Of a stretch of 64,000 nucleotides of DNA, positions 1 through 64,000 are shown piece after piece. The stretch's first letter is position 1, and each line of letters opens with the position of its first letter. The stretch is from the NCBI GenBank assembly GCA_903901045.1, contig CAIUPP010000023.1:62001-126000 (forward strand). Direction: 5' to 3'. A program made the position numbers and the translations under genes. The notes beneath the pieces were generated by a model. The model worked only from the letters and a program-made list of their open reading frames with translations, did no database searches and was not told the DNA's origin. Origin of the DNA: an uncultured Planctomycetota bacterium (GTDB lineage: Bacteria; Planctomycetota; Brocadiia; CAIUPP01).

Positions 1-13
1 CGGCCCCGCTAAG

Positions 14-1099
14 ATGCAGCAGGCTCCGGTCGCGGCAGGCCGGCCCCCGTTTCCAATGGATAGCGCCATGAGAGCCCCTGAACTTGCAGCGCATCTGAAA
101 GCCGGCATGAAGCCGGTCTACCTGATCTTCGGCCCGGAGGAGTATTTCCGGACGCAGGCGCTGCGCCTCCTGAGGGAGAAGGCGGAGGGGGCGAAGTACG
201 ACGTCTCCGAGCTGGATGGCGCGGAACTGGACCCGCGGAAATTCTTCGACGATCTCCGCACTCCCTCGCTGTTCGCCCCCGACCGGCTGGTGATTGTGGA
301 ACATGCCGAAATGCTCTTCGGCGCGCCGCTGCAGGGGCTGATCCACTACGCCACCAAGCCCTCCCAGCGCACGGTGCTCGCGCTGGCAGCCGAGGAGCTC
401 AAGGCGAAGGGGCCCAAACGCGGTCCGCGCAAGAAGAAGGAGAAGGAGGAGTCCCCCGCCGACCTGCCCACGCTGCTGCACAAAGTGACGCCGGTGGATT
501 GCCCCGTGCTGAACCGGCGCGAGTTGCCGCTCTGGTGCATGGCGCGCGCGAAGGAGTTGGGGAAGAGGATGGACCCGGCGGCGGCGGGGATGCTGATCGA
601 ACTGGCCGGCACCAACCCGGGAGCGCTGAGCGGGCAGATCGATTCACTGGTCTCCTTCTGCAAGGAACGCCCCTCCATCAGCAGCGACGATGTCTCGCGC
701 CTCGTGGGCGGCGACCACATGCGGACGATCTGGGAGCTGCTCGGCGCGGTGAGCGAGCGCAAGCCGGCGGCCGCGCTGCGCGCGCTGGACCGCCTGACGC
801 GCGACGGGGAGTACACGGCGAGCGGCATGATCGGCTACCTCTCGCAGGAGGTGCGGCGGACGTTGATCGTGAAGCGCCTGCACGATTCGGGCGCCCCCGC
901 CGCGAAGATCGAGCAGGCAACGCACGCGCAGGGCTGGCTGATCGAGAAGATTCTGCGCACCAGCCGAGGCGTGAGCGTCGAGGAGTTGAAGAAGCATCTT
1001 CACCTGCTCGTCCAAGCGGATTACGATATCAAGACGGGGGCCGGAGGGGACGGCTGGGTGATGGAGCGGCTGGTGATGCAGCTTTGCGGAGGAAAGTGA
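14..1099 (+). CDS. holA: DNA polymerase III delta subunit
   Basis: HolA is the delta subunit of the clamp-loader complex, which opens the beta sliding clamp and loads it onto primed DNA in the cytoplasm. The 361-residue length fits the family. The N-terminal core has the family pattern around 'PVYLIFGPEEYF', followed by the Lys-rich middle and an all-helical C-terminal collar domain ('AKIEQATHAQGWLIEKIL'). Three in-frame ATGs compete for the start (positions 14, 56 and 68). None has a strong Shine-Dalgarno, and homology really begins at the third ('MRAPELAAHLKAG'), so the first 18 residues may not be translated. The next gene begins directly after the stop with a GGAGG inside the holA 3' end, suggesting coupling. 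Confidence 0.9.
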   Translation: MQQAPVAAGRPPFPMDSAMRAPELAAHLKAGMKPVYLIFGPEEYFRTQALRLLREKAEGAKYDVSELDGAELDPRKFFDDLRTPSLFAPDRLVIVEHAEMLFGAPLQGLIHYATKPSQRTVLALAAEELKAKGPKRGPRKKKEKEESPADLPTLLHKVTPVDCPVLNRRELPLWCMARAKELGKRMDPAAAGMLIELAGTNPGALSGQIDSLVSFCKERPSISSDDVSRLVGGDHMRTIWELLGAVSERKPAAALRALDRLTRDGEYTASGMIGYLSQEVRRTLIVKRLHDSGAPAAKIEQATHAQGWLIEKILRTSRGVSVEELKKHLHLLVQADYDIKTGAGGDGWVMERLVMQLCGGK

Positions 1100-2935
1100 T
1101 TGCTCACTCATGATGCTGAAGTCTTGGGGACGAGGCATAGTATTTGTTATCACCATCCGCAATCATCTTGCAGTGGCCGTCTTTATTCCGCACGAACTTT
1201 CGTGGCGCCATTCATTCGCGCAGATCGCCGCGGATGTGCAGGAAGCACCCGCGCCACAGTATTGCTCTTCCTGTTGTCCCTCCTGATTGGAGCGCTGTGT
1301 CTTACAGGGTTCCTTGTTCTCCCGGCTTGGCACGTTCTAGTCGCACGGAACTGGGTACAAACCCCCTGCACAATCGTCTCCAGCAAAGTGGTCCGGGAAT
1401 CCGGCTACAGGGTGGACATTCAGTTCACCTATGTTGTTGCCGATGCAAATTACCGTTCCAATCGGTACGACGTCTGCACGCCGGGGCACTCATCGAGCGG
1501 CATCGGCCACCCGCAGGCGGAAGAGGAGATCGTTCGGCGATACCCATTCGGAAGCGCCACCTTCTGTTACGTTAACCCCCTTCTGCCGAACGAGGCGCTG
1601 CTGCAAAGGGGCTGGCCATCGGGTCTGGGCTTTCCTATCGGCATATCCCTTTTCTTCATTCTCGTTGGCGCAGGGGGAATGTGCTTTGCAGTCCGCTCGG
1701 GCAGGATCATGAAAAAGACTGCCCGGGCTCGACAGCTTTACCCCGACAAACCCTGGATGTGGCGGGACGACTGGGCAATCGGGCAAGTCAAGTCCACAAC
1801 GCGCTCCCTCCTGCTGATCCTGTGGGAAATCGCAGTCTTTTCAAACCTACTCAGTCTGCCAGTCCTGACATTGGTGCCGGGCGAGATCGCGCGCAAGGGC
1901 GACAAGATGCTCTATATTGCGTTTGTCTTCCCGCTCATCGGATTCGGGCTTCTTGCTGGAGCGATCTGGGCGACGGTGCGTCGGCTGAAGTTCGGCAACT
2001 CGGTGTTCGCGATGCTAACGGTACCCGCCGCCTTGGGTGGAGCGTTGGCGGGGACCATCCGGCTCGGAAGGCCGCGCGCTGCACTCGGCGAGGTGAAGCT
2101 TAGGTTGGTCTGTAGCAACTGTGTTACGACCGGATCGGAGAAGACCAGCAGCAGATCGGAGACGGTCTTGTGGGCCAACGAGCAAACTATGCCGCCCGGT
2201 ACGGACAACCATGTGCCCATCCTCTTTGCCCTGCCCGCCGATGGGCGTGAGACGGACATGCGCAATCTGAGCGATTCGATTGTATGGCGTCTGGAAGCGC
2301 GGTCGAGCGTGCCCGGCATTGACTACTCTGCGCAATTCGACGTTCCGGTATTTCGAGCGGAGTTCACGCCGGAGCAGGCGCGGCTGGGACAGGCGGCGTG
2401 CGACCATGAACGCATTGAAGTCGAACAATATCAACCTTCACCCACCTCGCGAATCCATGTCCACGAATCCCCGCATGGGGGGATGGAGTTCTACTTCCCT
2501 GCGCCGCGGCACCTCCTCCTGTCCATTGTCCAATCAGTGTGTCTCGTTATATTCATGGGTGGACTCTGGGCGCTCATCCATTTCCATGTCCAAGTCATGG
2601 TCGCAGGTTTTGTTGTTCTGTTCGCGAGCATCCTGGCACCCGCGGCTTTCTGCTCCTGTTTCCGAGCCGTGCGTGTCACCGCCGACGCCACCGGCATCAC
2701 CGTGACCAACAATCTGCGTCTTTTCACCCTCACAAGAGTAATTCCATCCTCCGACATTGAGGAGATCAGGGTGAATTGCGGGATGCACGACGGTATTGCC
2801 CAATACCACGACATCAAGATCATCTGCCAATCCGGAAGGGTAGTGACCGCCGGCAACTACATACGGGACAAACAGGAAGCGGATTGGCTGGCGCGCCGAA
2901 TGGCGCACTGCATCGGCAAAGAACCGACGCCCTGA
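1100..2935 (+). CDS. DUF3592 domain membrane protein
   Basis: Predicted inner-membrane protein of unknown function. Near residues 50-70 a hydrophobic helix ('VLLFLLSLLIGALCLTGF') precedes a DUF3592-type extracellular segment (Arg-Asn-Trp-V-pattern, 'TPCTIVSSKV', conserved aromatic 'FCYVNP'). More membrane helices follow near residues 175-195, 240-260, 275-300 and 475-510. The ORF opens with TTG at 1100, 7 bases after a GGAGG that overlaps the end of holA, so translation could be coupled. However, the first 45 residues look unlike a protein N-terminus, and a GTG at 1202 is an alternative. Third-position GC is visibly lower than in the neighbours, which may mean acquisition by transfer. The C-terminal 100 residues look like a PH-like membrane-associated domain; this is inference. 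Confidence 0.7.
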   Translation: MLTHDAEVLGTRHSICYHHPQSSCSGRLYSARTFVAPFIRADRRGCAGSTRATVLLFLLSLLIGALCLTGFLVLPAWHVLVARNWVQTPCTIVSSKVVRESGYRVDIQFTYVVADANYRSNRYDVCTPGHSSSGIGHPQAEEEIVRRYPFGSATFCYVNPLLPNEALLQRGWPSGLGFPIGISLFFILVGAGGMCFAVRSGRIMKKTARARQLYPDKPWMWRDDWAIGQVKSTTRSLLLILWEIAVFSNLLSLPVLTLVPGEIARKGDKMLYIAFVFPLIGFGLLAGAIWATVRRLKFGNSVFAMLTVPAALGGALAGTIRLGRPRAALGEVKLRLVCSNCVTTGSEKTSSRSETVLWANEQTMPPGTDNHVPILFALPADGRETDMRNLSDSIVWRLEARSSVPGIDYSAQFDVPVFRAEFTPEQARLGQAACDHERIEVEQYQPSPTSRIHVHESPHGGMEFYFPAPRHLLLSIVQSVCLVIFMGGLWALIHFHVQVMVAGFVVLFASILAPAAFCSCFRAVRVTADATGITVTNNLRLFTLTRVIPSSDIEEIRVNCGMHDGIAQYHDIKIICQSGRVVTAGNYIRDKQEADWLARRMAHCIGKEPTP

Positions 2936-2945
2936 ATGACAGGGG

Positions 2946-3001
2946 GGAAAAGGGGTCAGGCATCTTTTCGCACCGGCGAAAAGCAGCCTGGCCCCTTTTC
3001 C
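2946..3001. repeat. 56-bp hairpin repeat, copy 1
   Basis: A near-perfect inverted repeat: outer arms GGAAAAGGGG / CCCCTTTTCC, inner arms with CTTTTCGC / GCGAAAAG. It lies between the convergent DUF3592 and ruvC genes and could terminate both. A second copy with 4 mismatches in 56 bases is at 20482-20537. The shape is like REP/RAYT-type palindromes, but no RAYT transposase gene is in the window. Confidence 0.85.
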
Positions 3002-3002
3002 T

Positions 3003-3476
3003 TCACTCCGGGCGTCGGTTGCAGTGGCAGATGGCGACGGCGAGGGCGTCGGCGGCGTCTTCGGGTTCGGGGATTTCGGGCAGCCCCAGCAGCAGGCGGA
3101 CCATTTCCTGAATCTGTTCCTTGTGCGCGCGTCCGTTGCCCACCACCGCCTTCTTCACCTCGGCGGGGGTATATTGGAAGAGCGGCTTGTCGTGCAGCGC
3201 GGCGGCGAGGATCGCCACCCCGCGCCCCTCACCCATCCGCAGGGCGCTGGCGGCATTCTTGCCGTAGAACGCTTCCTCGATGGCCACCTGATCGGGCCGG
3301 TGCGTCACGATCACCTGCGTCAGGCCATCGTGGATGCTCCGCAGGCGCTTGCCATAGTCATTCTTCATGTCGGCATAGATCACCCCATGCGTCACGGGGC
3401 GCATCTGGTTGCCGACCAGATCCACGACGCCGTAACCCACGATGCGCGTGCCGGGGTCTATGCCCATGATACGCAC
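3003..3476 (-). CDS. ruvC: Holliday junction endodeoxyribonuclease RuvC
   Basis: RuvC resolves Holliday junctions by symmetric nicking, together with RuvAB. The 157-residue protein has the RNase H-like fold with the acidic catalytic residues visible: Asp in 'MGIDPGTRIVGYG' near residue 7, Glu in 'AIEEAFYGKNA', and the C-terminal Asp pair in 'EDAADALAVAICH'. The phenylalanine/asparagine region 'FYGKNAASALRMGEGRG' is also conserved. The start is a GTG at 3476 preceded by GAGGG six bases upstream; an ATG three codons later is possible. It is convergent with the DUF3592 gene and is not in a ruvCAB operon here. No ruvA or ruvB is present in the window. Confidence 0.96.
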   Translation of the reverse strand: MRIMGIDPGTRIVGYGVVDLVGNQMRPVTHGVIYADMKNDYGKRLRSIHDGLTQVIVTHRPDQVAIEEAFYGKNAASALRMGEGRGVAILAAALHDKPLFQYTPAEVKKAVVGNGRAHKEQIQEMVRLLLGLPEIPEPEDAADALAVAICHCNRRPE

Positions 3477-3505
3477 GGAATGCCCTCAAACGGAGCAATA
3501 GAGAG

Positions 3506-3557
3506 TGAGGACCACGCCCATAGGGCGTGGCCTCAGGAAGGCCCCCCAAGGGGGCCT
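3506..3557. repeat. Two tandem GC-rich hairpins upstream of ruvC
   Basis: CCACGCCC-ATA-GGGCGTGG at 3512-3530 (extended by TGAGG/CCTCA) is immediately followed by AGGCCCCC-CAA-GGGGGCCT at 3539-3557 and an A-rich stretch. Both are perfect palindromes with three-base loops. Confidence 0.8.
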
Positions 3558-4050
3558 AACGGAAAAAGGTACGGCTATGTTCCTCGATCCGTCTCCAGAT
3601 TCAATATGTACGTTGGCACAAGGAAAGCACGTTACTTGCAAACCTATCGCACATGCGACATACGCTGCCCGTCGTGCATTAGGCTCTCCTTTCGTGGCTT
3701 GGCCGGGCCTTCGATTGTGAGAGCCTAATTCTACTTACGGCCTCGCTGGAACGGCAAAGCCTTCCAGCGTCGCACGGCCAGAGGCCGTGGTTTCAACAAT
3801 TAATGACGAATAGCCAATTGCGAATTGCGAGTGAACGGCAAAGCAGCGCCGTCCGAGTAGCGCCGCAATGCTGTCCCGGGAGTCTAGCAGCAAGACCGGG
3901 GGTCCGCAAGGGACGGAGCAACGGTGAATTGCTGATGGCCGATTGCGAACTGGAAATGAACGGCAGCAACGCCCGTGACCGAAGAGCGCCGGGACATTGG
4001 CCATTCGCAATTCGCTATTCCCAACTCGCTATTGATTCGTCTCTCTGGCT
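3558..4050. other. Palindrome- and repeat-rich intergenic stretch, no gene recognised
   Basis: No supported ORF. An 11-bp inverted pair ATTAGGCTCTC/GAGAGCCTAAT (3678-3688 and 3719-3729) encloses 30 bases. CGCTGGAA/TTCCAGCG pairs at 3744-3769, and CACGGCC-AGA-GGCCGTG lies at 3773-3789. From about 3800 the sequence becomes AT-rich repeat of the 'ccaattgcgaattgcg' kind, seen again at 3922-3950 and inverted at 4003-4035. A structured RNA cannot be excluded, but no known RNA family signature was recognised. Confidence 0.6.
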
Positions 4051-4080
4051 TTGACGCTTCCCCCCCGGCGCTGCTAGAAT
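4051..4080 (+). promoter_or_regulatory. Sigma-70-like promoter for the zinc-ribbon gene
   Basis: TTGACG (4051-4056), 18-base spacer, TAGAAT (4075-4080). A GGAGGG follows at 4085-4090 just ahead of the start codons. If this promoter is used, the transcript would have almost no leader. Confidence 0.55.
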
Positions 4081-4092
4081 CAGTGGAGGGAA

Positions 4093-5166
4093 ATGGAGTG
4101 GATGATGGCCCGCACTGATGAAGAGAAGCAATCCCTCGTGACGGTGCGCTGCGGCGGCTGCCAGGGCGTGTTCCGGAGCATCGCCTGGACGCCGGGGCAG
4201 GCCTGCACCCGTTGCGGCTCCACGGATTTGTCGCCGGTTATGGCGCGCGGCCAGTCCGACTATGAGCGCGCCGACCGCTCCGCCGGCTACGCGATCGAAG
4301 ACATCCGCTTCGGGCGGCTCGCTCAGTGGGCGGAGTTCGTCACCCCCAAGCAGGTGCAGTGGGCGCTGCACATGCAGAACCAACTCGCGCGCACGGGGCA
4401 GAAAGTCCCCGACATGGCCGCCATGCTGCTGCGCGAGAAGTTCATCGACCGCAAGCACGTCGACTTGGTGCTCAGCGCGCGCCGCATCAAGCCTTCGAGC
4501 AAGGAAGATGTGGACCTCGGGCAGGCCGCCAAGCGAATGGGGTACGTGACCGACGCGCAACTGGCTGACCTGTTCAGCAAGCAGGAGGCGGTCGACCTGG
4601 CCGGCAACGACGCCGCCCCCCTGCCGCTGATGCTCGTGGAACGGCGGTACGTGCAGGAGAACCAGATGCTCGCGCTGCTGAAGGCGGCGGAGCGCCAGGG
4701 GACCGGCCTGCTGTATCGCACGAAACGCGCTCCGGGAGCGGACGAAGCGGGCGGATCGTCGCTCACGGGAAAGATTTTCGGCGGCAGTCCGAGCCAGCGC
4801 AAGAGCAAGCTCGCGCTGGCGGTGCTGATTCCGATCCTCTTGATTATTCTGCTCAGCCGCGTCGCGGTCCTCGCCCCGGTCTACGCCACCGTGAAGTGCA
4901 CGAAGTGCGGCGCGGAATTCGCCGCGCCCGCCAACTCCGTCTGGCCGATCAAGTGCCCCGACCGGGGAGAAATCTCCGTGTACCCCCTGGCCATGTGCAC
5001 CCAATGCGGCACGCGCTATCCGATCGTCGGCATGGGCTACGGCGCCGTCTGCCCCAAGTGCCGCTCCTCCGAACGGATCATGCTGCAAAGCGACAATACG
5101 GAAGAAGTCAAACGCATTCTTGAGAAGATCAAGACCCAGACGCTCCACCAGGAAGTGAGCGAGTGA
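4093..5166 (+). CDS. Membrane protein with flanking zinc ribbons
   Basis: Unnamed family. The N-terminal ribbon has 'CGGCQ' near residue 18 and 'CTRCGS' near residue 36. The middle 180 residues contain two or three helical repeats like those of phosphorelay or secretion N-terminal modules ('FVTPKQVQWALHMQNQLA', 'MLVERRYVQENQMLALL'). One membrane helix near residues 237-260 ('LAVLIPILLIILLS') follows. The C-terminal 90 residues hold paired ribbons ('CTKCGAEF', 'CTQCGTRYP', 'CPKCRSS'). One expected pair is broken: 'CPDRGE' has Arg where Cys is usual. ATGs at 4093, 4102 and 4105 compete; 4102 or 4105 gives better spacing to GGAGGG. The stop overlaps the start of the phosphoesterase, so the two are probably co-expressed. 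Confidence 0.75.
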   Translation: MEWMMARTDEEKQSLVTVRCGGCQGVFRSIAWTPGQACTRCGSTDLSPVMARGQSDYERADRSAGYAIEDIRFGRLAQWAEFVTPKQVQWALHMQNQLARTGQKVPDMAAMLLREKFIDRKHVDLVLSARRIKPSSKEDVDLGQAAKRMGYVTDAQLADLFSKQEAVDLAGNDAAPLPLMLVERRYVQENQMLALLKAAERQGTGLLYRTKRAPGADEAGGSSLTGKIFGGSPSQRKSKLALAVLIPILLIILLSRVAVLAPVYATVKCTKCGAEFAAPANSVWPIKCPDRGEISVYPLAMCTQCGTRYPIVGMGYGAVCPKCRSSERIMLQSDNTEEVKRILEKIKTQTLHQEVSE

Positions 5167-5924
5167 TGCGCGCGATCATCAGCGACGTCCACAGCAACAT
5201 CGAGGCGCTCCATGCGGTGATGGCGGACATTGCCACCCAGGGGGCCGAGGAGATTCTCTGCCTGGGGGACGTGGTGGGGTACGGCGCCGACGTGGAGGAG
5301 TGCATCGACCTGATCGAGAAGATGACCCGCTTCTGCCTTTCGGGCAATCACGACTTCGCCGTCATCACTCTGCCGGATCGATTCAACCCGCTCGCGGTGG
5401 AGGCGATCAACTACACCAAGCATCTCATGAAGCCCTCCGCGCTGAGCCTGGGGCGAAAGCGCGCGCGCTGGCACTTCCTGGAAGGACTGCCCACGCGCCA
5501 GCAGGAGGGGGACGTCCTGTATGTGCACGGCTCCCCCCGCGACGACCGCAACGAGTACATTCTGGAGAGCGATATCGTCTTCGGCAACGTGGAGAAGATA
5601 TCCCAGGTGTTCGACATGATCCCGCGCCTGCTGTTCGTGGGGCATACCCACGTGCCGGGGGTGATCGGAACGGATATGACTTTCTGGCACCCCGATGACA
5701 ATCAGAGCGCCTACACGCTCGATCCGCAGAAGCGATATATCGTCAACGTCGGCTCCGTCGGCCAGCCGCGCGACGGCGACAACCGCTCCTGCTATCTCCT
5801 CGTGGATGGCACGCGCATTATCTACCGGCGCGTCCCCTACGACTACCGCCAGACGATGGCAAAGATGGCGCGCGTCGGCCCCATCAGCCGCGACTCGGCG
5901 GACCGGCTGGAGTACGGGCGCTAG
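5166..5924 (+). CDS. Calcineurin-like metallophosphoesterase family protein
   Basis: Predicted cytoplasmic dinuclear-metal phosphoesterase of the YfcE/MJ0936-like group; the substrate is unknown. Metal ligands are visible in order: 'ISDVHSN' (Asp/His), 'LGDVVGYG' (Asp), 'SGNHDF' (Asn-His), 'YVHGSPRD' (His) and 'FVGHTHVPG' (His-x-His). About 252 residues, typical of the family. ATG at 5166 shares one base with the TGA of the upstream gene, and a GTG one codon earlier is the alternative. A short gap and a GGAGG lead into the transglutaminase-like lipoprotein, so the three genes look like one operon. Confidence 0.9.
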   Translation: MRAIISDVHSNIEALHAVMADIATQGAEEILCLGDVVGYGADVEECIDLIEKMTRFCLSGNHDFAVITLPDRFNPLAVEAINYTKHLMKPSALSLGRKRARWHFLEGLPTRQQEGDVLYVHGSPRDDRNEYILESDIVFGNVEKISQVFDMIPRLLFVGHTHVPGVIGTDMTFWHPDDNQSAYTLDPQKRYIVNVGSVGQPRDGDNRSCYLLVDGTRIIYRRVPYDYRQTMAKMARVGPISRDSADRLEYGR

Positions 5925-5955
5925 GCGGGATCTGGCTGACCGAACGGAGGGGAAG

Positions 5956-7425
5956 ATGGGGCGTGAACGGTTTCTCTCCTGCGCCTGCGCGCTAGCGCTG
6001 CTCCTTCTGCTCTGCGCCGGCTGCGCGAATGCGCGGCGCTCGACGCTGGAGGAGGAGTGGTCGTCGATCTCCCTCAACGGCGCGCGCATCGGCTACGCGC
6101 ACACCCTCACCGCGCGCACACCGCCCCCCGACGCGCGCGTGGTCACCTCCATCTTCACCGAATTCCGCATCAAGCGGCTCGGCCTGACGCTCTCCTCCCG
6201 AAATACGCTCGAATTCACCGAGGACCTGCAAGGCCGGCTGCTGGCCGCCATCTCCTCCAGCGACTCCTTCGGCAGCAAGGTCAGCACGCAGGTTTTCGTG
6301 AACGGCGACACAGCGCGCCTGCGAACGCAGACCGCTGGCCCGCCGCGCGAAAGCAGCATCCCCTGGGATGAGCAGGTGCTGGGCCCCTGGGCGCAGACGC
6401 GTCGCATCCGCGAGTCGGCGATGAAAGAGGGGACCGTGATCGAGTGCAAGCTCTTCGTGCCGGAACTTCAGCGCGTCTCGCTGAGCCGCGTCACTTTGGG
6501 CGGGATGGAGACGCTGACCCTCGACGGACGCCCGCTCCCGTTGCGCAGGGCAACGATGACGCTGGACGTGCTGCCGGACCTCCCCACGGAACTCTGGCTG
6601 GACAGCGAAGGGAACGCCGTAAAGAGCGTGACAAACCTCCTCGGCCGGCTTGAGACGCTGCGCTGCACGAAGGAGGAGGCGCTGCAGACCATTCTCCCGG
6701 GGCAGATGGCGGACGTGCTCAATGACTTCATGATCGTCTCGAACCGCATCATCGACGAGCCGCGCAAGGTCGTAACGGCGCGGTACCGGATCGAGGCGCC
6801 GGCGGGCGCGCTGGGCCGCCTGCATCTGGAGGACCGGCGGCAGAAGATTGAGGAACACAGCGAGACCAGCGTCCTCCTGCGCGTGACCGCCATGGGCCCT
6901 GCCGACGCGCAAGCTCCGTTCCCCGCCGCAAAGTATCTGGCCGCGTCTCCCTACGTCCAGTCGGACGACCCGGAACTGGCGCGCACGGCGCTGGCGGCCG
7001 CGGGCGACGCCTCCTCCCCCGCCGAGAAGGCGCAGCGCCTGAGGCAATGGGTCTTCTCGCACATGACGAAGAAGGACTACGGCGTCGGGCTGGCCTCGGC
7101 CAAACAGGCGCTCCTGAGCCGCGAAGGGGACTGCACGGAGCATGCCGTGCTGCTGACGGCGTTGCTGCGCGCGGCGGGGATTCCCGCGCGCGGAGCCATC
7201 GGGGTGGTGTACTGGAAGGGGAAGTTCGCCTACCACATGTGGACGGAGGCTTTCCTGACCGACTGGACGGCGCTGGATGCGACGTTGCAGGAGGAACGCG
7301 TGGACGCAACGCACATCCGGCTCGCGACAGCCGATCTGGACAGCGGCTCCGTCGGGGACGCCATCCTCGACCTCGCGCAGGTCATGGGGAAGATGAAGAT
7401 TTCGGTGCTGGATGAGAGCGACTGA
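5956..7425 (+). CDS. Transglutaminase-like domain lipoprotein
   Basis: Exported lipoprotein of 489 residues. The start is the ATG at 5956, not the track start at 5695: GGAGGGGAAG lies just upstream, and the protein then opens with a hydrophobic signal ending in a lipobox ('LLLCAGC'). The N-terminal 250 residues are beta-rich without a recognised family. The C-terminal part is a transglutaminase-like cysteine-protease fold with the triad visible: Cys in 'GDCTEHAVLLTALLRAAGIP' (about residue 393), His in 'YHMWTEAF' (about 427) and Asp in 'ALDATL' (about 441). This fold is found in peptidases and amide-forming or amide-breaking enzymes. The substrate cannot be told from sequence. It follows the metallophosphoesterase gene by 31 bases. 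Confidence 0.87.
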   Translation: MGRERFLSCACALALLLLLCAGCANARRSTLEEEWSSISLNGARIGYAHTLTARTPPPDARVVTSIFTEFRIKRLGLTLSSRNTLEFTEDLQGRLLAAISSSDSFGSKVSTQVFVNGDTARLRTQTAGPPRESSIPWDEQVLGPWAQTRRIRESAMKEGTVIECKLFVPELQRVSLSRVTLGGMETLTLDGRPLPLRRATMTLDVLPDLPTELWLDSEGNAVKSVTNLLGRLETLRCTKEEALQTILPGQMADVLNDFMIVSNRIIDEPRKVVTARYRIEAPAGALGRLHLEDRRQKIEEHSETSVLLRVTAMGPADAQAPFPAAKYLAASPYVQSDDPELARTALAAAGDASSPAEKAQRLRQWVFSHMTKKDYGVGLASAKQALLSREGDCTEHAVLLTALLRAAGIPARGAIGVVYWKGKFAYHMWTEAFLTDWTALDATLQEERVDATHIRLATADLDSGSVGDAILDLAQVMGKMKISVLDESD

Positions 7426-7442
7426 CGACGCGCGGCGGCCCA

Positions 7443-8597
7443 CTACTCCTTGAGCAGATCATCCCCGAGGTGCGCGTAGTTTCCGGCGAACTGGAAGATG
7501 TGGTAGGCGATGACGCCGGCAACGACGAACCAGACCAGCCACCCCAGCATGATGGTCAGCGTCTTCATGGCCAGGTCGAACTTCTCGTTATAGAGGCGCG
7601 ACATGCGCCGGAAGAGGTCCGGCATGGAGCCGGACTCGGTCCCCACATGCACCATCTCGATCAGATCGTCCGGAAAAAGGCCGCTGCTTTGAAGCGACTC
7701 CGCCAGCGGGACGCCCGCCTTGAGGTCCCCGACGATTCGCGGAGCCAGCGCGACATACGCGCCGTTGGCGGTGGACTCCAGGCTCCAGGTGACGGCGTTG
7801 AAGATGGGCACCCCCGCGTTCAGCATCAGGTCCATGGACCAGCAGAAACGCGACAGCGCCAGCGTGCGGAATATCCCCCCGACCATGGGAATCCGTATGA
7901 TCACTTCGTGGACCGCGCGCGCCCCCCCCACGGAGCGCGTGATGAGGAAGTAGGCTATGATCGGCAGACAGCCGACGCCCACCCAGAACCCCAGCACTTT
8001 GAGCGCCGCATTTTCGGGGGAGCCGCCGTTGCCGAGCATGGTGGTGACGTAGGCGACAATCGCCAGCACGAGCGCCATGGCGAGGTATTCGAAGACGGGA
8101 TAGATCAACTGGCCGATCATTTTGCGCCAGATGGAGCGCACGAAATCGTAGTAGTCGGCGAGTTGCTTGAGGACGATGTCCAGGCCGCCGCTGCTCTCCC
8201 CCACCGTGATGAGCCGCCTGAACATCACCGGGAAAGCGCGCCCCTGGCGTTCCAGCGATTCGCCGAAGGTCGCCCCGCCTTCCAGGTCGGAAATCAGCCT
8301 GTTGTACATGCGCAGGTCCGCCCCGCGGCTGTTGCGCGACATGACCTGCAGCGCCCTGAGCAGCGGAATTCCCGCTTCGAGCGACGTGGCCAGCCGGCGG
8401 CTGAAGTTGGCCAATCGCTTCGCACTCAGGCGGAAAGTCAGCGTCTTCGGCGGCGGCGGCAGTACGGAGCCGCCCGCCCTGATCGGGATGGAGGGACTTT
8501 GCGTGACGCTCTGGCCGGATGCGACGTCCTGGCCGGCCGCGACGCTCTGCGCGGATTGCTCGCGCTTAGCGGGGACTCCGGCTTTCTCGGTATCCAT
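7443..8597 (-). CDS. Type II secretion / type IV pilus inner-membrane platform protein (GspF/PilC family)
   Basis: Inner-membrane platform protein of T2SS or type IV pilus systems, connecting the assembly ATPase to pilin or pseudopilin polymerisation. Start at ATG 8597 ('MDTEKAGVP'). The track extension to 8672 is an artefact of a palindromic repeat. Two GspF domains (about residues 65-190 and 265-390) share the family pattern 'LATSLEAGIPLLRALQVM' / 'FCWSMDLMLNAGVPIFNAV', each followed by membrane helices, and a last helix near the C-terminus ('MLGWLVWFVVAGVIAY'). The N-terminal 55 residues are low-complexity (Gln/Ser/Ala). Downstream of pyrB and on the same strand as the pil-like operon, it may supply the platform for those PilM/N/O-like proteins. 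No assembly ATPase or secretin gene is in the window. Confidence 0.9.
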   Translation of the reverse strand: MDTEKAGVPAKREQSAQSVAAGQDVASGQSVTQSPSIPIRAGGSVLPPPPKTLTFRLSAKRLANFSRRLATSLEAGIPLLRALQVMSRNSRGADLRMYNRLISDLEGGATFGESLERQGRAFPVMFRRLITVGESSGGLDIVLKQLADYYDFVRSIWRKMIGQLIYPVFEYLAMALVLAIVAYVTTMLGNGGSPENAALKVLGFWVGVGCLPIIAYFLITRSVGGARAVHEVIIRIPMVGGIFRTLALSRFCWSMDLMLNAGVPIFNAVTWSLESTANGAYVALAPRIVGDLKAGVPLAESLQSSGLFPDDLIEMVHVGTESGSMPDLFRRMSRLYNEKFDLAMKTLTIMLGWLVWFVVAGVIAYHIFQFAGNYAHLGDDLLKE

Positions 8598-8642
8598 GTT
8601 CTGATTACTTAATGAACGCCATACAAGCAGCTTATCACGCCG

Positions 8643-8670
8643 GCAGGGGCAAGGCATTCCCTGCCCCTGC
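8643..8670. repeat. Palindromic repeat, family A, imperfect intergenic copy
   Basis: CAGGGGCA / TGCCCCTG arms around AGGCATTCCC, between pyrB and the gspF-like gene. It is related to the perfect family A copies at 14824 and 44133. Confidence 0.75.
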
Positions 8671-8726
8671 AAACCTCGGCGACTCGGACTTCCTCATCCC
8701 GTAATCAGCGATGGTCCGGTTCCCCG

Positions 8727-9800
8727 TCACTCCGCCGCATGCGCCATGATTTCCTTGTCCACGTCAAAGACGCGGGCGATGAGCGCGGCGCGAATCCACA
8801 TGCCGTTGCGCTCCTGGCGCCAGTAGACCACGCGCGCGTCCTCGACATAGTCGAGCTCGGAGTCGATTTCGTTGATCTTGGGGAGCGGGTGGAGCAGGCA
8901 GGATTTCTGCTTCATCCGGCCCAGGTATTCCTTCTTGAACACGAAGCGCGGGTCGTACTTGGCGTCCTGGGTGGTCGCGCCGGCGGCCTTGTCCCACTCC
9001 CACTGGATGCGGGTCATGTAGACGGCGTCCACGATGGGGATGATCGCTTCCAGGTTGTCGCTCTCGGTGTAGCGGATGTGCTGGCGCTTGAGGAACTCCT
9101 TGATGTCGTCGCCGATGCGCAGGCGCTCCGGGGCGACGTAGTAGATTTCCACTCCCTTGTAGTTCTTCATCAGGTAGCTCAGGGAGCGCACGGTGCGGCC
9201 GCGCATGAGGTCTCCCACCATGGCGATCTTCTTGCCGTCGATCTCACCGAGGGATTTCTGCAGGGTGTAGATGTCGAGCAGCGCCTGGGTGGGGTGCTGG
9301 TCCTGGCCGGAACCGCCATTGAAAACGGGGATGCGCCGGTCGGCCATGTTCATTTCATAGGCGGCGAGTTCGGCGGCGCCGCGGTCGGGATGGCGCATGA
9401 CGATCAGGTCCACGTAGGAGCTGAAGGTGCGGATGCTGTTCTGGAGGGTTTCGCCCTTGGCCTGCGAGCTGGTGGAGACGTCGCGGATATCGCTGGTGGG
9501 CATGCCGAGGTTCTGCTCGGCCAGCTGGAAGGACATCCAGGTGCGCGTCGAGGGCTGCGCGAACAGGTTCATCGCCGTCCGGTGCGACAGGCGCGCGCGG
9601 AGGAAATCGGCCCCCTCCTTGGTCTTGTGCAGCTTGCGGATGTGGTCCGCCAGGAGGCAGAGCTCGTCGAGCACCGGCCGGCTGAACTGCTGGGCATAGA
9701 GGACGTGAAACGGTTCGGCGGGGTCGTTCTCCTTGCCGAGGTGCGGGATGCGATCCGACACGGTGAGGTTGGTGAACTCCGTCCAAGAGATACGCTTCAT
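8727..9800 (-). CDS. pyrB: Aspartate carbamoyltransferase catalytic subunit
   Basis: Catalyses carbamoyl phosphate plus aspartate to carbamoyl aspartate, the committed step of pyrimidine synthesis. The 357-residue protein has the carbamoyl-phosphate loop 'FAQPSTRTWMSFQ', the 80s-loop lysine in 'SSQAKGETL', 'VMRHPDRG', the aspartate-side 'GGSGQDQHPTQALLDIYTL' and the C-terminal 'LLHPLPKINEI'. In the usual STRTR motif the last Arg is Trp here. The start is ATG 9800: GGAGGAGGA lies six bases upstream, whereas the track start at 9824 is eight codons too early. It has its own promoter (9872-9900), so it need not belong to the pil-like operon. No pyrI regulatory chain is adjacent; pyrF is elsewhere in the window. 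Confidence 0.93.
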   Translation of the reverse strand: MKRISWTEFTNLTVSDRIPHLGKENDPAEPFHVLYAQQFSRPVLDELCLLADHIRKLHKTKEGADFLRARLSHRTAMNLFAQPSTRTWMSFQLAEQNLGMPTSDIRDVSTSSQAKGETLQNSIRTFSSYVDLIVMRHPDRGAAELAAYEMNMADRRIPVFNGGSGQDQHPTQALLDIYTLQKSLGEIDGKKIAMVGDLMRGRTVRSLSYLMKNYKGVEIYYVAPERLRIGDDIKEFLKRQHIRYTESDNLEAIIPIVDAVYMTRIQWEWDKAAGATTQDAKYDPRFVFKKEYLGRMKQKSCLLHPLPKINEIDSELDYVEDARVVYWRQERNGMWIRAALIARVFDVDKEIMAHAAE

Positions 9801-9871
9801 CTTGATCCTCCTCCATGCGCTCATGTGGCAGGTCCTTGTTTCGAGACCGGGTTGGCCTCAAAATCAGCCGG

Positions 9872-9900
9872 ATTATACGGGGCGCGGGGCGCCCTTTCAA
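9872..9900 (-). promoter_or_regulatory. Sigma-70-like promoter for pyrB
   Basis: On the reverse strand: TTGAAA (9895-9900), 17-base GC-rich spacer, TATAAT (9872-9877), about 70 bases upstream of the pyrB start. Confidence 0.65.
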
Positions 9901-9908
9901 GCGGACGG

Positions 9909-10250
9909 CTACCTTCTGTTGCGAACCGGCGGCTTGGGCTGCGCGGGCGTCGTGACGCGCTCGCCTTCGGCGACCGGGTTATTGGGATAGAAATCCGCCG
10001 GGCTGAAGGGATGGGCGTTGATGGGAGGCGTCTCCCACGCGGCGAACACCCGGCCCGAGAGTTCCTGCGGATTGCGCGAACGCGGCGGCAGGTCATTCTT
10101 GTTCGCATGCTCGACCAGTTTCGCCGCCTCGTCGAAGGCGCGCGACACCACCAGGTTCAGGCGCGCCGTGGAGGAGACCTCCAGCAGCAGCGCCAGCACG
10201 AGCAGCGCGACGCCCCCCAGCAGCACGAGTTTGTCCAGGTTGCGCATCAT
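9909..10250 (-). CDS. Small single-pass membrane protein of the pil-like operon
   Basis: 113 residues with one N-terminal membrane helix ('LVLLGGVALLVLALLLE', about residues 8-24) and a proline-rich periplasmic tail ('PPRSRNPQELSGRVFAAWETPP'). The family is not recognised. Its start overlaps the end of the Amuc_1100-like gene by 4 bases, so it is translationally coupled to the pilus-type genes. By position and topology (short cytoplasmic end, one helix, Pro-rich linker) it could play the PilP or GspC role linking the inner-membrane ring to the secretin; that is inference from context only. Confidence 0.75.
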   Translation of the reverse strand: MMRNLDKLVLLGGVALLVLALLLEVSSTARLNLVVSRAFDEAAKLVEHANKNDLPPRSRNPQELSGRVFAAWETPPINAHPFSPADFYPNNPVAEGERVTTPAQPKPPVRNRR

Positions 10251-11119
10251 TTGGGCTGAGCACCTCCGCTCGGGGCCGCAGCGTCCGGTTTCTCGGCCTT
10301 CTCGACCTTCTTGAGCAAAAGGATATACCCTTCCAGTTGCAGCGCACAGATCTGATTCGACGCATCTCCCGTGGGCGTCAGCTTGAAACTGGTCAACTGG
10401 AACACGGGGCGGTCCGTGATGGTCGGCGAGGCGGAGAGCAGGTTGCTGACCAGCCGGGTCACCGCCCTGGGGTCCACCGTCACAGTGACCAGGAAGGGCA
10501 CCCCCTCGAAGTCCGGCGCGCGATCGATGGGCACCGTATCGCGCACTTCCAGCCGGGCCACCTGCGTCACGGCGGGCCCCCCACTCTTCCCCATGAAGGC
10601 CCGGTAGAGGTAGTACCGCGACCAGTAGTCGCGCAGCACCGATTTGTACTCGGCGGGGTTCGGCAACGCGGCCGTGGTCACCCAGGCGTAGCTCTTGTAG
10701 GCCTTGGCGGGATCGGGCACCACGCGCGTCTTGATCATCTCGTTGCGCTGCGCCTCGATTTGGAGGAGGTAAGCGTTCTTGAAGTCGCCCGGGCTGACGG
10801 CCCCCTGCCCGGCGAGGGAGGCTTCCATCAACTGCGTGCTGTTGGCGAAGAAACTGCGCACGTATTCGGTCTGCGCATCCACGAACGAGGTGCGAAAATC
10901 CTGGCGCTCATTCACCGTCTTGCTGGAGGGGATTTTCGCCGCATCCAGCTTGAGCGTTTCGAGGTCCTTCAACTGCGTTTGCCATTCCGTGGCCGCCTCG
11001 GTGGAGGCGCTCTGCGCCGGGATGACCCAGAGCGTCAGGAGGAGCAGGATCAAGGCCGTAACGCCGGCGATGGCCCCCCAGAAAACGCGGCTGCTGCTGA
11101 GGTTGATTCGGAGGCTCAT
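10247..11119 (-). CDS. Amuc_1100/PilO-like pilus-assembly membrane protein
   Basis: 290 residues: an N-terminal membrane helix (about residues 14-33, 'WGAIAGVTALILLLLTLW'), a coiled-coil-like stretch ('EWQTQLKDLETLKLDAAKIP'), then a periplasmic alpha/beta domain ending in 'ICALQLEGYILLLKK'. This matches the Amuc_1100 family described from Akkermansia, a PilO-like member of a type IV pilus-type inner-membrane complex. The assignment rests on architecture, operon position and the family's N-terminal pattern. It overlaps the PilM-PilN gene by 4 bases and the next small gene by 4 bases. The C-terminal 20 residues are Lys/Pro/Ala-rich and disordered. Confidence 0.78.
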   Translation of the reverse strand: MSLRINLSSSRVFWGAIAGVTALILLLLTLWVIPAQSASTEAATEWQTQLKDLETLKLDAAKIPSSKTVNERQDFRTSFVDAQTEYVRSFFANSTQLMEASLAGQGAVSPGDFKNAYLLQIEAQRNEMIKTRVVPDPAKAYKSYAWVTTAALPNPAEYKSVLRDYWSRYYLYRAFMGKSGGPAVTQVARLEVRDTVPIDRAPDFEGVPFLVTVTVDPRAVTRLVSNLLSASPTITDRPVFQLTSFKLTPTGDASNQICALQLEGYILLLKKVEKAEKPDAAAPSGGAQPK

Positions 11120-12819
11120 GGCGTTGCCTCCCGCGGCGGGACGACGTCAAAGCGCATCTGGACCACGTAGTAGGTGCGGACCGCGCCTCCGCCGGGATAA
11201 CTGAGCGTGGCCGAGGAGTTGAAGCCGGTCTCGACCACGTTGCGGAACATGCCGGAGGTATCCCCTTCCAGCGGCGTCTTCAGCGTGGTGCGCGCGAAGG
11301 CGGCGTGCTGCCCGTCCAGACGCCACAGCGTGCCGGCCTCCAGCGTCCCTTCATACGTTCCCGGCACGTTCGCCTTGGGCTTCAGGGAGAGGCTGATCAG
11401 CCATACTTTCTTGGTGCCGGGCGTCGAGGGGCTGTTGTTGTCGTCCGGAAGGATGCGCGCCACCTTGTCCAGCACGAGGAGGCAGAGGGAGCGGGAGGCG
11501 GCCATGTCGCGGATGCCGTCGAGCCACTTCTCGGAATCGCCGCGTCCTTCCAGCTTCTTGAACTTGATCCAGCGCTGCGAGACCGGGCCGAGCAGGTCGG
11601 TGCGCATCTGCTCGGCGGCTTTCCGGTAGGCCACGGCGCGCCATGTGGCGAACACGCCCAGCAACAGGACCAGCATCAGCGCGACCACCGCGCCGGCGAC
11701 GGCGCTGCGCCGCAGCATCGTCTGGCTGCGGCGCTCGACGAGGGTCGCCCCCACCATGTTGACGCGGGTGGCGGCCTGCCCCATCGCCTGAAGCCCCAGC
11801 CCGATGGCCGTCGCGAGGACGGGCAGGTTGCCATGAACGTAGGCGGGGTCCACGGAGTCGGCCAGCTCGATCCGTCCCAGGCCGGCCGGGACGACGACGC
11901 GCAACTTCAACTCATCCCCCAGCAGGCGCGGCAGGCCGTAGGTGGCGCTGCCCCCCCCCACCAACATGAGGCGCTCGAAGTGGAGCTTGTGCTCCTGTTT
12001 CAGCAGGTTGATCCCGTTGCGCAACTCCCCCACGAAACCGCGCATGGCCGGGGCGATCTTCTCGATCACCTCGCCGCGCCGGGTGAGCAGCGGCAGGGAG
12101 CGCTTCATATCCTCGGCGTCCTCGGCGCTGACCTCATGCGGCTGGAAGGCGCTCTGGATGGCCGCGGTCATGAAGCCGCCGCCGATGTTGAGAGTGCGCA
12201 GCCAGTAACGCCTGCCGCTGATCGCCAGCAGGGTGGTATTCGCCGCGCCGATGTCCGCCACCAGCATCGGCTCGGAGGGCTGCAATTCGTAACTGATGAA
12301 GTTGTAGAGCGCCAGCGGCGCGGCCTGGAGTTGCGCCGGCTCGATGCGGGAGGCGGAGAGGCTCAGGAGGTAATTGTTGAGCACTTCCTTCTTGATGGCG
12401 AAGAGCAACCCCTGGCGGTCGCGCGCGTTGGGGTCCGGCGGCTGGAAGACTTCGTAGTCCCAGAGGACGGCGTCCAAACCGAAGGGAATCTGCTGCTCCA
12501 TCTCGAAGCGGACCAGTTCCGCCTCGGTGCGGTCGCCGACGAGGAAGACATTGAAGGGACGCATGAAGAAGATGGAGCCGGGCAGCCCGACGGCAACGCG
12601 CGCGCGCCCGATGCGGTGCAGCTCATTGAATCGGTGGAGCGCCTGCCAGATGCGGCGGTCGCGCCCGGGCGCATCCTCCGGCGGCTCGGGGCCTTCGAAT
12701 GGGATGATCTCCGCGTCCAGCAGTTCAACGCGCTCCCCCTCCATGCGCATTTGAACGCCCTTGACGGCTGACGCTGAGATGTCCAGCCCCCAGACGCTCT
12801 TGGAGATCGATTTCGACAT
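11116..12819 (-). CDS. pilM: PilM-PilN fusion, type IV pilus-type assembly protein
   Basis: 567 residues. Residues 1-350 are a PilM actin-like ATPase domain: 'VWGLDISASAVKGVQM' (phosphate 1), 'RARVAVGLPGSIFFMR', 'ADIGAANTTLLAI' (phosphate 2) and 'LMLVGGGSATYGLPRLL' (adenosine motif). A membrane helix follows at about 371-395 ('AVAGAVVALMLVLLLGVFA') with a periplasmic domain to the end. PilM is normally a separate cytoplasmic protein that binds the tail of PilN; here the two appear joined, fixing a 1:1 ratio. The C-terminal domain is judged PilN-like from topology. It heads the operon behind a good promoter (12870-12899). Confidence 0.85.
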   Translation of the reverse strand: MSKSISKSVWGLDISASAVKGVQMRMEGERVELLDAEIIPFEGPEPPEDAPGRDRRIWQALHRFNELHRIGRARVAVGLPGSIFFMRPFNVFLVGDRTEAELVRFEMEQQIPFGLDAVLWDYEVFQPPDPNARDRQGLLFAIKKEVLNNYLLSLSASRIEPAQLQAAPLALYNFISYELQPSEPMLVADIGAANTTLLAISGRRYWLRTLNIGGGFMTAAIQSAFQPHEVSAEDAEDMKRSLPLLTRRGEVIEKIAPAMRGFVGELRNGINLLKQEHKLHFERLMLVGGGSATYGLPRLLGDELKLRVVVPAGLGRIELADSVDPAYVHGNLPVLATAIGLGLQAMGQAATRVNMVGATLVERRSQTMLRRSAVAGAVVALMLVLLLGVFATWRAVAYRKAAEQMRTDLLGPVSQRWIKFKKLEGRGDSEKWLDGIRDMAASRSLCLLVLDKVARILPDDNNSPSTPGTKKVWLISLSLKPKANVPGTYEGTLEAGTLWRLDGQHAAFARTTLKTPLEGDTSGMFRNVVETGFNSSATLSYPGGGAVRTYYVVQMRFDVVPPREATP

Positions 12820-12869
12820 CCGTCCTCGCCATCAGAAAAAGCGCAACCGCGTCAGCAGTCATTGGCGCA

Positions 12870-12899
12870 ATTATAGGCGGGGTGTTCGGGGTAAGTCAA
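12870..12899 (-). promoter_or_regulatory. Sigma-70-like promoter for the pil-like operon
   Basis: Reverse strand: TTGACT (12894-12899), 18-base spacer, TATAAT (12870-12875), about 50 bases before the PilM-PilN start. Confidence 0.65.
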
Positions 12900-12991
12900 T
12901 TTCCTTTCCCACGGCGAAGGTGGATAATTGACGCGGGGTTATCAATCTCTTCCCTTCCGCGGTTGAAATCGCATCGGCGGAGAAGTATCCT

Positions 12992-14044
12992 ATGGCGACG
13001 TGGGCCGTCTCGAAGTTTTGCGCATCCTATAGAAAGTCCGCTATGAAAAATAGAGACAGTATAAAGGTCGTGACGCTCGTGGCCGGGACGATGGCCGTTG
13101 CCGGTTGGCTCTGTTTCCAGCTTCTGCCGGCGCGAGGCGGCGCATCCGCGCCTAATCTCCGCGCTTCTGCGGCCGCCTCCTCGCAGCCCGGCGCGCGCCG
13201 CGAGGCGGCGCGCTTGCTCATCCCTGTCCGCGCGGAGATGGGGGTCGACTTGGCGGCTCCCGCCGCGCCCGCCGCCGAAACGACGCCGGCCGCGCCGGCG
13301 ACTCCCGTGGAAAAAGCGTCCCCCTCCGTGACGGAGCAGGCGAAGAAGCTCATCGCCGATGGGAAAAAGCCCGAGGCGCGCGCGGCGCTGACGGAGGCGA
13401 TTCTCGCGGCAGCCGAGGGGCCGGCGCGCGACGAGATGCGCCAGACGCTCGACCTGATCAACGCCGAGCTCTTCTTCTCCCGCTCTCCCTCGCCGGACTG
13501 CATTTTCTACAAAGTGAAGGAGCGCGATACGCTGGGGCAGATCGCCACGCAGCAGAAGAAGGACCCCTACTTCGCGAATGTGATCATGCTGGTCAACGGG
13601 ATTTCAAATGCGAAGAAAATCCGGCCCGACCAGAACCTGAAGATCCCCCAGGGCAGTTTCTCCGCCATCGTCCAGAAACGCGCGCACCGCCTGATCATCC
13701 TGCTCAACGGCCAGTACATCAAGGAATACCCTGTGACGCTCGGCGCTGCGGCCACTCCGACGCCTGAGGGGACGTTCTTCGCGGACACCAAGCAGGTGAA
13801 CCCGGACTGGTACGCCCCCGACGGGACGGTGTACAAGTTCGGCGATTCGCACAACATCCTGGGCACGCGCTGGATCGGCCTGAAGGGGGCTCCGGAGTAC
13901 CAGGGCTACGGCGTCCACGGCACGACCGACCCGCAGAGCATCGGCAAAGACGCCTCCAACGGCTGCGTGCGCATGCTGAACCCGGATGTGGAGGAAGTCT
14001 TCGGGATGCTGATGGCGGGCGATAAGGTCAGCATCGTCAAGTGA
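12992..14044 (+). CDS. LysM and L,D-transpeptidase (YkuD) protein
   Basis: Predicted periplasmic peptidoglycan enzyme forming 3-3 cross-links or attaching proteins to the cell wall. A signal-anchor ('VTLVAGTMAVAGWLCFQLL') is followed by an Ala/Pro-rich linker, a short helical repeat, a LysM-like domain ('YKVKERDTLGQIATQQ', 'NLKIPQG') and a YkuD catalytic domain ending in the signature 'HGTTDPQSIGKDASNGCVRM', with Cys near residue 325 as nucleophile. ATG at 12992 has GGAG 9 bases upstream; ATG 13043 ('MKNRDS') would place the signal helix closer to the N-terminus and is the likely alternative. It stands alone, divergent from the pil-like operon. Confidence 0.92.
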   Translation: MATWAVSKFCASYRKSAMKNRDSIKVVTLVAGTMAVAGWLCFQLLPARGGASAPNLRASAAASSQPGARREAARLLIPVRAEMGVDLAAPAAPAAETTPAAPATPVEKASPSVTEQAKKLIADGKKPEARAALTEAILAAAEGPARDEMRQTLDLINAELFFSRSPSPDCIFYKVKERDTLGQIATQQKKDPYFANVIMLVNGISNAKKIRPDQNLKIPQGSFSAIVQKRAHRLIILLNGQYIKEYPVTLGAAATPTPEGTFFADTKQVNPDWYAPDGTVYKFGDSHNILGTRWIGLKGAPEYQGYGVHGTTDPQSIGKDASNGCVRMLNPDVEEVFGMLMAGDKVSIVK

Positions 14045-14045
14045 A

Positions 14046-14085
14046 CGGATTCAACGTTGAACGTTGAATGTTGAGCGTTGAGTCC
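14046..14085. repeat. AACGTTGA-type short repeat after the L,D-transpeptidase gene
   Basis: Four degenerate 8- to 10-base units of the CAACGTTGAACGTTGA type follow the stop directly, flanked by GGATTC and GAGTCC. The same words in inverted form occur at 58462-58558. Confidence 0.65.
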
Positions 14086-14107
14086 GTAAGTCCCCCAAGG
14101 AAAGCGC

Positions 14108-15823
14108 ATGCCATCCCATGCTTCCCCGGCGCTGGAAACGCTCTCTTCGCGCGGGGATCGCCGTCCGCTGCTGCTGATCGGCTGCGCGCTGGTGCTCTGC
14201 GCCTGGGGTTTGATGTGGGGGCTGCCTTATTCGTTCGACCCCGCGCAGGACAGCGTAGTGCCGATCGGGCAACTGGCGGAGCGCGGGTTCGGCTTCGAGC
14301 AAATCACGGCGTACCGCTATCCCCCCTTCCATTTCCTATTGCTGCGCGCGGCGTTCCTCCCTGCGCGCGGGCTGCTTCACCTCGCGCCGGACCTCGCCGA
14401 TAACCCGAAGGTCAGCGCCACCGCATTTATCCTCACCGCCCGCCTGGTCAGCCTGCTGATGGCGCTGGGGACGGTCTGGTTCCTCTATCGTATCGGCCGG
14501 CGGCTGTGGGAGGAGTGGGCGGGGCTCGCGGCGGGCGCGGCGCTCATCCTCTCCCCGGTGACGCTCTACTATGCAAAAAACGCGAACCTCGACGGTCCGA
14601 TGATCTTCTGGCTCGCCGCCGCGCTGCTGCTGTACGTGCGCGTGCTTCAGGAGCAGCGGACTCTGGATTACCTTTGGCTTGGGGTCCTCTGCGCGCTGGC
14701 GGTCTGCACGAAGGACCAGGCGTACGGCTTCATTCTGCTGATGCCGCTGCCGATCTGCATTGCGCTGTGGCGGCGGCGCAAACGGCAATTGCGCAGCGAG
14801 GCGGGAAGCACAACCCGATGCAAGGGCAAGGCATGCCTTGCCCCTACGGAGGCGGACGAACCATACATCTCGACCACGCCCGCATGGAAGAAACTGCTGC
14901 TGGGGTTTCTCGGCTTCGCCGTTCCGTTTGTCCTCATCCACAACATCCTGTTCGATCCGCAGAATTTCCAGCGGCACGTGGAGACGGTCCTCGGACCGGG
15001 GTCGGCCCCGTGGCGCGAATGCGCGCGCGGATCGATGGGGCAGCTTCGGCTGCTGACGGAGAGCCTCCTGCGGCTGATGGATGCCTGGACGCTGCCGGGG
15101 TTGCTGCTGGCAGGGTTCGGGCTGGCGCTCGCGCTGCGCCCGGGAGCAGGCCGGTTCGAGCGCGCGGCGCTGCTGGTTCCGGCCGTCTCGTATCAACTCT
15201 CTTTCCTCGCGCCGATCGGATACGTCTATCCGCGCTTCATGCTCCCAACGATGCTCACTCTCGCGCCGTTCGCCGGATACGGCGCGCTCCGCCTCTGGCG
15301 GCGGTGGGGGAAACTCGGCCCCGTGCTCACCGTCGCGGCGCTGGCATGGATGGGGCTGGCGGGGCTTTCGGTGGATTACGTCATGGGTGAATCGCCGCGT
15401 TATGAAGCGCAGCGATGGCTGGAGGAGACCGTCCCGCAAGGGCCGTCGCTGCAAATCTACTACATCGGCGAACTGCACGACATGCCGCGCTTCAACGCGC
15501 CGCTGGATGCCGTCCAGATCGAGGCGACCCCCGAGGCGCTGGCGAAACTTCCTTCCCCGTCGAGCCTGCTGGTGCTATCGCTGGATGCCGGCCAGCCCGC
15601 GCTGGGACCGGGATCCTGGCGGTTGGCTTCCATCCTCAGGCGGCATCTGGGAGAATGGGGATTATCGCCGGAGCGCCGGGCGGCTGACCCGTTCCACGAG
15701 CAGTTGCTCTCAGGGAAATTCGGATTCGTGGAAGTGAAGCGCTTCAGGTCGCCGGTGGCATCAGCCGTGCCGGAGGTGGCCGAGTCGGTGAACCGGACGA
15801 TCATCGTCATGCGCCGGCAATAA
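14108..15823 (+). CDS. GT39/ArnT-like membrane glycosyltransferase
   Basis: Polytopic integral membrane protein of the dolichyl/undecaprenyl-phosphate-mannose glycosyltransferase superfamily (PMT_2 type), which moves a sugar from a lipid carrier to an extracytoplasmic acceptor. Near the N-terminus 'LPYSFDPAQDS' takes the place of the first-loop catalytic acidic residues. 'YRYPPFHFLLLRA', 'KNANLDGPMIFW' and 'CTKDQAYGF' are the usual conserved loop motifs. About 10 helices are visible in 571 residues. Residues of about 238-247 ('CKGKACLAP') are encoded by a palindromic repeat in a cytoplasmic loop between helices. The acceptor is unknown. Confidence 0.85.
   Translation: MPSHASPALETLSSRGDRRPLLLIGCALVLCAWGLMWGLPYSFDPAQDSVVPIGQLAERGFGFEQITAYRYPPFHFLLLRAAFLPARGLLHLAPDLADNPKVSATAFILTARLVSLLMALGTVWFLYRIGRRLWEEWAGLAAGAALILSPVTLYYAKNANLDGPMIFWLAAALLLYVRVLQEQRTLDYLWLGVLCALAVCTKDQAYGFILLMPLPICIALWRRRKRQLRSEAGSTTRCKGKACLAPTEADEPYISTTPAWKKLLLGFLGFAVPFVLIHNILFDPQNFQRHVETVLGPGSAPWRECARGSMGQLRLLTESLLRLMDAWTLPGLLLAGFGLALALRPGAGRFERAALLVPAVSYQLSFLAPIGYVYPRFMLPTMLTLAPFAGYGALRLWRRWGKLGPVLTVAALAWMGLAGLSVDYVMGESPRYEAQRWLEETVPQGPSLQIYYIGELHDMPRFNAPLDAVQIEATPEALAKLPSPSSLLVLSLDAGQPALGPGSWRLASILRRHLGEWGLSPERRAADPFHEQLLSGKFGFVEVKRFRSPVASAVPEVAESVNRTIIVMRRQ
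14821..14848 (+). repeat. Palindromic repeat, family A, inside the glycosyltransferase gene
   Basis: The 20-bp perfect palindrome GGGCAAGGCATGCCTTGCCC (14824-14843) is read in frame as CKGKACLAP. The identical core, in the same frame, is inside the HyfH-HyfI-like gene at 44134. Confidence 0.92.
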
Positions 15824-15912
15824 GTGGGGACACAATACTTTCGTCCGCGCTGGGACCGGCGGGTCGCGCTGGAAGCGGTGCGCACTCATTTCCTCATGCA
15901 AAGGGCGGGCCC

Positions 15913-16248
15913 ATGAAGAGCATGTTTCTCGTGCGCAGCGAACACCTGAACCACCAGGGGCACCTGTTCGGCGGCGACCTGATGGCCGAGAGCGACACCA
16001 TCGGCTACTGCCTCCTGCGGCAGGAGTACGGTCACAAGGCGTTCGTCACGCGCGCGGCGGAGATCAGTTTCGATCATCCCGCGCGGCTGGGGGATGTGAT
16101 TGAGTTCGAGGCGCACCTCCTGAAGGTGGGAAACACCTCCGTGCAGGTGGAAGTGACCGGGACGGTGGGGAAAGTTCAGATCAGCAGCGCGCGGCTGGTG
16201 TACGTCAGCGTGGGAGCGAAGGGGGAGAAGACGCCGGTGGGCGCCTGA
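15913..16248 (+). CDS. Acyl-CoA thioesterase, hotdog fold
   Basis: 111 residues, a short single-hotdog protein of the YciA/acyl-CoA hydrolase type. 'HLNHQGHLFGGDLMAESDTIGY' matches the family's N-in-G-x-x-F-GG-x-L-M motif with the acidic catalytic residue, and 'ISFDHPARLGDVIEF' is the conserved strand pair. It is expected to hydrolyse acyl-CoA thioesters in the cytoplasm as a multimer. The chain-length preference cannot be told. The start ATG 15913 follows a GGGCGGG. It is convergent with the next reverse-strand gene. Confidence 0.88.
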   Translation: MKSMFLVRSEHLNHQGHLFGGDLMAESDTIGYCLLRQEYGHKAFVTRAAEISFDHPARLGDVIEFEAHLLKVGNTSVQVEVTGTVGKVQISSARLVYVSVGAKGEKTPVGA

Positions 16249-16250
16249 GG

Positions 16251-16736
16251 TCACTCCCACCCGTGCTCGTAGAGGTTCCTCCAGCCGCTCACGTCGCGGG
16301 TTTCGATTCGCAACGGGGTCAAGCTCACGAGGAGCCAGCGGCCGTCCGCCTCGCGCTGGAATTGCATCTGCCAGACCGACACCCCCGACCCTCGCCCCGA
16401 TTCGCCCGCCAGCACGCGCACCTGCGCCATGGCGGCGGCTCCCGAGACATTCACGCTCACATCGCGAATATTGATCGAGAGTTCGTCATGGCGCCGGAGG
16501 AAGGCGTCCGCAAGTATCCGCAGTTTCTCGTAGGAATGCGATTCGTCGACGTACATCGGAGAGATGTGCGAGAAGAGTTTGTCCACGTCCCCCTGCTCGG
16601 CGGCGGAGGCCATCTGCCCGATGGCGGCGCGAATCCGCTTCTTGTCGGTCATGATCAGCCGGTCGGCGGCCAGCCAGAGAAGGACGGCGGCCACGGCGAA
16701 GCCCAGCATGGTCAAATGGCGGCTGGTGATGTTCAT
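16251..16736 (-). CDS. Membrane-anchored NTF2-like protein
   Basis: 161 residues: one N-terminal helix ('MLGFAVAAVLLWLAADRLI', about 10-28) and then a compact domain. The alternation of a helical start ('IRAAIGQMASAAEQGDVDKLFSHIS'), an acidic loop and strands ending in 'GRWLLVSLTPLRI' is like the SnoaL/NTF2 fold often seen in anchored accessory proteins. No enzymatic residues are recognised, and function is unknown. It is divergent from ruvX, with only 63 bases between the starts. Confidence 0.75.
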   Translation of the reverse strand: MNITSRHLTMLGFAVAAVLLWLAADRLIMTDKKRIRAAIGQMASAAEQGDVDKLFSHISPMYVDESHSYEKLRILADAFLRRHDELSINIRDVSVNVSGAAAMAQVRVLAGESGRGSGVSVWQMQFQREADGRWLLVSLTPLRIETRDVSGWRNLYEHGWE

Positions 16737-16799
16737 GCACTCTCCTTGGCTATTATGATATCATCGGGGGGAGAGAAGGGACAAGGAGCGCTGGAATAA

Positions 16800-17231
16800 A
16801 TGCGAGTGCTGGGAATCGATTACGGCGGGCGGCGCATCGGGCTGGCGATCAGCGACCCGATGGGGATGATCGCGCATGGGTTGCCGACGCTGAAGAACGA
16901 GTCGGAGGAGCAGGTGCTCAAGGCGCTCGGGGCGCTGATTCAGGAGCGCGAGGTGGAGGCGATTGCGCTGGGATTGCCCCGGAATATGAATGACACGCTC
17001 GGCCCGCAGGCGCAGAAGGTGATGCAGTTCGCCGAGAAGCTTGCGGTGTTCGGGAAGCCGGTGCACCTGGTGGATGAGCGGTTGACATCGGAGCGCGCGC
17101 ACCGCGCGATGGACGAGGCGGGATTCTCTTTCGCCAAGCAGAGGCGCAGCGTGGACCGGATGGCGGCGCAGTTCATCCTTCAACTCCACCTGGACTCCAC
17201 GCGCAGCAAAGCCGCAGATGCCGCCCAGTAA
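16800..17231 (+). CDS. ruvX: Putative pre-16S rRNA nuclease / Holliday junction resolvase RuvX (YqgF)
   Basis: 143 residues, RNase H-like fold of the YqgF family, which in E. coli matures the 5' end of 16S rRNA. 'MRVLGIDYGGRRIGLAISDP' carries the first catalytic Asp, 'EAIALGLPRNMNDTLG' the usual second strand, 'LVDERLTSERAHRAM' the Glu/Arg motif, and 'SVDRMAAQFILQ' the final Asp. The start ATG 16800 follows GGAGCGC. Together with ruvC in the window, this is a second RNase H-like nuclease. Confidence 0.94.
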   Translation: MRVLGIDYGGRRIGLAISDPMGMIAHGLPTLKNESEEQVLKALGALIQEREVEAIALGLPRNMNDTLGPQAQKVMQFAEKLAVFGKPVHLVDERLTSERAHRAMDEAGFSFAKQRRSVDRMAAQFILQLHLDSTRSKAADAAQ

Positions 17232-17353
17232 TCTTTCATCCTTCCTGCTTCATCCCGGATTTCCCGGATGAGAATGGATTTCGAGTATAATGAGCCATTA
17301 TTGGAGCGTATGGATAAAGGGTTTTCTCTCTGTCAGAGACAGGAAACCGGCAG

Positions 17354-18700
17354 ATGTCAATGAGTGAAGCGCGAAAAGGGGCTGTGCGGGTGAGTTTTGA
17401 CAGCGGCCTCAAGCTTGAATTTCACGGCTCGAAGGTGACCAGCGACGCGGGACTTTTGGCGTATCGTGAGATTGATGAAGCGCTGGGTCTGACTACGATG
17501 GCCAGCGGCATGATTCAGGATTGGCGCACGGGCAGGAACACTCGGCACACGGTCACGGGTTTGATGCGACAGTCGACGTTCGGTCGTCTCGCCGGATACG
17601 AAGACACCAACGATGCTGAACGGTTGGCTGTTGATCCGGCGATGCGACATGTTGTGGGTGGCCGGGCAAAGACCCGCCATGCCGCCTCAACCAGCCAAAT
17701 GGGCCGGTTCGAGACCGAAGTGCTGACGCAACCGGCCAACTTGGATGCGTTGGTGGAATTGTCCGGCCAATGGATTGACCGCGTGAGGCAGCGCAAACCA
17801 ACGGACGAGATTATCCTGGACATGGACAGCTCTGTCAGCGAGACTTACGGCCAGCAGGAAGGTTCAGCCTACAACGGACATTTCAGTTGCACCTGCTACC
17901 ATCCGCTATTCTGCTTCAACCAGTTCGGCGACTTGGAGCGGATGATGCTGCGCAACGGCAATGTTCACAGCGCCGATGACTGGCGCTCCGTACTGGAGCC
18001 GGTGGTGGCCCGGTATCGCGACGGGGAGATGCAGCGCTTCTTCCGGGCCGATGCCGCTTTCGCCAACCCGAAGGTGTACGAGTTTCTGGAGAAGGAAGAA
18101 TATCTGTACGCGATTCGGCTGCCCGCGAATGATGTGCTCCAGCGGGAAATCAAACATCTCCTGACTCGTCCGGTCGGTCGTCCGCCGAATCGTCCGGTGG
18201 TGCTCTACGCCAGCTTCTCCTATCAAGCGGCCAGTTGGGACAAATCTCGTCGCGTAGTCGCCAAGGTCGAGTGGCACGCGGGTGAGTTGTTTCCGCGTGT
18301 CGGATTCATCGTCACGAATCTGAGGCGGGACGAAGAAGCGGTGGTCCACTTCTACAACGGACGGGGGACGGCGGAGCAATGGATCAAGGAAGGCAAGAAT
18401 GCTCTGAAGTGGACGCGGTTGTCTTGCCACGACTTCGCGGACAACCATGTCCGGCTGCAACTGTTTGCCCTGGCGTACAACCTGGGCAACTTTCTGCGAA
18501 GGTTGGCGCTCCCCGAAGGCGTAAAGCACTGGTCGCTGACGACGCTGCGTGAGAAGCTGGTCAAGATCGGAGCCAAAGGCGTGACGACCGCTCGGGACGT
18601 CATCTTCCAGATGGCGAAGGTGGCGGTGCCGAGGAAGTTGTTCCGCGCGATTCTGGAACGGATTGGACGCCTTCGAGTGCTGACGCTGACGCCGGGATGA
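17354..18700 (+). CDS. IS1380-family transposase
   Basis: 448 residues, full-length DDE transposase of the IS1380 family. The catalytic residues appear intact: Asp in '[13 protein letters not shown]', Asp in '[17 protein letters not shown]', and Glu in the family's '[17 protein letters not shown]'. The N-terminal '[17 protein letters not shown]' and C-terminal '[19 protein letters not shown]' are standard for the family. There is no frameshift. The start ATG 17354 lacks a clear Shine-Dalgarno; a TATAAT lies at 17286. It appears intact and potentially active, but element ends were not found. Confidence 0.95.
17354..18700 (+). mobile_element. IS1380-type insertion sequence (ends unresolved)
   Basis: Only the transposase gene can be bounded. 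Terminal inverted repeats and a target duplication were looked for in about 120 bases upstream and 200 downstream. Only a 10-base match was seen (CTTCATCCCG near 17250, inverted near 18830), which is too weak to define the ends. Confidence 0.6.
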
Positions 18701-18832
18701 CGGCGGCTAGACGAAACCCTGCCGGGTGACGTGAAGCGATGGGCGAACTCCGTCCCGCAATAGCGAAATACGGCTGCGGACCTCGGAAGAACCGTGATCG
18801 CCGTCGTCCGAATGCACGGCGAACCGGTCGGG

Positions 18833-19192
18833 ATGAAGATTCGGTTGCTTTTTCCGTCTGCGGAAGGGAAAATGCGCGCAAGAAGGTTCACGGCGGTCGT
18901 GAACTGCAAGTCATCTGGGAAATACCGGTTGGATATTCTCTACCAAGAGAAGCGTGCGCATTCAATGATAGCAGCCATTTGCCTGCACGAGGACGAATAT
19001 CTTATGCGATTGGCGAATGATCCTGTGATCTGTCGTCGATTGTGGGAACTAGCTTGCAGTGCGATTGGTCGTCAGTGTCCAACTCAGTACGTGGAGGAAC
19101 TCAAAGTAGTGCTTTCCATTACGGACTTGACCACCCCACCCCCCGCCGCGCGTGACGCATCGGCGCATCCATACGGAACCCGGAGGCCCTGA
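18833..19192 (+). CDS. Small hypothetical protein next to the IS element
   Basis: About 119 residues from ATG 18833 ('MKIRLLFPSAEGKMRAR'); an upstream ATG at 18794 is the alternative. The first 80 residues have plausible protein composition ('RFTAVVNCKSSGKYRLDILY', 'MRLANDPVICRRLWELACSA'). The last 25 are Pro/Ala/Arg-rich and run into the next gene's leader. No family is recognised. It could be a real short gene, a remnant left by the insertion sequence, or a chance ORF. It overlaps nothing on the other strand that looks better. Confidence 0.3.
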   Translation: MKIRLLFPSAEGKMRARRFTAVVNCKSSGKYRLDILYQEKRAHSMIAAICLHEDEYLMRLANDPVICRRLWELACSAIGRQCPTQYVEELKVVLSITDLTTPPPAARDASAHPYGTRRP

Positions 19193-19198
19193 AATGCG

Positions 19199-20068
19199 AT
19201 GGTCGACCCTCCCCCGCAAATCAAATTTCCTATCAGTGATGCATTCTGGCGCGATACCATTTCACGCGCGCAAGCGACACCGCTGGAGGCCCGTTGCGAG
19301 CCGGAAATCAATCCACGGCCGTACTTCACCTTCCGCGTCACCTACCGCAGCCTTGGCGGCGAGAACATCACCGCGTTGCTCGGTGTTCCGATACGCGACC
19401 GTGAGAATCAGCGCCTGCCGGCGATTATCACCGCGCCCGGATACGGCGGCTGGGAGCACGGCGTCACCTTGAGCGACTGCCAGCGCGGTTATCTCATCCT
19501 GCAGATTTCTCCTCGCCAGCAGGGCGAATCCAGCGGGTTGCCGCGCTATGAACGCTGGCAGGGAGAAGGGCCGCTCCTGCGCGGCATCAAGCAGCCGGAA
19601 GGCTACTTCTACCAGGGCGCGTATATGGACATGCTGCGCGGCGTCGATTATCTCCTTACGCGGGACGATGTCGACCCGGAGCGCATCGGCGCCATGGGCA
19701 CCAGCCAGGGCGGGGGGATCGTGCTCGCGTCCAGCGCACTCATCCCGCGGATCAAAGCGGTCGTCGCGCACGTCCCGTACTTTTGCGACATGCGGCATAA
19801 CACGGCCTTCGCCACCGGCGAACTCGACACGCCGGAACATCTGGCTACTTTCGATTACTTCGATCCGGTTCAGCTGGCGCATCGCTTGCACGCGCCCACC
19901 CTGCTAAGTTCGGGCGGGAAGGATGCCACTTGCCCAGCGGAGACGATCCGCGCCGTCTTTGATCAGCTGCCCGGCATCAAAGGATTGCTGCATTATCCGG
20001 AACTCATCCATACCTCGTCACTCGGTTTCTACCGGGCGAGTTGGGAGTGGATGGCGACTTACCTGTGA
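19199..20068 (+). CDS. Acetylxylan esterase-like alpha/beta hydrolase (AXE1 type)
   Basis: 289 residues, serine esterase of the cephalosporin-C deacetylase/acetylxylan esterase family. Nucleophile motif 'GTSQGGG' (Ser near residue 167), Asp in 'SSGGKDATCPAETI', His in 'YPELIHTSS' and the oxyanion-side 'APGYGG' are all present. The family removes acetyl groups from sugars or beta-lactams. No signal peptide is present, so it is probably cytoplasmic. GGAGG lies 12 bases before ATG 19199. It stands alone between the IS region and the reverse-strand lysine-rich gene, whose hairpin terminator may serve it as well. Confidence 0.9.
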   Translation: MVDPPPQIKFPISDAFWRDTISRAQATPLEARCEPEINPRPYFTFRVTYRSLGGENITALLGVPIRDRENQRLPAIITAPGYGGWEHGVTLSDCQRGYLILQISPRQQGESSGLPRYERWQGEGPLLRGIKQPEGYFYQGAYMDMLRGVDYLLTRDDVDPERIGAMGTSQGGGIVLASSALIPRIKAVVAHVPYFCDMRHNTAFATGELDTPEHLATFDYFDPVQLAHRLHAPTLLSSGGKDATCPAETIRAVFDQLPGIKGLLHYPELIHTSSLGFYRASWEWMATYL

Positions 20069-20100
20069 TGACCTGACGAATCACCCTTCATACCTCACAC

Positions 20101-20150
20101 TTAAAAGAGTCGCCCCGCTCAGTGCGGTGATCCGCATCACCGAGCGGGGC
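20101..20150 (-). terminator. Rho-independent terminator for the lysine-rich peptide gene
   Basis: Hairpin GCCCCGCTC (20112-20120) / GAGCGGGGC (20142-20150) with an inner CGGTGAT/ATCACCG stem. On the reverse strand it is followed by GACTCTTTTAA. It lies 15 bases beyond the small gene's stop codon. Confidence 0.8.
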
Positions 20151-20165
20151 TTGCATATCGTCAGG

Positions 20166-20270
20166 TTACTTCTTGGCCTTCTTCTTCTTGGTCACCTTCT
20201 TCTTTCCCGAAGCGATTTTCTTGGCGATCTTCTTCGACTTCCTCTTCTTCAGGGCCTTCTTCTTTGCCAT
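20166..20270 (-). CDS. 34-residue lysine-rich peptide
   Basis: Too short for the ORF track. The reverse strand reads MAKKKALKKRKSKKIAKKIA and ends with 'VTKKKKAKK': 34 residues, 19 of them Lys plus one Arg, with no acidic residue. A purine-rich GGAGAGGGGGG lies about 10 bases before the ATG. A TTGACA-16-TAGAAT promoter sits about 160 bases upstream (20427-20454), and a hairpin with a U-run follows the stop, so the transcription unit is complete. The composition resembles histone H1-like tails and the basic tails of bacterial nucleoid proteins. A DNA- or RNA-binding role is inference. Confidence 0.75.
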   Translation of the reverse strand: MAKKKALKKRKSKKIAKKIASGKKKVTKKKKAKK

Positions 20271-20426
20271 CAATAATCACCCCCCCTCTCCTGGCGTGAA
20301 AAAGGGATGAACTTCTCAGGGGCGGACACCGCCATGGCGCCCGCCAGCCCGTCGAACTAACGGACTATCGATGCGCAACATCTTGGGACTACCACCAGTT
20401 CATCCACTACATCCTGTACTAACAAG

Positions 20427-20454
20427 ATTCTAACTGCGGGAATCTCTATGTCAA
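20427..20454 (-). promoter_or_regulatory. Sigma-70-like promoter for the lysine-rich peptide gene
   Basis: Reverse strand: TTGACA (20449-20454), 16-base spacer, TAGAAT (20427-20432). The leader to the start codon would be about 150 bases. Confidence 0.65.
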
Positions 20455-20481
20455 GGGAAAAATGGGGGTGGGCGCGGAAAT

Positions 20482-20537
20482 GGAAAAGGGGGCAGGCATC
20501 TTTTCGCGACGGCGAAAAGCAGCCTGACCCCTTTTCC
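20482..20537. repeat. 56-bp hairpin repeat, copy 2
   Basis: Same hairpin as 2946-3001 with 4 mismatches, all kept outside the conserved CAGGCATCTTTTCGC and GCGAAAAGCAGCCTG blocks. It lies between the small-gene promoter and the end of the large reverse-strand operon. Confidence 0.88.
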
Positions 20538-20608
20538 GCCCCTTCTACGCGATCCGCTTTCTGCGAACCGCTTTCCGCGCCCCCTTTCCGGTCAGTACGA
20601 TCTCCCGT

Positions 20609-22702
20609 TCACTTCAATTGTCCGAGCGCCGCGCGCGCCTGGGCGGCGGCGGGAGATTCCGGCCAGCGCTCGCCCACGACTTTGAGATAGGCGCGCGCCT
20701 CAACCGGACGCTTGGACTGAACGCAGGCGAGACCGGCATAGAGGTTCGCCTGCGGAAGGAAATCCGCATCGTCGGCGCAGGCGATGTACTGATCCGCCTG
20801 CTTCTTCACCTCATCGAAATTCTTCGTCAGCATATTCGCTTTGAGCCGCAGGAGCATCGTCTCGCCGTCGAGGCGGTGCGTGGGGAGCGCCCAGAGCCAC
20901 TGTTCGAGCGAGGTCAGGGCGGACTGCCCGTCCCCCTGCCCGAGGTAGGCCTCCACCTCATGGCGGTAGCGCCCGTCGGTCACCGCGCGCGGTTCCTTGA
21001 GCGGGAATGCGGGGTCGGCCTCGGCCTGCGAATAGAGGCGGCGCGCCTCGTCGGGATGCTTCTGCAGGCGCTCCAGGTCGCCAAGGCGCACGAGCGCGAC
21101 GCGGCGGCGATCCTTGTCCGACTCCGGTAGATCGCGCCTGAGTTGCTCATACCCCTGACGCGCGCGCGCGGGGTCGTTCGCATAATAGAAATAGATGTCC
21201 GCGATGCGCAGCCGCAGGTCGGGCTGGCGCTCCGCCGGGGAATTGGAGAGCGCCACCTGGAGGCAGCGTTGCGCATCCTGCCACTGGCGGAGCGGGTCCA
21301 GATAGTAGTCTGCCAATTCCTGCTCCAGCGCGGCGACCTGGTCGCGCGAGAGTTCGCTGCGGCGCTTGTCCAGTTCCACGTCGGCATCGAAGAGAAGGCG
21401 GCGTGCCTCATTGGCCTTCGCAAGATCACGCAGCGCAAGGAGATGCGGCGTCTTCAAGGCGGCAGGCTGCGCGTCGCGGCACCACTCCGCGAACTTCTGC
21501 TGTTTGGCCAGGGTGAATTCCAGGTCGTTCCAGAGCGGCAGGACGGACACCGGCAGGTCGAACGAATCGCTCCCGCCGGCGGAGGCAGCGACGGTGAGCG
21601 TCACGGTGTAATTCCCCGACTCCAGGTAGACGTGGACCGGCTTATCGCCGACGGCGCTCTGCCCGTCGCCGAAGTTCCAGGAGCATTTCGTGATCTGCCC
21701 GACGCGCGCGGAGCCGAGCGAGGTGAACTGCATGGCGACCATTTTGCGTTCGTCGAGTTCAAGGTACTGCAGCGGGAGGAACCGGAAGCCCGCCGTGACA
21801 GGTTTTTCCGCCTCCTCGCAGATCTCCTCCTGTGCGGTGCCGACGCCGACGAAGGAGGAGGCGGGGATGACGGAGAAACGCCCCTCCCCCGGCGGCATCC
21901 AGGCCGCGAGCATGCGCTTTGGGCCCTTCACCGAGAAGCCGATATAGGTGAATCCGTGCCTGCCGGCTTTGAGGTCCACTTTGCCGCCATGCTGCCCGTG
22001 CCGGCCTGTGTTGACGTCGTGCCCCCGCCCGGGCCACTGCGCCACGAGCGCGCCATCCACCAGAAGGAAAGAGGCGTCGTCGCTGACGGTGGCGAACTGA
22101 TAAGAGCCATCCTTCGGGCAGTCCAGGCGGCCATCGTATATGCTGACATAGTTGACGTCGGGGCTGAAGGGGTTCGCCGAGTCGAAGACCTGGTTCCAGA
22201 GCGCCGCGCCGTAGGCCGCGGGCGCGGTCGCCAGCGCCTTCTGAGCGTCCGCCCAACTATCCATTTTCGCATCCGGCGCCAGCGGAAATGTCCTGAGGAA
22301 GAGGCCCGAGGGAGCTTGCAGCGGCGCCGGCGCGCCCCCCTCCGGGTTGCCGTAGTAGGCAGCATAGAGACCCTTTTCGCCCTTCTCCGCCTTGAAAACG
22401 AGGAGGTGCCGCCCTTCCGGGGAGGAGCAGAGAATCTTGCTCGGCAGCGACCTCCCCTTGGGTCCGATGATCCAGATGTCCGAGCCGTCGCGCTTGGCGC
22501 GCGGGCCGGTCTCCAGCCAGACGCAGAACTCCTCCGGCCCAATGGCCGTCGGCGACAGGAGCGTGCGATAGTGCCACGCCCCCTGCCACCAGGGCGGGCG
22601 CTCCTGCGCGCGCAGCGGCGCAGCGGCCATGCAGAGGGCCAGCGCGCAGAACAGCAGAACAAGATGGAGCCGATTCGACGGATGCGCCTGATTGGTTCTC
22701 AT
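20609..22702 (-). CDS. Exported PA14/PKD/TPR protein
   Basis: 697 residues, last gene of the MoxR-type operon. A signal peptide (residues 1-32, ending 'AAAPLRAQ') is followed by a DUF2341-like N-terminal part ('WHYRTLLSPTAIGPEEFCVW'), a PA14-like beta-barrel ('GSYQFATVSDDASFLLVDG'), a PKD domain ('CSWNFGDGQSAVGDKPVHVY', 'SGNYTVTLTV') and a C-terminal third of TPR repeats ('YLGQGDGQSALTSLEQWLW', 'QANLYAGLACVQSKRPVEA'). PA14 and PKD domains usually bind carbohydrates or mediate extracellular interactions, so the protein probably faces the periplasm or the cell surface. Its start overlaps the stop of the preceding gene by 4 bases. Confidence 0.85.
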   Translation of the reverse strand: MRTNQAHPSNRLHLVLLFCALALCMAAAPLRAQERPPWWQGAWHYRTLLSPTAIGPEEFCVWLETGPRAKRDGSDIWIIGPKGRSLPSKILCSSPEGRHLLVFKAEKGEKGLYAAYYGNPEGGAPAPLQAPSGLFLRTFPLAPDAKMDSWADAQKALATAPAAYGAALWNQVFDSANPFSPDVNYVSIYDGRLDCPKDGSYQFATVSDDASFLLVDGALVAQWPGRGHDVNTGRHGQHGGKVDLKAGRHGFTYIGFSVKGPKRMLAAWMPPGEGRFSVIPASSFVGVGTAQEEICEEAEKPVTAGFRFLPLQYLELDERKMVAMQFTSLGSARVGQITKCSWNFGDGQSAVGDKPVHVYLESGNYTVTLTVAASAGGSDSFDLPVSVLPLWNDLEFTLAKQQKFAEWCRDAQPAALKTPHLLALRDLAKANEARRLLFDADVELDKRRSELSRDQVAALEQELADYYLDPLRQWQDAQRCLQVALSNSPAERQPDLRLRIADIYFYYANDPARARQGYEQLRRDLPESDKDRRRVALVRLGDLERLQKHPDEARRLYSQAEADPAFPLKEPRAVTDGRYRHEVEAYLGQGDGQSALTSLEQWLWALPTHRLDGETMLLRLKANMLTKNFDEVKKQADQYIACADDADFLPQANLYAGLACVQSKRPVEARAYLKVVGERWPESPAAAQARAALGQLK

Positions 22703-23643
22703 TTGATCACCGGGAATTCATCCTCCGTGGTGGGCGCGACCGGCATGGATTTCTTCGGCTCAGGAGCCTGGGGAGGCGGCGGGGCCGTGATCGCCTCATG
22801 GCCGATGACCTCCAACTGGGCGTTGTCGAACTCGTAAATGCCCGCCGGCCAGTAAGCGTACAGGTCCACGCGCAGCCAATCGGGCTGGAGCGGCTTGTAA
22901 TTGTTCATGGATTTCCAGCGCGCGGGATGGAAAACGCAGACCCATCGCTTCCAGTTCTCATTGCACTTGACCAGCGTGAGCATGGCGTTGCCGGCGTCGC
23001 GCTTGATCACCGTCCGCCCCTGGTCGGTCGTGATGCTCTCGTCGAAGAACCCCTTGATGAAGACCTTCGGCTCCCCGCCGGCCGTCGTGCGCGCGTCCAC
23101 GATGAAGCGGTAGATCGCGCCGGGGTCCAGCTTGATGAAGTCGCTGCGGTAATGGATGCCATGGTTCCCCCCCACCGTGTCGTAGTAAGGCGCCTGCGTC
23201 GGGAGCTTCTGCGGCGGCGCGGGGATCGGATCCATTGCAAGGGAATCGGGGTTTCCCTGCGCGCGAAGCAGCGCCGCGTCGCCGAGCTTCAGCGCCTTCG
23301 TGTTCCATTCGGCCCATTGGGTGTCCTGGATGTTGGTGTCCATCCGCAGGCAGCGTTTCCCCTCCGTGCCTCCTTCCACCCAGAGCGTGCCGAACTTGTC
23401 GACCGGCTCCCAGTGCGCGGGCCAGAATTTCCCCGTTTCAAAACCGCCGTTCTGAAGGAGGTTGGCGGTCAGCGCGGGGGCGCTCATCATGCCGGGAGCG
23501 TCGGGCTCGGCAAAGGGGACGTCGGCGGCGTACAAAGAGGATGCTGCGAGGAAAGCGAGAAGACAGGCGGACAAACGATTTGCGATTACTGATTTGCGAT
23601 TACTGATTGCCGATTTAACGGCAAGCGCGCCGCGCAAGAGCAT
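22699..23643 (-). CDS. Exported protein of unknown function
   Basis: About 314 residues. The track start (23670) and the first 30 codons lie in tandem repeat DNA, so the start is uncertain. ATG 23643 with a closely spaced GGAG is taken; the repeat-coded stretch ('KSAISNRKSVIANR') then forms the n-region of a signal peptide ending 'LAASSLYAAD'. The mature part has carbohydrate-binding-module-like features ('LLQNGGFETGKFWPAHWEPV', 'IYEFDNAQLEVIG'), a jelly-roll pattern common in exported proteins. The tail is Pro-rich. The gene sits between the DUF4175 gene and the PA14/PKD gene, with a 4-base overlap to the latter. Confidence 0.7.
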   Translation of the reverse strand: MLLRGALAVKSAISNRKSVIANRLSACLLAFLAASSLYAADVPFAEPDAPGMMSAPALTANLLQNGGFETGKFWPAHWEPVDKFGTLWVEGGTEGKRCLRMDTNIQDTQWAEWNTKALKLGDAALLRAQGNPDSLAMDPIPAPPQKLPTQAPYYDTVGGNHGIHYRSDFIKLDPGAIYRFIVDARTTAGGEPKVFIKGFFDESITTDQGRTVIKRDAGNAMLTLVKCNENWKRWVCVFHPARWKSMNNYKPLQPDWLRVDLYAYWPAGIYEFDNAQLEVIGHEAITAPPPPQAPEPKKSMPVAPTTEDEFPVIK

Positions 23644-23671
23644 TTCTCCGCCGCATTCTGCATTCCGCATT
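23577..23671. repeat. 14-bp tandem repeat and 7-bp repeat at a gene start
   Basis: Two perfect copies of GATTTGCGATTACT (23577-23590 and 23591-23604) plus a partial third lie inside the 5' end of the reverse-strand exported-protein gene. From 23648 a 7-bp-like CTGCATTCCGCATTCTC run follows, directly after the DUF4175 stop. Similar words recur at 33800-33841 and 32852-32887. Confidence 0.75.
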
Positions 23672-23673
23672 CT

Positions 23674-26600
23674 CTATTCCTTCGCCGCGTCTTCGGACAG
23701 CGCCTTGAAATACCCGTTCACCAGTTCACGGTACTGCTCCGGCACTTCCTCCCCGGCGGAGGCGGCGATCTCGTCGCGCATCTCCTTCGGCAGGGAAGCG
23801 TTGCTCCGGTTGACCACCTTCTGCCGCGAGACCACATCCTTCACGTCGCGCAGGTTGGAGAGGATCACTTTCTGGCTCGAACCGGCGGTCGAGAGCATCT
23901 TGCCCGAGTCGAATTGCTGTTGGACCTGCTGCATCAATTCAATCGTCTTGGGCAGTTCGCCGCGCGGACATTGATATTTCTGGAGTCCGAAATCGATGCG
24001 CTTGGCCTGGTCGATCAGTTGCTGCTGCTGGTTGGCCATGCGCTTGAGTTGCTTCTGCACGGCAGCGGGCACGGGGCCTTCGAGCCCTTCCTGACCGAAG
24101 CCGCTGGCCTTGCCGCCGCCGCTGGAGCCGGTGTTGGCCTCCGGGCCGGTGTCCTTGATGACGCCCGCCTCGAAGGGGTCCTGGGTGAGGCGCGTCGGGG
24201 TCTGCCGCCCCCCCTTGCCGACGGAGGTTTCCTCGACATACTGTCCGCTGGACTTGCCGGTGCGTCCCTCGCCGCTGCGGCCGCCCACCTCCTGCTGGTT
24301 CGGGAGCATGTTGCCGGTGACCCCCTTGGCGCTCATGTCGCTGATCGGCCCGTCCATCGCCGTCCAGCCGACTCCCTTGTCCATGCTGTCCAGCCAGGCG
24401 CTGGTGGCATCCTCGGCTTCCGCGAGAAGGTCATCCTCTTTCTCCATCAGGTCGCCGACGATATCCTCCAACTGGTCCGGAAGATCGGCCAGCGGCACAT
24501 CGTAATCCTGGACCGGGTCCTCCATCTTCCAGGCAATCCGGTCGGGCGTCTCCATGAGCCATTTTTCCAGGTTGGTCTCGATGCTCTTGGCCAGTTCCAG
24601 CCCTCCCTGCTCCAGAGGGACGGCCAATTCGACGGTCTTCATCTGGTCGGCATCCGCGGCTTTCTTGACCTCGCTGTAGATTTCCACGTACTCCTTCGCC
24701 AGGTTCGGGATGGAGAAGTCCTGCGGCGGCAGCTTGCTTAGGTCGGTGGCGGCCTCCTGGAAATACTTGGCCCACTTGGCCTCCGCGTCGACGACCTTCT
24801 GTAGCGTCTTGTCATCCTCCTTGGTGAAATCATCCACCGCAATCTCGCCGAGGCGTTTGCTCAGGCCGATCACCTCTTTCTGCTCCTCCTGGAACTGCTT
24901 GAGCGCGTCGACCATTTTCTCCACGCGCTGACGGTTCTGGTTGAGGTCGTCGGGCTTGTCAGCGGCTTTCTCCTTCTGCGCGGAGGCGGCAAGCCGCTCC
25001 GCCAGAAGCGCTTTCGGGTCGGCCAGGAGCTTCCTGAGTTGGTCAATCACCTGAGTCTGAACATCCGCGGCGGCGAGGGCGAGGGACGCCTCATGGTCGT
25101 TCGCGGCAACGGCGCGCAGAGCGTTGAGCCGCTCGACGGATTGGGTGATTTCATGCGCCGCGATGGAGGCGAGCGCTTCAAGCGCTTCGGGGGTCTCCAG
25201 GTCGCTGAAAGCCCGAACGGAGTCGCGGGCCTGCGAGTAGAGCTCCTCCTCCGCCTTGACCAGCGGCCCCACGCGCCCCGCAAAGGCCGTGCGCGCGGCG
25301 CTGTCGGCCGCCAGATCCGCCTTGGCCGAGGCGGGCCACTCGGCGGTCTGCTTCGTCGCGGCGAGGTTCGTCTCCTGCAAGCCGATCAACTTGCGCACCA
25401 GCGTCAGGAACGCCTCCTGCTCCGCTTTCTGCTTCTGCTCGACGGCGGCCTTGTCCATCACGGTGATCGTATAGGTGCGAGAGCGCCCCTCGGAAGCCGC
25501 GCGTCCGGGCTTGCCGTCGTCGGCGACGAAATAGTAGCTCAGCGCCTCTCCCGCGGCGCATCCGATTTCATCGAGCCGGAGCACGACCCCCTCCGCCCCC
25601 TCGCGCCGGGGCGTCGGGTACTTCCACTCCGCCTGCTTCTTCCACTCCGCTCCGGCGCGGAGTTGGACGAAGAGCGAGAGCCCGCGCAGCGAGAAATCGT
25701 CGCGCGCGGCGGCGGCGACGGAGATGCGGTCGCCGGGCGCAGCCACAATGTCCTTCGCCGGATCGGTGATGCGCACGACCGGCGCCTCATCGACCGCGGC
25801 GACCAACTGCGCCGTCACCGGCTTATTGGCGACCCCCGCAGCGTCCTTCACTTCGATGAGGTACTGACCGCTTCGGGCCAGTTCGAGTTTGCCCGATGCG
25901 CTCGACCCGGCGACGGACATGGGCGTGCGGCTCGCCTCCGCCTCCTGCCCCGGCGCTGCGGCGCGCACGGCCAGCGCGGCGGTGGAGATCGGCCGGTCGG
26001 CCACGGCTTCGAGCGCGACGGTCATTCCGACCGGTCCGGAGATGTTCCCGATGGGGCTGGTCTCATTCTCAACGGCGCGGCCCATGTACTCCGGGAAAGT
26101 GCGGACCAGCTTCACCTCCTTGACGGCGGGTCGCGTGCGCACGGAGACGCGGAACAGGTCGCTGGCGGCGTCGCCGGCCTGGACGCGATACTGGAAGGGG
26201 TTCTGCACTCCGCTGAAGCGCCAGGCGAAGACGCCCCCTTCGAAGGGCATCACATGCTCCGCGCTGGATCCGTCCGCCTCGGTGTAGCGCACCAGCGCCT
26301 TCTCGGGAAGCATCCCGTCGACCCGCGCCTCCACTTCCAGCGTCTCCCCCTGAAGCAGGTCGGCGTTGCCGGGGGAGACCGTCAGGCGCGTCGCGGTGAG
26401 CGGCGCAATGAAGCGCGTGGGGTGCGCGTAGCGCTGCAGGGCGTTGGCAAAGCGGTCGGCGAAGAGGAGGGCGTACAGCCCGGTGGCCGCGGCGGCAATG
26501 CAGGCCCATGCGGCCCAGGTGCGGAAGGCCCTCTGCTCCGGCAGCCGCTTCCGCTCCTTCAGCGCCCGGACGGTCTCCAGCGTCTCATCGAACTGACGCT

Positions 26601-26985
26601 CCGCCATCCGGCGCGTCAGCGGGTCCTCGAACTGCTCCTTCTTCAGAAGCACGGCGTTGATGAGATGGTTTTCCATCCCGCCCGCGGCGCGCTCGAGATG
26701 CACGGCCACCATTTCGTCGGTCAGCGGGCGCGCAAGGTTGTAAACGAGGCGCAGGACGAAGACGGTCGCCGCCCCGGCCGCCAGCGCCACGGCGAACGCC
26801 GCGCGCAGCCAGCCCGGCAGAGCGAACAGGTTGTCCGCCGCCAGCGCGAGGAAGCAGCCCGCCAGCAGCAGCGTGGTCCCGCGCAGCAGGTCGCGCAGCG
26901 TGAAGCCAAGCCGCCAGGTCCGCCGCGCCCGCGCGAGCCGTTCGCCGATCTGCGCCATTGAGGATGATGCTTCGGGCCGATTCAC
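23674..26985 (-). CDS. DUF4175 large membrane protein
   Basis: 1103 residues, typical of the DUF4175 family found beside MoxR and BatA genes. Two to three membrane helices lie in the first 180 residues ('GTTLLLAGCFLALAA', 'AAFAVALAAGAATVFVL', 'WAAWACIAAAATGLYALLF'). Several beta-sandwich repeats follow (for example 'SPGNADLLQGETLEVEARVDG'), then a long helical/coiled-coil part (about 540-1000) and a Gly/Ser-rich tail with 'SQKVILSNLRDVKDVVSRQK'. Most of the protein is probably periplasmic. The biochemical role is not established. It lies 16 bases downstream of an exported-protein gene in the same operon. Confidence 0.88.
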   Translation of the reverse strand: MNRPEASSSMAQIGERLARARRTWRLGFTLRDLLRGTTLLLAGCFLALAADNLFALPGWLRAAFAVALAAGAATVFVLRLVYNLARPLTDEMVAVHLERAAGGMENHLINAVLLKKEQFEDPLTRRMAERQFDETLETVRALKERKRLPEQRAFRTWAAWACIAAAATGLYALLFADRFANALQRYAHPTRFIAPLTATRLTVSPGNADLLQGETLEVEARVDGMLPEKALVRYTEADGSSAEHVMPFEGGVFAWRFSGVQNPFQYRVQAGDAASDLFRVSVRTRPAVKEVKLVRTFPEYMGRAVENETSPIGNISGPVGMTVALEAVADRPISTAALAVRAAAPGQEAEASRTPMSVAGSSASGKLELARSGQYLIEVKDAAGVANKPVTAQLVAAVDEAPVVRITDPAKDIVAAPGDRISVAAAARDDFSLRGLSLFVQLRAGAEWKKQAEWKYPTPRREGAEGVVLRLDEIGCAAGEALSYYFVADDGKPGRAASEGRSRTYTITVMDKAAVEQKQKAEQEAFLTLVRKLIGLQETNLAATKQTAEWPASAKADLAADSAARTAFAGRVGPLVKAEEELYSQARDSVRAFSDLETPEALEALASIAAHEITQSVERLNALRAVAANDHEASLALAAADVQTQVIDQLRKLLADPKALLAERLAASAQKEKAADKPDDLNQNRQRVEKMVDALKQFQEEQKEVIGLSKRLGEIAVDDFTKEDDKTLQKVVDAEAKWAKYFQEAATDLSKLPPQDFSIPNLAKEYVEIYSEVKKAADADQMKTVELAVPLEQGGLELAKSIETNLEKWLMETPDRIAWKMEDPVQDYDVPLADLPDQLEDIVGDLMEKEDDLLAEAEDATSAWLDSMDKGVGWTAMDGPISDMSAKGVTGNMLPNQQEVGGRSGEGRTGKSSGQYVEETSVGKGGRQTPTRLTQDPFEAGVIKDTGPEANTGSSGGGKASGFGQEGLEGPVPAAVQKQLKRMANQQQQLIDQAKRIDFGLQKYQCPRGELPKTIELMQQVQQQFDSGKMLSTAGSSQKVILSNLRDVKDVVSRQKVVNRSNASLPKEMRDEIAASAGEEVPEQYRELVNGYFKALSEDAAKE

Positions 26986-27001
26986 TTCTGTTCTCCTGAC
27001 A

Positions 27002-28192
27002 TCAAGGCTTGGCCGCCTGGGAAGACAATTGCAGGCTGACTTCCACGTTCGGCGCCTCGCGGCTGATCTTCAGCCCCGCAAGCTGCGGACAATACGAGAA
27101 CGCCCGCGCCGGGACGTCCGCCTTCTTGAGCATCTCGCGGTAGACGAAGAAACGCGATTTGATGCGCCATTCGCCGGCCGGCTTCTCCATCAGCCAGACC
27201 TCGTACCGGCGATCCAGTTCGCCTCCTTCGAGCGTCATATTGCCGCGCCGTTCCATCGCAACAAGCACAAAGGCCGAATCGGTATTCCCGGCCCCGTAGA
27301 GGGGGGCATGGGAAGTGAAGAAATCGTTGACCTGCGCAGCCCAGTCCGCGACCTCCTTGAGCGCCGCCGCGTCGAACCGCGCGCACCCCGGGGCCTGTTC
27401 GCGGCTGGTGCTGTAATAGACCGCCTTGTCCGTGACGGCGGCGATATCGTACGTGCCCGCCGTCAACTGCGCGAATTGGAACCGCCGCTTCGGGAGCAAT
27501 GTGGCGTTGAAGGAGGCACTCTTTTCCTGGTGGATGGCGGCCATGCCCTGGAGAGTTTCACCGGAGGGCAGGGCGGCCGCTCCGCTGATGCAGCCGAGCG
27601 CGCCCGCCGATGCGCCTCCCTGGAAGGTGATCTTCCGGATGAAGACCAGGTCGTCCAGCTTCTGTCCCACCTCTCCCTCCATCTTGCGCGGGAGGAAGTA
27701 GCGGCGGTTCTCTTCCCCTTCCTGGAGCGTGAGGGTCGAGGAGATCAGATGGCCTTCGAGCGTCCGCCCGTCATGGAAGGTGACGCGGCCCGTGAATTCC
27801 TTGATCGGCCAGGTTTCGCCGGTGTACACCTTCTCGTCGTTCCCCCCTTCCTTGAAGAACCACTTGCGCTCCATCACCTCGCGCTCGATGACCGCCTCAA
27901 ACGTCCGGACCTCGTCGCCGCCGATGATGACGCGCCGCTTCTGCTGATCGCTGTACAGAATGAGTTGATCGTTCGTGAGCAGCGCCTTTCCCGCAAAGGT
28001 GCGCCCGTCGCTGAACTCGACCGTGGCGTCGCGCCAGGCCAACTCGGCGCGCGCCGCCTGTGCGGAGAACAGCAGGAGGAAACCACCGAGGAACAGGGAT
28101 GCGCTCGGATACGGGAAACGACAACGAGGATTCCGGCCGCGGAGCAGCGCGGCAACGCGCAGATACGGCAATAGAACGCCAAGAATACTCAT
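27002..28192 (-). CDS. Exported protein of the MoxR-type operon
   Basis: 396 residues. A long N-terminal stretch with a hydrophobic core ('ASLFLGGFLLLFSAQAARAE') ends at a probable signal cleavage site near residue 49. The mature part has three similar beta segments ('VEFSDGRTFAGKALLTNDQL', 'VTFHDGRTLEGHLISSTLTL', 'AALPSGETLQGMAAIH'), each with a D/P-S/G-G-R/E-T motif; these look like small repeated beta-barrels. The C-terminal half has no recognised family. The gene lies 1 base after the VWA/amidotransferase-fold gene. The first 30 residues before the hydrophobic core are unusual and partly repeat-like in DNA, so the start may be internal. Confidence 0.72.
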   Translation of the reverse strand: MSILGVLLPYLRVAALLRGRNPRCRFPYPSASLFLGGFLLLFSAQAARAELAWRDATVEFSDGRTFAGKALLTNDQLILYSDQQKRRVIIGGDEVRTFEAVIEREVMERKWFFKEGGNDEKVYTGETWPIKEFTGRVTFHDGRTLEGHLISSTLTLQEGEENRRYFLPRKMEGEVGQKLDDLVFIRKITFQGGASAGALGCISGAAALPSGETLQGMAAIHQEKSASFNATLLPKRRFQFAQLTAGTYDIAAVTDKAVYYSTSREQAPGCARFDAAALKEVADWAAQVNDFFTSHAPLYGAGNTDSAFVLVAMERRGNMTLEGGELDRRYEVWLMEKPAGEWRIKSRFFVYREMLKKADVPARAFSYCPQLAGLKISREAPNVEVSLQLSSQAAKP

Positions 28193-28193
28193 G

Positions 28194-30458
28194 TCAATTC
28201 AACCCGCTGCGGCGGCGAAGAATCCATTCCGCCGTCACGCAGCCCAGGAAGATCATGAAGAACTCCGGACCATTCCAGAGATTCTTTTCCTCGCGATACA
28301 CCACCTGCCGGCTGCGCTGAGTCAGGTCGTCCGGAATGCGCGCCGCCGTGGCGAAGTTGTAGCAGCGTCCGCCGGTATCGCGCGCGAGCGCGCTCATCGC
28401 CGATTCATCCGCGTCGACGGAGTCGAATTCCCCCGCCACGCGGCCGACCATGAAATCGAAGCGCGCCTCCCCCAGGGGGCGCTGCTTCTCCGCCGCACTG
28501 ACGACGGCATGATACACTCCCCCCGCCGCGGGGCGAAAGGAGGCCTGATATTTCCCGGCGGAGAGCGGGACGGCTTCCAGCCGCATCTCCATCGGCGCGG
28601 GGCCGGCGGAGGGGGACTCGACGCGCAGCGTCAGGTCGGCGCGCTCCCTGGGCTGGCCGGACTCGTCGCGCAACTGCGCCTCGACCAGCACCGGCTCGCC
28701 GGGCTCGTACTCCACCTTGGCCGTCCAGGCCGAGAGTGCAACGCCGGGGGCGTGCGCGGCGTCCTTGCGCGCGGCGAGCCAGCGCAGGGACTGCCGCCAG
28801 AAGCGGTAATAGGGCGAGGCCTGGCCGCGCCCTTCGTACTGGAACTTCCATTTCCAGGTGGTATCGGTGGTGACCGCCAGGACGCGCCCGTCGCCGTAGC
28901 GCTGCTCGACCACCACCGGCAGCGGGTCGCTCCCGGCGAGCGCGGTGGGATGCTGCAGAAGCACCGAGGCGCCCGGCTTGGCGCCAAGCACTCTGCTCGC
29001 GCCATCCAGCGTCACTTCCCCGGCGCCGGGGCGGAAGAACTCATCGCAGCCCAGGAAGATGGGATGCCCCGCCCCCGCCGCCGTGAGTTTGGGCGCAAAG
29101 GTTCCCTCGCACTGCCCGTCGCCAGGACCGCCCATCCGCACCGGCAGCAGCTCCTCCAGCGGGCTTCCCACGTAGCCGCCGGGTCCGAAGGCGTGATACC
29201 CCCCCATCGCCAGCAGCGCGCCCCCCTCCGAGACGAAGCGCTTCAGGAGGGACAATTGCTCGTCGCTGAACTCCTCGCGCGCGATGTCCCCCAGGATCAC
29301 CACGTCAAACTTCTTGAACTCCTCCGCGCGCGCGGGAAGCCCCTTGCTCAAATCCACCCCGACGACGGCCCCCTGCTGAAGGAAGACATCCTTGCGCAAT
29401 TTGACGACGCTGGTCAGTTCGATGCTCGGGTCGCTGCTCAGGACGTGGTAGAGGAAGCGGTACTCGCTGCGCGCGACTCCTTCGACCATCAGCGTGCGTA
29501 TCTTCGGGTCGATGACGTTGACCATAAAGTCGCGGTGGTTGTTCTCCGCCACGCTCTCCCCGGCAATGGGGGGCAGTTCGGCGCGGAGCATGACCAGGCC
29601 GACCTCGCGCGGGACGAACTCCACCTCCACGTCGCGCGCGCCGTTGGCGGCGGGGAACTGCACCGGCGCGCTGCCGACGACCTGCTCCCCCTTCTTCAGC
29701 GTCAGCGTGACCTGCCGGTCCGTCGCCGAGAGCGCCTCCAGCCCCTCGTTCGAGAGACGCAGCTTGAGTTTCGCGGTGTTGTTGACGATCAGCTCCGGAT
29801 TGTGCGGCGCGCCCGCGATGCCGATGTCGAGGAAGCGCCCCTTCTCCGCCATGCGCCCCCCCAGCACGACGGGGATGACCGGCACGCCGATTGAGCGCGC
29901 AACCTTCCGCACATCCTCCCCCATCGTTGAGACACCGTCGCTGAGCAGCACCACGGCGGCAAGCCCCTCCGCCCCGACACGCGCCACGGAGTCGCGCAGC
30001 GCGTCGCCGATGGCCGTGCCTTTCGCGTCGGCCTTCAGCGGCGCGTCCAACGGCGTTTCGGAAAGCGTCTCGCCGAAGGTGAAGAAGTGGACCTGATGCT
30101 CCTTCGCAAGCCGCTTGAGCAGAGCGTGCTGCGAGTCGTGCAGGAGCAGTTCCGACGTCTCCAGGCGGCTCTTCTCCTCGAACGCGTCGCGGATGCTCAT
30201 GCTCTGCGAGACATCCTGGAGAACGATCACCTGCTGGCGCTCAAGGCGGGTGTGGCTGAAGCGCAGCACGGGTTTGAGAAGAAAGAGCGCGACGGTGAGC
30301 ACAGCGAGCAGGCGGAACCATAGCAGGGCGTGGTATCGCCACGGGGCGAGCTGCGCCCGCTTCCGGCGGTAGCAGGCCCAGACGGCAACGCCACCGGCCA
30401 GCGCGAGGAGGATGATGATCCCCGCAGGCCATTGACCGCTGAATTCAAATTGCCACAT
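28194..30458 (-). CDS. VWA and glutamine-amidotransferase-fold membrane protein
   Basis: 754 residues. Two N-terminal helices ('GIIILLALAGGVAVWACY', 'LLAVLTVALFLLKPVLRF') lead into a von Willebrand factor A-type domain ('VIVLQDVSQSMSI' MIDAS, 'VLLSDGVSTMGEDV'). Ig-like segments follow. Next is a class I glutamine amidotransferase-like domain ('KKFDVVILGDIAREEFSDEQ', 'FVSEGGALLAMGGYHAFGPG') without an obvious catalytic Cys, and a C-terminal Ig-like part with a last helix near the end. This arrangement is standard for proteins next to BatA in MoxR operons. It lies 54 bases downstream of the BatA-like gene. Confidence 0.87.
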   Translation of the reverse strand: MWQFEFSGQWPAGIIILLALAGGVAVWACYRRKRAQLAPWRYHALLWFRLLAVLTVALFLLKPVLRFSHTRLERQQVIVLQDVSQSMSIRDAFEEKSRLETSELLLHDSQHALLKRLAKEHQVHFFTFGETLSETPLDAPLKADAKGTAIGDALRDSVARVGAEGLAAVVLLSDGVSTMGEDVRKVARSIGVPVIPVVLGGRMAEKGRFLDIGIAGAPHNPELIVNNTAKLKLRLSNEGLEALSATDRQVTLTLKKGEQVVGSAPVQFPAANGARDVEVEFVPREVGLVMLRAELPPIAGESVAENNHRDFMVNVIDPKIRTLMVEGVARSEYRFLYHVLSSDPSIELTSVVKLRKDVFLQQGAVVGVDLSKGLPARAEEFKKFDVVILGDIAREEFSDEQLSLLKRFVSEGGALLAMGGYHAFGPGGYVGSPLEELLPVRMGGPGDGQCEGTFAPKLTAAGAGHPIFLGCDEFFRPGAGEVTLDGASRVLGAKPGASVLLQHPTALAGSDPLPVVVEQRYGDGRVLAVTTDTTWKWKFQYEGRGQASPYYRFWRQSLRWLAARKDAAHAPGVALSAWTAKVEYEPGEPVLVEAQLRDESGQPRERADLTLRVESPSAGPAPMEMRLEAVPLSAGKYQASFRPAAGGVYHAVVSAAEKQRPLGEARFDFMVGRVAGEFDSVDADESAMSALARDTGGRCYNFATAARIPDDLTQRSRQVVYREEKNLWNGPEFFMIFLGCVTAEWILRRRSGLN

Positions 30459-30512
30459 AACGGCTCACAGACAAGGACATAAGGGACTGCAACGACGACG
30501 GCAACGAACGGC

Positions 30513-32639
30513 TTAGTGCTTTACAAAGACATTTGCCAAAAAGGCCTCCAGGACCACGAGGGCCAGCGCGGCCAGAAGAAGGTAATCCCAGAGAGGGAGG
30601 CCCTGGCGCTGGAGCTGCACGACCGTCGCAAGATGGTCGGGCTTGTCGGTGTAGATCAGGTTCGACCGGCCCAGGTTGGTTTTCGCCTCGGCCGGCTGCC
30701 AGCGCGCGAGGTCGCTCTCGCCGGGAGGGGCGTTCACCGCGAAGGCCTCGCGCACCTGGCGCTCGCCCGCGGCGAACTCGACGCGGTAGATGCCCGGACG
30801 CTGGGTGCCGTTGAACTGCGCCTTGTTCTCCGCCCCGGCGACGGCGCTGCGCAGCAGGATCGGCTGCGGCTTATCGTCGGGCCGGGCGGGAGGCGGCAGG
30901 AGCTTCACCTCAACCGGTTTCTCCCCCGCCACCTTGATCGTCCTGGGCATGCCAACCGTCACGGCGCCCGGCTCCGAGCCGGAACCGCTGAGGTAGTAGA
31001 CGATCTGGTGCATGAGTGGGAGGAACCAGGTTTTGAGCGGCATGTTGCTCCAGAGCGGAGTGCAGGAGGTGGCGCAGAGGATCACGCGCCCCGCGCCGAA
31101 ACGGCGCTCCAGCATCAGCGGGCCGCCGTCGCTCTTGAGCAGAATGGCGGCCTCCGCGTCGCTGGGCGGCTGACAGGCCAGCAGCGAAGTCACCTGCGTC
31201 GTGCCCAGGTCCATGCCGGAGAATATTTCGCGCAGCGCCGGATGGTCACGGTCCGCTTCCTGGATGCGGAAGAAGCACGGCTCCGCCCCCGCTTGCGGCG
31301 TCCGGACCTCCCCCAGCGCGGCGGGGAGCAGCCGGTGAGACTCCACGGCAGTCGGCCCAAGCGCTGCGTTGTATGCGAAGGGATTCACCCGCTCCCCGCA
31401 GAAGAGCAGCAACCCGCCCCCGCGCCGGACATAATCGGCGAGGCGGTCCGCCCACCCCTCCCCCGTCGCGGGCACGTCGGCGAGGATAACGCAGGCGTAT
31501 TCATCCAGCCGCTTGGAATCGAACTCCTCCGGGCGCGCGATATCGACGGTGATCGGCGAGGAGGCCCCCTCCTGCCCATTCCTCTGGAGCGCGAGGCGCA
31601 GGAAAAACGCGCCGTCGAGATGCCGCACGACGGAGGGCGCGCCATCCACCAACAGCACCGGCAACTTCTCCAGCACCGGAATCGTGAAGTAGCAGCGGTC
31701 GTCCGAGGGACAGCCATCGGGACTGAGTTCCACCCGCCCGGTATGCACTCCGGCGCTCTTGAAGGCATAGCGGAAAAGCAATGTCTGCGCGCCGCCGGGG
31801 ACCGCCGCGACCGGCTGCTCCGCGACCTTCTCGTCATCCACGATCAGGGAGAGCGTCCCCCCCGTGGCGCTGCGCGAGCCGGTGTTCTCCACGCGGCAGG
31901 AGAGGCCGAACGGCGCCCCCACGGCGTGGACCGCCAGCCCCGCATCCAGCCGGGTGACGGCGAGATTGCACGGCGTTTCCGCGCCCGCGTCCACGAGATA
32001 AACGGGGACCTCGCGCGGGATGCGCGCGGCAATCTCCTTGATCGCGGGGGAGATGGCGGAGCGCTGAAGGTCGGTGAGAATGTACAATTCTTTCGCCGGG
32101 TTGGGGCTCTTTTCGAGCAGTTCCACTGCGCGCTGGAGCGGGCTGCCCAGTTCGCCTCCGCCATAGCCGCATTCCAGCGCGGCGACGCGCGTGCGCAGTC
32201 CCGCGAGGTCGCTGGTGGAGACGGGCGCTTTTTCAGCGCCGGGGTCGCTGAGGACCAGCGCGGCGGTGTCCTCGGACTTCAAACCGTCCACCACCTGCAG
32301 CGCGGCCCCTTTGGCGCGTTCAAAGGCGCTGGATCCCTGGCTGACGGCCTGCATGGAGCCGCTGTTGTCCAGGAGGATGACGGCGGTGGCCGGAACGCCG
32401 CCGCCGCGCGAGTTGAGCGACTTGAGGATTGGCCGCTCCAGCGCGCCGACCAGCGCCGCGAGCACCGCCAGCCGCGCCGCCAATAGCAGGAACTCCCGCA
32501 GCCGCTGCCGCCGCGCAACGCGCTGATCCAGCATGCGCAGGAAAAGGAGTGTGCTGAACGGCATCGGTTTCGCCTTGCGGCGATGGACCAGGTGCACGAT
32601 GATCGGAATGGCTAGGGACAGCCAGAGCAGGTGGATCAT
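30513..32639 (-). CDS. BatA-like VWA domain membrane protein
   Basis: 708 residues. The first 80 residues are a BatA/aerotolerance-type N-terminus ('LWLSLAIPIIVHLVHRRKAK', 'FSTLLFLRMLDQRVARRQRL') with two membrane helices. A VWA domain follows with MIDAS 'ILLDNSGSM' (about residue 90) and 'YILTDLQRSA'. Then come an Ig-like part, an amidotransferase-fold segment ('ACVILADVPATGEGW', 'YVRRGGGLLLFCGERVNPF') and a C-terminal helix ('YLLLAALALVVLEAFLANVF'). The periplasmic bulk between two anchors suggests an envelope assembly or substrate-binding role. It follows the DUF58 gene across a 250-base repeat-filled gap. Confidence 0.88.
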   Translation of the reverse strand: MIHLLWLSLAIPIIVHLVHRRKAKPMPFSTLLFLRMLDQRVARRQRLREFLLLAARLAVLAALVGALERPILKSLNSRGGGVPATAVILLDNSGSMQAVSQGSSAFERAKGAALQVVDGLKSEDTAALVLSDPGAEKAPVSTSDLAGLRTRVAALECGYGGGELGSPLQRAVELLEKSPNPAKELYILTDLQRSAISPAIKEIAARIPREVPVYLVDAGAETPCNLAVTRLDAGLAVHAVGAPFGLSCRVENTGSRSATGGTLSLIVDDEKVAEQPVAAVPGGAQTLLFRYAFKSAGVHTGRVELSPDGCPSDDRCYFTIPVLEKLPVLLVDGAPSVVRHLDGAFFLRLALQRNGQEGASSPITVDIARPEEFDSKRLDEYACVILADVPATGEGWADRLADYVRRGGGLLLFCGERVNPFAYNAALGPTAVESHRLLPAALGEVRTPQAGAEPCFFRIQEADRDHPALREIFSGMDLGTTQVTSLLACQPPSDAEAAILLKSDGGPLMLERRFGAGRVILCATSCTPLWSNMPLKTWFLPLMHQIVYYLSGSGSEPGAVTVGMPRTIKVAGEKPVEVKLLPPPARPDDKPQPILLRSAVAGAENKAQFNGTQRPGIYRVEFAAGERQVREAFAVNAPPGESDLARWQPAEAKTNLGRSNLIYTDKPDHLATVVQLQRQGLPLWDYLLLAALALVVLEAFLANVFVKH

Positions 32640-32889
32640 CGGACCCTCGGCACGAACGACGGAAGGGAACCGCCGATGAACGCCGATGAACGCGGATACG
32701 GATTACGGCGAACGAGAGCAACGGCGACAGGGGACAACGACGTGAAACCACGGATGAACAGTGATACACACGGGTACGAGGGGAGGGAAACGGCGAAGGG
32801 GACCGCAGATAAACACGGAAACGCGCAGATACGAGAGAGACCTCTCTGTTCTGCATTCTGCACTCTGCATTCTGCACTCTGCATTCTCC
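32640..32889. repeat. Repeat mosaic in the DUF58-BatA gap, ending in a 7-bp tandem
   Basis: No gene. Blocks such as CGCCGATGAACGCCGATGAACG and CCACGGATGAACAG occur, followed by a heptamer tandem TGCATTC/TGCACTC in five alternating copies (32852-32887) that ends next to the DUF58 stop codon. These words resemble repeats scattered through other intergenic regions of this window. Confidence 0.7.
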
Positions 32890-33789
32890 TCACCCGCCTT
32901 TCTCGCGCTTCCTCAGGTACTCCGCCAGCATCACTTCGAACGGCGTGGCGGTGGAGAGCATCTGGTAGTCGACTTTGGCGCGAGTGGTGTCGCGGCGGTA
33001 GCGGTCGACGAAGGCGGCGAACTTGCTCCGGTACTCGTCGCCCAGCACCTCGGCGCGCAACTGCATCTTCTCGCGCGTCTCCAGATCGCGGAACTCGATG
33101 AGGCCGCTGAACGGGAATGCGATCTCCGCCGGGTCGAACAGGTTCATCACGATCAGTTCATGCCGCTCGTGGCGGAAATGCTCGAAGGCGTTCATCACCG
33201 CGTCCTGGTCCTCGACCAGGTCGCTCAGGACGATCACGAGCCCGCGCCGCTTGAGGCTCTCGGCGATGAGGTGCAGCGAGGAGGCGATGCCGGTCTTGCC
33301 CCTGGGAACGACCTTCTCCAGCCGGTCGATCACGTACTTCATGTGCGCGGGGCTGCTGCGCGGCGGAATGCGCTCGCGGAGGGATTCATCGAAGATCACC
33401 AGCCCCACCTGGTCGCGCTGCTGCGTCATCAGGAAGGTGAGCGCCGCGGCCAGCGCGCAGCCGTACTCCAGCTTGCTGCAGCCGTCGGAGCGGTAGCCCA
33501 TGGAAGCGCTGGCGTCGAGGAGGATGGTGCAGGTCATGTTGGTCTCCTCCTCGTACTCGCGCACGTAGCGGCGGTCGGAGCGGGCGAAGACCTTCCAGTC
33601 GAAATGCTTCAGATCGTCGCCGGGCATGTACTCGCGGTACCCGGCGAACTCGGCGCTGAAGCCTTTGAAGGGGCTGTGGTGCAGGCCGCTGATGTACCCT
33701 TCCACCACCGTCCGGGCGAGCATCTGCAGGTTGCCCAGCCGGGCGAGCTTGGAAGGGTCGTAGTATTTGCTGTAGAGACCTTTGGACAT
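32890..33789 (-). CDS. DUF58 domain protein
   Basis: 299 residues. The DUF58 family accompanies MoxR ATPases. The diagnostic motif 'GYREYMPGDDLKHFDWKVFA' is near residues 51-70, followed by 'YVREYEEETNMTCTILLDAS' leading into a VWA-like fold with MIDAS 'DASASMG' and 'LVIVLSDLVEDQD'. There are no membrane segments, so it is probably cytoplasmic. In other MoxR operons these proteins are thought to act as adaptors to the VWA partners. The start ATG 33789 has no Shine-Dalgarno because AT-rich repeat DNA (33800-33841) abuts it; translation may depend on coupling or on an internal start. Confidence 0.93.
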   Translation of the reverse strand: MSKGLYSKYYDPSKLARLGNLQMLARTVVEGYISGLHHSPFKGFSAEFAGYREYMPGDDLKHFDWKVFARSDRRYVREYEEETNMTCTILLDASASMGYRSDGCSKLEYGCALAAALTFLMTQQRDQVGLVIFDESLRERIPPRSSPAHMKYVIDRLEKVVPRGKTGIASSLHLIAESLKRRGLVIVLSDLVEDQDAVMNAFEHFRHERHELIVMNLFDPAEIAFPFSGLIEFRDLETREKMQLRAEVLGDEYRSKFAAFVDRYRRDTTRAKVDYQMLSTATPFEVMLAEYLRKREKGG

Positions 33790-33799
33790 TTTAACGACC

Positions 33800-33841
33800 G
33801 ATTTGCGATTTCTGATTACTGAATTGCGATTTCAGATTTGA
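33800..33841. repeat. AT-rich GATTTGCGATT-type repeat before the DUF58 gene
   Basis: GATTTGCGATTTCTGATTAC and a second degenerate unit fill the 56-base gap between moxR and the DUF58 gene. The words match the 14-bp tandem at 23577-23604, and the repeat occupies the place of a ribosome binding site. Confidence 0.7.
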
Positions 33842-33845
33842 CGAA

Positions 33846-34907
<1,062 letters not shown>

Positions 34908-34972
34908 GGGAGGAAACCTTTACAGCAAAACAAAGGACATAGAGGACTGCAAGGACTACACGGACAACGGCA

Positions 34973-36490
34973 CTAATGTGTGAGGGAATACAAGATAATA
35001 TTCACGCCCAGTTTCCCCGCGTCGTCGGCGGCGAGGTCCTTGCCGAACGGATGGTCGAAGCCGCGCCAGCCGCCGAGGCCGTAGGGACAGTAGACGACCG
35101 AGGTGGTGCCCCCCAGCACGATGCCCTGAAGCGGCAGCGCGGGGAGCGTCTCGCCGGAGTTCTCCGCATAGGGGGTGTAGGCGACCTCTTTGATTCGGCC
35201 CAGGAGGGTGTAGATCGGATGGTCGGCGGGCAGCGGTTGCAGCGACGTTCCCGGGAGAACGCGCGCAATTTCGCGCCGGAAAGCCAGGTCGAATTCCCTG
35301 GCGCCGCAGCAGGGGCTGGCCAGGAGGAAGCCTCCGCCGGCGAGGAAGTTCTTCAACCCCTTCACCTCGGCGTCGGTCAGAACGAAATTGTTGTGCCCGG
35401 TGATGTAAATGAAGGGGTACTTCATCACCGAGTCGGAGGAGAGATCCACGATGTTGCGCTCGAATTTGATCTCGGCGCTGGTGTGGGTGGCGACGGTTTT
35501 GAGCAGGCTGGCGATGGCGTTGGCCTGGCAGTCCCAGTTCTCCCCCACGCGCGCCTGCGCGAAGAGGAAGTCGCCGCGCGGTTGCGCCTCCTGCTCGTAA
35601 TAGAGCTTCTCGGTCGCCTGGTAGAGGGCGATCTCGTGGGTCGCGAGGGCGTAGGAGATCATATTGACGCCGATCTGGCGCGCGTCGTTCGGCTCGACGT
35701 TGAATGCCCCGGCGCGGATGTGCCCGTCCCAGCCGCAGCAGAGGCCGTAGCGCGAAAGGACGATGGCGGTGCGGCAACCCAGGTCGACGCCGAAGAGCAT
35801 CGGCTCGCCGTTGGGGGCGTCCGGCACGGGGCGAGTGTATTTCACCTTCTGTATCTGATAATAGCTGTTCAGCAAGGGATGCTCCGCCGGGAGCTTGTGA
35901 AAATGGCGGTCCGGCATGACCTTGCCCATCTCTCGCAAGAAGGCGGAGAAGAAGAGGGGGTTGCCATAGGCGGTGTCGCCCCAGATCGTGCCGCCATTAC
36001 GGATGAACTCGCGCAGGCGCGCCACGTCGGCATCGCTGAGCGTGAAATCCTCGCTGCCGCTGTAGTAGTAGATGGGATACTGCGACGGATCGGTGGTGAA
36101 GGCGCTCAGAGGGCCGGCCTTCCAGGTGTAGTTCATGTGGAGACTGAGGTTGGCGACGTTCAGCAGCACGGCGGCGTCGCCGGGGTCGAGGTTCCAGTCA
36201 TTGTACTTGATGGCCTGCCCGTCGATGGTCATTTCCTTCACGCTGCCGTAGGCGATCTTGGCGATAAGCGGCGGCGGAGAGGGCGGGCGCTTCTTTTCGG
36301 AGCGGCGCAGAGGCGTGGCCGGGAGCGGCAGCGGCGGCACCCCCTCGCCACCCTTCTGGCGCTGCTGCTGAGCGGGAGGCTTCGTGCCGCAAGGGCCTTT
36401 GGGCAGTTCGAGGTCCGCGCAAAGTGCGGGCGCGGCGATCAGCGCAGTAAGCAGAAGGAGAATCTTTTTGCGCTTCATGCCCATCATCAT
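34973..36490 (-). CDS. Exported protein with two DUF4159 domains
   Basis: 505 residues, the promoter-proximal gene of the operon. A signal peptide ('KILLLLTALIAAPALCADLE') precedes a Pro/Lys-rich linker (about 40-75), then two consecutive DUF4159 amidotransferase-like folds. The first runs about 75-290 ('YPIYYYSGSEDFTLSDADVA', 'FIRNGGTIWGD') and the second about 310-505 ('YPFIYITGHNNFVLTDAEVK', 'FLAGGGFLLASPCCGAREF'). DUF4159 is usually present once per protein, so this is a tandem version. GGAGG lies about 10 bases before ATG 36490. The start region has ATG ATG ATG, so a 1-2 codon shift is possible. Confidence 0.88.
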   Translation of the reverse strand: MMMGMKRKKILLLLTALIAAPALCADLELPKGPCGTKPPAQQQRQKGGEGVPPLPLPATPLRRSEKKRPPSPPPLIAKIAYGSVKEMTIDGQAIKYNDWNLDPGDAAVLLNVANLSLHMNYTWKAGPLSAFTTDPSQYPIYYYSGSEDFTLSDADVARLREFIRNGGTIWGDTAYGNPLFFSAFLREMGKVMPDRHFHKLPAEHPLLNSYYQIQKVKYTRPVPDAPNGEPMLFGVDLGCRTAIVLSRYGLCCGWDGHIRAGAFNVEPNDARQIGVNMISYALATHEIALYQATEKLYYEQEAQPRGDFLFAQARVGENWDCQANAIASLLKTVATHTSAEIKFERNIVDLSSDSVMKYPFIYITGHNNFVLTDAEVKGLKNFLAGGGFLLASPCCGAREFDLAFRREIARVLPGTSLQPLPADHPIYTLLGRIKEVAYTPYAENSGETLPALPLQGIVLGGTTSVVYCPYGLGGWRGFDHPFGKDLAADDAGKLGVNIILYSLTH

Positions 36491-36811
36491 AGCAGTTCAA
36501 CCTCCGACGGACAACGACTGTAGGCCTTTCCAACACGCGGGCAAAGGCCGGCTCCCTCCGTTGTGTTGAGTACCACCACAAAACCGTGAACTGAACAGGC
36601 TTGCAGTGACCGTATGCAACTAGCGTGCCGTTGCCCGGCGTATCTGTCTTTACTGGCCTCTTTTGGCCTGCGTTGGGTTGCATTATCCCAAATCGGGCGT
36701 ATAATAAAAGTGCCGTGTGTCGTCATATGACGAAATGCTGAATTGGCCCCATTAACTATGAGGTTTGCCGACATGGACTGCGGCTTACCGAGGACTCGGG
36801 GATAGCGTTCG
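36491..36811. other. Divergent promoter gap, DUF4159 operon and Ehr-like operon
   Basis: 321 bases with no gene. It should hold the promoter of the reverse-strand MoxR operon (no clear -35/-10 pair recognised) and the forward promoter noted at 36678-36705. A CATATGACG-like near-palindrome is at about 36724. No riboswitch was recognised. Confidence 0.5.
36678..36705 (+). promoter_or_regulatory. Possible promoter of the Ehr-like operon
   Basis: TATAAT (36700-36705) with a poor TTGCAT (36678-36683) 16 bases upstream. The start codon of the first gene is 107 bases downstream. Confidence 0.4.
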
Positions 36812-38818
36812 ATGTCCCCCTTCATGCTCGGCATTCTCATCCTCTTTATCAGCGCGCTTCTGGCTCTGGCACTCCGCAGGGAACATGAGGCCGCTTCCCG
36901 TGTCGGCGCGTTCGGCGCCATGCTGGGATGCGCCGTGGCGACCATACCGGTCCTTCGCGCGATGGCAGGCGCGGAAATCCCTTCGCTGATCCTTCCCTGG
37001 AGCATGCCCTGCGGATCGCTGATCTTCCGAATCGACCTGCTCTCCGCCCTCTTCCTCCTGCCGATCCTGCTGGTCTCCGCGCTGGGCGCGCTGTATGGGC
37101 TGGCATACCTCCGCCCCTATGCCGACCGCAAGCCCGTCGGCAGCCTGGGCCGATGCTGGTTCTGGTATAACCTGCTGGTCGCGGGGATGCTGCTGGTCTG
37201 CGTCTCGCACAACGCGCTGATGTTCCTGGTGGCGTGGGAATTGATGTCGCTGGCCTCCTTCTTCCTCGTGGCGTTCGACGACGAGAAGACCGAAGTGCGC
37301 GACAGCGCCTGGACCTACTTCATCGCCACCCATCTGGGGACGGCGTTCATCATCGCGCTCTTCCTCACGATGGGCGTTGCCGCCGGCTCTTTCGACTTCG
37401 CCGATTTTCACAAGGCAACGCTGGGACCGGGGGTGATGGGGGTGCTCTTCCTCTTCGCGGTCATCGGCTTCGGCACGAAGGCGGGCTTCATGCCCTTCCA
37501 TGTCTGGCTGCCGGAGGCGCATCCGGTGGCGCCGAGCCACGTGTCGGCGGTGATGTCCGGGGTGATGATCAAGACGGGGATTTACGGCCTGCTGCGGATG
37601 CTGATGCTCATGGGGCATCCGCCGGCGTGGTGGGGATGGACGCTGATCGGCATCGGCCTGGTCTCCGGCGTGCTGGGGGTGTTGTTCGCCCTTGCGCAGC
37701 ATGACCTGAAACGGCTGCTGGCTTACCACAGCGTGGAGAACATCGGGATCATCGCGATGGGGTCGGGACTGGGGATGCTGGGAATCAGCATAGGCTCCCC
37801 CCTTCTGACGACGCTGGGGTTCGCGGGCGCGCTGCTCCATGTCATCAACCACGCCCTGTTCAAGAGCCTGCTCTTTTTCGGCGCCGGGGCGGTGCAGCAC
37901 GGAGCGGGGACGCGCGAGATGGACCACCTCGGCGGACTGCTCAAGCGGCTTCCGCTGACCGGCCTCTTCTTCCTGATCGGCGCGGTGGCCATCAGCGGGT
38001 TGCCCCCCCTCAACGGATTCGTGAGCGAGTTCCTGATCTACCTGGGCGCTTTCCATTCCGGCGCGACGCTGCACGGCACGGCGGCGCTCAGCGGCGTGGC
38101 GGTAATCACCGGGCTGGCGCTGATCGGCGGGCTGGCCGCCGCCTGCTTCACCAAGGTGTTCGGGACCGTCTTCCTCGGCGCGCCTCGCACCGAGCATGCC
38201 GCGCACGCGCATGAGTGCGGAATCCTCATGTGGCTCCCGATGCTGACGCTGGCGGCGCTCTGCGCGGCGATCGGGCTGTGCGCCCCCCTCGCGGCAAACG
38301 CCATGGCGCCGGTCGTCGCCAACATGACCGGCCTCGCGCCGGAACAGACCGCGCTCGCCGTCACGTACGCCCAGTGGCCGCTGACGGGAGTGGTCACGGC
38401 GGCGGTGGCGCTGCTGCTGGCCCTTTGCCTGCTCGCGCTGCTGCGCCGCCGCCTCCTGGCGCGCCGGAGCGTGGGCGCAACGGGCACCTGGGATTGCGGC
38501 TATGCCCGCCCCACCGCCCGCATGCAATACACCTCTTCCTCTTTCGCCCAACCGATCACCGACTGCTTCCGCATGTTCCTGGGGACGCGCACGTCGTTGC
38601 GCGCGCCGGGGGAGCCGTTCCCGCAGCAGCCGGGGCGGTTGTCGACCGAGACCCCCGATATTTTCATCGCGCGGTTCTATCGCCCCCTCTTCAGTTGGAT
38701 CACCCGCCCTCTGTCCTGGACGCTGAACGTCCAGCACGGACGCGTTCAGCTTTACGTCCTCTACGTCGCTCTCACACTGGTGGCGCTGCTGATCTGGGCG
38801 CTGGGGTGGCCGCAATGA
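36812..38818 (+). CDS. HyfB-like (ND5-type) membrane subunit of the Ehr-like complex
   Basis: 668 residues, proton-antiporter-like membrane subunit of the hydrogenase-4/complex I superfamily. Conserved pieces are the helix-5 Glu region ('FLVAWELMSLASFFLVAFDD') and the helix-7/8 Lys/His region ('GTKAGFMPFHVWLPEAHPVA', 'SHVSAVMSGVMIKTGIYGLL'). About 14-16 helices are expected. The C-terminal tail is longer than in NuoL core forms, as in HyfB. In these complexes this subunit is thought to translocate H+ or Na+. ATGA overlap with the next gene gives coupling. Confidence 0.92.
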   Translation: MSPFMLGILILFISALLALALRREHEAASRVGAFGAMLGCAVATIPVLRAMAGAEIPSLILPWSMPCGSLIFRIDLLSALFLLPILLVSALGALYGLAYLRPYADRKPVGSLGRCWFWYNLLVAGMLLVCVSHNALMFLVAWELMSLASFFLVAFDDEKTEVRDSAWTYFIATHLGTAFIIALFLTMGVAAGSFDFADFHKATLGPGVMGVLFLFAVIGFGTKAGFMPFHVWLPEAHPVAPSHVSAVMSGVMIKTGIYGLLRMLMLMGHPPAWWGWTLIGIGLVSGVLGVLFALAQHDLKRLLAYHSVENIGIIAMGSGLGMLGISIGSPLLTTLGFAGALLHVINHALFKSLLFFGAGAVQHGAGTREMDHLGGLLKRLPLTGLFFLIGAVAISGLPPLNGFVSEFLIYLGAFHSGATLHGTAALSGVAVITGLALIGGLAAACFTKVFGTVFLGAPRTEHAAHAHECGILMWLPMLTLAALCAAIGLCAPLAANAMAPVVANMTGLAPEQTALAVTYAQWPLTGVVTAAVALLLALCLLALLRRRLLARRSVGATGTWDCGYARPTARMQYTSSSFAQPITDCFRMFLGTRTSLRAPGEPFPQQPGRLSTETPDIFIARFYRPLFSWITRPLSWTLNVQHGRVQLYVLYVALTLVALLIWALGWPQ

Positions 38819-39720
38819 ACTCATTGATCCATCCCCTCCTGGCGCTGCTGCTGGCCCCCCTGCTGCTGGGGATCATCAACCGCACGAAGGCGCTCTTTGC
38901 GGGGCGCACGGGCCAGCCCTTGCTCCAGGCGTACTTCGACCTCGCGAAGCTCCTGCGCAAGGGGGCGGTGTACAGCGAGACGACGACGTGGGTCTTCCGC
39001 GCCGGGCCCATCGTGGGGGTGGCGGCGCCGGTGGTCGCTATCGCGCTGATCCCGTTCGGGGGAATCCCCGCGCTGCTGAATTTCCCGGGGGATTTGATTC
39101 TCTTCGCTTACCTGTTCGGGCTGATGCGCTTCATGACCGTGGCCGCGGCGCTGGACACCGGCTCCGCCTTCGAGGGGATGGGCGCCAGCCGCGAGGTGCA
39201 GTTCAGCGCCCTGGCCGAACCGGCGCTGCTGCTGGGGCTGGCCGCGCTCGCGCGGCTGACCGGCGACCTTTCGCTGAGCGGCATTCTCGGCTCGCTGACG
39301 CCCCAGGATTGGGCGCACGCCGCGCCCGCCCTCGCGCTGGTGACGGCGGGGCTGCTGGTGGTGTACCTGGCGGAGAATTCGCGCATTCCCGTGGACGATC
39401 CAAACACGCACCTGGAATTGACGATGATCCATGAGGTGATGGTGCTGGACCACGGCGGGCCGGATTTCGGGCTGATTCTCTACGGCGCGTCGCTGAAGCT
39501 CTGGGCGCTGGGAGCCATCCTCACCGGAGTGGTCCTCCCCTTCCACGATGAACGCCTCTGGCCGGGGATCGTGATCGCCCTCGGCGGCATGTTCGGCCTG
39601 GCGGTCTTCGTCGGCGTGGTGGAGTCCTCCATGGCGCGGCTGCGGCTGCTGCGCGTGCCGCAGTTGCTCGTGGCGGCGATGGTGCTTTCGGCGCTGGCGC
39701 TGGTGCTGCTGATGAGGTGA
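38815..39720 (+). CDS. HyfC-like (NuoH-type) membrane subunit
   Basis: 301 residues from ATG 38815 (the track start at 38215 is a wrong-frame extension), overlapping the previous stop by 4 bases. Membrane anchor subunit homologous to HyfC/HycD and NuoH, which couples the iron-sulfur arm to the pump. The family signature is intact: 'RIPVDDPNTHLELTMIHEVM' and 'VLDHGGPDFGL'. About eight helices. The gene is followed by a palindrome array before the next subunit. Confidence 0.93.
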   Translation: MNSLIHPLLALLLAPLLLGIINRTKALFAGRTGQPLLQAYFDLAKLLRKGAVYSETTTWVFRAGPIVGVAAPVVAIALIPFGGIPALLNFPGDLILFAYLFGLMRFMTVAAALDTGSAFEGMGASREVQFSALAEPALLLGLAALARLTGDLSLSGILGSLTPQDWAHAAPALALVTAGLLVVYLAENSRIPVDDPNTHLELTMIHEVMVLDHGGPDFGLILYGASLKLWALGAILTGVVLPFHDERLWPGIVIALGGMFGLAVFVGVVESSMARLRLLRVPQLLVAAMVLSALALVLLMR

Positions 39721-39725
39721 ACTGT

Positions 39726-39956
39726 GGGCGCAGCGTGCTGCGCCCCTGCGGGGGATGTCGCGGGCGAAAGTCCGCACGACGGAAACGACGGTCGCGGGCT
39801 GAAGCCCGCGCTACACACGGATGACGGAAACGAGGGCGCAGCGTGCTGCGCCCCTACGGCGGATGTCGCGGGCTAAAGCCCGCGCTACCCACGAATGACG
39901 GAAACGTGGGCGCAGCATGCTGCGCCCCTACGACGAAGACGCGGATTGAAGTCCGC
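39726..39956 (+). repeat. Composite tandem palindrome array inside the Ehr-like operon
   Basis: Alternating palindromes. Type D, GGGCGCAGCRTGCTGCGCCC, is at 39726, 39834 and 39908. Type E, CGCGGGCTRAAGCCCGCG and variants, is at 39759, 39793, 39867 and 39941. Each is followed by CTAC or CTGC, and spacers contain ATGACGGAAACG. D-to-D distances are 108 and 74 bases. There is no protein-coding signal. It separates the hyfC-like and hyfE-like genes. Confidence 0.92.
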
Positions 39957-39982
39957 GCTACACGGTTCGCAACGAGGTGAGC

Positions 39983-40624
39983 ATGAGTAGCTGGATCGAT
40001 GGCGTGATGGTGGTGCTGATCCTGACGAACCTGGCGCTGCTGGGGACGAGCCGGATCACCGTCTGCATCCGCATCATCGCACTCCAGGGGGTGGTGCTCG
40101 GCACTCTGCCGATGCTGGCCGGCGAGGAAGTGACGCTGCGCCTGGCGCTTCTGACGACGGCGACGGTGCTGCTGAAAGGCGTGGTCTTCCCCTGGCTGCT
40201 GCTGCGCGCGATGCGCAAGGCGGAGATTCAGCGCGAGGTGGAGCCGTACGTCGGCTATATTCTCTCCGTGATGGTCGGGCTGTTGTCGCTGGGAGGCAGC
40301 GTCTGGCTGGCGCAGGGTCTCCCGCTTCCGGGGCCGATGGCCGGCACGCTGGCGCTGCCGGTGGCGCTGTTCATGATCTTCGTCGGCTTGTTCACCATCT
40401 GCAGCCGGCGCAAGGCGATCAGCCAGATTCTCGGGTACATCGTCGTGGAGAACGGGATGTACGCCTTCGGCGCCGTGATCCTCGACGAAGTGCCGACACT
40501 GGTGGAATTGGGCGTGCTGCTGGACGTGTTCGTGGCGGTGTTCGTCATGGGTGTGGCGATCTACCACATCCGGCGCGAGTTCGATCACATGGACGTGGAC
40601 CAGTTGGATACCCTGAAGGGATAA
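39983..40624 (+). CDS. HyfE-like membrane subunit
   Basis: 213 residues from ATG 39983, preceded by GAGGTGA; a GTG at 39977 is the track start. Homologous to hydrogenase-4 subunit E, a small membrane subunit with NuoK-like helices ('LLSLGGSVWLAQGLPLPGP', 'GYIVVENGMYAFGAVI', 'LLDVFVAVFVMGVAIY'). The family member here keeps the conserved Glu in 'VENGMY'. It is the third subunit in the operon, starting 16 bases beyond the palindrome array. Confidence 0.88.
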   Translation: MSSWIDGVMVVLILTNLALLGTSRITVCIRIIALQGVVLGTLPMLAGEEVTLRLALLTTATVLLKGVVFPWLLLRAMRKAEIQREVEPYVGYILSVMVGLLSLGGSVWLAQGLPLPGPMAGTLALPVALFMIFVGLFTICSRRKAISQILGYIVVENGMYAFGAVILDEVPTLVELGVLLDVFVAVFVMGVAIYHIRREFDHMDVDQLDTLKG

Positions 40625-40652
40625 GACGGTTCCGGCGGATCGGACCGATGGA

Positions 40653-42140
40653 ATGACGATGAACGAGATGGCAATATTCTGGCTCCTGCTGCTCCTGCCG
40701 ACCGCCTGCGCGGGCCTCTGCCTGCTGCTGCGGTCGCCGCAGGCCATCATGCGCGTGGTGGGCGCGGGCGCGCTCTGCCAGGGGGCGGTTGGCGCGGCGG
40801 CGGCGCTGAAGGTGCTGCGCGGGGGGCAGGCCATTCTCTCGTCGAACGGCTGGTTCAACCTGGACGCCCTGTCCGCATTCCACCTGCTGGTGATGATGAT
40901 CGTCTTCAGCCTGAGTTCGCTCTTCGCGTGGGGGTACTTCCACGAGGAGATGAGCGAGGGCCAGTTGCGGCTTCGGCTGGCGCGGCGGTTCGGCGCGCTC
41001 TGGTTCGGCTCGATGGCGGCCATGACGCTGGTGCTGATCTCCAACAACCTGGGGATTCTCTGGGTGGGCATCGAAGCGACCACGCTGCTGACCGCCTTCC
41101 TCATCTGCATCCACCGCACCGCCGCCTCGCTGGAGGCGATGTGGAAATACCTGATCATCTGCTCGGTGGGCGTCGCCTTCGCCTTCATGGGGACGCTGCT
41201 GGTCGCCGCCTCGACGGCGGGCGTGCTGCCCAGCGACGAAGCGCTGCTCTGGACGCGGCTGGTGGCCTCGGCGGGGCAACTGAACCCGATGATGCTGAAA
41301 GCGGGGTTCCTCTTCCTGCTGGTGGGATACGGCACGAAAGCGGGCCTCGCCCCGATGCATACCTGGCTGCCGGATGCGCACAGCCAGGCGCCCGCCCCGG
41401 TCTCCGCGATGTTCAGCGGCTTCCTGCTCAACAGCTCGCTCTACTGCATCCTGCGCTACCTGCCGATCATGGAAGGCGGGGCGGGGATGGCGGGCTGGGG
41501 ACCGCGGTTGCTGCTGCTCTTCGGACTGGTCTCGATCCTCGTGGCCGCCGTGTTCATCTACTTCCAGCGCGACGTGAAGCGGTTGCTGGCGTACAGCACG
41601 GTGGAGCATATCGGCATCATGGCGGTCGGCGTGGGGCTGGGGGGCGCGGGCGCGGCGGCGGCGATGTTCCACATGCTCAACCACTCGATTGCCAAGTCCC
41701 TGACCTTCTTCGGCGCGGGACGGGTGGGGCAGCATTACGAGACGCACGAAATCGGGAAGATCCAGGGGATGCTGCGCAGTTGCCCGGCCTGGGGAGCGGG
41801 ACTGTTCGCCGGAGTGCTTGCGCTGATCGGCGCGGCCCCCTTCGCCATTTTCATGAGCGAGTTCCAGGTGCTCAAGGCCGCGGCGGGGAGCCATAGCTGG
41901 TGGACGCTGGGGCTGTTCCTCGGCGGCGCGGGGATGGTCTTTATGGGCGCGCTGCGGCACCTGATTGCCATGGCGTGGGGCGACCCCTCCATCACGCGCG
42001 TGCAGCGGACGGGCTGGCTTGAAGGAGCGATTGTAGTCGTGCCGTGCCTGGCGCTGCTGGCGCTGGGGATCTGGATGCCGCAGGGGCTCCAGGATGCCGT
42101 CCGCCAAGCCGCCGCCGTCATTGCGGGGGGCAAGCCATGA
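40653..42140 (+). CDS. HyfF-like (ND5/ND4-type) membrane subunit
   Basis: 495 residues, second antiporter-like subunit. It has the conserved 'WVGIEATTLLTAFLICIHRT' and 'GTKAGLAPMHTWLPDAHSQA' motifs, 'PVSAMFSGFLLNSSLYCILR', and a Lys/His region 'FQRDVKRLLAYSTVEHIGI'. About 13 helices are expected. It is encoded 28 bases downstream of the HyfE-like gene and overlaps the start of the large subunit gene by an ATGA. Together with the HyfB-like subunit it gives the complex two putative ion channels. Confidence 0.93.
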   Translation: MTMNEMAIFWLLLLLPTACAGLCLLLRSPQAIMRVVGAGALCQGAVGAAAALKVLRGGQAILSSNGWFNLDALSAFHLLVMMIVFSLSSLFAWGYFHEEMSEGQLRLRLARRFGALWFGSMAAMTLVLISNNLGILWVGIEATTLLTAFLICIHRTAASLEAMWKYLIICSVGVAFAFMGTLLVAASTAGVLPSDEALLWTRLVASAGQLNPMMLKAGFLFLLVGYGTKAGLAPMHTWLPDAHSQAPAPVSAMFSGFLLNSSLYCILRYLPIMEGGAGMAGWGPRLLLLFGLVSILVAAVFIYFQRDVKRLLAYSTVEHIGIMAVGVGLGGAGAAAAMFHMLNHSIAKSLTFFGAGRVGQHYETHEIGKIQGMLRSCPAWGAGLFAGVLALIGAAPFAIFMSEFQVLKAAAGSHSWWTLGLFLGGAGMVFMGALRHLIAMAWGDPSITRVQRTGWLEGAIVVVPCLALLALGIWMPQGLQDAVRQAAAVIAGGKP

Positions 42141-43732
42141 CGGGGGAGAATTTTGCCGTGCTCCAGAACGCGCAGGCGATTCCCCTTTCCGCCATCCCGG
42201 TGGTGGCCGAGCAGGAGTTCCGCAACCGCGTGCTTTCCGAGGTCGAGAACGGCGCGCGCCTCAGCGCGTTCTTCGGCTCTCCCCAACCTTGCGAAGACTC
42301 GGCCGGTCCTTCGCAAGGATCGTCCGCCGCCAAGCGCGTGCGGTTGTACTGCGTGCTCGCGCGGGATTCGGCCAGAGGATTGGCGGTCCTCGCCACCGAC
42401 GTCGGCGACACCTATGAGGCGCTCACTCCCGACTGCGCGCAGGCGCACTGGTTCGAGCGGGAGATCGCCGAGCAATGGGGCGTCCGACCCGAGGGGCATC
42501 CATGGCTCAAGCCGATACGGTTCCACGCAAGCTATCGTCGGAGGAATCCTGAGCGCGCTGGGGACAGCGCGCTCCACCATGACGCCTGGGGACGCTCGGC
42601 GGATGCGGAGATTCTGCCGGGGGTGACCGATTACTACCGCATCGAGGGGGAAGAGGTCCACGAGGTGGCGGTCGGGCCGGTGCACGCCGGGGTGATCGAG
42701 CCGGGGCATTTCCGCTTCCAGTGCCACGGGGAGAACGTGTACCACCTGGAGATATCCCTCGGCTACCAGCATCGCGGCGTCGAGCGCGCGCTGATCGGCG
42801 GGCCGGACAGGCGGACGGTCCATTTCATGGAGACGCTCGCCGGGGACACCACGATCGGGCACGCCGTGGCGTATGCGCAGAACGTCGAGTCGCTGGCGGG
42901 CATCTCAGTGCCCCTCCGCGCCGCGGTGCTGCGCGTGGTCGCGCTGGAGATGGAGCGCCTGGCGAACCACGTCGGCGACATGGGCGCGCTGGCCAACGAC
43001 GTCGGCTACCTCCCGACCGCCTCCTATTGCGGGCGATTGCGCGGCGACATGCTGAACATCACCGCGCTGATCTGCGGCAACCGCTTCGGCCGGGGACTCG
43101 TGCGGCCCGGCAGCGTGGAATTCGACCTGCGCCCCACGCACGTCGCCGAACTCCGCCAGCGCCTGCAAGCCGCCTACCGCGACACGAAGAACGCGGTGGA
43201 GTTGCTCTGGAACACCCCCTCCGTGCTGGCGCGGTTCGAGGAGACCGGCGTGGTGACGGCCGACTTGGCGGAGGAACTCGGTCTGGTGGGCCCGGCGGCT
43301 CGCGCAAGCGGGCTGCAGCGCGACGTGCGCGCCGACCTGCCGGCGGGATTCTATCGCGAGGTGAAAATGCCGACGGCCCGGATGCAGACCGGGGATGTCT
43401 ACGCGCGCGCAATGGTGCGCTGGCAGGAGATCGAGAATTCGGTGGGTTACGTTCTGGACTGCCTCGAAGTGCTACCCGCGGGGACGGTGCGCGCCGAGAT
43501 GCGCGAACTGCGCCCGGAGTCGCTGGCGGTGTCGCTGGTCGAGGGATGGCGCGGCGAAATTTGCCACGTCGCGCTGACCGACGCGCGCGGACGCTTCGCG
43601 CAGTACAAAGTAGTCGACCCCTCCTTCCACAATTGGATCGGGCTGGCGATGTCGTTGCGCGGGCAGCAGATTTCCGATTTCCCCCTCTGCAATAAGAGCT
43701 TCAACCTCTCTTATTGCGGGCATGATTTGTGA
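42137..43732 (+). CDS. HyfG-like (NuoC-NuoD) large subunit without NiFe cysteines
   Basis: 531 residues from ATG 42137; the track start at 42044 is too early. The NuoC-like domain (about 1-130) carries 'HWFEREIAEQWGVRPEGHPW'. The NuoD/large-hydrogenase domain (about 175-531) carries 'GYQHRGVERALIGG'. The two NiFe-binding motifs are lost: E. coli HycE 'RVCGIC' aligns with 'TLAGDT' (residues 233-238), and the C-terminal CxxC position is 'NLSYCG', with Ser and Gly at the two ligand sites. So this is an Ehr-type subunit. Residues 49-66 and 139-148 are encoded by palindromic repeats. Confidence 0.9.
   Translation: MTGENFAVLQNAQAIPLSAIPVVAEQEFRNRVLSEVENGARLSAFFGSPQPCEDSAGPSQGSSAAKRVRLYCVLARDSARGLAVLATDVGDTYEALTPDCAQAHWFEREIAEQWGVRPEGHPWLKPIRFHASYRRRNPERAGDSALHHDAWGRSADAEILPGVTDYYRIEGEEVHEVAVGPVHAGVIEPGHFRFQCHGENVYHLEISLGYQHRGVERALIGGPDRRTVHFMETLAGDTTIGHAVAYAQNVESLAGISVPLRAAVLRVVALEMERLANHVGDMGALANDVGYLPTASYCGRLRGDMLNITALICGNRFGRGLVRPGSVEFDLRPTHVAELRQRLQAAYRDTKNAVELLWNTPSVLARFEETGVVTADLAEELGLVGPAARASGLQRDVRADLPAGFYREVKMPTARMQTGDVYARAMVRWQEIENSVGYVLDCLEVLPAGTVRAEMRELRPESLAVSLVEGWRGEICHVALTDARGRFAQYKVVDPSFHNWIGLAMSLRGQQISDFPLCNKSFNLSYCGHDL
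42287..42318 (+). repeat. Palindromic insertion in the NuoC-like domain
   Basis: Arms CCTTGCGAAG and CTTCGCAAGG are perfect (10 bp each). The insert is read as part of 'SPQPCEDSAGPSQGSSAAKR', a low-complexity loop between two strands of the NuoC-like domain. It is not identical to families A, B or C. Confidence 0.8.
42551..42578 (+). repeat. Palindromic repeat, family B, in the HyfG-like gene
   Basis: GAGCGCGCTG-GGGA-CAGCGCGCTC, 10-bp arms with a 4-base loop, read as 'PERAGDSALHH' in the linker between the two domains. The 27 bases from 42552 are identical to 61610-61636 in the radical SAM gene. Confidence 0.92.
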
Positions 43733-43786
43733 ACGGCACGAAACGTCTCTCACCGCAAAGGCCGCGAAGAACGGATATGAGAGCCT

Positions 43787-44650
43787 ATGATTAAAGCTCT
43801 ATACGCGCGAATATTGCAGGGACACCGGACGGTCCGGTTCCCGAAGCAACCGCCCACGCTGCCGGAACGCTATCTCGGCCGGCCGGTGCTGAACCTTTCG
43901 GCCTGCGCGAAGGAGTGCCGCCGCTGCGTGGAGCTCTGCCCCTCCGGAGCGATGAAGGCGGATGCGCGCGGCGGGGTTCAGTTGGACTTGGGCCGCTGCA
44001 TTTTCTGCGGCGCCTGCTCCCGGGCCTGCCCCACCGGCGCGCTGAAGCACACCCGCGAGTACCGCATGGCCGTGCGCAAGCGCGATGAAATGATCCTGGG
44101 CAGGTGCTCCGGCGAGGCCGATTCCGTCTGTAGGGGCAAGGCATGCCTTGCCCCCGCAACGAGCATGGCGTCCGATCTCGCGGCGCAAGGGGACCTGCGC
44201 AGCCGGGAGTATCAGCTCGCGGAGGCGCTGGAGCGCAAGAGCCGCCGGCTGTTCGGGCGGTCGCTGAAGCTGCGGCAGGTGAGCGCGGGCGGCTGCAACG
44301 CCTGCGAGGCGGATAACAATGTGCTGACGACGGTGGTCTTCGACCTCGGGCGGTTCGGCATCCAGTTCGTCGCCTCCCCCCGTCATGCCGATGGGCTGCT
44401 CATCACCGGCACGGTGCCGCAGAATATGACCCTGGCGCTGAAGAAGACCTACGACGCCGTGCCCGCCCCCAAACTGGTGATCGCCGTCGGCGCGTGCGCC
44501 ATCAGCGGCGGACTGTACGCAGGGAACGCGGTCGCGGGAACGGGGGCAGACACGCACCTCCCGGTTGACCTCTATATCCCCGGCTGCCCGCCGCACCCGG
44601 TGACGATCCTCGACGGGTTGCTGCGGCTGCTGGGGCGGATTGAGGGGTAG
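43787..44650 (+). CDS. HyfH-HyfI fusion: ferredoxin plus NuoB-like subunit
   Basis: 287 residues. The N-terminal ferredoxin has two 4Fe-4S motifs (Cys 40/44/47/51 and 71/74/77/81). The C-terminal NuoB-like domain has four cluster-N2-type cysteines (C170, C173 in 'GGCNACEADN'; C237 in 'VGACAISGGLY'; C267 in 'PGCPPHP'). In E. coli Hyf these are separate proteins, so this is a fusion. The linker at about 115-123 ('CRGKACLAP') is a palindromic repeat. The subunit would pass electrons to the cysteine-less large subunit. It is the last gene of the operon before argG. Confidence 0.9.
   Translation: MIKALYARILQGHRTVRFPKQPPTLPERYLGRPVLNLSACAKECRRCVELCPSGAMKADARGGVQLDLGRCIFCGACSRACPTGALKHTREYRMAVRKRDEMILGRCSGEADSVCRGKACLAPATSMASDLAAQGDLRSREYQLAEALERKSRRLFGRSLKLRQVSAGGCNACEADNNVLTTVVFDLGRFGIQFVASPRHADGLLITGTVPQNMTLALKKTYDAVPAPKLVIAVGACAISGGLYAGNAVAGTGADTHLPVDLYIPGCPPHPVTILDGLLRLLGRIEG
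44130..44156 (+). repeat. Palindromic repeat, family A, in the HyfH-HyfI-like gene
   Basis: GGGGCAAGGCATGCCTTGCC and the next CC form a perfect 22-bp palindrome at 44133-44154. It is in frame as CRGKACLAP and falls between the ferredoxin and NuoB-like domains. Confidence 0.93.
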
Positions 44651-44729
44651 GCGGCGGCCTTTCTCACCACGGAGACGCGGAGTGAGCACGGCGCACCCGC
44701 CGTCTCTGCGGCGAGAATGCCGTACCGTC

Positions 44730-44759
44730 TTGACACCACCTTGCTGCTGCCGCTATAGT
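44730..44759 (+). promoter_or_regulatory. Sigma-70-like promoter for argG
   Basis: TTGACA (44730-44735), 18-base spacer, TATAGT (44754-44759); the argG start is about 69 bases further. A partial CACCACGGAGACGCGGAG repeat word lies upstream at about 44668. Confidence 0.65.
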
Positions 44760-44827
44760 GATTCCTCAATATGGGAGCGGCATAGTGCCCCCCTTCCATC
44801 GCATCACCCAAGCTTGGAGACTGCGTC

Positions 44828-46099
44828 ATGGCCGACTGGCAGGAAATCTGGAAAAAGGTCGAGGCCGCCGAGGTGCCGAAGGTTCAGAAGTGCGCGCTGG
44901 CGTTCTCCGGCGGGCTGGATTCATCGCTGGGCATCGAGTTGCTCCGCCGCAAGTACAAGGTGAAGGACATCGTCGCCATCAACATCGACGTCGGCCAGGG
45001 GGACCAGGAGCAGGACGAGATGAAGATGAAGGCGAAGCTGCTGAAGGTCAAGCCGATCATCATCGACGCAAAGAAGGAGTTCGCCGAGGAGTGGCTCCCC
45101 AAGGCGATCCGCGCGAACAGCGACTACAACGGCTACCCCGTCAGCACCTCCATGACCCGCCAGCTCGTCGCGCGGATCGTGGCGGAGAAGGCGCTGGAGC
45201 TCGGCTGCGATTCGCTCATGGAAGGCTCGACGGGCAAGGGGAACGACCAGTACCGCATGCACAACGTTTTCAAGCTCGTGGCCCCCAAGCTGGAAGTGCT
45301 GGTGCCGGTGCGCGATTTCGACCTCACCCGCGCGCAGGAGACGGAGCTGTGCAAGGCGTTCGGCGTGCCGGTGACCGAGCAGATCACGGGGGGCGACGAC
45401 AAGACCCTCTGGTGCCGCTCGATCGCCAGCGGCGCGGTGGACCTCAACCAGGAAATCCCCGAAGACGTCTGGATGTGGAAGAAGCCGCTGGAGAAGACGC
45501 CCGACAAAGCGGATTACGTGGACATCCAGTTCCGCGCCGGCCTACCCGTGAGTCTGAACGGCAAGACGATGCGGCTGGACGACCTGATCAACGCGCTGAA
45601 CGTCATCGCCGGGAACGCGGGCGTTGGGTTGATCGACATGTTCGAGGACGGCATCATGGACCTCAAGAGCCGCGAGATTTACGAGGCCCCCGCCGCTCAC
45701 GTCCTGCTCAAGCTGCACCGCGACCTGGAGCAGTACTGCCTGACCAAGGATGAGATCCAGTTCAAGAAGAGCGTGGATGCCAAGTGGGCGTTCCTGACCT
45801 ATCACGGCATGTGGTATCACCCGCTCAAGAAGGCGCTGGATGCCTTCATCGCCAGCACGCAGGATGTCTGCAACGCGGACTACCGCGTGAAGCTGTACAA
45901 GGGGAACATCGTCATCGCGCATCGCGAGTCGTCGACGAGCCTGTTCAGCCCGGAGATCCGCTCGATCAAGGCCAGCGGTTTCGACCAGCGCTGGTGCGCG
46001 AACGCCTCCAAGGTGCGCGGGCTGCCCTTCGAAATTCTCGCCAAGCGCGAAAAGGCGATGGACGCGTTCAAGGCGGCGCAGAAGAAGGGAAAGAAGTAG
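44828..46099 (+). CDS. argG: Argininosuccinate synthase
   Basis: 423 residues. Catalyses citrulline plus aspartate plus ATP to argininosuccinate in arginine synthesis. PP-loop 'CALAFSGGLDSSLGIEL', citrulline/aspartate motif 'EGSTGKGNDQYRMHNVFKLV' and the family's 'YRVKLYKGNIVIAHRESSTS' are all visible. No other arg gene is adjacent. It is followed at 46161 by a strong hairpin terminator. Confidence 0.93.
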   Translation: MADWQEIWKKVEAAEVPKVQKCALAFSGGLDSSLGIELLRRKYKVKDIVAINIDVGQGDQEQDEMKMKAKLLKVKPIIIDAKKEFAEEWLPKAIRANSDYNGYPVSTSMTRQLVARIVAEKALELGCDSLMEGSTGKGNDQYRMHNVFKLVAPKLEVLVPVRDFDLTRAQETELCKAFGVPVTEQITGGDDKTLWCRSIASGAVDLNQEIPEDVWMWKKPLEKTPDKADYVDIQFRAGLPVSLNGKTMRLDDLINALNVIAGNAGVGLIDMFEDGIMDLKSREIYEAPAAHVLLKLHRDLEQYCLTKDEIQFKKSVDAKWAFLTYHGMWYHPLKKALDAFIASTQDVCNADYRVKLYKGNIVIAHRESSTSLFSPEIRSIKASGFDQRWCANASKVRGLPFEILAKREKAMDAFKAAQKKGKK

Positions 46100-46107
46100 G
46101 CTGATGC

Positions 46108-46140
46108 TTATCCGTCTGGTCCGTCCGATCCGTCGGATAA
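46108..46140. repeat. Palindromic repeat, family C, after argG
   Basis: TTATCCG...CGGATAA arms enclose a TCTGGTCCGTCCGATCCGT core, a relative of the family C palindrome at 63446-63482. Confidence 0.65.
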
Positions 46141-46160
46141 AAGCCGTTTCTTGACTTTCA

Positions 46161-46205
46161 GGGACCCGGATGGCACACTGATGCCGTTTGGGTCCCTGTT
46201 TTTTT
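46161..46205 (+). terminator. Rho-independent terminator of argG
   Basis: Arms GGGACCC / GGGTCCC with an inner GGCA/TGCC stem, followed by TGTTTTTTT. The next gene's GGAG is only a few bases downstream. Confidence 0.85.
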
Positions 46206-46218
46206 CGGAGACAGAATT

Positions 46219-46458
46219 GTGACATCCCGCATGGTCTTCAAGTTCGTTTTCGTACTCGCCATGTTGCTGTTCATGGTGCAGATGGGCATGTCCAACGGCA
46301 CGGGCAACGCGGACTTCAGGCTGAATCTGATCAACTACAAGACCCAGACCCAGCCGGCGATGATGTACTTCATTTTCTTCGGCGCGGGACTGCTCACCGG
46401 CGGCGTGCTGGCCCTGGGCGGCGGCAAGTCCGGCGGTTCGAGGAAGAAGGAATCCTGA
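46219..46458 (+). CDS. Small LapA-like membrane protein
   Basis: 79 residues from GTG 46219 with GGAG 8 bases upstream. Two membrane helices ('MVFKFVFVLAMLLFMVQMG' and 'AMMYFIFFGAGLLTGGVLAL') enclose a short polar loop, and the tail is Lys-rich. This topology is that of the LapA/DUF1049-type proteins, which sit in the inner membrane near lipopolysaccharide or envelope genes; membership is inferred from topology only. It lies 55 bases before pyrF and may be co-transcribed with it. Confidence 0.72.
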   Translation: MTSRMVFKFVFVLAMLLFMVQMGMSNGTGNADFRLNLINYKTQTQPAMMYFIFFGAGLLTGGVLALGGGKSGGSRKKES

Positions 46459-46513
46459 GAGCGCGCCGCAACAAACTCGGATTTCCCCCTCTCCCACTCT
46501 GCCCGGAGGCGCC

Positions 46514-47392
46514 ATGACTCCATTCGCCGACCGCCTGCACGACGCCATCGCCCAGAAGAAATCCTGCGTCCTCGTGGGATTGGACCCGCGCGCCGATGCC
46601 ATGCCGGAGGAGTATCAGAAAGCGCTCTCCGGCTCCCGCGCCGATGCGGCGGACGCCGTGCTGCGGTTCAACCTGAAAGTGATGGATGCCGTCGCCCCCT
46701 GCGCGGTGGCGGTGAAGCCGCAGTCCGCCTTCTACGAGGCGCTGGGATGGGAGGGGGTGCGCGCGTACTCCGAGACGGTCCGCGCCGCCGCCGAGCGCGG
46801 GCTGCTGGTGATCGGCGACGTGAAACGCGGCGACATCGGCTCGACGGCGGAAGCCTACGCCGAGGCGCACCTGGACCTGATCGGCGCGGACGCAATCACC
46901 GTGAACCCCTACCTCGGCATCGACGGCATCGCGCCGTTCATCAAGCGCGCCGCCGCCGGCAAGGGGCTGTTCATCCTGGTCAAAACCTCCAATCCCTCCT
47001 CGGGCGAGTTGCAGGACCTCAAGGTCGGCGAGGAAATGGTGTACGAGCGGGTGGCGCAGTTGGTCGCCGCCTGGGGCAAGGAGAGCGTGGGCCGGAGCGG
47101 CTACAGCGCGGTGGGCGCGGTGGTGGGCGCGACCTACCCGGAAGCCGCCGCGCGGCTCCGCGAAATGATGCCACACGCCATCTTCCTGGTGCCCGGCTAC
47201 GGGGCGCAGGGAGGCAGCGCGAGGGATTGCCGCCCCTGTTTCGACCGTCAGGGCGGCGGTGCCATCGTGAACAGTTCCCGGGGAATCATTTTCGCCTACG
47301 GGAAGAGCCGCGGGCCCGGCTGGGAGAAGGCGGTGGCCGATGCGGCGCGCAAAATGCGGGACGAACTGGAAGCGGTGCGCCGCGAAGGGTAG
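46514..47392 (+). CDS. pyrF: Orotidine 5'-phosphate decarboxylase
   Basis: 292 residues, the longer (type 2) form of OMP decarboxylase that makes UMP. The catalytic Asp-Lys-Asp pattern is in 'VIGDVKRGDIGSTAEAYAEA', with 'CVLVGLDPRADAMP' and 'AVKPQSAFYEALG' upstream and 'VPGYGAQGGSARDC' in the phosphate site. ATG 46514 follows GGAGG. With pyrB this gives two pyrimidine genes in the window, on opposite strands and 37 kb apart. Confidence 0.95.
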   Translation: MTPFADRLHDAIAQKKSCVLVGLDPRADAMPEEYQKALSGSRADAADAVLRFNLKVMDAVAPCAVAVKPQSAFYEALGWEGVRAYSETVRAAAERGLLVIGDVKRGDIGSTAEAYAEAHLDLIGADAITVNPYLGIDGIAPFIKRAAAGKGLFILVKTSNPSSGELQDLKVGEEMVYERVAQLVAAWGKESVGRSGYSAVGAVVGATYPEAAARLREMMPHAIFLVPGYGAQGGSARDCRPCFDRQGGGAIVNSSRGIIFAYGKSRGPGWEKAVADAARKMRDELEAVRREG

Positions 47393-47475
47393 CCGGCGCG
47401 GATGGTTTCATCACAGCCTCCATAGCGCGGCATTCATACACGCCCCCCCCTTGTGACGCGGCAGCCATTAAATTA

Positions 47476-47504
47476 TTGACCATCCGCCGCGCTTCTGGTA
47501 GCAT
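47476..47504 (+). promoter_or_regulatory. Sigma-70-like promoter for the HEAT-repeat gene
   Basis: TTGACC (47476-47481), 17-base spacer, TAGCAT (47499-47504), about 60 bases before the start codon. Confidence 0.55.
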
Positions 47505-47565
47505 TGCACGCGCTGGTCGAGGCCACCTCCAGCGGTCGCGAATCGCTTAACTACGGCGGAATGCA

Positions 47566-49608
47566 ATGCACTTGAGATCTCTTGTACGCACCGTATCCCC
47601 ATGCCCCCTGCTTCTCGCGCTCGCCCTTCTCCTGCTGCTCCTGCCGGGCGCGACGGCCTCCGCCGCGTCGGCGAGCAAACGCCAGCTCGCGGAATGGACG
47701 CGCCTGCTCAGCTCCGACGACCCGCAGAAACGCTCCTCCGCCGCCACCTCGCTGCTGGCGGTGGACAACGACGCCGCACTCTCGGTGCTGATGGCAGCGC
47801 TGGACCCCAAGCAGCCGAAGAACGGGCGCATCAGCGTCATCACCGCGTTCGGCGTCAAAGGGGACGACCGCGCGGTGAAGCAGATCGTCGCCGCCATCGG
47901 GGACCAGGATCAGGACGTGCGCGAGGCCGCCTCCTCCGCGCTCCAATCCATCAACTCCCCTGCCGCCGTCCAGGCGCTCGTCGAGGCGGCCACCGACGAC
48001 AAGCGTCCCGTCCAGTCCCGCACACAGATCATAGGCATTCTGGGCGACATGCGCGCCATGGATGCGATCCCGACGCTCATCACCCTGCTTTCCGACGCGG
48101 ACCCCGGCATCGGCAAGAACGCGCGCGCCGCGCTGGAGCGGATCACGCTGCGTTCCTTCGACACGCCCGGGGGCTGGGCCGCATGGTGGAAACACAGTTC
48201 CGCCCTGAGCCGCGATGAGATGCTCGCGGAGTTGGCGCTCCTCCAGGCCCAGAAACTCGCCGATCTGAAGCAGCGGCTGGAAAGCCTGCAATTGCTCGCC
48301 ATCCATGACCATCCCGCGGACCAGGCGCTGCTGATCGGCGTCCTCGGAGAGAGCGAGTCGGTGAAGGTCAAGCTGGAGGCGATCAAGAACCTCAATCCGC
48401 TGCGCGGGGCGCCGGTGGCGGATGCGCTCATCGCTGCGCTGGGGGACACCGACCCCGCCGTGCGCTCGGCCGCCTGCGAAGCGCTCGGGGCGCAAGGGGA
48501 CATCCGCGCGATCGCTCCCCTCATCAAAGCGCTCGCCGACGACATGGTCGTGGTGCGCAGCGGCGCGGCGAAAGCGCTGGGCGCGCTCAAAGCGAAGGAG
48601 GCGCTGGCCGCGCTGTGCGACCGGCTCAATGACGCATCCCCCGACGTTGCGGCGGCCGCCGCAGGGGCCTTGGGAGAACTTGCCGACTCCAAGGCGCTGG
48701 ATGCGCTGATCGCAGCGGTCAGCTCCGACAAAACAGCGGCCCCGGTGTTTGAGGCGGGGGTGAATGCTCTGGCGAAGATTCACGACCCTCGCACCGCACC
48801 GACTCTCATCAAGCTGCTCGACAGCAAGAACGAGAAAGCGCGCTGGACGGCGGTGGATGCGCTGGGCAACCTGGGAGCGCAGGAGGCGTCCAACGCCATC
48901 TGCGCCATCGTGGCCAAGGACCCGAACGCGCAGATACGCAAGACCGCCCTGGCCGCCCTCAGCAAAATCGCCGCGCTCTCTTCGCTGCCCGCCATGGTGG
49001 ACGCCCTGGCGGATGCGGATCAGGGCGTGGCCGACCAGGCGCTGCGCTCGCTGCTGATCCTGGCAGGCGGCGATGCCTCAAGCTACGACAAGGCGTTGGA
49101 CCGGCTCCTGGCGGCCAAGCGATACGCCCTCGCGGACAAGGTGCTGCAGAACGGCCTGGAGCAGGTGGGCAAGCAGGGGAACCATCTCACGGAGCTTGCC
49201 GAGATGCGCTACCGGATGGCCACGGGCCTGGTGGCGGCCAAGGAGTGGAAGCTGGCGCGCCCGCACCTGGAGACGCTGGTGGCCAAGTCTCCCGGCGAGG
49301 CGCGCTATATCAAGGACCTCGCGGCCTGCCTGGCCGGTCAGGGGGAGCTGGACGCGCTGCTGCAAGTGCTCGCGCAGGCGCGCAAGTCCGCCCCGGACAA
49401 GGCCGATCTCTGGTGGCAGGAGACGGTGAAGGCGGTCGAGTTGGTCGCCGGCACGAATGACCCCGGCAAGGTAGTGGCGGCTGTGGACATGCTGGAGAAG
49501 GAGAGCCCCGAGTTGGGCGGCGCGTCGCCTGCGGCGCGCCTGCGCGACCTGCGCACCCAGGCCAAAGCCAAGATTCCCCCCGCCGCGGCGCGCCCCCCCG
49601 CGCAGTGA
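47566..49608 (+). CDS. Exported HEAT/PBS-lyase repeat protein
   Basis: 680 residues. A signal peptide (residues 1-35, 'LLLALALLLLLLPGATASAA') is followed by at least ten HEAT-like repeats of about 30 residues; examples are 'DAIPTLITLLSDADPGIGKN', 'AIAPLIKALADDMVVVRSGA' and 'TAPTLIKLLDSKNEKARWTA'. Around residue 500 the pattern changes to TPR-like helices ('RPHLETLVAKSPGEARYIKD'). The Pro-rich end 'AAARPPAQ' closes the protein. The repeats usually form a protein-binding superhelix, so an envelope scaffold role is possible. No catalytic motif is seen. Confidence 0.9.
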   Translation: MHLRSLVRTVSPCPLLLALALLLLLLPGATASAASASKRQLAEWTRLLSSDDPQKRSSAATSLLAVDNDAALSVLMAALDPKQPKNGRISVITAFGVKGDDRAVKQIVAAIGDQDQDVREAASSALQSINSPAAVQALVEAATDDKRPVQSRTQIIGILGDMRAMDAIPTLITLLSDADPGIGKNARAALERITLRSFDTPGGWAAWWKHSSALSRDEMLAELALLQAQKLADLKQRLESLQLLAIHDHPADQALLIGVLGESESVKVKLEAIKNLNPLRGAPVADALIAALGDTDPAVRSAACEALGAQGDIRAIAPLIKALADDMVVVRSGAAKALGALKAKEALAALCDRLNDASPDVAAAAAGALGELADSKALDALIAAVSSDKTAAPVFEAGVNALAKIHDPRTAPTLIKLLDSKNEKARWTAVDALGNLGAQEASNAICAIVAKDPNAQIRKTALAALSKIAALSSLPAMVDALADADQGVADQALRSLLILAGGDASSYDKALDRLLAAKRYALADKVLQNGLEQVGKQGNHLTELAEMRYRMATGLVAAKEWKLARPHLETLVAKSPGEARYIKDLAACLAGQGELDALLQVLAQARKSAPDKADLWWQETVKAVELVAGTNDPGKVVAAVDMLEKESPELGGASPAARLRDLRTQAKAKIPPAAARPPAQ

Positions 49609-49646
49609 CGGCCGCCGCTGATCCGTCCGTTCTTCCGCCCCCGGGA

Positions 49647-50318
49647 CTACTTCTCCCGCCGCTCCGCTTCACGCCGTAGGTTCGCCAACTGCGTATCATG
49701 CCCGAAGACAACGAGGGTTGATTCCGCGTTGATGACCCGGTCGGGCGAGGGGATCGCCTCCAGCCGTTCGCCGCGCGTCTCGCGGACGGCGAGCACCTCG
49801 ACGTTGTACCGGTCGCGCAGCCCGGAATTCCGGAGGCTCTTGCCGACCACCTCTTCCGGCGGGCTGACCTCCATAATGCTGTAGCCGCTGGACAATTCGA
49901 CCATTTCCACCACGTTGGTCCAACTGATTTTGTTGGCGACGCGGATGGCGCTATCCTCCTCGGGATTGACGATTTCGGTCACCCCCAGCGCGCTGAGCAC
50001 CTTCGCATGGTCCTCGTTCTCCGCTTTGGCGAGTATCCGCTCGACCCCCAGTTCCTTGAGCCGCAGGACGGCAAGGACGGAGGTGGGCATGGGGCTGCTC
50101 GTGGCGATAATCACGGCATCCATCGCCAGCAATCCCATCTTCTCCAGGGCGGCGGCATGCGTCATGTCGGCGATGATGACGTGGTCCACCTCATCTTTCA
50201 GCGCCTCAATGCGTGTGCGGCTGATGTCCACCGCCAGGACGGACACTTTGTTCTTCGTGAGTTGGCGCACCAGCGCGGCGCCGAAATCCCCCAGGCCCAA
50301 CACGGCGACTTGTTTCAT
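49647..50318 (-). CDS. ktrA: Potassium uptake regulator, RCK domain (KtrA/TrkA)
   Basis: 223 residues. The N-terminal Rossmann RCK domain has 'VAVLGLGDFGAALVRQL' (GxGxxG), the acidic end of strand beta2 ('VLAVDISRTRIEAL') and 'ATSSPMPTSVLAVLRLKELG'. The C-terminal TrkA-C domain is about 140-223. The protein is a cytoplasmic gating ring for the KtrB channel, regulated by nucleotide binding. It lies 12 bases after ktrB, in the same operon. Confidence 0.94.
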   Translation of the reverse strand: MKQVAVLGLGDFGAALVRQLTKNKVSVLAVDISRTRIEALKDEVDHVIIADMTHAAALEKMGLLAMDAVIIATSSPMPTSVLAVLRLKELGVERILAKAENEDHAKVLSALGVTEIVNPEEDSAIRVANKISWTNVVEMVELSSGYSIMEVSPPEEVVGKSLRNSGLRDRYNVEVLAVRETRGERLEAIPSPDRVINAESTLVVFGHDTQLANLRREAERREK

Positions 50319-50330
50319 GGGACACCTCCC

Positions 50331-51776
50331 TTAGCCAATCTGGACGTCCTCTTCCGGGAACCTGAGCAGCGGCCGGGCGCCCAGCAAGGCGGCCGATACG
50401 AGCCCGAGCGGGCCGACGCGCCCCACGTACATCAGCACCATCAGTCCGACTTTCCCCGCAGCGCTCAATCCGGCCGTGATGCCGGTGGAGAGCCCCACCG
50501 TGCCCAAAGCGCTGGTGGCCTCGAACAGATAGGCCAGGAACCAACCATGGTCAGCGGACCGAGAGGTGCCGCCGGTCTCGACCAGGAGCAGGTACAGCGT
50601 GCCCACGACCACGAGGCTCCCGGCAATGAAGAAAAGGACGATGGCGCTGCGAACGGTGGCGCGATCGAAGGAGCGGCTGTACATGCTCGGATCGCTCTCC
50701 GGACGCAACGCGCCCACCGCCTGCGTGAAGATCACCGCAAAGGTGGTGGTCTTGACGCCGCCGCCGGCGGACCCCGGGGAGGCTCCGATGAACATGAGCA
50801 TGACCAGCACGACCAGCGAGAAGGAGGAGAATTTGCCCAAGTCCGCCGTGTTGAATCCCGCCGTGCGCGCGCTGACGGAGTGGAAGAAGGCGACCAGCCA
50901 CTGCTCCGTCATCGGCCGCTGCGCCACGCCGGGGGCGCTCCCCTCCACCGTCACAATCTGCTGCGCCGCGAGAGGATCGGAGGGGTTGTTCAAACGCTCC
51001 CCGAGCCAGATCAGCGTCGCCCCGCACACGATCAATCCGGCGCTGATCAGTAGCACCACCTTGGTCTGGAAGGGCACCTTGTAGCGCTCGGTGCGCCGGA
51101 GGGAGCGGAACCACGCCTCGATGTCCACCAGCGCAAAGAACCCCAGCCCCCCCGCGACGATCAGAGCGCAGATGACGAGGTTGACCCACCAGTCTCCCGC
51201 GAACTGCATCAGGTTGTCATCCCAGGTGGAGAAACCCGCGTTGCAGAAAGCGCTGACGCTGTGGAACAGCGCCTGCCAGAAAGCGTGCGGCGCGTACGGG
51301 AGCCAGGCGGTCTCCGGCGGCCGCACCATGCTGAAACGCACGAAGAGCAGCGCCACGCCAACCCCCTCGCAGGCGGCAACGAGGCGCATGCAACTCAGGA
51401 GGTGGCGAGGTAGGTCCTCCGCGCTCGTGGCGGCGAGCGACTCGCGCAGGTAGTTGGCCTCCGAGAGCGTCGCCTTGCGGCGCAGTTGCATCAGCAGGCT
51501 GGAGGAGAGGGTCATGAAGCCCAGGCCGCCGATCTGGATCAGGATGAGGATCACGATCTGGCCCAGCAGGCTGTAGTCGTTGCCGATGCTGACCACGGCA
51601 AGCCCCGTCACGCAAACGGCGCTGACGGCGGTGAAGAGATGGTCGAGGGGGCGGACGCTGTGGCCGGGAGCGACCATGCCGGGGGCGTTGAGCAGCAGAA
51701 ATCCCAGCGCAATCACCAGCGCAAAACTCAGGCACAGCCGCGCGTAAGAACTCAGGCGCAGTTTCGGCAAGGGCAC
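50331..51776 (-). CDS. ktrB: Potassium uptake channel subunit (KtrB/TrkH)
   Basis: 481 residues, SKT-superfamily potassium or sodium transport subunit. Four pseudo-repeats with selectivity-filter glycines are visible: 'VSAVCVTGLAVVS', 'VSAFCNAGFSTWD', 'VSARTAGFNTADLG' and 'TSALGTVGLSTGI'. About ten membrane helices are expected. Upstream, the promoter at 51841-51869 drives it. The protein would form the pore that KtrA gates. Confidence 0.95.
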   Translation of the reverse strand: MPLPKLRLSSYARLCLSFALVIALGFLLLNAPGMVAPGHSVRPLDHLFTAVSAVCVTGLAVVSIGNDYSLLGQIVILILIQIGGLGFMTLSSSLLMQLRRKATLSEANYLRESLAATSAEDLPRHLLSCMRLVAACEGVGVALLFVRFSMVRPPETAWLPYAPHAFWQALFHSVSAFCNAGFSTWDDNLMQFAGDWWVNLVICALIVAGGLGFFALVDIEAWFRSLRRTERYKVPFQTKVVLLISAGLIVCGATLIWLGERLNNPSDPLAAQQIVTVEGSAPGVAQRPMTEQWLVAFFHSVSARTAGFNTADLGKFSSFSLVVLVMLMFIGASPGSAGGGVKTTTFAVIFTQAVGALRPESDPSMYSRSFDRATVRSAIVLFFIAGSLVVVGTLYLLLVETGGTSRSADHGWFLAYLFEATSALGTVGLSTGITAGLSAAGKVGLMVLMYVGRVGPLGLVSAALLGARPLLRFPEEDVQIG

Positions 51777-51840
51777 GGTTCCTTATTTGCGGTGAGAAAC
51801 GGAGAGCGCAAGCCATTCTTTGCCGGCAACACTGTGAGGC

Positions 51841-51869
51841 AATATAGACGGCCTTCTTCCAGGAGTCAA
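51841..51869 (-). promoter_or_regulatory. Sigma-70-like promoter for the ktrBA operon
   Basis: Reverse strand: TTGACT (51864-51869), 17-base spacer, TATATT (51841-51846); the start of ktrB is about 65 bases further. Confidence 0.65.
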
Positions 51870-51913
51870 TACGGGCCGTCCGATGCGGCGCAGCCGCCCT
51901 GGGGCGCAACTTC

Positions 51914-51942
51914 TTGACGTCCCCACAAGGGGGGAGTACAAT
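51914..51942 (+). promoter_or_regulatory. Sigma-70-like promoter for the Asn-rich STN gene
   Basis: TTGACG (51914-51919), 17-base spacer, TACAAT (51937-51942), followed at 51950 by GGAGGTGA and ATG 51963. The promoter-to-ATG distance is about 20 bases, so the leader is very short. Confidence 0.7.
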
Positions 51943-51962
51943 CCGGGTTGGAGGTGATACGC

Positions 51963-52649
51963 ATGAAACGATGGCTGTTTGCGCTGGCGGTGTTCGCCAT
52001 CGCCGCCCCGGTCGCGACGGCGCAGATGTCCGAGGGCTTGCCTGCCTGGAAATTCATACTCCAGGACCGGCTGGCGCAAAGGACGAGCATCGCCGTTCAA
52101 GGCGCTCCGCTGACGGAAGTGCTCGACATTCTGCGCGGCGCACTCAAGGTGAATATCGTCCTCGATTCGGCGGATGCCGCTGCGGGCGAAAAGCTGATCA
52201 CCCTGAACCTTCAGGATGTGCAGGGGGACCGCATTCTCTCATGGGTCGCCCAACAGGCCGGTCTGGAGTATGCGCTGGCGAATCAGGCGGTCTATTTCAG
52301 CGCGCCGGAACGAACGCGCGCCATCGAGCCAAGGACGCTGGTCTCCTACGAGGTCACGGACGTTATCTTCACCGCACAGGCGCTCGCCGCCATCGGCTCG
52401 AACGGCAACTCGAACAGCAATTCCAGCAACAACAACTCCGGCAACAACAACTCCAACAGCAACAACAACGGAAACAACAATAACAACGGCAACAACAATA
52501 GCTTTTCGAGCGCCAACGCCGGCAGCGACCTGCTCGCGCTGATCGTGACTCTGACGGGCAGGGAGAACTGGGACCAGGTGGCGGTGCTCGGAACGACCAA
52601 TAACAACAACACGACCAACGACAACAGCTCCAAGGAAAACCTCTTTTGA
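51963..52649 (+). CDS. Exported STN-domain protein with Asn/Ser low-complexity tail
   Basis: 228 residues from ATG 51963, with GGAGGTGA five bases upstream; the track start 51948 is wrong. A signal peptide ('FALAVFAIAAPVATAQ') precedes an STN-like domain (about 40-110: 'APLTEVLDILRGALKVNIVL', 'ILSWVAQQAGLEYALA'). This domain is found in secretins and TonB-related proteins. From about residue 145 comes a long Asn/Ser/Gly tract, then a short ordered part ('DLLALIVTLTGRENWDQVAV') and a second Asn/Thr run. The secretin core itself is absent. Confidence 0.82.
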   Translation: MKRWLFALAVFAIAAPVATAQMSEGLPAWKFILQDRLAQRTSIAVQGAPLTEVLDILRGALKVNIVLDSADAAAGEKLITLNLQDVQGDRILSWVAQQAGLEYALANQAVYFSAPERTRAIEPRTLVSYEVTDVIFTAQALAAIGSNGNSNSNSSNNNSGNNNSNSNNNGNNNNNGNNNSFSSANAGSDLLALIVTLTGRENWDQVAVLGTTNNNNTTNDNSSKENLF

Positions 52650-53665
52650 CAGCCGATCAGCCGGCGCGCCCGCTGCCCGCGAAAGCGAGGCATCTGATTC
52701 AATGCATTGAGGCGGCCCGCCGGCCGCTGCTGGTCTCGCACATCCGGCTCGATGGGGACGCCCTCGGCTCGGAGCTGGGTCTGTTTCACATCCTGAGGCA
52801 GCGCGGGGCCGCGCCGCATGTTGTCAACGACGGGGCGATCCCCCGCATGTACCGCTTCCTCCCGGGCGCCGACGCCGTGGGCCTCTCCCCCGCCGCGCTG
52901 ACCGGCGAATACGATCTCGCCGTACTGCTGGATACGGGCGAATGGGCGCGCGCCGGCGCGATCCGGCAGGCGCTCCCCCCCGATCAACGCACGGTCTGCA
53001 TCGACCACCATCCCCCCGTCAAGCCGCCCGCCGACTGGCAATGGGCGCAGCCGGCTTACTGTGCCGCGGGTGAGATGGTGTACGACATGGCCCGCGCGGC
53101 GGGATGGCCGATCACCCCCGAGGCGGCCACCTGCCTGTACACGGCGATTATGACCGACACCGGGCGCTTCACCTTCCCCAACACCACCCCCAGCGCCTTG
53201 CGCGCCGCGGCGGACCTGATGGAACGGGGCGCGCAGGCCGTCCTGGCCGCCGACTGCGTATACGAGGATTCTCCGCGCGGCCTGGTGCTGCTGCGCGCCG
53301 AGGTCATCCGCAGCGCGCGTTTCTACGCCGGCGACCGGATCGCGGTGATGAGCGCCAACCTGGAGCAATTCGAGCGCTTCGGCGTGGACCCGATGGACAC
53401 GCAGGAGATGGCGGACTACCCGCGCGCCATCGAAGGGGTGCGGATCGGCGTGCTGCTGCGCGAAATGAAGGGGAACAAGGTGAAGGTGAGCCTGCGCTCG
53501 CGCGCCGGGGTCAATGTGGAGCCGGTCGCGCGCAAGTGCGGCGGCGGGGGACACCCGCAGGCTTGCGGTATCGAGATGAACGGCCGCATCGCCGAGGTGG
53601 AACAACTTGTCGTCACCGACCTGCTGTCCGTGGCAGCCGAAGGCGAGTCCCATGGGAAACGCTGA
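52646..53665 (+). CDS. nrnA: DHH-family phosphoesterase, oligoribonuclease (NrnA-like)
   Basis: 339 residues. TTG at 52646 overlaps the previous TGA by 4 bases with AAGGA upstream; no better start is seen. DHH-superfamily motifs are visible: 'SHIRLDGDALGSELGL' (motif I), 'VLLDTGEWARAG' (II), 'IDHHPP' (III) and the DHHA1 'CGGGGHPQACGIEM' near the end. NrnA-type enzymes degrade short RNAs and 3'-phosphoadenosine 5'-phosphate. It is followed by the UDG gene with a 14-base overlap. Confidence 0.9.
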   Translation: MTADQPARPLPAKARHLIQCIEAARRPLLVSHIRLDGDALGSELGLFHILRQRGAAPHVVNDGAIPRMYRFLPGADAVGLSPAALTGEYDLAVLLDTGEWARAGAIRQALPPDQRTVCIDHHPPVKPPADWQWAQPAYCAAGEMVYDMARAAGWPITPEAATCLYTAIMTDTGRFTFPNTTPSALRAAADLMERGAQAVLAADCVYEDSPRGLVLLRAEVIRSARFYAGDRIAVMSANLEQFERFGVDPMDTQEMADYPRAIEGVRIGVLLREMKGNKVKVSLRSRAGVNVEPVARKCGGGGHPQACGIEMNGRIAEVEQLVVTDLLSVAAEGESHGKR

Positions 53666-54467
53666 CCCCCGCCGGGAACTGGCCCGGCTGGCCGCCGCGG
53701 CGCGCCAACTCGCGGAGTTGGAAGCTTCGTCCGGCGCCGACCGAATTCCCTTCACTCCGGCTTCCGTGAAACGACATCGAGAGGAAATCATGGCACAACG
53801 CCGCGCGCGAACCGCTCCGCCGCCTCCCGCGCCCCGTCCCGCGCCCGCCGCCGCGCCCTCCGGCGCCCTGCAGGAGAAGGCCGCCGCGCTCGATACGATC
53901 CGCCGCGAACTGACCAAGTGCTGCTGCTGCGAATTGGGGAAGACGCGCACGAACCTCGTTTTCGGCGACGGCACCGCCGCGGCGGGGCTGATGTTCATCG
54001 GCGAAGCGCCCGGCGAGAGCGAAGACCTTCAGGGCATCCCCTTCGTCGGCAAGGCGGGGCAATTGCTGACCAAGATCATCGAGGCGATCGGCCTGAACCG
54101 GCAGGAAGTGTACATCGCGAACATCTGCAAATGCCGCCCGCCGAACAACCGCCTGCCGCTGCCCGAGGAGGTTCAGGCATGCCTCCCCTACCTCATGCGG
54201 CAGATCGAGATCATCCGCCCCGCGATCATCGTGACGCTGGGCAACCTCTCCACGCAGACGATGCTCCAGACAATGACCGGCATCACCAAGCTCCGCGGGC
54301 ATTTCGTGGATTGGAACGGCGCGCTGGTGATGCCGACGTTCCACCCCTCCTACCTCCTGCGCAATCCCCCCGCCAAGAAAGAGGTGTGGGAGGACATGCA
54401 GGCCGTTCATGCGAAAATGCGGGAGTTGGGGCTGAAGGTCGGAGAGTTGAAGAAGGGGAAGCAGTAA
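53652..54467 (+). CDS. udg: Type-4 uracil-DNA glycosylase
   Basis: 271 residues from ATG 53652; the track start at 53607 is too early. A Pro/Ala-rich linker follows the N-terminus, then the glycosylase domain with iron-sulfur cysteines: two in 'CCCCELGKTR' and one in 'ICKCRPPNN', plus a fourth nearby. Active-site motifs are 'GEAPGESEDLQGIPFVGKAG' and 'FHPSYLLRNP'. The enzyme removes uracil from DNA. It overlaps the 3' end of nrnA, so expression is likely coupled. Confidence 0.93.
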   Translation: MGNADPRRELARLAAAARQLAELEASSGADRIPFTPASVKRHREEIMAQRRARTAPPPPAPRPAPAAAPSGALQEKAAALDTIRRELTKCCCCELGKTRTNLVFGDGTAAAGLMFIGEAPGESEDLQGIPFVGKAGQLLTKIIEAIGLNRQEVYIANICKCRPPNNRLPLPEEVQACLPYLMRQIEIIRPAIIVTLGNLSTQTMLQTMTGITKLRGHFVDWNGALVMPTFHPSYLLRNPPAKKEVWEDMQAVHAKMRELGLKVGELKKGKQ

Positions 54468-54472
54468 GGCGA

Positions 54473-54694
54473 TTCACCGCGGAGCCGCGGAGAACGCAGA
54501 GAACGGCGGGAACGGAACAACGGCACGAATCATTGGGGACAGGATAACGGGGATCATAGAGATATCCGTCAACGACCTATGGAAGCCGTCGTCTCGCTCC
54601 TCCGTTTCGCCAATATCCCTGTTATCCCGTTATCCCGTTCCAAAACGTCGTCGTACCTTGCTGTTCTCCGTGCTCTCTGCGCCTCTGCGGTGAA
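54473..54694. repeat. Element with 32-bp inverted ends between udg and glnA
   Basis: The left end TTCACCGCGGAGCCGCGGAG... (54473-54504) and the right end (54663-54694) are inverted copies, 26 of 32 bases matching. Inside, ACAGGATAACGGGGAT (about 54540) and a run of GTTATCCC words (about 54620) form a second inverted layer. No ORF is inside. Confidence 0.7.
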
Positions 54695-54702
54695 ATCCCC
54701 CC

Positions 54703-56058
54703 CTAGAGTATCGGCAGATACCGGTCGATCTCGTACTTGCTGACCTGGATCCGGTAGCGGTCCCATTCGATCTTCTTGTTGGCGATGAACTTAGTGAAGA
54801 CGTGGTCGCCGAGCGCTTCGCGGACGAGATCGCTCTTCTCCGCCAGCAGCACGGCGTCGTAGAGGTTGCCGGGGAGGCTGGCGATGCCGTGGTCGCTCTG
54901 CATGGTCGCGTCCATCTCGAAAACGTTATCCTCAATCGGAGCGGCGAGCTTGTAGCCGCGCTCCATGCCGCGCAGGCCGGCGGCCAGGGCGACGGAGAAG
55001 GCCAGGTACGGGTTGCAGGAAGGATCGGGCGCGCGGAACTCGATGCGGGTGGCCCCCTCCTTGCCCGGCTTGTACATCGGCACGCGCACCAGCGCCGAGC
55101 GGTTGCGCCTCCCCCAACTGACGTACGCGGGCGCCTCGTAGCCGGGCACCAGCCGCTTGTACGAGTTCACCCACTGGTTCGTGACCGCCACGATCTCCGG
55201 AACGTGCTTCAGCAACCCGGCCATGAACGCCTTGGCGGTGGCGGAAAGGTGGTACTTGTCCTTGGCTTCGAAGAACGCGTTGCGCTCCCCTTTGAACAGG
55301 GACATGTGGATGTGCATCCCGGAGCCGTTCTCGCCGAAGAGCGGCTTGGGCATGAAGGTCGCATACACTCCATGCCGCGCGGCGACTTCCTTGACGGCGT
55401 AGCGGTACATCATCACGTTGTCCGCCATGGTGAGCGCGTCGCGGTAGCGCAGGTCAATCTCGTGCTGGCTGGGGGCGACCTCGTGGTGGCTGTACTCGAC
55501 GCCGATCTCCATCTCCTCCAGCGCCAGGGCCGTCTCGCGGCGCAGGTCGCTGCCCATATCCGGCGGCACCTGGTCGTAATAGCCCATCTCGTCCAGAATC
55601 TCCGGCTGCCCCTGCGCCTTGCGGAAATAGAAGTACTCCAGTTCCGGGCCGACGTAGTAGGTGAAGCCCAGTTTCTCCGCCTTCGCGATATTGCGCTTGA
55701 GGGCGTAGCGCGGGTCGCCCGGATAGGGACTGCCGTCGGGCTGGCAGACGTCGCACATCATGCGCGCCATGGCGACGTTCCCCTCATGCCGCCAGGGGAG
55801 AATGACGAAGGTGGCGGGGTCGGGCCGGAGGATGACGTCGCTCTCCTCGATGCGGGCGAAGCCCTCGATGGAGGAGCCGTCGAAGCCGAGCCCTTCGCTC
55901 AGCGCCTTGGGCAGTTCGCCCGCGGAGATGTCGCAACTCTTTTGAAAGCCCAGGATGTCCGTGAACCAGAGGCCGATGAACTTGACGTTGTGGTCGGCGA
56001 CGGCGCGCAGAACGTATTCGGCGTCCTTCTTCACGGTCGGAGCGATGCTCTTAGCCAT
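54703..56058 (-). CDS. glnA: Glutamine synthetase, type I
   Basis: 451 residues, GSI enzyme that makes glutamine from glutamate, ammonia and ATP. The N-terminal beta-grasp has 'FTDILGFQKSCDISAGELP' and 'GFDGSSIEGF', then 'FYYVGPELEYFYF' type metal-ligand strands ('TYYVGPELEYFYF'), 'GSGMHIHMSLFKG' and 'IEFRAPDPSCNPYLAFSVAL'. The length and lack of the adenylylation Tyr loop fit the GSI-alpha form. AAGGAGAAG lies 6 bases before ATG 56058. No glnB or glnK is nearby. Confidence 0.94.
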   Translation of the reverse strand: MAKSIAPTVKKDAEYVLRAVADHNVKFIGLWFTDILGFQKSCDISAGELPKALSEGLGFDGSSIEGFARIEESDVILRPDPATFVILPWRHEGNVAMARMMCDVCQPDGSPYPGDPRYALKRNIAKAEKLGFTYYVGPELEYFYFRKAQGQPEILDEMGYYDQVPPDMGSDLRRETALALEEMEIGVEYSHHEVAPSQHEIDLRYRDALTMADNVMMYRYAVKEVAARHGVYATFMPKPLFGENGSGMHIHMSLFKGERNAFFEAKDKYHLSATAKAFMAGLLKHVPEIVAVTNQWVNSYKRLVPGYEAPAYVSWGRRNRSALVRVPMYKPGKEGATRIEFRAPDPSCNPYLAFSVALAAGLRGMERGYKLAAPIEDNVFEMDATMQSDHGIASLPGNLYDAVLLAEKSDLVREALGDHVFTKFIANKKIEWDRYRIQVSKYEIDRYLPIL

Positions 56059-56080
56059 TGTTCTTCTCCTTGCGGCGGCC

Positions 56081-56857
56081 TCAAGGCGCGGGGTGCGCCT
56101 TCATCCAGGCGGCTGCTGTTTCCTTGTCGAGCGTAAAAGTGAAGACTTCTTCCGTCCAATTTTCCCGCTGCAGTTTCAGGCGAAAGGTCTGGCCGGTCGT
56201 GGCCATCGACGGGCGGAAATACGGCGCGAGGTCATACCGCACGACCCCTTTGTCGTCGCTGACGGCCTTCATCAACTCCTGGTCCTCCAGCGCCAGCAGC
56301 ACCGTCCGGCCCGCCACGGGCTCAGCGCGTTCAGCCACCGGGAACTCTCCGCGCTTCGTTCTTATCAGCCGTTCCTCTGTTTCGATCTGGCGCGGCCCGA
56401 TCGGCATGCCGGAGCAGATGTTGAACCAGGCGATGACGTCCCTGCCGTAATCGCGCAATCTCCAACTGCCCCCGCCATGGCTGTGCGGATCATGGAATGA
56501 AAGGTACAGGGGAGGTATGACGGTGATCGCGATGATCGGCTTGACCAGCGGCGAGTACCAGGTGCAGGGGACGTAGCTTCGATAGCCGTAGGTTTCGCGC
56601 CGGGCGGGTCCGAAAGTCACCCACTGCTCTTCCACGAGCACCGCAAGCCGGAGGGCTTCGGGCGTGACTGGCGCGGCCAGCCGCATCGTTTCCGTCCCGG
56701 CGGTGCGCTGGGAACGCCCCTCCCCCTGTTCCGGAATGATCGCCGAGCGGACCCCGACATACCCGCACGGGTGGCGGCAGCCCGCAAGGAGCAGAATCGC
56801 CAGGCCGGCGGCGAGGCCGCCCAGCGCAATCGCAGAACTATTCCGTCGGCTCTTCAA
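56081..56857 (-). CDS. Lipoprotein of unknown function
   Basis: 258 residues from TTG 56857, with GGAGAG five bases upstream; the track start at 56968 is a wrong-frame-like extension of 37 codons without ribosome binding site. A lipobox signal ('LGGLAAGLAILLLAGC') precedes a mature domain with short strands ('VLVEEQWVTFGPARRETYGY' type, 'WYSPLVKPIIAITVIPPLY'). The central part has 'HDPHSHGGGSWRLRDYGRD', and the C-terminal half resembles a carboxypeptidase-regulatory-like beta-sandwich. No function is recognised. It is 23 bases downstream of glnA's start and on the same strand, hence upstream of glnA in transcription. Confidence 0.75.
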   Translation of the reverse strand: MKSRRNSSAIALGGLAAGLAILLLAGCRHPCGYVGVRSAIIPEQGEGRSQRTAGTETMRLAAPVTPEALRLAVLVEEQWVTFGPARRETYGYRSYVPCTWYSPLVKPIIAITVIPPLYLSFHDPHSHGGGSWRLRDYGRDVIAWFNICSGMPIGPRQIETEERLIRTKRGEFPVAERAEPVAGRTVLLALEDQELMKAVSDDKGVVRYDLAPYFRPSMATTGQTFRLKLQRENWTEEVFTFTLDKETAAAWMKAHPAP

Positions 56858-57091
56858 GACAACTCTCCAACCCTGGATTGGGTCAGTATAGGGGGCGCGG
56901 GGAAGGAATGCAACCGATGCGATCAACGGGCCGGGCCGCCCCCTGCCGTTCCATTGGCCACTCGACATTCGCCACGCCCCGCTCGCGGCTCATCCATTGC
57001 CGCACCTCGGTTGCATTGCGCTCATGGGTCGTGATAGCCTCCTTACAGGAGCCGGGCGCGGGCCTTTCAGCACACTCATCGAGCGGGGACT

Positions 57092-58459
57092 ATGAAGCCG
57101 AACGCGAACCTCACCGAAGGCAGCATCTTGAGCGGCCTCTCCACGCTGGCGGCGCCCATGCTGGTGGGCGCGTTGCTGCAGAACCTCCAGAGTCTGATCA
57201 ACCTGTTCTGGGTGGGAGGACTGGGTAAGGAGGCGGTGGCGGCGGTGGCGATGGGCGGCACGATTCTCATGGTGCTGTTCCCGATGCTGATGGGGGTTTC
57301 GACCGGGACGGTGGCGCTGGTGGCGCGCGCGGCGGGGGCCAGGCGTTTCGACGAGGCCAGCGCGGCGACGGGGCAATCGCTGATCATCTCCCTGGTTCTC
57401 GGGCTGATCTTCGGCGGCATCGGCTGGTTTCTGTCGGACACGATGTTCTGGCTGCTGGGGGCGACGCCGGCCGTGACCGAGGTGGGGGTGGAGTACCTGC
57501 GCATCTCGCTGCTGGGAATGTTCACGGCGTTCATGCTCTTCACCCTCTGCGCGGCGCTGCAAGGGGCGGGCGATGCGCGAACGCCGATGTACGTCATGGG
57601 GATCGCGAACGTGTTGAACGTGGGGCTGGACCCGCTGTTCATCTTCGGGCTGGGACCGGTGCCGCGGATGGGGGTGGCCGGCGCGGCGCTGGCGACGGTG
57701 CTCTCCCAGGCGGTGGCGGCGACCATCGTGGCGTACATCCTGTTCGGCGCGCGGTCGCACCTGCACGTGCGCATGGCGCACCTGAAGCCGCACGCCGTCC
57801 TGGCATGGCGGATTTTGCGCATCGGCATTCCCGGCGCAGGCCAGATGCTCGCGCGCAGCCTGATGGGCGCGGTGCTGATGTACCTGGTGGCCACGTGCGA
57901 GGCGCTGGAGCCGGCCCGGACGGCGGCCCCGGCGGCCTACGGCGTGGGGCTGCGCATCCATATGGTGATCCTGCTCCCGGCATTCGCGCTCGGGGGCGCG
58001 GCGGCGACGATGGTCGGGCAGAACCTCGGTGCGAACGAGCCGGGCCGCGCGCGCCATGCCGCATGGCTGGCCACCGCCATCGACGGGCTGTTCATGGCGG
58101 TCGCCGCCATCGCGCTGATGGTGTTTGCGCCGCAGATCATCTCCATCTTCAACCGCGACCCGGCCGTGGTCGAAATCGGGTCGCATTACCTGCGCATCGT
58201 CTCCCCCTTCTACATCTTCGCCGCGCTGGGAATCGTTCTGGGGCGCGCGCTGAACGGCGCGGGGGACAGCATGGGGCCCATGGTGATCACCGTCGTCACC
58301 CTCTGGGGCTTGCAGGTTCCGCTAGCCGTCCATTTCAGCCATATCTGGCACCCGGCCACGCAGGGAGTCTGGTGGGCGATGTCCGCCGCGATGCTGGTGC
58401 AGGGGCTGCTGGTGATGGGGTGGTTCGAGATGGGGAGGTGGAAGCGGCTGGAGGTTTGA
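57092..58459 (+). CDS. MATE family efflux transporter
   Basis: 455 residues, 12 expected helices in two halves. N-half: 'SGLSTLAAPMLVGALLQNLQ', 'LGKEAVAAVAMGGTILMVLF'. C-half: 'YGVGLRIHMVILLPAFALGG', 'AATMVGQNLGANEPGRARHA'. The family exports drugs and metabolites using H+ or Na+ gradients. GAGCGGGG lies 6 bases before ATG 57092. No regulator is adjacent. Confidence 0.93.
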   Translation: MKPNANLTEGSILSGLSTLAAPMLVGALLQNLQSLINLFWVGGLGKEAVAAVAMGGTILMVLFPMLMGVSTGTVALVARAAGARRFDEASAATGQSLIISLVLGLIFGGIGWFLSDTMFWLLGATPAVTEVGVEYLRISLLGMFTAFMLFTLCAALQGAGDARTPMYVMGIANVLNVGLDPLFIFGLGPVPRMGVAGAALATVLSQAVAATIVAYILFGARSHLHVRMAHLKPHAVLAWRILRIGIPGAGQMLARSLMGAVLMYLVATCEALEPARTAAPAAYGVGLRIHMVILLPAFALGGAAATMVGQNLGANEPGRARHAAWLATAIDGLFMAVAAIALMVFAPQIISIFNRDPAVVEIGSHYLRIVSPFYIFAALGIVLGRALNGAGDSMGPMVITVVTLWGLQVPLAVHFSHIWHPATQGVWWAMSAAMLVQGLLVMGWFEMGRWKRLEV

Positions 58460-58461
58460 AC

Positions 58462-58558
58462 GGAATCAACGTTCAACATCCAACGCTCAAGCGACGGAAA
58501 CGACGGCGGCATTCGTACGGAATATCCCATCCTGCATTGGCCATTGAACGTTGATTCC
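58462..58558. repeat. 15-bp inverted repeat flanking a spacer after the MATE gene
   Basis: GGAATCAACGTTCAA (58462-58476) and TTGAACGTTGATTCC (58544-58558) are perfect inverse copies, 67 bases apart. They start 3 bases after the MATE stop. The words are the inverted form of the repeat at 14046-14085. Confidence 0.8.
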
Positions 58559-58743
58559 CTGCTCAGGCGAAGCCTCCCGGCCGCCGAACCTGGAGTTGAA
58601 AGAACCGGGCGGAGTTGCGCCGCGCCGCTCGGTGATTTGAAGCATTCCCGCCACGCCGATATAATGCGGACAATGCATTTTGATCAAGCCTGGCGCGCGA
58701 GCCTCCCCGCACGGCGCGGCCGCGGTCGCAGGAGCTTTCCCGG

Positions 58744-59853
58744 ATGCCCTCATCGCACGCGCTGCGGAACTTCGACTGGCTCTTCTTCGGCGTCGTCCTG
58801 GCCATGGTGGCGCTCGGAGTGCTGTTCATCTGGAGTTGCACGCACTGGACGCCTGAACGGGCGGGCATGGCGGCGCAGCAATTGCGATGGTTCGCCGTCG
58901 GGCTGCTGGCGATGCTGCTGGTCCTGGCGGTGGATTACACGATCCTGGAATGGCTGGCGTGGCCCGCCTATGCCGCTTCCCTGGCCGGGCTGGCGCTGGT
59001 GATGGTCATCGGCGTGACGGTGAACAACGCCCGGCGATGGATTCAACTGCCCGGCTTCATGGTCCAGCCCTCCGAGGTGGCCAAGATCGCCGTGATCCTG
59101 GTGATGGCGCGCTATCTGATGCACCGCGACCTGCGGGCGTGGCGGAGCCTGATCATCCCGCTGCTGATCGTCGGCGTGCCGATGGGGATGATCCTGGTGG
59201 AGCCGGATCTGGGGACATCGCTGACGCTCCTGCCGGTGCTCTTCGGGATGCTGCTGGCGGCCGGCGCGCCGCCGCGCAAACTGATGGGGCTGATCGGCGC
59301 AGGGCTTCTCGCCGCGCCGGTGTTCTGGTTCTTCATAATGGGCAACGCGCAGAAGGGGCGCATTCTCAGTTTTCTCTGGCCCGAGGCGGACCCCTCCGGC
59401 ACCGGCTGGCACGTGCGCGAATCGCTGCTGGCGATCACCGCGGGCGGGGTGACCGGGATGGGCTACTCCTCCGGCTCGCCCGTGCTGCTCAACCGCGGCT
59501 TCGCGGGGCATACCGATTTCATTTTCGCGGTCATCGCGCACGAATGGGGGTTTGTCGGCGCGCTGCTGGTGGTGCTGCTGCTGTTCCTGTTCTTTTCGCG
59601 AGGGTTCGCCATCGCCGCGTCGACCCGCGAGCCGTTCGGGCGGCTGGTCGCCACGGGGATTCTCTCCCTCCTGGCGTTCCAGGCGCTCGTGAACCTGTGC
59701 ATGACGGTGCGACTCTGCCCCGTCACCGGCATCACGCTGCCGTTCATCAGCTACGGCGGATCGTCCTTGTTGATCAGCTTCATTATGGTCGGACTGGTGC
59801 TCAACATCGGCCTGCGCCGGAGGTCCAGTTCCATTCCGCGGGAATACGCATGA
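58744..59853 (+). CDS. rodA: Rod shape-determining glycosyltransferase RodA (SEDS family)
   Basis: 369 residues, ten helices. SEDS peptidoglycan polymerase of the cell-elongation complex. The family signatures are 'VNNARRWIQLPGFMVQPSEV', the catalytic-loop Asp in 'ILVEPDLGTSLTLLP', 'FAGHTDFIFAVIAHEWGFVG' and 'LPFISYGGSSLLISFIMVGL'. GGAG lies 13 bases before ATG 58744. No mreB, mreC or pbp gene is adjacent, so assignment to RodA versus FtsW rests on motif pattern and length. Confidence 0.9.
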   Translation: MPSSHALRNFDWLFFGVVLAMVALGVLFIWSCTHWTPERAGMAAQQLRWFAVGLLAMLLVLAVDYTILEWLAWPAYAASLAGLALVMVIGVTVNNARRWIQLPGFMVQPSEVAKIAVILVMARYLMHRDLRAWRSLIIPLLIVGVPMGMILVEPDLGTSLTLLPVLFGMLLAAGAPPRKLMGLIGAGLLAAPVFWFFIMGNAQKGRILSFLWPEADPSGTGWHVRESLLAITAGGVTGMGYSSGSPVLLNRGFAGHTDFIFAVIAHEWGFVGALLVVLLLFLFFSRGFAIAASTREPFGRLVATGILSLLAFQALVNLCMTVRLCPVTGITLPFISYGGSSLLISFIMVGLVLNIGLRRRSSSIPREYA

Positions 59854-59884
59854 CCCGCAGGTCGCATTCTTCGAGGAGCGTTGA

Positions 59885-61825
59885 GTGAGCGATTGCAGAG
59901 AAAGGTTGTTCCGGGAGATACTCCCCTGCGTGCAGGGGCCCGGCCAGTACGTGGGAGCGGAATGGAACATGGTGCGCAAGACGCTGACCCCGGAGATGCT
60001 CCGGTTCTGCCTGGCCTTCCCGGACACCTACTCGGTGGGGATGTCCTACGGCGGACTGCACGTCCTGTACGGCGCTCTGAACCAGCGGAAGGACGTGTAC
60101 GCCGAGCGCGTGTTCACCCCCTGGGTGGACATGCAGGAACAACTCCGCGCCGCCGGCCAGCCGCTGTGCAGCCTGGAGACGTTCACCCCCCTGCGCGAGT
60201 TCGACGTGCTCGGCTTCTCCCTTCAGTATGAAATGGGGTACACGAACGTTCTGGATATGCTCGAACTGGGCGGCATCCCCCTCCTGACGCGCGACCGCGG
60301 CCCCAGGGACACGCTGGTCGTCGCGGGCGGCACCTGCACGTTCAACCCCGAGCCGCTGGCGGACTTCGTGGACCTGTTCGTCCTGGGGGACGGAGAGGAT
60401 CGCATCAACGACCTGGCCGAGGCGTGCCTGGAGATCAAGCGGCGCGGCGCGCTCTCGCGCGAGGAGATGCTCTGCCGGCTGGTCGAACGCGTTCCCAACA
60501 GCTACGCCCCGGCGCTCTACGAGCCGCGCTACACCCTTGAGGGGAACTTCGACGGCATCCGCCCGCGCGCCGGGCTGCCGACGCGCCCGCCGGAGCGCAT
60601 CGAGGCGGCGCTCGTCGAGGACCTGGAGAATGCCTACGCGCCCGACCGCCCCATCGTGCCGTTCGTCGACACCGTCCATGACCGCATCTCCATCGAGATC
60701 ATGCGGGGATGCACGCGCGGCTGCCGCTTCTGCCATGCCGGCATGACGCGCCGCCCCGTGCGCGCGCGCTCCATCGAAAAGATCGTCGCGCTCTGCGAGG
60801 CGCAGTACACCTCCACCGGCTACTCGGAAATCTCGCTGGCATCCCTGAGCACCAGCGACTACCCCGACCTGCCCGGCCTGGTGAAGGAAGTCTCCTCGCG
60901 CTTCGCCGGACGCGGAGTCAGTGTGGCGCTGCCTTCCCTGCGCGTGGACGATCAGCTCAGCGATATCCCCGCCATGATCGGCGGCGTGCGCAAGTCCGCA
61001 CTGACCATCGCCCCGGAGGCCGCGACCGACCGCCTGCGCCGGGTGATCAACAAGGATATTCTGGAGGAGGATCTCTACCGCGGCATCGAGGCGGCGTTCC
61101 AGCGCGGCTGGAGCCACGTGAAGCTCTATTTCATGGTGGGGCTGCCGACCGAGACCGACGCCGACGTGGCGGCGATCATCCACATGGCCGAGGGGGTCAG
61201 CCAGTTGCGCCGCAAGATGGGCAAGGGACCGGCGCAGGTGAACGTGTCCGTGGCCCCCTTCGTGCCGAAGCCGCATACCCCGTTCCAGTGGGAGCCGATG
61301 GTCACACTGGAACGGCTCAAGGAAATCCGCTCCCTGCTGCACCGCACGCTCCGCCTGAAGACCGTGCGCGTGCACATGCACCAGCCGGAGCGGAGCGTCC
61401 TGGAGGGGGTCTTCGCCCGCGGCGACCGCCGGCTGGGAGAGGTGCTGCGGCGCGCCCACGCCCTGGGATGCAGATTTGATGCTTGGGATGAGCAGTTCGA
61501 TGCGGTAAAATGGGATAGCGCATTTGAGGCGGCCGGGGTCCGGCCGGAGGAGTACGTTCAGCGCACACTGGTGGAGCCGGCTGTCTCCAGCCGGCTCGTA
61601 GATGGTTCCAGCGCGCTGGGGACAGCGCGCTCCACCGAAGCGCCAGGGAAGCTGCCCTGGTCGCACCTCAGCGCGGGGGTGGATGAGGCGTTCCTCCTTC
61701 GCGAGCGCGAGCAGGCGCTGCGCGGAGAGTTCAGCCCGGACTGCCGTTTGGGGGTCTGCCGCAAATGCGGAGCGCCGAGTTGCGCGCATCGGAAACCGGT
61801 GAATATGACTTCGGGACCAGGGTGA
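59885..61825 (+). CDS. TIGR03960 family B12-binding radical SAM protein
   Basis: 646 residues from GTG 59885 behind GAGGAGCG. A cobalamin-binding-like N-terminal half (about 1-240) is followed by a radical SAM domain with the cluster motif 'CTRGCRFCH' near residue 278. Next comes 'STSDYPDLPGLVKEVSSRF'. The C-terminal 80 residues end with a Cys-rich piece ('CRLGVCRKCGAPSC'). The family's reaction is not established. Residues of about 563-585 are coded by two tandem palindromes that lengthen the linker before the family-conserved 'PWSHL' segment. Confidence 0.92.
   Translation: MSDCRERLFREILPCVQGPGQYVGAEWNMVRKTLTPEMLRFCLAFPDTYSVGMSYGGLHVLYGALNQRKDVYAERVFTPWVDMQEQLRAAGQPLCSLETFTPLREFDVLGFSLQYEMGYTNVLDMLELGGIPLLTRDRGPRDTLVVAGGTCTFNPEPLADFVDLFVLGDGEDRINDLAEACLEIKRRGALSREEMLCRLVERVPNSYAPALYEPRYTLEGNFDGIRPRAGLPTRPPERIEAALVEDLENAYAPDRPIVPFVDTVHDRISIEIMRGCTRGCRFCHAGMTRRPVRARSIEKIVALCEAQYTSTGYSEISLASLSTSDYPDLPGLVKEVSSRFAGRGVSVALPSLRVDDQLSDIPAMIGGVRKSALTIAPEAATDRLRRVINKDILEEDLYRGIEAAFQRGWSHVKLYFMVGLPTETDADVAAIIHMAEGVSQLRRKMGKGPAQVNVSVAPFVPKPHTPFQWEPMVTLERLKEIRSLLHRTLRLKTVRVHMHQPERSVLEGVFARGDRRLGEVLRRAHALGCRFDAWDEQFDAVKWDSAFEAAGVRPEEYVQRTLVEPAVSSRLVDGSSALGTARSTEAPGKLPWSHLSAGVDEAFLLREREQALRGEFSPDCRLGVCRKCGAPSCAHRKPVNMTSGPG
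61574..61636 (+). repeat. Two tandem palindromic repeats (family B) in the radical SAM gene
   Basis: GAGCCGGCTG-TCTC-CAGCCGGCTC at 61574-61597, then AGCGCGCTG-GGGA-CAGCGCGCTC at about 61610-61633. Both have 9-10 bp arms and 4-base loops. The 27 bases at 61610-61636 are identical to 42552-42578. The pair encodes 'VEPAVSSRLVDGSSALGTAR'. Confidence 0.93.
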
Positions 61826-61880
61826 CAAGAGGGCCGTGCCTCTCGCGCCGGGTCGAGCGGCTCATTACGGATGGGCAAGA

Positions 61881-63029
61881 ATGATCTTTCGCGGAACCTT
61901 GTTTGATCGCGAGTTCGCGCGCCAGGCGCTGGCCGAGCATCGCCTGACGGAATCGCAGGTCAACGAAATCATCGGCGCGCAGATGGGGCAATTGGATCGC
62001 GGAATCCAGCATGCCCTTCCCATCATCGCGCATGAGATGGACTTCCTGAGCCGTCCGCTGGTGGAGCAGTTGATCCGCCACGTCCTGCTGCGCATGCACC
62101 GCGTGCACCTGGGCGGGTACGACCTTCTGCGCCAGATCGGGCGCGGCGGGATGGGCGTGGTGTTCCTCGCCGAGCAATTGAGCCTCAAGCGCCCGGTGGC
62201 GCTCAAGCTGCTCATCCGGCGCGACATGAGCCAGCGCTTCGTGGACCGGTTCAAGCGCGAGGGGCGCGCCTGCGCCCAGATTCGCCACCAGAGCCTCGTC
62301 GCCGCGTTCGACGTCGGCTCCGCCGACGGCTGGAACTACTTCTCGATGGAATACGTGGACGGCCCCACCATCAGCCGTCTCGTGCGCGAAGGGGGCGCCC
62401 TCTCCGAACTGGAGGCGATCGGCATCGCCCGGCGGATCTCCGAGGCGCTCGCCTGCGCCCACGACGCCGGGATCATCCACCGCGACGTCAAGCCCGGGAA
62501 CATCATGATCGGCTCCGCGGGCGTCCCCAAGCTGTGCGACCTGGGGCTGGCGCGCATCCGCAACGTGGATGAATCGGAATTGTACGAGCCGGGAACCACG
62601 CTGGGCAGCCGGCGGTACATGTCCCCGGAGCAGGCGCGCGGCCTGGCGGGGGTGGACGCCCGCAGCGACATCTACTCCCTCGGGCTGACGCTCTTCTTCA
62701 TGCTCACCGGCGTGCCCCCCTTCTCCGACGTGCCGAAGGACCAGGTGATGCTGGAGCATATCCGCGGGCTGCTGGAGTGGCCCGCCGATATCAACCCCAA
62801 CATCAGCGATGAAGTCTCCGCCATCGTCTGGCGGATGGCGGCCAAGGAGCCGGACCGGCGTCCGCAGAGCGCGCACCAGGCGGTGGAGGAATTGCGCAAG
62901 CTGGAAGAGAAGCTGAAGAAGGCCGTGGACTTCGGCCCCGCCAACACCGATACCTCCAAGCCCCCCACCGTGCGCGAAATTCAGGACGCGCGCGACCAGT
63001 CCGACGGGCCGAGAGAGAAGCCGCAGTGA
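61881..63029 (+). CDS. Serine/threonine protein kinase
   Basis: 382 residues from ATG 61881; the upstream in-frame ATG of the track (61836) is inside repeat-like leader. A helical N-terminal domain of about 75 residues precedes the kinase domain (about 80-340): P-loop 'IGRGGMGVVFLAEQ', Lys in 'PVALKLLI', 'HRDVKPGNIMI', the magnesium loop 'LCDLGLARI' (DLG, not DFG), 'YMSPEQARG' and 'SDIYSLGLTLF'. The C-terminal 40 residues are disordered. There is no membrane helix, so it is cytoplasmic. Convergent with the next gene. Confidence 0.94.
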   Translation: MIFRGTLFDREFARQALAEHRLTESQVNEIIGAQMGQLDRGIQHALPIIAHEMDFLSRPLVEQLIRHVLLRMHRVHLGGYDLLRQIGRGGMGVVFLAEQLSLKRPVALKLLIRRDMSQRFVDRFKREGRACAQIRHQSLVAAFDVGSADGWNYFSMEYVDGPTISRLVREGGALSELEAIGIARRISEALACAHDAGIIHRDVKPGNIMIGSAGVPKLCDLGLARIRNVDESELYEPGTTLGSRRYMSPEQARGLAGVDARSDIYSLGLTLFFMLTGVPPFSDVPKDQVMLEHIRGLLEWPADINPNISDEVSAIVWRMAAKEPDRRPQSAHQAVEELRKLEEKLKKAVDFGPANTDTSKPPTVREIQDARDQSDGPREKPQ

Positions 63030-63039
63030 ACCGCCCTCT

Positions 63040-63074
63040 GTGATCGGTCGGATCCGACGAATCCGACTGGTCAC
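63040..63074. repeat. Palindromic repeat, family C, between convergent genes
   Basis: GTGATCGGTCGGAT-CCGACGA-ATCCGACTGGTCAC, an imperfect inverted repeat with mismatches in the arms. It lies between the kinase and the four-helix-protein stop codons and may serve as a shared terminator. Confidence 0.7.
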
Positions 63075-63824
63075 TTAAATGCCCACAATGCCCTTGCATT
63101 CCGGGTAGCCGGAGCAGCCCCAGAACTGCTTTCCAGCGTTCTTGCCTTTTTGGGCGGTGCGCAGGGACATGGGTTTGCCGCATTGGGGGCATGGGGGGAT
63201 GGTATCCGACCGTTCCGACGGACCGGACGGATGGTCGCTCTTTTGGCGGTTGCGCTCGGCCAGACGGGCGGTGGCCAGTTGTTCGCTGTACCCGCCCTCT
63301 TTGATAAATTGCGCTTCCAACGCCGCTATCTGCTTGTCGAGCAAGTAGTTGGCCTGGTTGATGAGACACAGCAGGGCATTCGCGCGAATGGCTGGATCAT
63401 CGTGGTCGAGCCATTGCGCGTAGAGCGCGTGGCGCTGTTCATCGGAAACATCCGTCGGATCCGACTGATCCGACGGATGTTTCTGGCCAACTTGCCGGAC
63501 CGCCAGCGCTTCGGGCGCGCCCGGCGCCCATCTTTGCAGACGACGGTGCCGCAGAAAGTCTTCGTAGTCAAGCAGCAGTTCCTCCAGGCTGGCGCGCGCG
63601 ACGTTGATCAACCGAAGTTCAGTCTGGGAGGAGGTGGCGGATGCGCGGCTGCCCTCGGCGATATTCTGCCGGCCACTGCGCGCGGCCTGCACCATTTGGT
63701 CGCTCATTCGCGAACGCGGTTCCAGGAAGCGCTCGCAGAACCAGTAGGTGGCATCGTAAATGAGGGTCGCAATCTGGAAACTGCGCAGATCGCGGTAGCC
63801 TCCGCTGGGCCTGATTTTCGCCAT
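63075..63824 (-). CDS. Four-helix-bundle protein with C4 topoisomerase-type zinc finger
   Basis: 249 residues. The N-terminal part (about 10-100 and 128-190) is the four-helix-bundle fold of the S23/intervening-sequence type ('FQIATLIYDATYWFCERFL', 'RSGRQNIAEGSRASA', 'ELRLINVARASLEELLLDYE'). The C-terminal finger has Cys 212, 215, 237 and 243 ('PCPQCGKPMSLRT', 'FWGCSGYPECKGIVGI'). Residues 115-128 and 196-208 are Ser/Asp/Pro-rich and coded by palindromic repeats. The role is unknown; DNA or RNA binding is plausible from the zinc finger. Confidence 0.85.
   Translation of the reverse strand: MAKIRPSGGYRDLRSFQIATLIYDATYWFCERFLEPRSRMSDQMVQAARSGRQNIAEGSRASATSSQTELRLINVARASLEELLLDYEDFLRHRRLQRWAPGAPEALAVRQVGQKHPSDQSDPTDVSDEQRHALYAQWLDHDDPAIRANALLCLINQANYLLDKQIAALEAQFIKEGGYSEQLATARLAERNRQKSDHPSGPSERSDTIPPCPQCGKPMSLRTAQKGKNAGKQFWGCSGYPECKGIVGI
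63204..63232 (+). repeat. Palindromic repeat, family C, degenerate copy in the four-helix gene
   Basis: ATCCG...CGGAT arms with a CGTTCCGACGGACCG core, read on the reverse strand as the 'SDHPSGPSERSDT' linker. Confidence 0.65.
63446..63482. repeat. Palindromic repeat, family C, perfect copy in the four-helix gene
   Basis: A 16-bp perfect inverted pair, AAACATCCGTCGGATC and GATCCGACGGATGTTT, around a 5-base loop. It encodes 'KHPSDQSDPTDV' on the reverse strand and falls between helix segments of the fold. Confidence 0.92.
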
Positions 63825-63833
63825 ATTGTCCCC

Positions 63834-64000
63834 TCACATCTGCGGCGCGGTTTCCAGATAGAACTGCCCGTTGTTCCCGATCCGGAAGAGATAGATCAGC
63901 CCCGGCTTGAGTTGCTGATAGACATCGTTGCCATACACAGCGCTGATCCCGGCGTCGTGAAGCCGCAGCGGGTCGTTCGACAATTTCCATATCTCCGTCC
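63834..64000 (-). CDS. 3' end of a reverse-strand gene of unknown function
   Basis: From the window edge the reverse strand runs open for 54 codons to a TGA at 63834-63836. The end of the protein is 'SAVYGNDVYQQLKPGLIYLF' followed by 'GQFYLETAPQM'. It is 10 bases before the four-helix gene start, so the two are likely one operon. The fragment is beta-rich with aromatic residues. It is too short for assignment. Confidence 0.6.
   Translation of the reverse strand, partial: TEIWKLSNDPLRLHDAGISAVYGNDVYQQLKPGLIYLFRIGNNGQFYLETAPQM

Follow-up and report, generated by a model that had tools for sequence, protein, structure and literature searches.

A sigma-70-type promoter, an extended Shine-Dalgarno (SD) sequence, a 34-codon lysine-rich ORF and a strong hairpin follow one another on the minus strand at 20112-20454 of the window, that is, the whole 64-kb stretch of DNA that was analysed (G000:C23:62001-126000, from a 4.77-Mb genome that is 94% complete). 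These elements, together with the occurrence in relatives of genes of the same type with the same type of ribosome site, give good support to a real small gene with its own complete transcription unit. The tiny lysine-rich gene is very probably real, and we consider it very likely that the peptide, MAKKKALKKRKSKKIAKKIASGKKKVTKKKKAKK, is translated. A wider class of micro-genes, of which this gene may be one copy, represents a more interesting lead than the window gene itself.

Proteins so short and so basic escape gene callers, family libraries and routine tryptic proteomics: 34 aa lies below the usual cut-offs, and Lys-rich peptides are missed by tryptic proteomics because they are cut to pieces.

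Architecture of the transcription unit

The preliminary description of this DNA had listed a TTGACA-16-TAGAAT promoter, a leader of 150 bases, a strong purine-rich ribosome site and an acid-free frame of 34 codons with 19 Lys and one Arg, all of which were recovered (Table 1). Promoter sites with at least 11 of 12 consensus matches numbered four in the window, against 0.05 expected from Markov-shuffled sequence. The remaining three (9900 minus, 12899 minus and 44729 plus) were each located closely 5' of a long ORF, so that the consensus seems to be in use in this genome, which makes such sites informative. The ribosome site, GAGAGGGGGGGTGATTATTG-ATG (AGAGGGGGGGTGATT), can form a 15-bp duplex with an anti-SD tail, here the generic bacterial one; its strength was equalled by none of 3000 random 20-mers from window positions. 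The hairpin at the end of the unit also folds strongly, but the U-tract formed by its tail, GACTCTTTTAA, is weak, and a terminator consensus scan did not include the hairpin among its listed terminators; the earlier designation as a hairpin-U terminator was thus a little generous as far as the U-tract is concerned. The general claim of a structure beyond chance stood, since promoter, ribosome site and hairpin all far exceed random expectation.

Table 1. Components of the lysine-rich micro-gene, with positions in the window
Feature	Position	Strand	Remarks
Sigma-70-type promoter TTGACA-16-TAGAAT	TTGACA 20454-20449, 16 nt, TAGAAT 20432-20427	minus	11/12 consensus match
5' leader, ~150 nt	20271..20420	minus	transcription start inferred from -10 box; fold z -2.26
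Candidate 21-codon leader ORF MAVSAPEKFIPFSRQERGGDY	20271..20335	minus	TGA overlaps peptide ATG (TGATG); may be chance
Predicted hairpin, ribosome site paired with CATCCCTTTTT	20277..20310	minus	SD mean pairing probability 0.86; -15.9 kcal, z -1.3
Extended Shine-Dalgarno	20274..20288	minus	15-bp pairing with anti-SD tail including G-U wobbles, -23.0 kcal/mol
34-codon ORF MAKKKALKKRKSKKIAKKIASGKKKVTKKKKAKK and stop	ATG at 20270, TAA ends 20166	minus	19 Lys, 1 Arg, 0 D/E
GC-rich hairpin then GACTCTTTT; likely transcription terminator	20150-20112	minus	-31.6 kcal/mol, z -4.02

The encoded peptide has a predicted mass of 3.87 kDa, a net charge of +20, a pI of 11.7 and a Lys content of 56%. Its lysines are specified by 18 AAG and one AAA, with a GC3 of 0.88 compared with 0.82 in the adjacent genes, and the codons do not form a pure repeat (GCC CTG, AGG AAG TCG, ATC GCC, GTG ACC). 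For the Lys frame, synonymous codon choice was neutral to good, and for the Glu frame slightly bad; taken alone it separated the Lys frame poorly from the frame on the opposite strand; the frame is therefore fixed mainly by the ribosome site. Two other ORFs were considered and rejected. The GTG of an acidic out-of-frame ORF (20280-20161) sits inside the SD, which leaves the Lys frame as the translatable one, and a hydrophobic opposite-strand ORF (20173-20310, TTG start) displayed neither a promoter nor an SD of its own, with a codon score about equal to that of the Lys frame.

Among Lys-dense short ORFs, this was the only one found in the 4.77-Mb genome, and runs of AAG/AAA doublets were genome-wide confined to this ORF and one or two short unrelated places. 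The flanking genes encode a 697-aa PKD/PA14/TPR protein (upstream) and an acetyl-xylan-esterase-like hydrolase.

Regulation through the long leader had also been proposed. The whole leader folds mildly better than shuffled sequences (z -2.3) and 86% of the SD is predicted to be paired, but the predicted SD-sequestering hairpin with CATCCCTTTTT, folded by itself, does not surpass shuffled sequences (z -1.3). The folding model thus lends mild support to SD pairing as a means of regulation, which we put forward as a suggestion only. Similarly, the overlap of the leader ORF stop with the peptide start would make translational coupling possible, and this too is a suggestion.

Homology searches and the family relative

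Peptide MAKKKALKKRKSKKIAKKIASGKKKVTKKKKAKK matched no family in Pfam (E<=0.001) or NCBIfam (E<=1) and, with phmmer up to E=10, none of the PDB chains, those of ribosomes included. No Rfam family was detected in the window at its gathering threshold, and seven micro-ORF loci likewise gave no Rfam match. The window gene itself was the sole match of a protein-level search among 98 relatives, and a DNA search of relatives returned other Lys-repeat ORFs and no orthologs of MAKKKALKKRKSKKIAKKIASGKKKVTKKKKAKK.

Comparison within the family relied on one genome, G001 (92% complete). The 697-aa neighbour was kept there at 47% identity and marks the syntenic place; with the patterns used, no Lys-rich ORF was found at that place or elsewhere in this genome. 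Gene position is accordingly not conserved for the window copy, G001 having retained the neighbour gene and not the peptide. A scan of the genome collection with the 697-aa neighbour returned nothing. Because the only family relative compared is without the peptide ORF, no ortholog with synonymous changes was obtained; the comparison of synonymous changes recommended in the preliminary description yielded nothing for the window gene, and succeeded in kind for the micro-genes of Brocadiales.

Similar genes in the class and phylum

The window organism is a member of the same class as Brocadiales, in the phylum Planctomycetota, and is thereby a relative of the anammox planctomycetes. A class-wide pattern combining the extended SD with a MAKKK start (GGTG-N3..11-ATGGCNAARAARAAR) was matched in 13 of 75 genomes. 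Reading of each match retained nine genuine short Lys-rich ORFs, in G000 (the window gene, 34 aa), G002 (42 aa), G018 (47 aa) and six genomes of the Brocadiales family f6; the other four start with MAKKK but belong to ordinary or unrelated ORFs.

In family f6, the micro-gene was found directly downstream of a radical-SAM gene in all six genomes (loci L204, L205, L206, L207, L208 and L209) and ahead of SMC in five of these loci (Pfam assignment made on the G023 copy), the locus of G070 ending before SMC. Its products, MAKKKAAKKKK, MAKKKAASKKKKK, MAKKKAAAGKKKK, MAKKKAASKKTAGKKKR, MAKKKAASKKKTTKKTAGKKKR and MAKKKAKKKAKKRVVKKVKKKAKKKAKKKAKKKAKRR, have lengths of 11, 13, 13, 17, 22 and 37 aa that differ by whole codons, and synonymous differences (GCA/GCG) are present. 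The SD was strong throughout, GGAGGTGA in five genomes and GGGGGTGA in G070. Protein length and sequence drift at this locus, whereas charge and ribosome site do not. On sequence grounds, no other comparison made here speaks as strongly for the translation of such ORFs and their retention for charge as this set does, and variable length with constant charge at a single locus offers a direct handle on selection for charge alone. In genus g16, the micro-gene is followed by about 200 nt of strongly conserved sequence without Rfam match.

A pattern for peptides of 27-37 aa was matched among 392 phylum genomes only by the window gene and by G152 (L221), with zero control matches. The G152 peptide, MAKKKAAKKKTPKTKVAKKKGAKRKKTAKKK, comprises 31 aa and is preceded by the SD AAAGGAGGTGAT and followed by a hairpin-T8 terminator. 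It resembles the window peptide in phylum, near-identical length, charge, SD (GGAGGTGATGGTTC-ATG) and hairpin-T terminator, but only the first residues align. Its gene lies at another place than the window gene, between genes for ScpA and for a SerA-like protein (the latter as read from sequence). Among the 392 phylum genomes, the G152 product is the closest analogue of the window peptide.

Other Lys-rich genes were noted in these genomes. The 42-aa (KKKAT)n gene of G002 (L215) lies directly upstream of an apparent bacterial-microcompartment shell protein gene, as read from sequence. A Lys-rich ORF is nearly identical in two genera of family f3 (L009, L010), where the region before MAKKK (MDRRHVCEPTGRP...) is unusually conserved; for this, a recent transfer or a longer protein are possible explanations. 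In G092, the ends of contigs C28, C133, C143, C521 and C202 fall within AAG-rich Lys-repeat genes, suggesting that a Lys-rich gene family present in repeated copies causes breaks in the assembly.

Micro-ORFs beyond the phylum

A scan of 84,980 species with the pattern MAKKKAxKKxK identified at least 80 loci; this count is a floor, the pattern was chosen by us and biases the length distribution towards itself, and many of the Rokubacteria copies are closely related. The matches listed were mostly ORFs of 11-13 aa like MAKKKAAKKKKK with a strong SD, and were scattered over Rokubacteria, Parcubacteria and other CPR bacteria, FCPU426, Pacearchaeota and Woesearchaeota. Among these listed matches, the 68 short MAKKKA ORFs had a median SD energy of -19.8 kcal; 58 of them formed SD duplexes at least as strong as -8 kcal, as compared with 19% of random window positions, and in 60 the SD was within the best 5% of its own locus. 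No description of MAKKK micro-ORFs was found in the literature (open-licence papers). From these sequences, unnoticed micro-genes of a similar kind appear to occur in many uncultured bacteria and archaea.

Some arrangements recurred. Rokubacteria among the matches listed often carry tandem pairs of poly-lysine ORFs of 10-15 aa, about 90 nt apart and each with a strong SD (including L094, L096, L098, L101, L125, L127, L130, L134, L139, L143, L161, L165 and L168). The pairs come after a conserved gene whose AbiEi_2 match is marginal, and are often followed by a conserved, repeated GGTGGGGGGTGGCGGCCTCCCACC hairpin. In FCPU426 and a related uncultured bacterium, a 12-aa micro-ORF is situated ahead of the FtsK gene at three loci (L120, L128, L159). 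DPANN archaea (Pacearchaeota, Woesearchaeota, Nanoarchaeota) display MAKKK(A/V)..KKKK(R) ORFs of 11-18 aa, most with an SD-like GAGG before and T-rich DNA after them (L107, L110, L111, L113, L116, L117, L133, L135, L137, L153, L157, L166, L169).

The window gene shows the features by which the class was delimited, namely MAKKK behind an extended SD, fewer than 60 aa, at least 45% Lys and no acidic residue, and it is recovered by the class pattern. Like the MAKKK micro-ORFs of the Brocadiales family, Rokubacteria, CPR and DPANN, it has an SD a few bases before the ATG in front of a product that, across the set, contains about 45-70% Lys and almost no acidic residues, usually as a stand-alone unit. 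The window peptide is longer and less repetitive than most of them (11-22 aa) and contains L, I, I and V; unlike that of the f6 micro-gene, its gene neighbourhood is not conserved.

Neighbours of the micro-ORFs include the chromosome-structure genes SMC, ScpA and FtsK, and are elsewhere mixed (RecG, SecA, TatD and ArgRS, read from sequence). The former give a hint of a nucleoid role, although unrelated genes adjoin too and the window copy is without such a neighbour. It can tentatively be proposed, as a reading that we hold to be doubtful, that the window gene belongs to a widespread but overlooked class of bacterial and archaeal micro-genes for poly-lysine peptides of 11-40 residues with exceptionally strong ribosome sites, in which selection would keep charge and expression and not sequence or length, the products being in effect encoded polyamines for nucleic-acid charge balance. 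If this class is real, uncultured lineages would possess a whole layer of encoded polycations for which, it appears, nobody has looked, and the Brocadiales and Rokubacteria cases represent fixed chromosomal addresses at which the class can be tested.

Possible function and alternative explanations

Transcription from the sigma-70 promoter would yield an RNA of about 300 nt, on which the very strong ribosome site would load ribosomes for the synthesis of a disordered polycation of 34 residues and net charge +20. The peptide would act through composition rather than fold, by binding polyanions, of which chromosomal DNA and/or RNA would be the most likely. Bound nucleic acid would be neutralised or condensed, in a manner comparable to that of the Lys-rich tails of histone H1, AlgP and chlamydial Hc, here with no attached domain. 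Action by composition is argued for by the lack of any fold, family or structure match and of an amphipathic pattern; an amphipathic helix was rejected since the hydrophobic moment was not above that of permutations (muH 0.178, p 0.45). The ease with which low-complexity AAG repeats arise and disappear counts against a polycation. A histone-like or RNA-binding function had been suggested from the outset, and the composition fits it, but no family, structure match or shared gene neighbourhood came to its support. We nevertheless favour a putative polyanion-binding polycation as the best explanation and consider it rather probable; what we infer is that the peptide is made in the cell, that it binds, and that its target is DNA and not RNA, the ribosome or polyphosphate.

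Several proteins can be set beside such a polycation. Chlamydial Hc1/Hc2 (HctA/HctB) are Lys/Ala-rich polycations of roughly 100-230 aa, regulated in the developmental cycle and thought to condense DNA; the window peptide is like them in polycation composition, and its 34 aa matched no family profile in Pfam or NCBIfam at the thresholds given above. The nearest tested precedent is AlgP of Pseudomonas aeruginosa, which has 352 aa, a helical domain at its N-terminus and KPAA repeats in tandem; its disordered, Lys-rich KPAA tail binds DNA and may also act on polyphosphate (PMC9239181). In proteins of the AlgP/PhaF type, a Lys-rich, low-complexity, disordered segment has been proposed to bind DNA or polyphosphate (PMC9239181). 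Such a segment is the feature that the window peptide shares with these H1-like proteins. Membership in their family is ruled out by the missing C-terminal KPAA repeats (its 34 aa contain no proline and no KPAA) and the missing N-terminal domain, the ORF opening directly with MAKKK and having no Pfam match.

The main rival explanation is a small basic protein associated with the ribosome or RNA, close in size and charge to bS22, bL37 or THX, that would bind rRNA and not the nucleoid. Known tiny ribosomal proteins have a comparable size and charge and a very strong, constitutive-type ribosome site, all of which the window gene resembles, and one archaeal micro-ORF (L114) comes after a short basic protein. 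However, the peptide matched nothing in NCBIfam, Pfam or a PDB set that included ribosome chains, G001 is without it, and a length that varies between 11 and 37 aa at a single syntenic location is ill-suited to a fixed ribosome pocket. We regard this explanation as unlikely, if still to be taken seriously.

A chance expansion of low-complexity AAG sequence that happens to be flanked by sequences resembling a promoter and a hairpin, with no gene at all, would agree with the missing ortholog in G001 and with the E-rich or F-rich ORFs that the repeats produce in other frames. It would demand the coincidence of a promoter that ranks with the best in the window, an SD unmatched among 3000 sites and a Lys-dense short ORF of which the genome yielded no second example, and the codons are not those of a pure repeat, so that we hold chance to be improbable. 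Nearly the same standing, or slightly less, is given to a regulatory RNA or structured leader in which the short ORF is incidental. The fold of the 150-nt leader (z -2.3), the strong hairpin at the end of the unit and the predicted pairing of the ribosome site are consistent with such an RNA, but the window yielded no Rfam family at the gathering threshold, an sRNA has no need of an exceptional SD aligned precisely with a start codon and a Lys-dense frame devoid of acidic residues, and the SD-ATG-Lys unit recurs in relatives without this leader. A cationic secreted or membrane-active peptide of bacteriocin or toxin type would share the high positive charge, but is very improbable, as the coding frame contains no signal sequence or hydrophobic stretch, the peptide forms no amphipathic helix beyond the level of permutations, and no immunity or export gene adjoins.

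Other elements in the window

A DDE_Tnp_1_4 transposase gene (17354-18700, plus strand) lies near the micro-gene and does not border it. A REP-like inverted repeat of 26 nt (GGGGCAGGC..CTTTTCG..CGAAAAG..GCCTGACCCC) is located at 20482-20537, between the gene for the 697-aa protein and the promoter, and again at 2955-2992; it had 58 matches in the genome and, under a strict pattern, two sites in the window.
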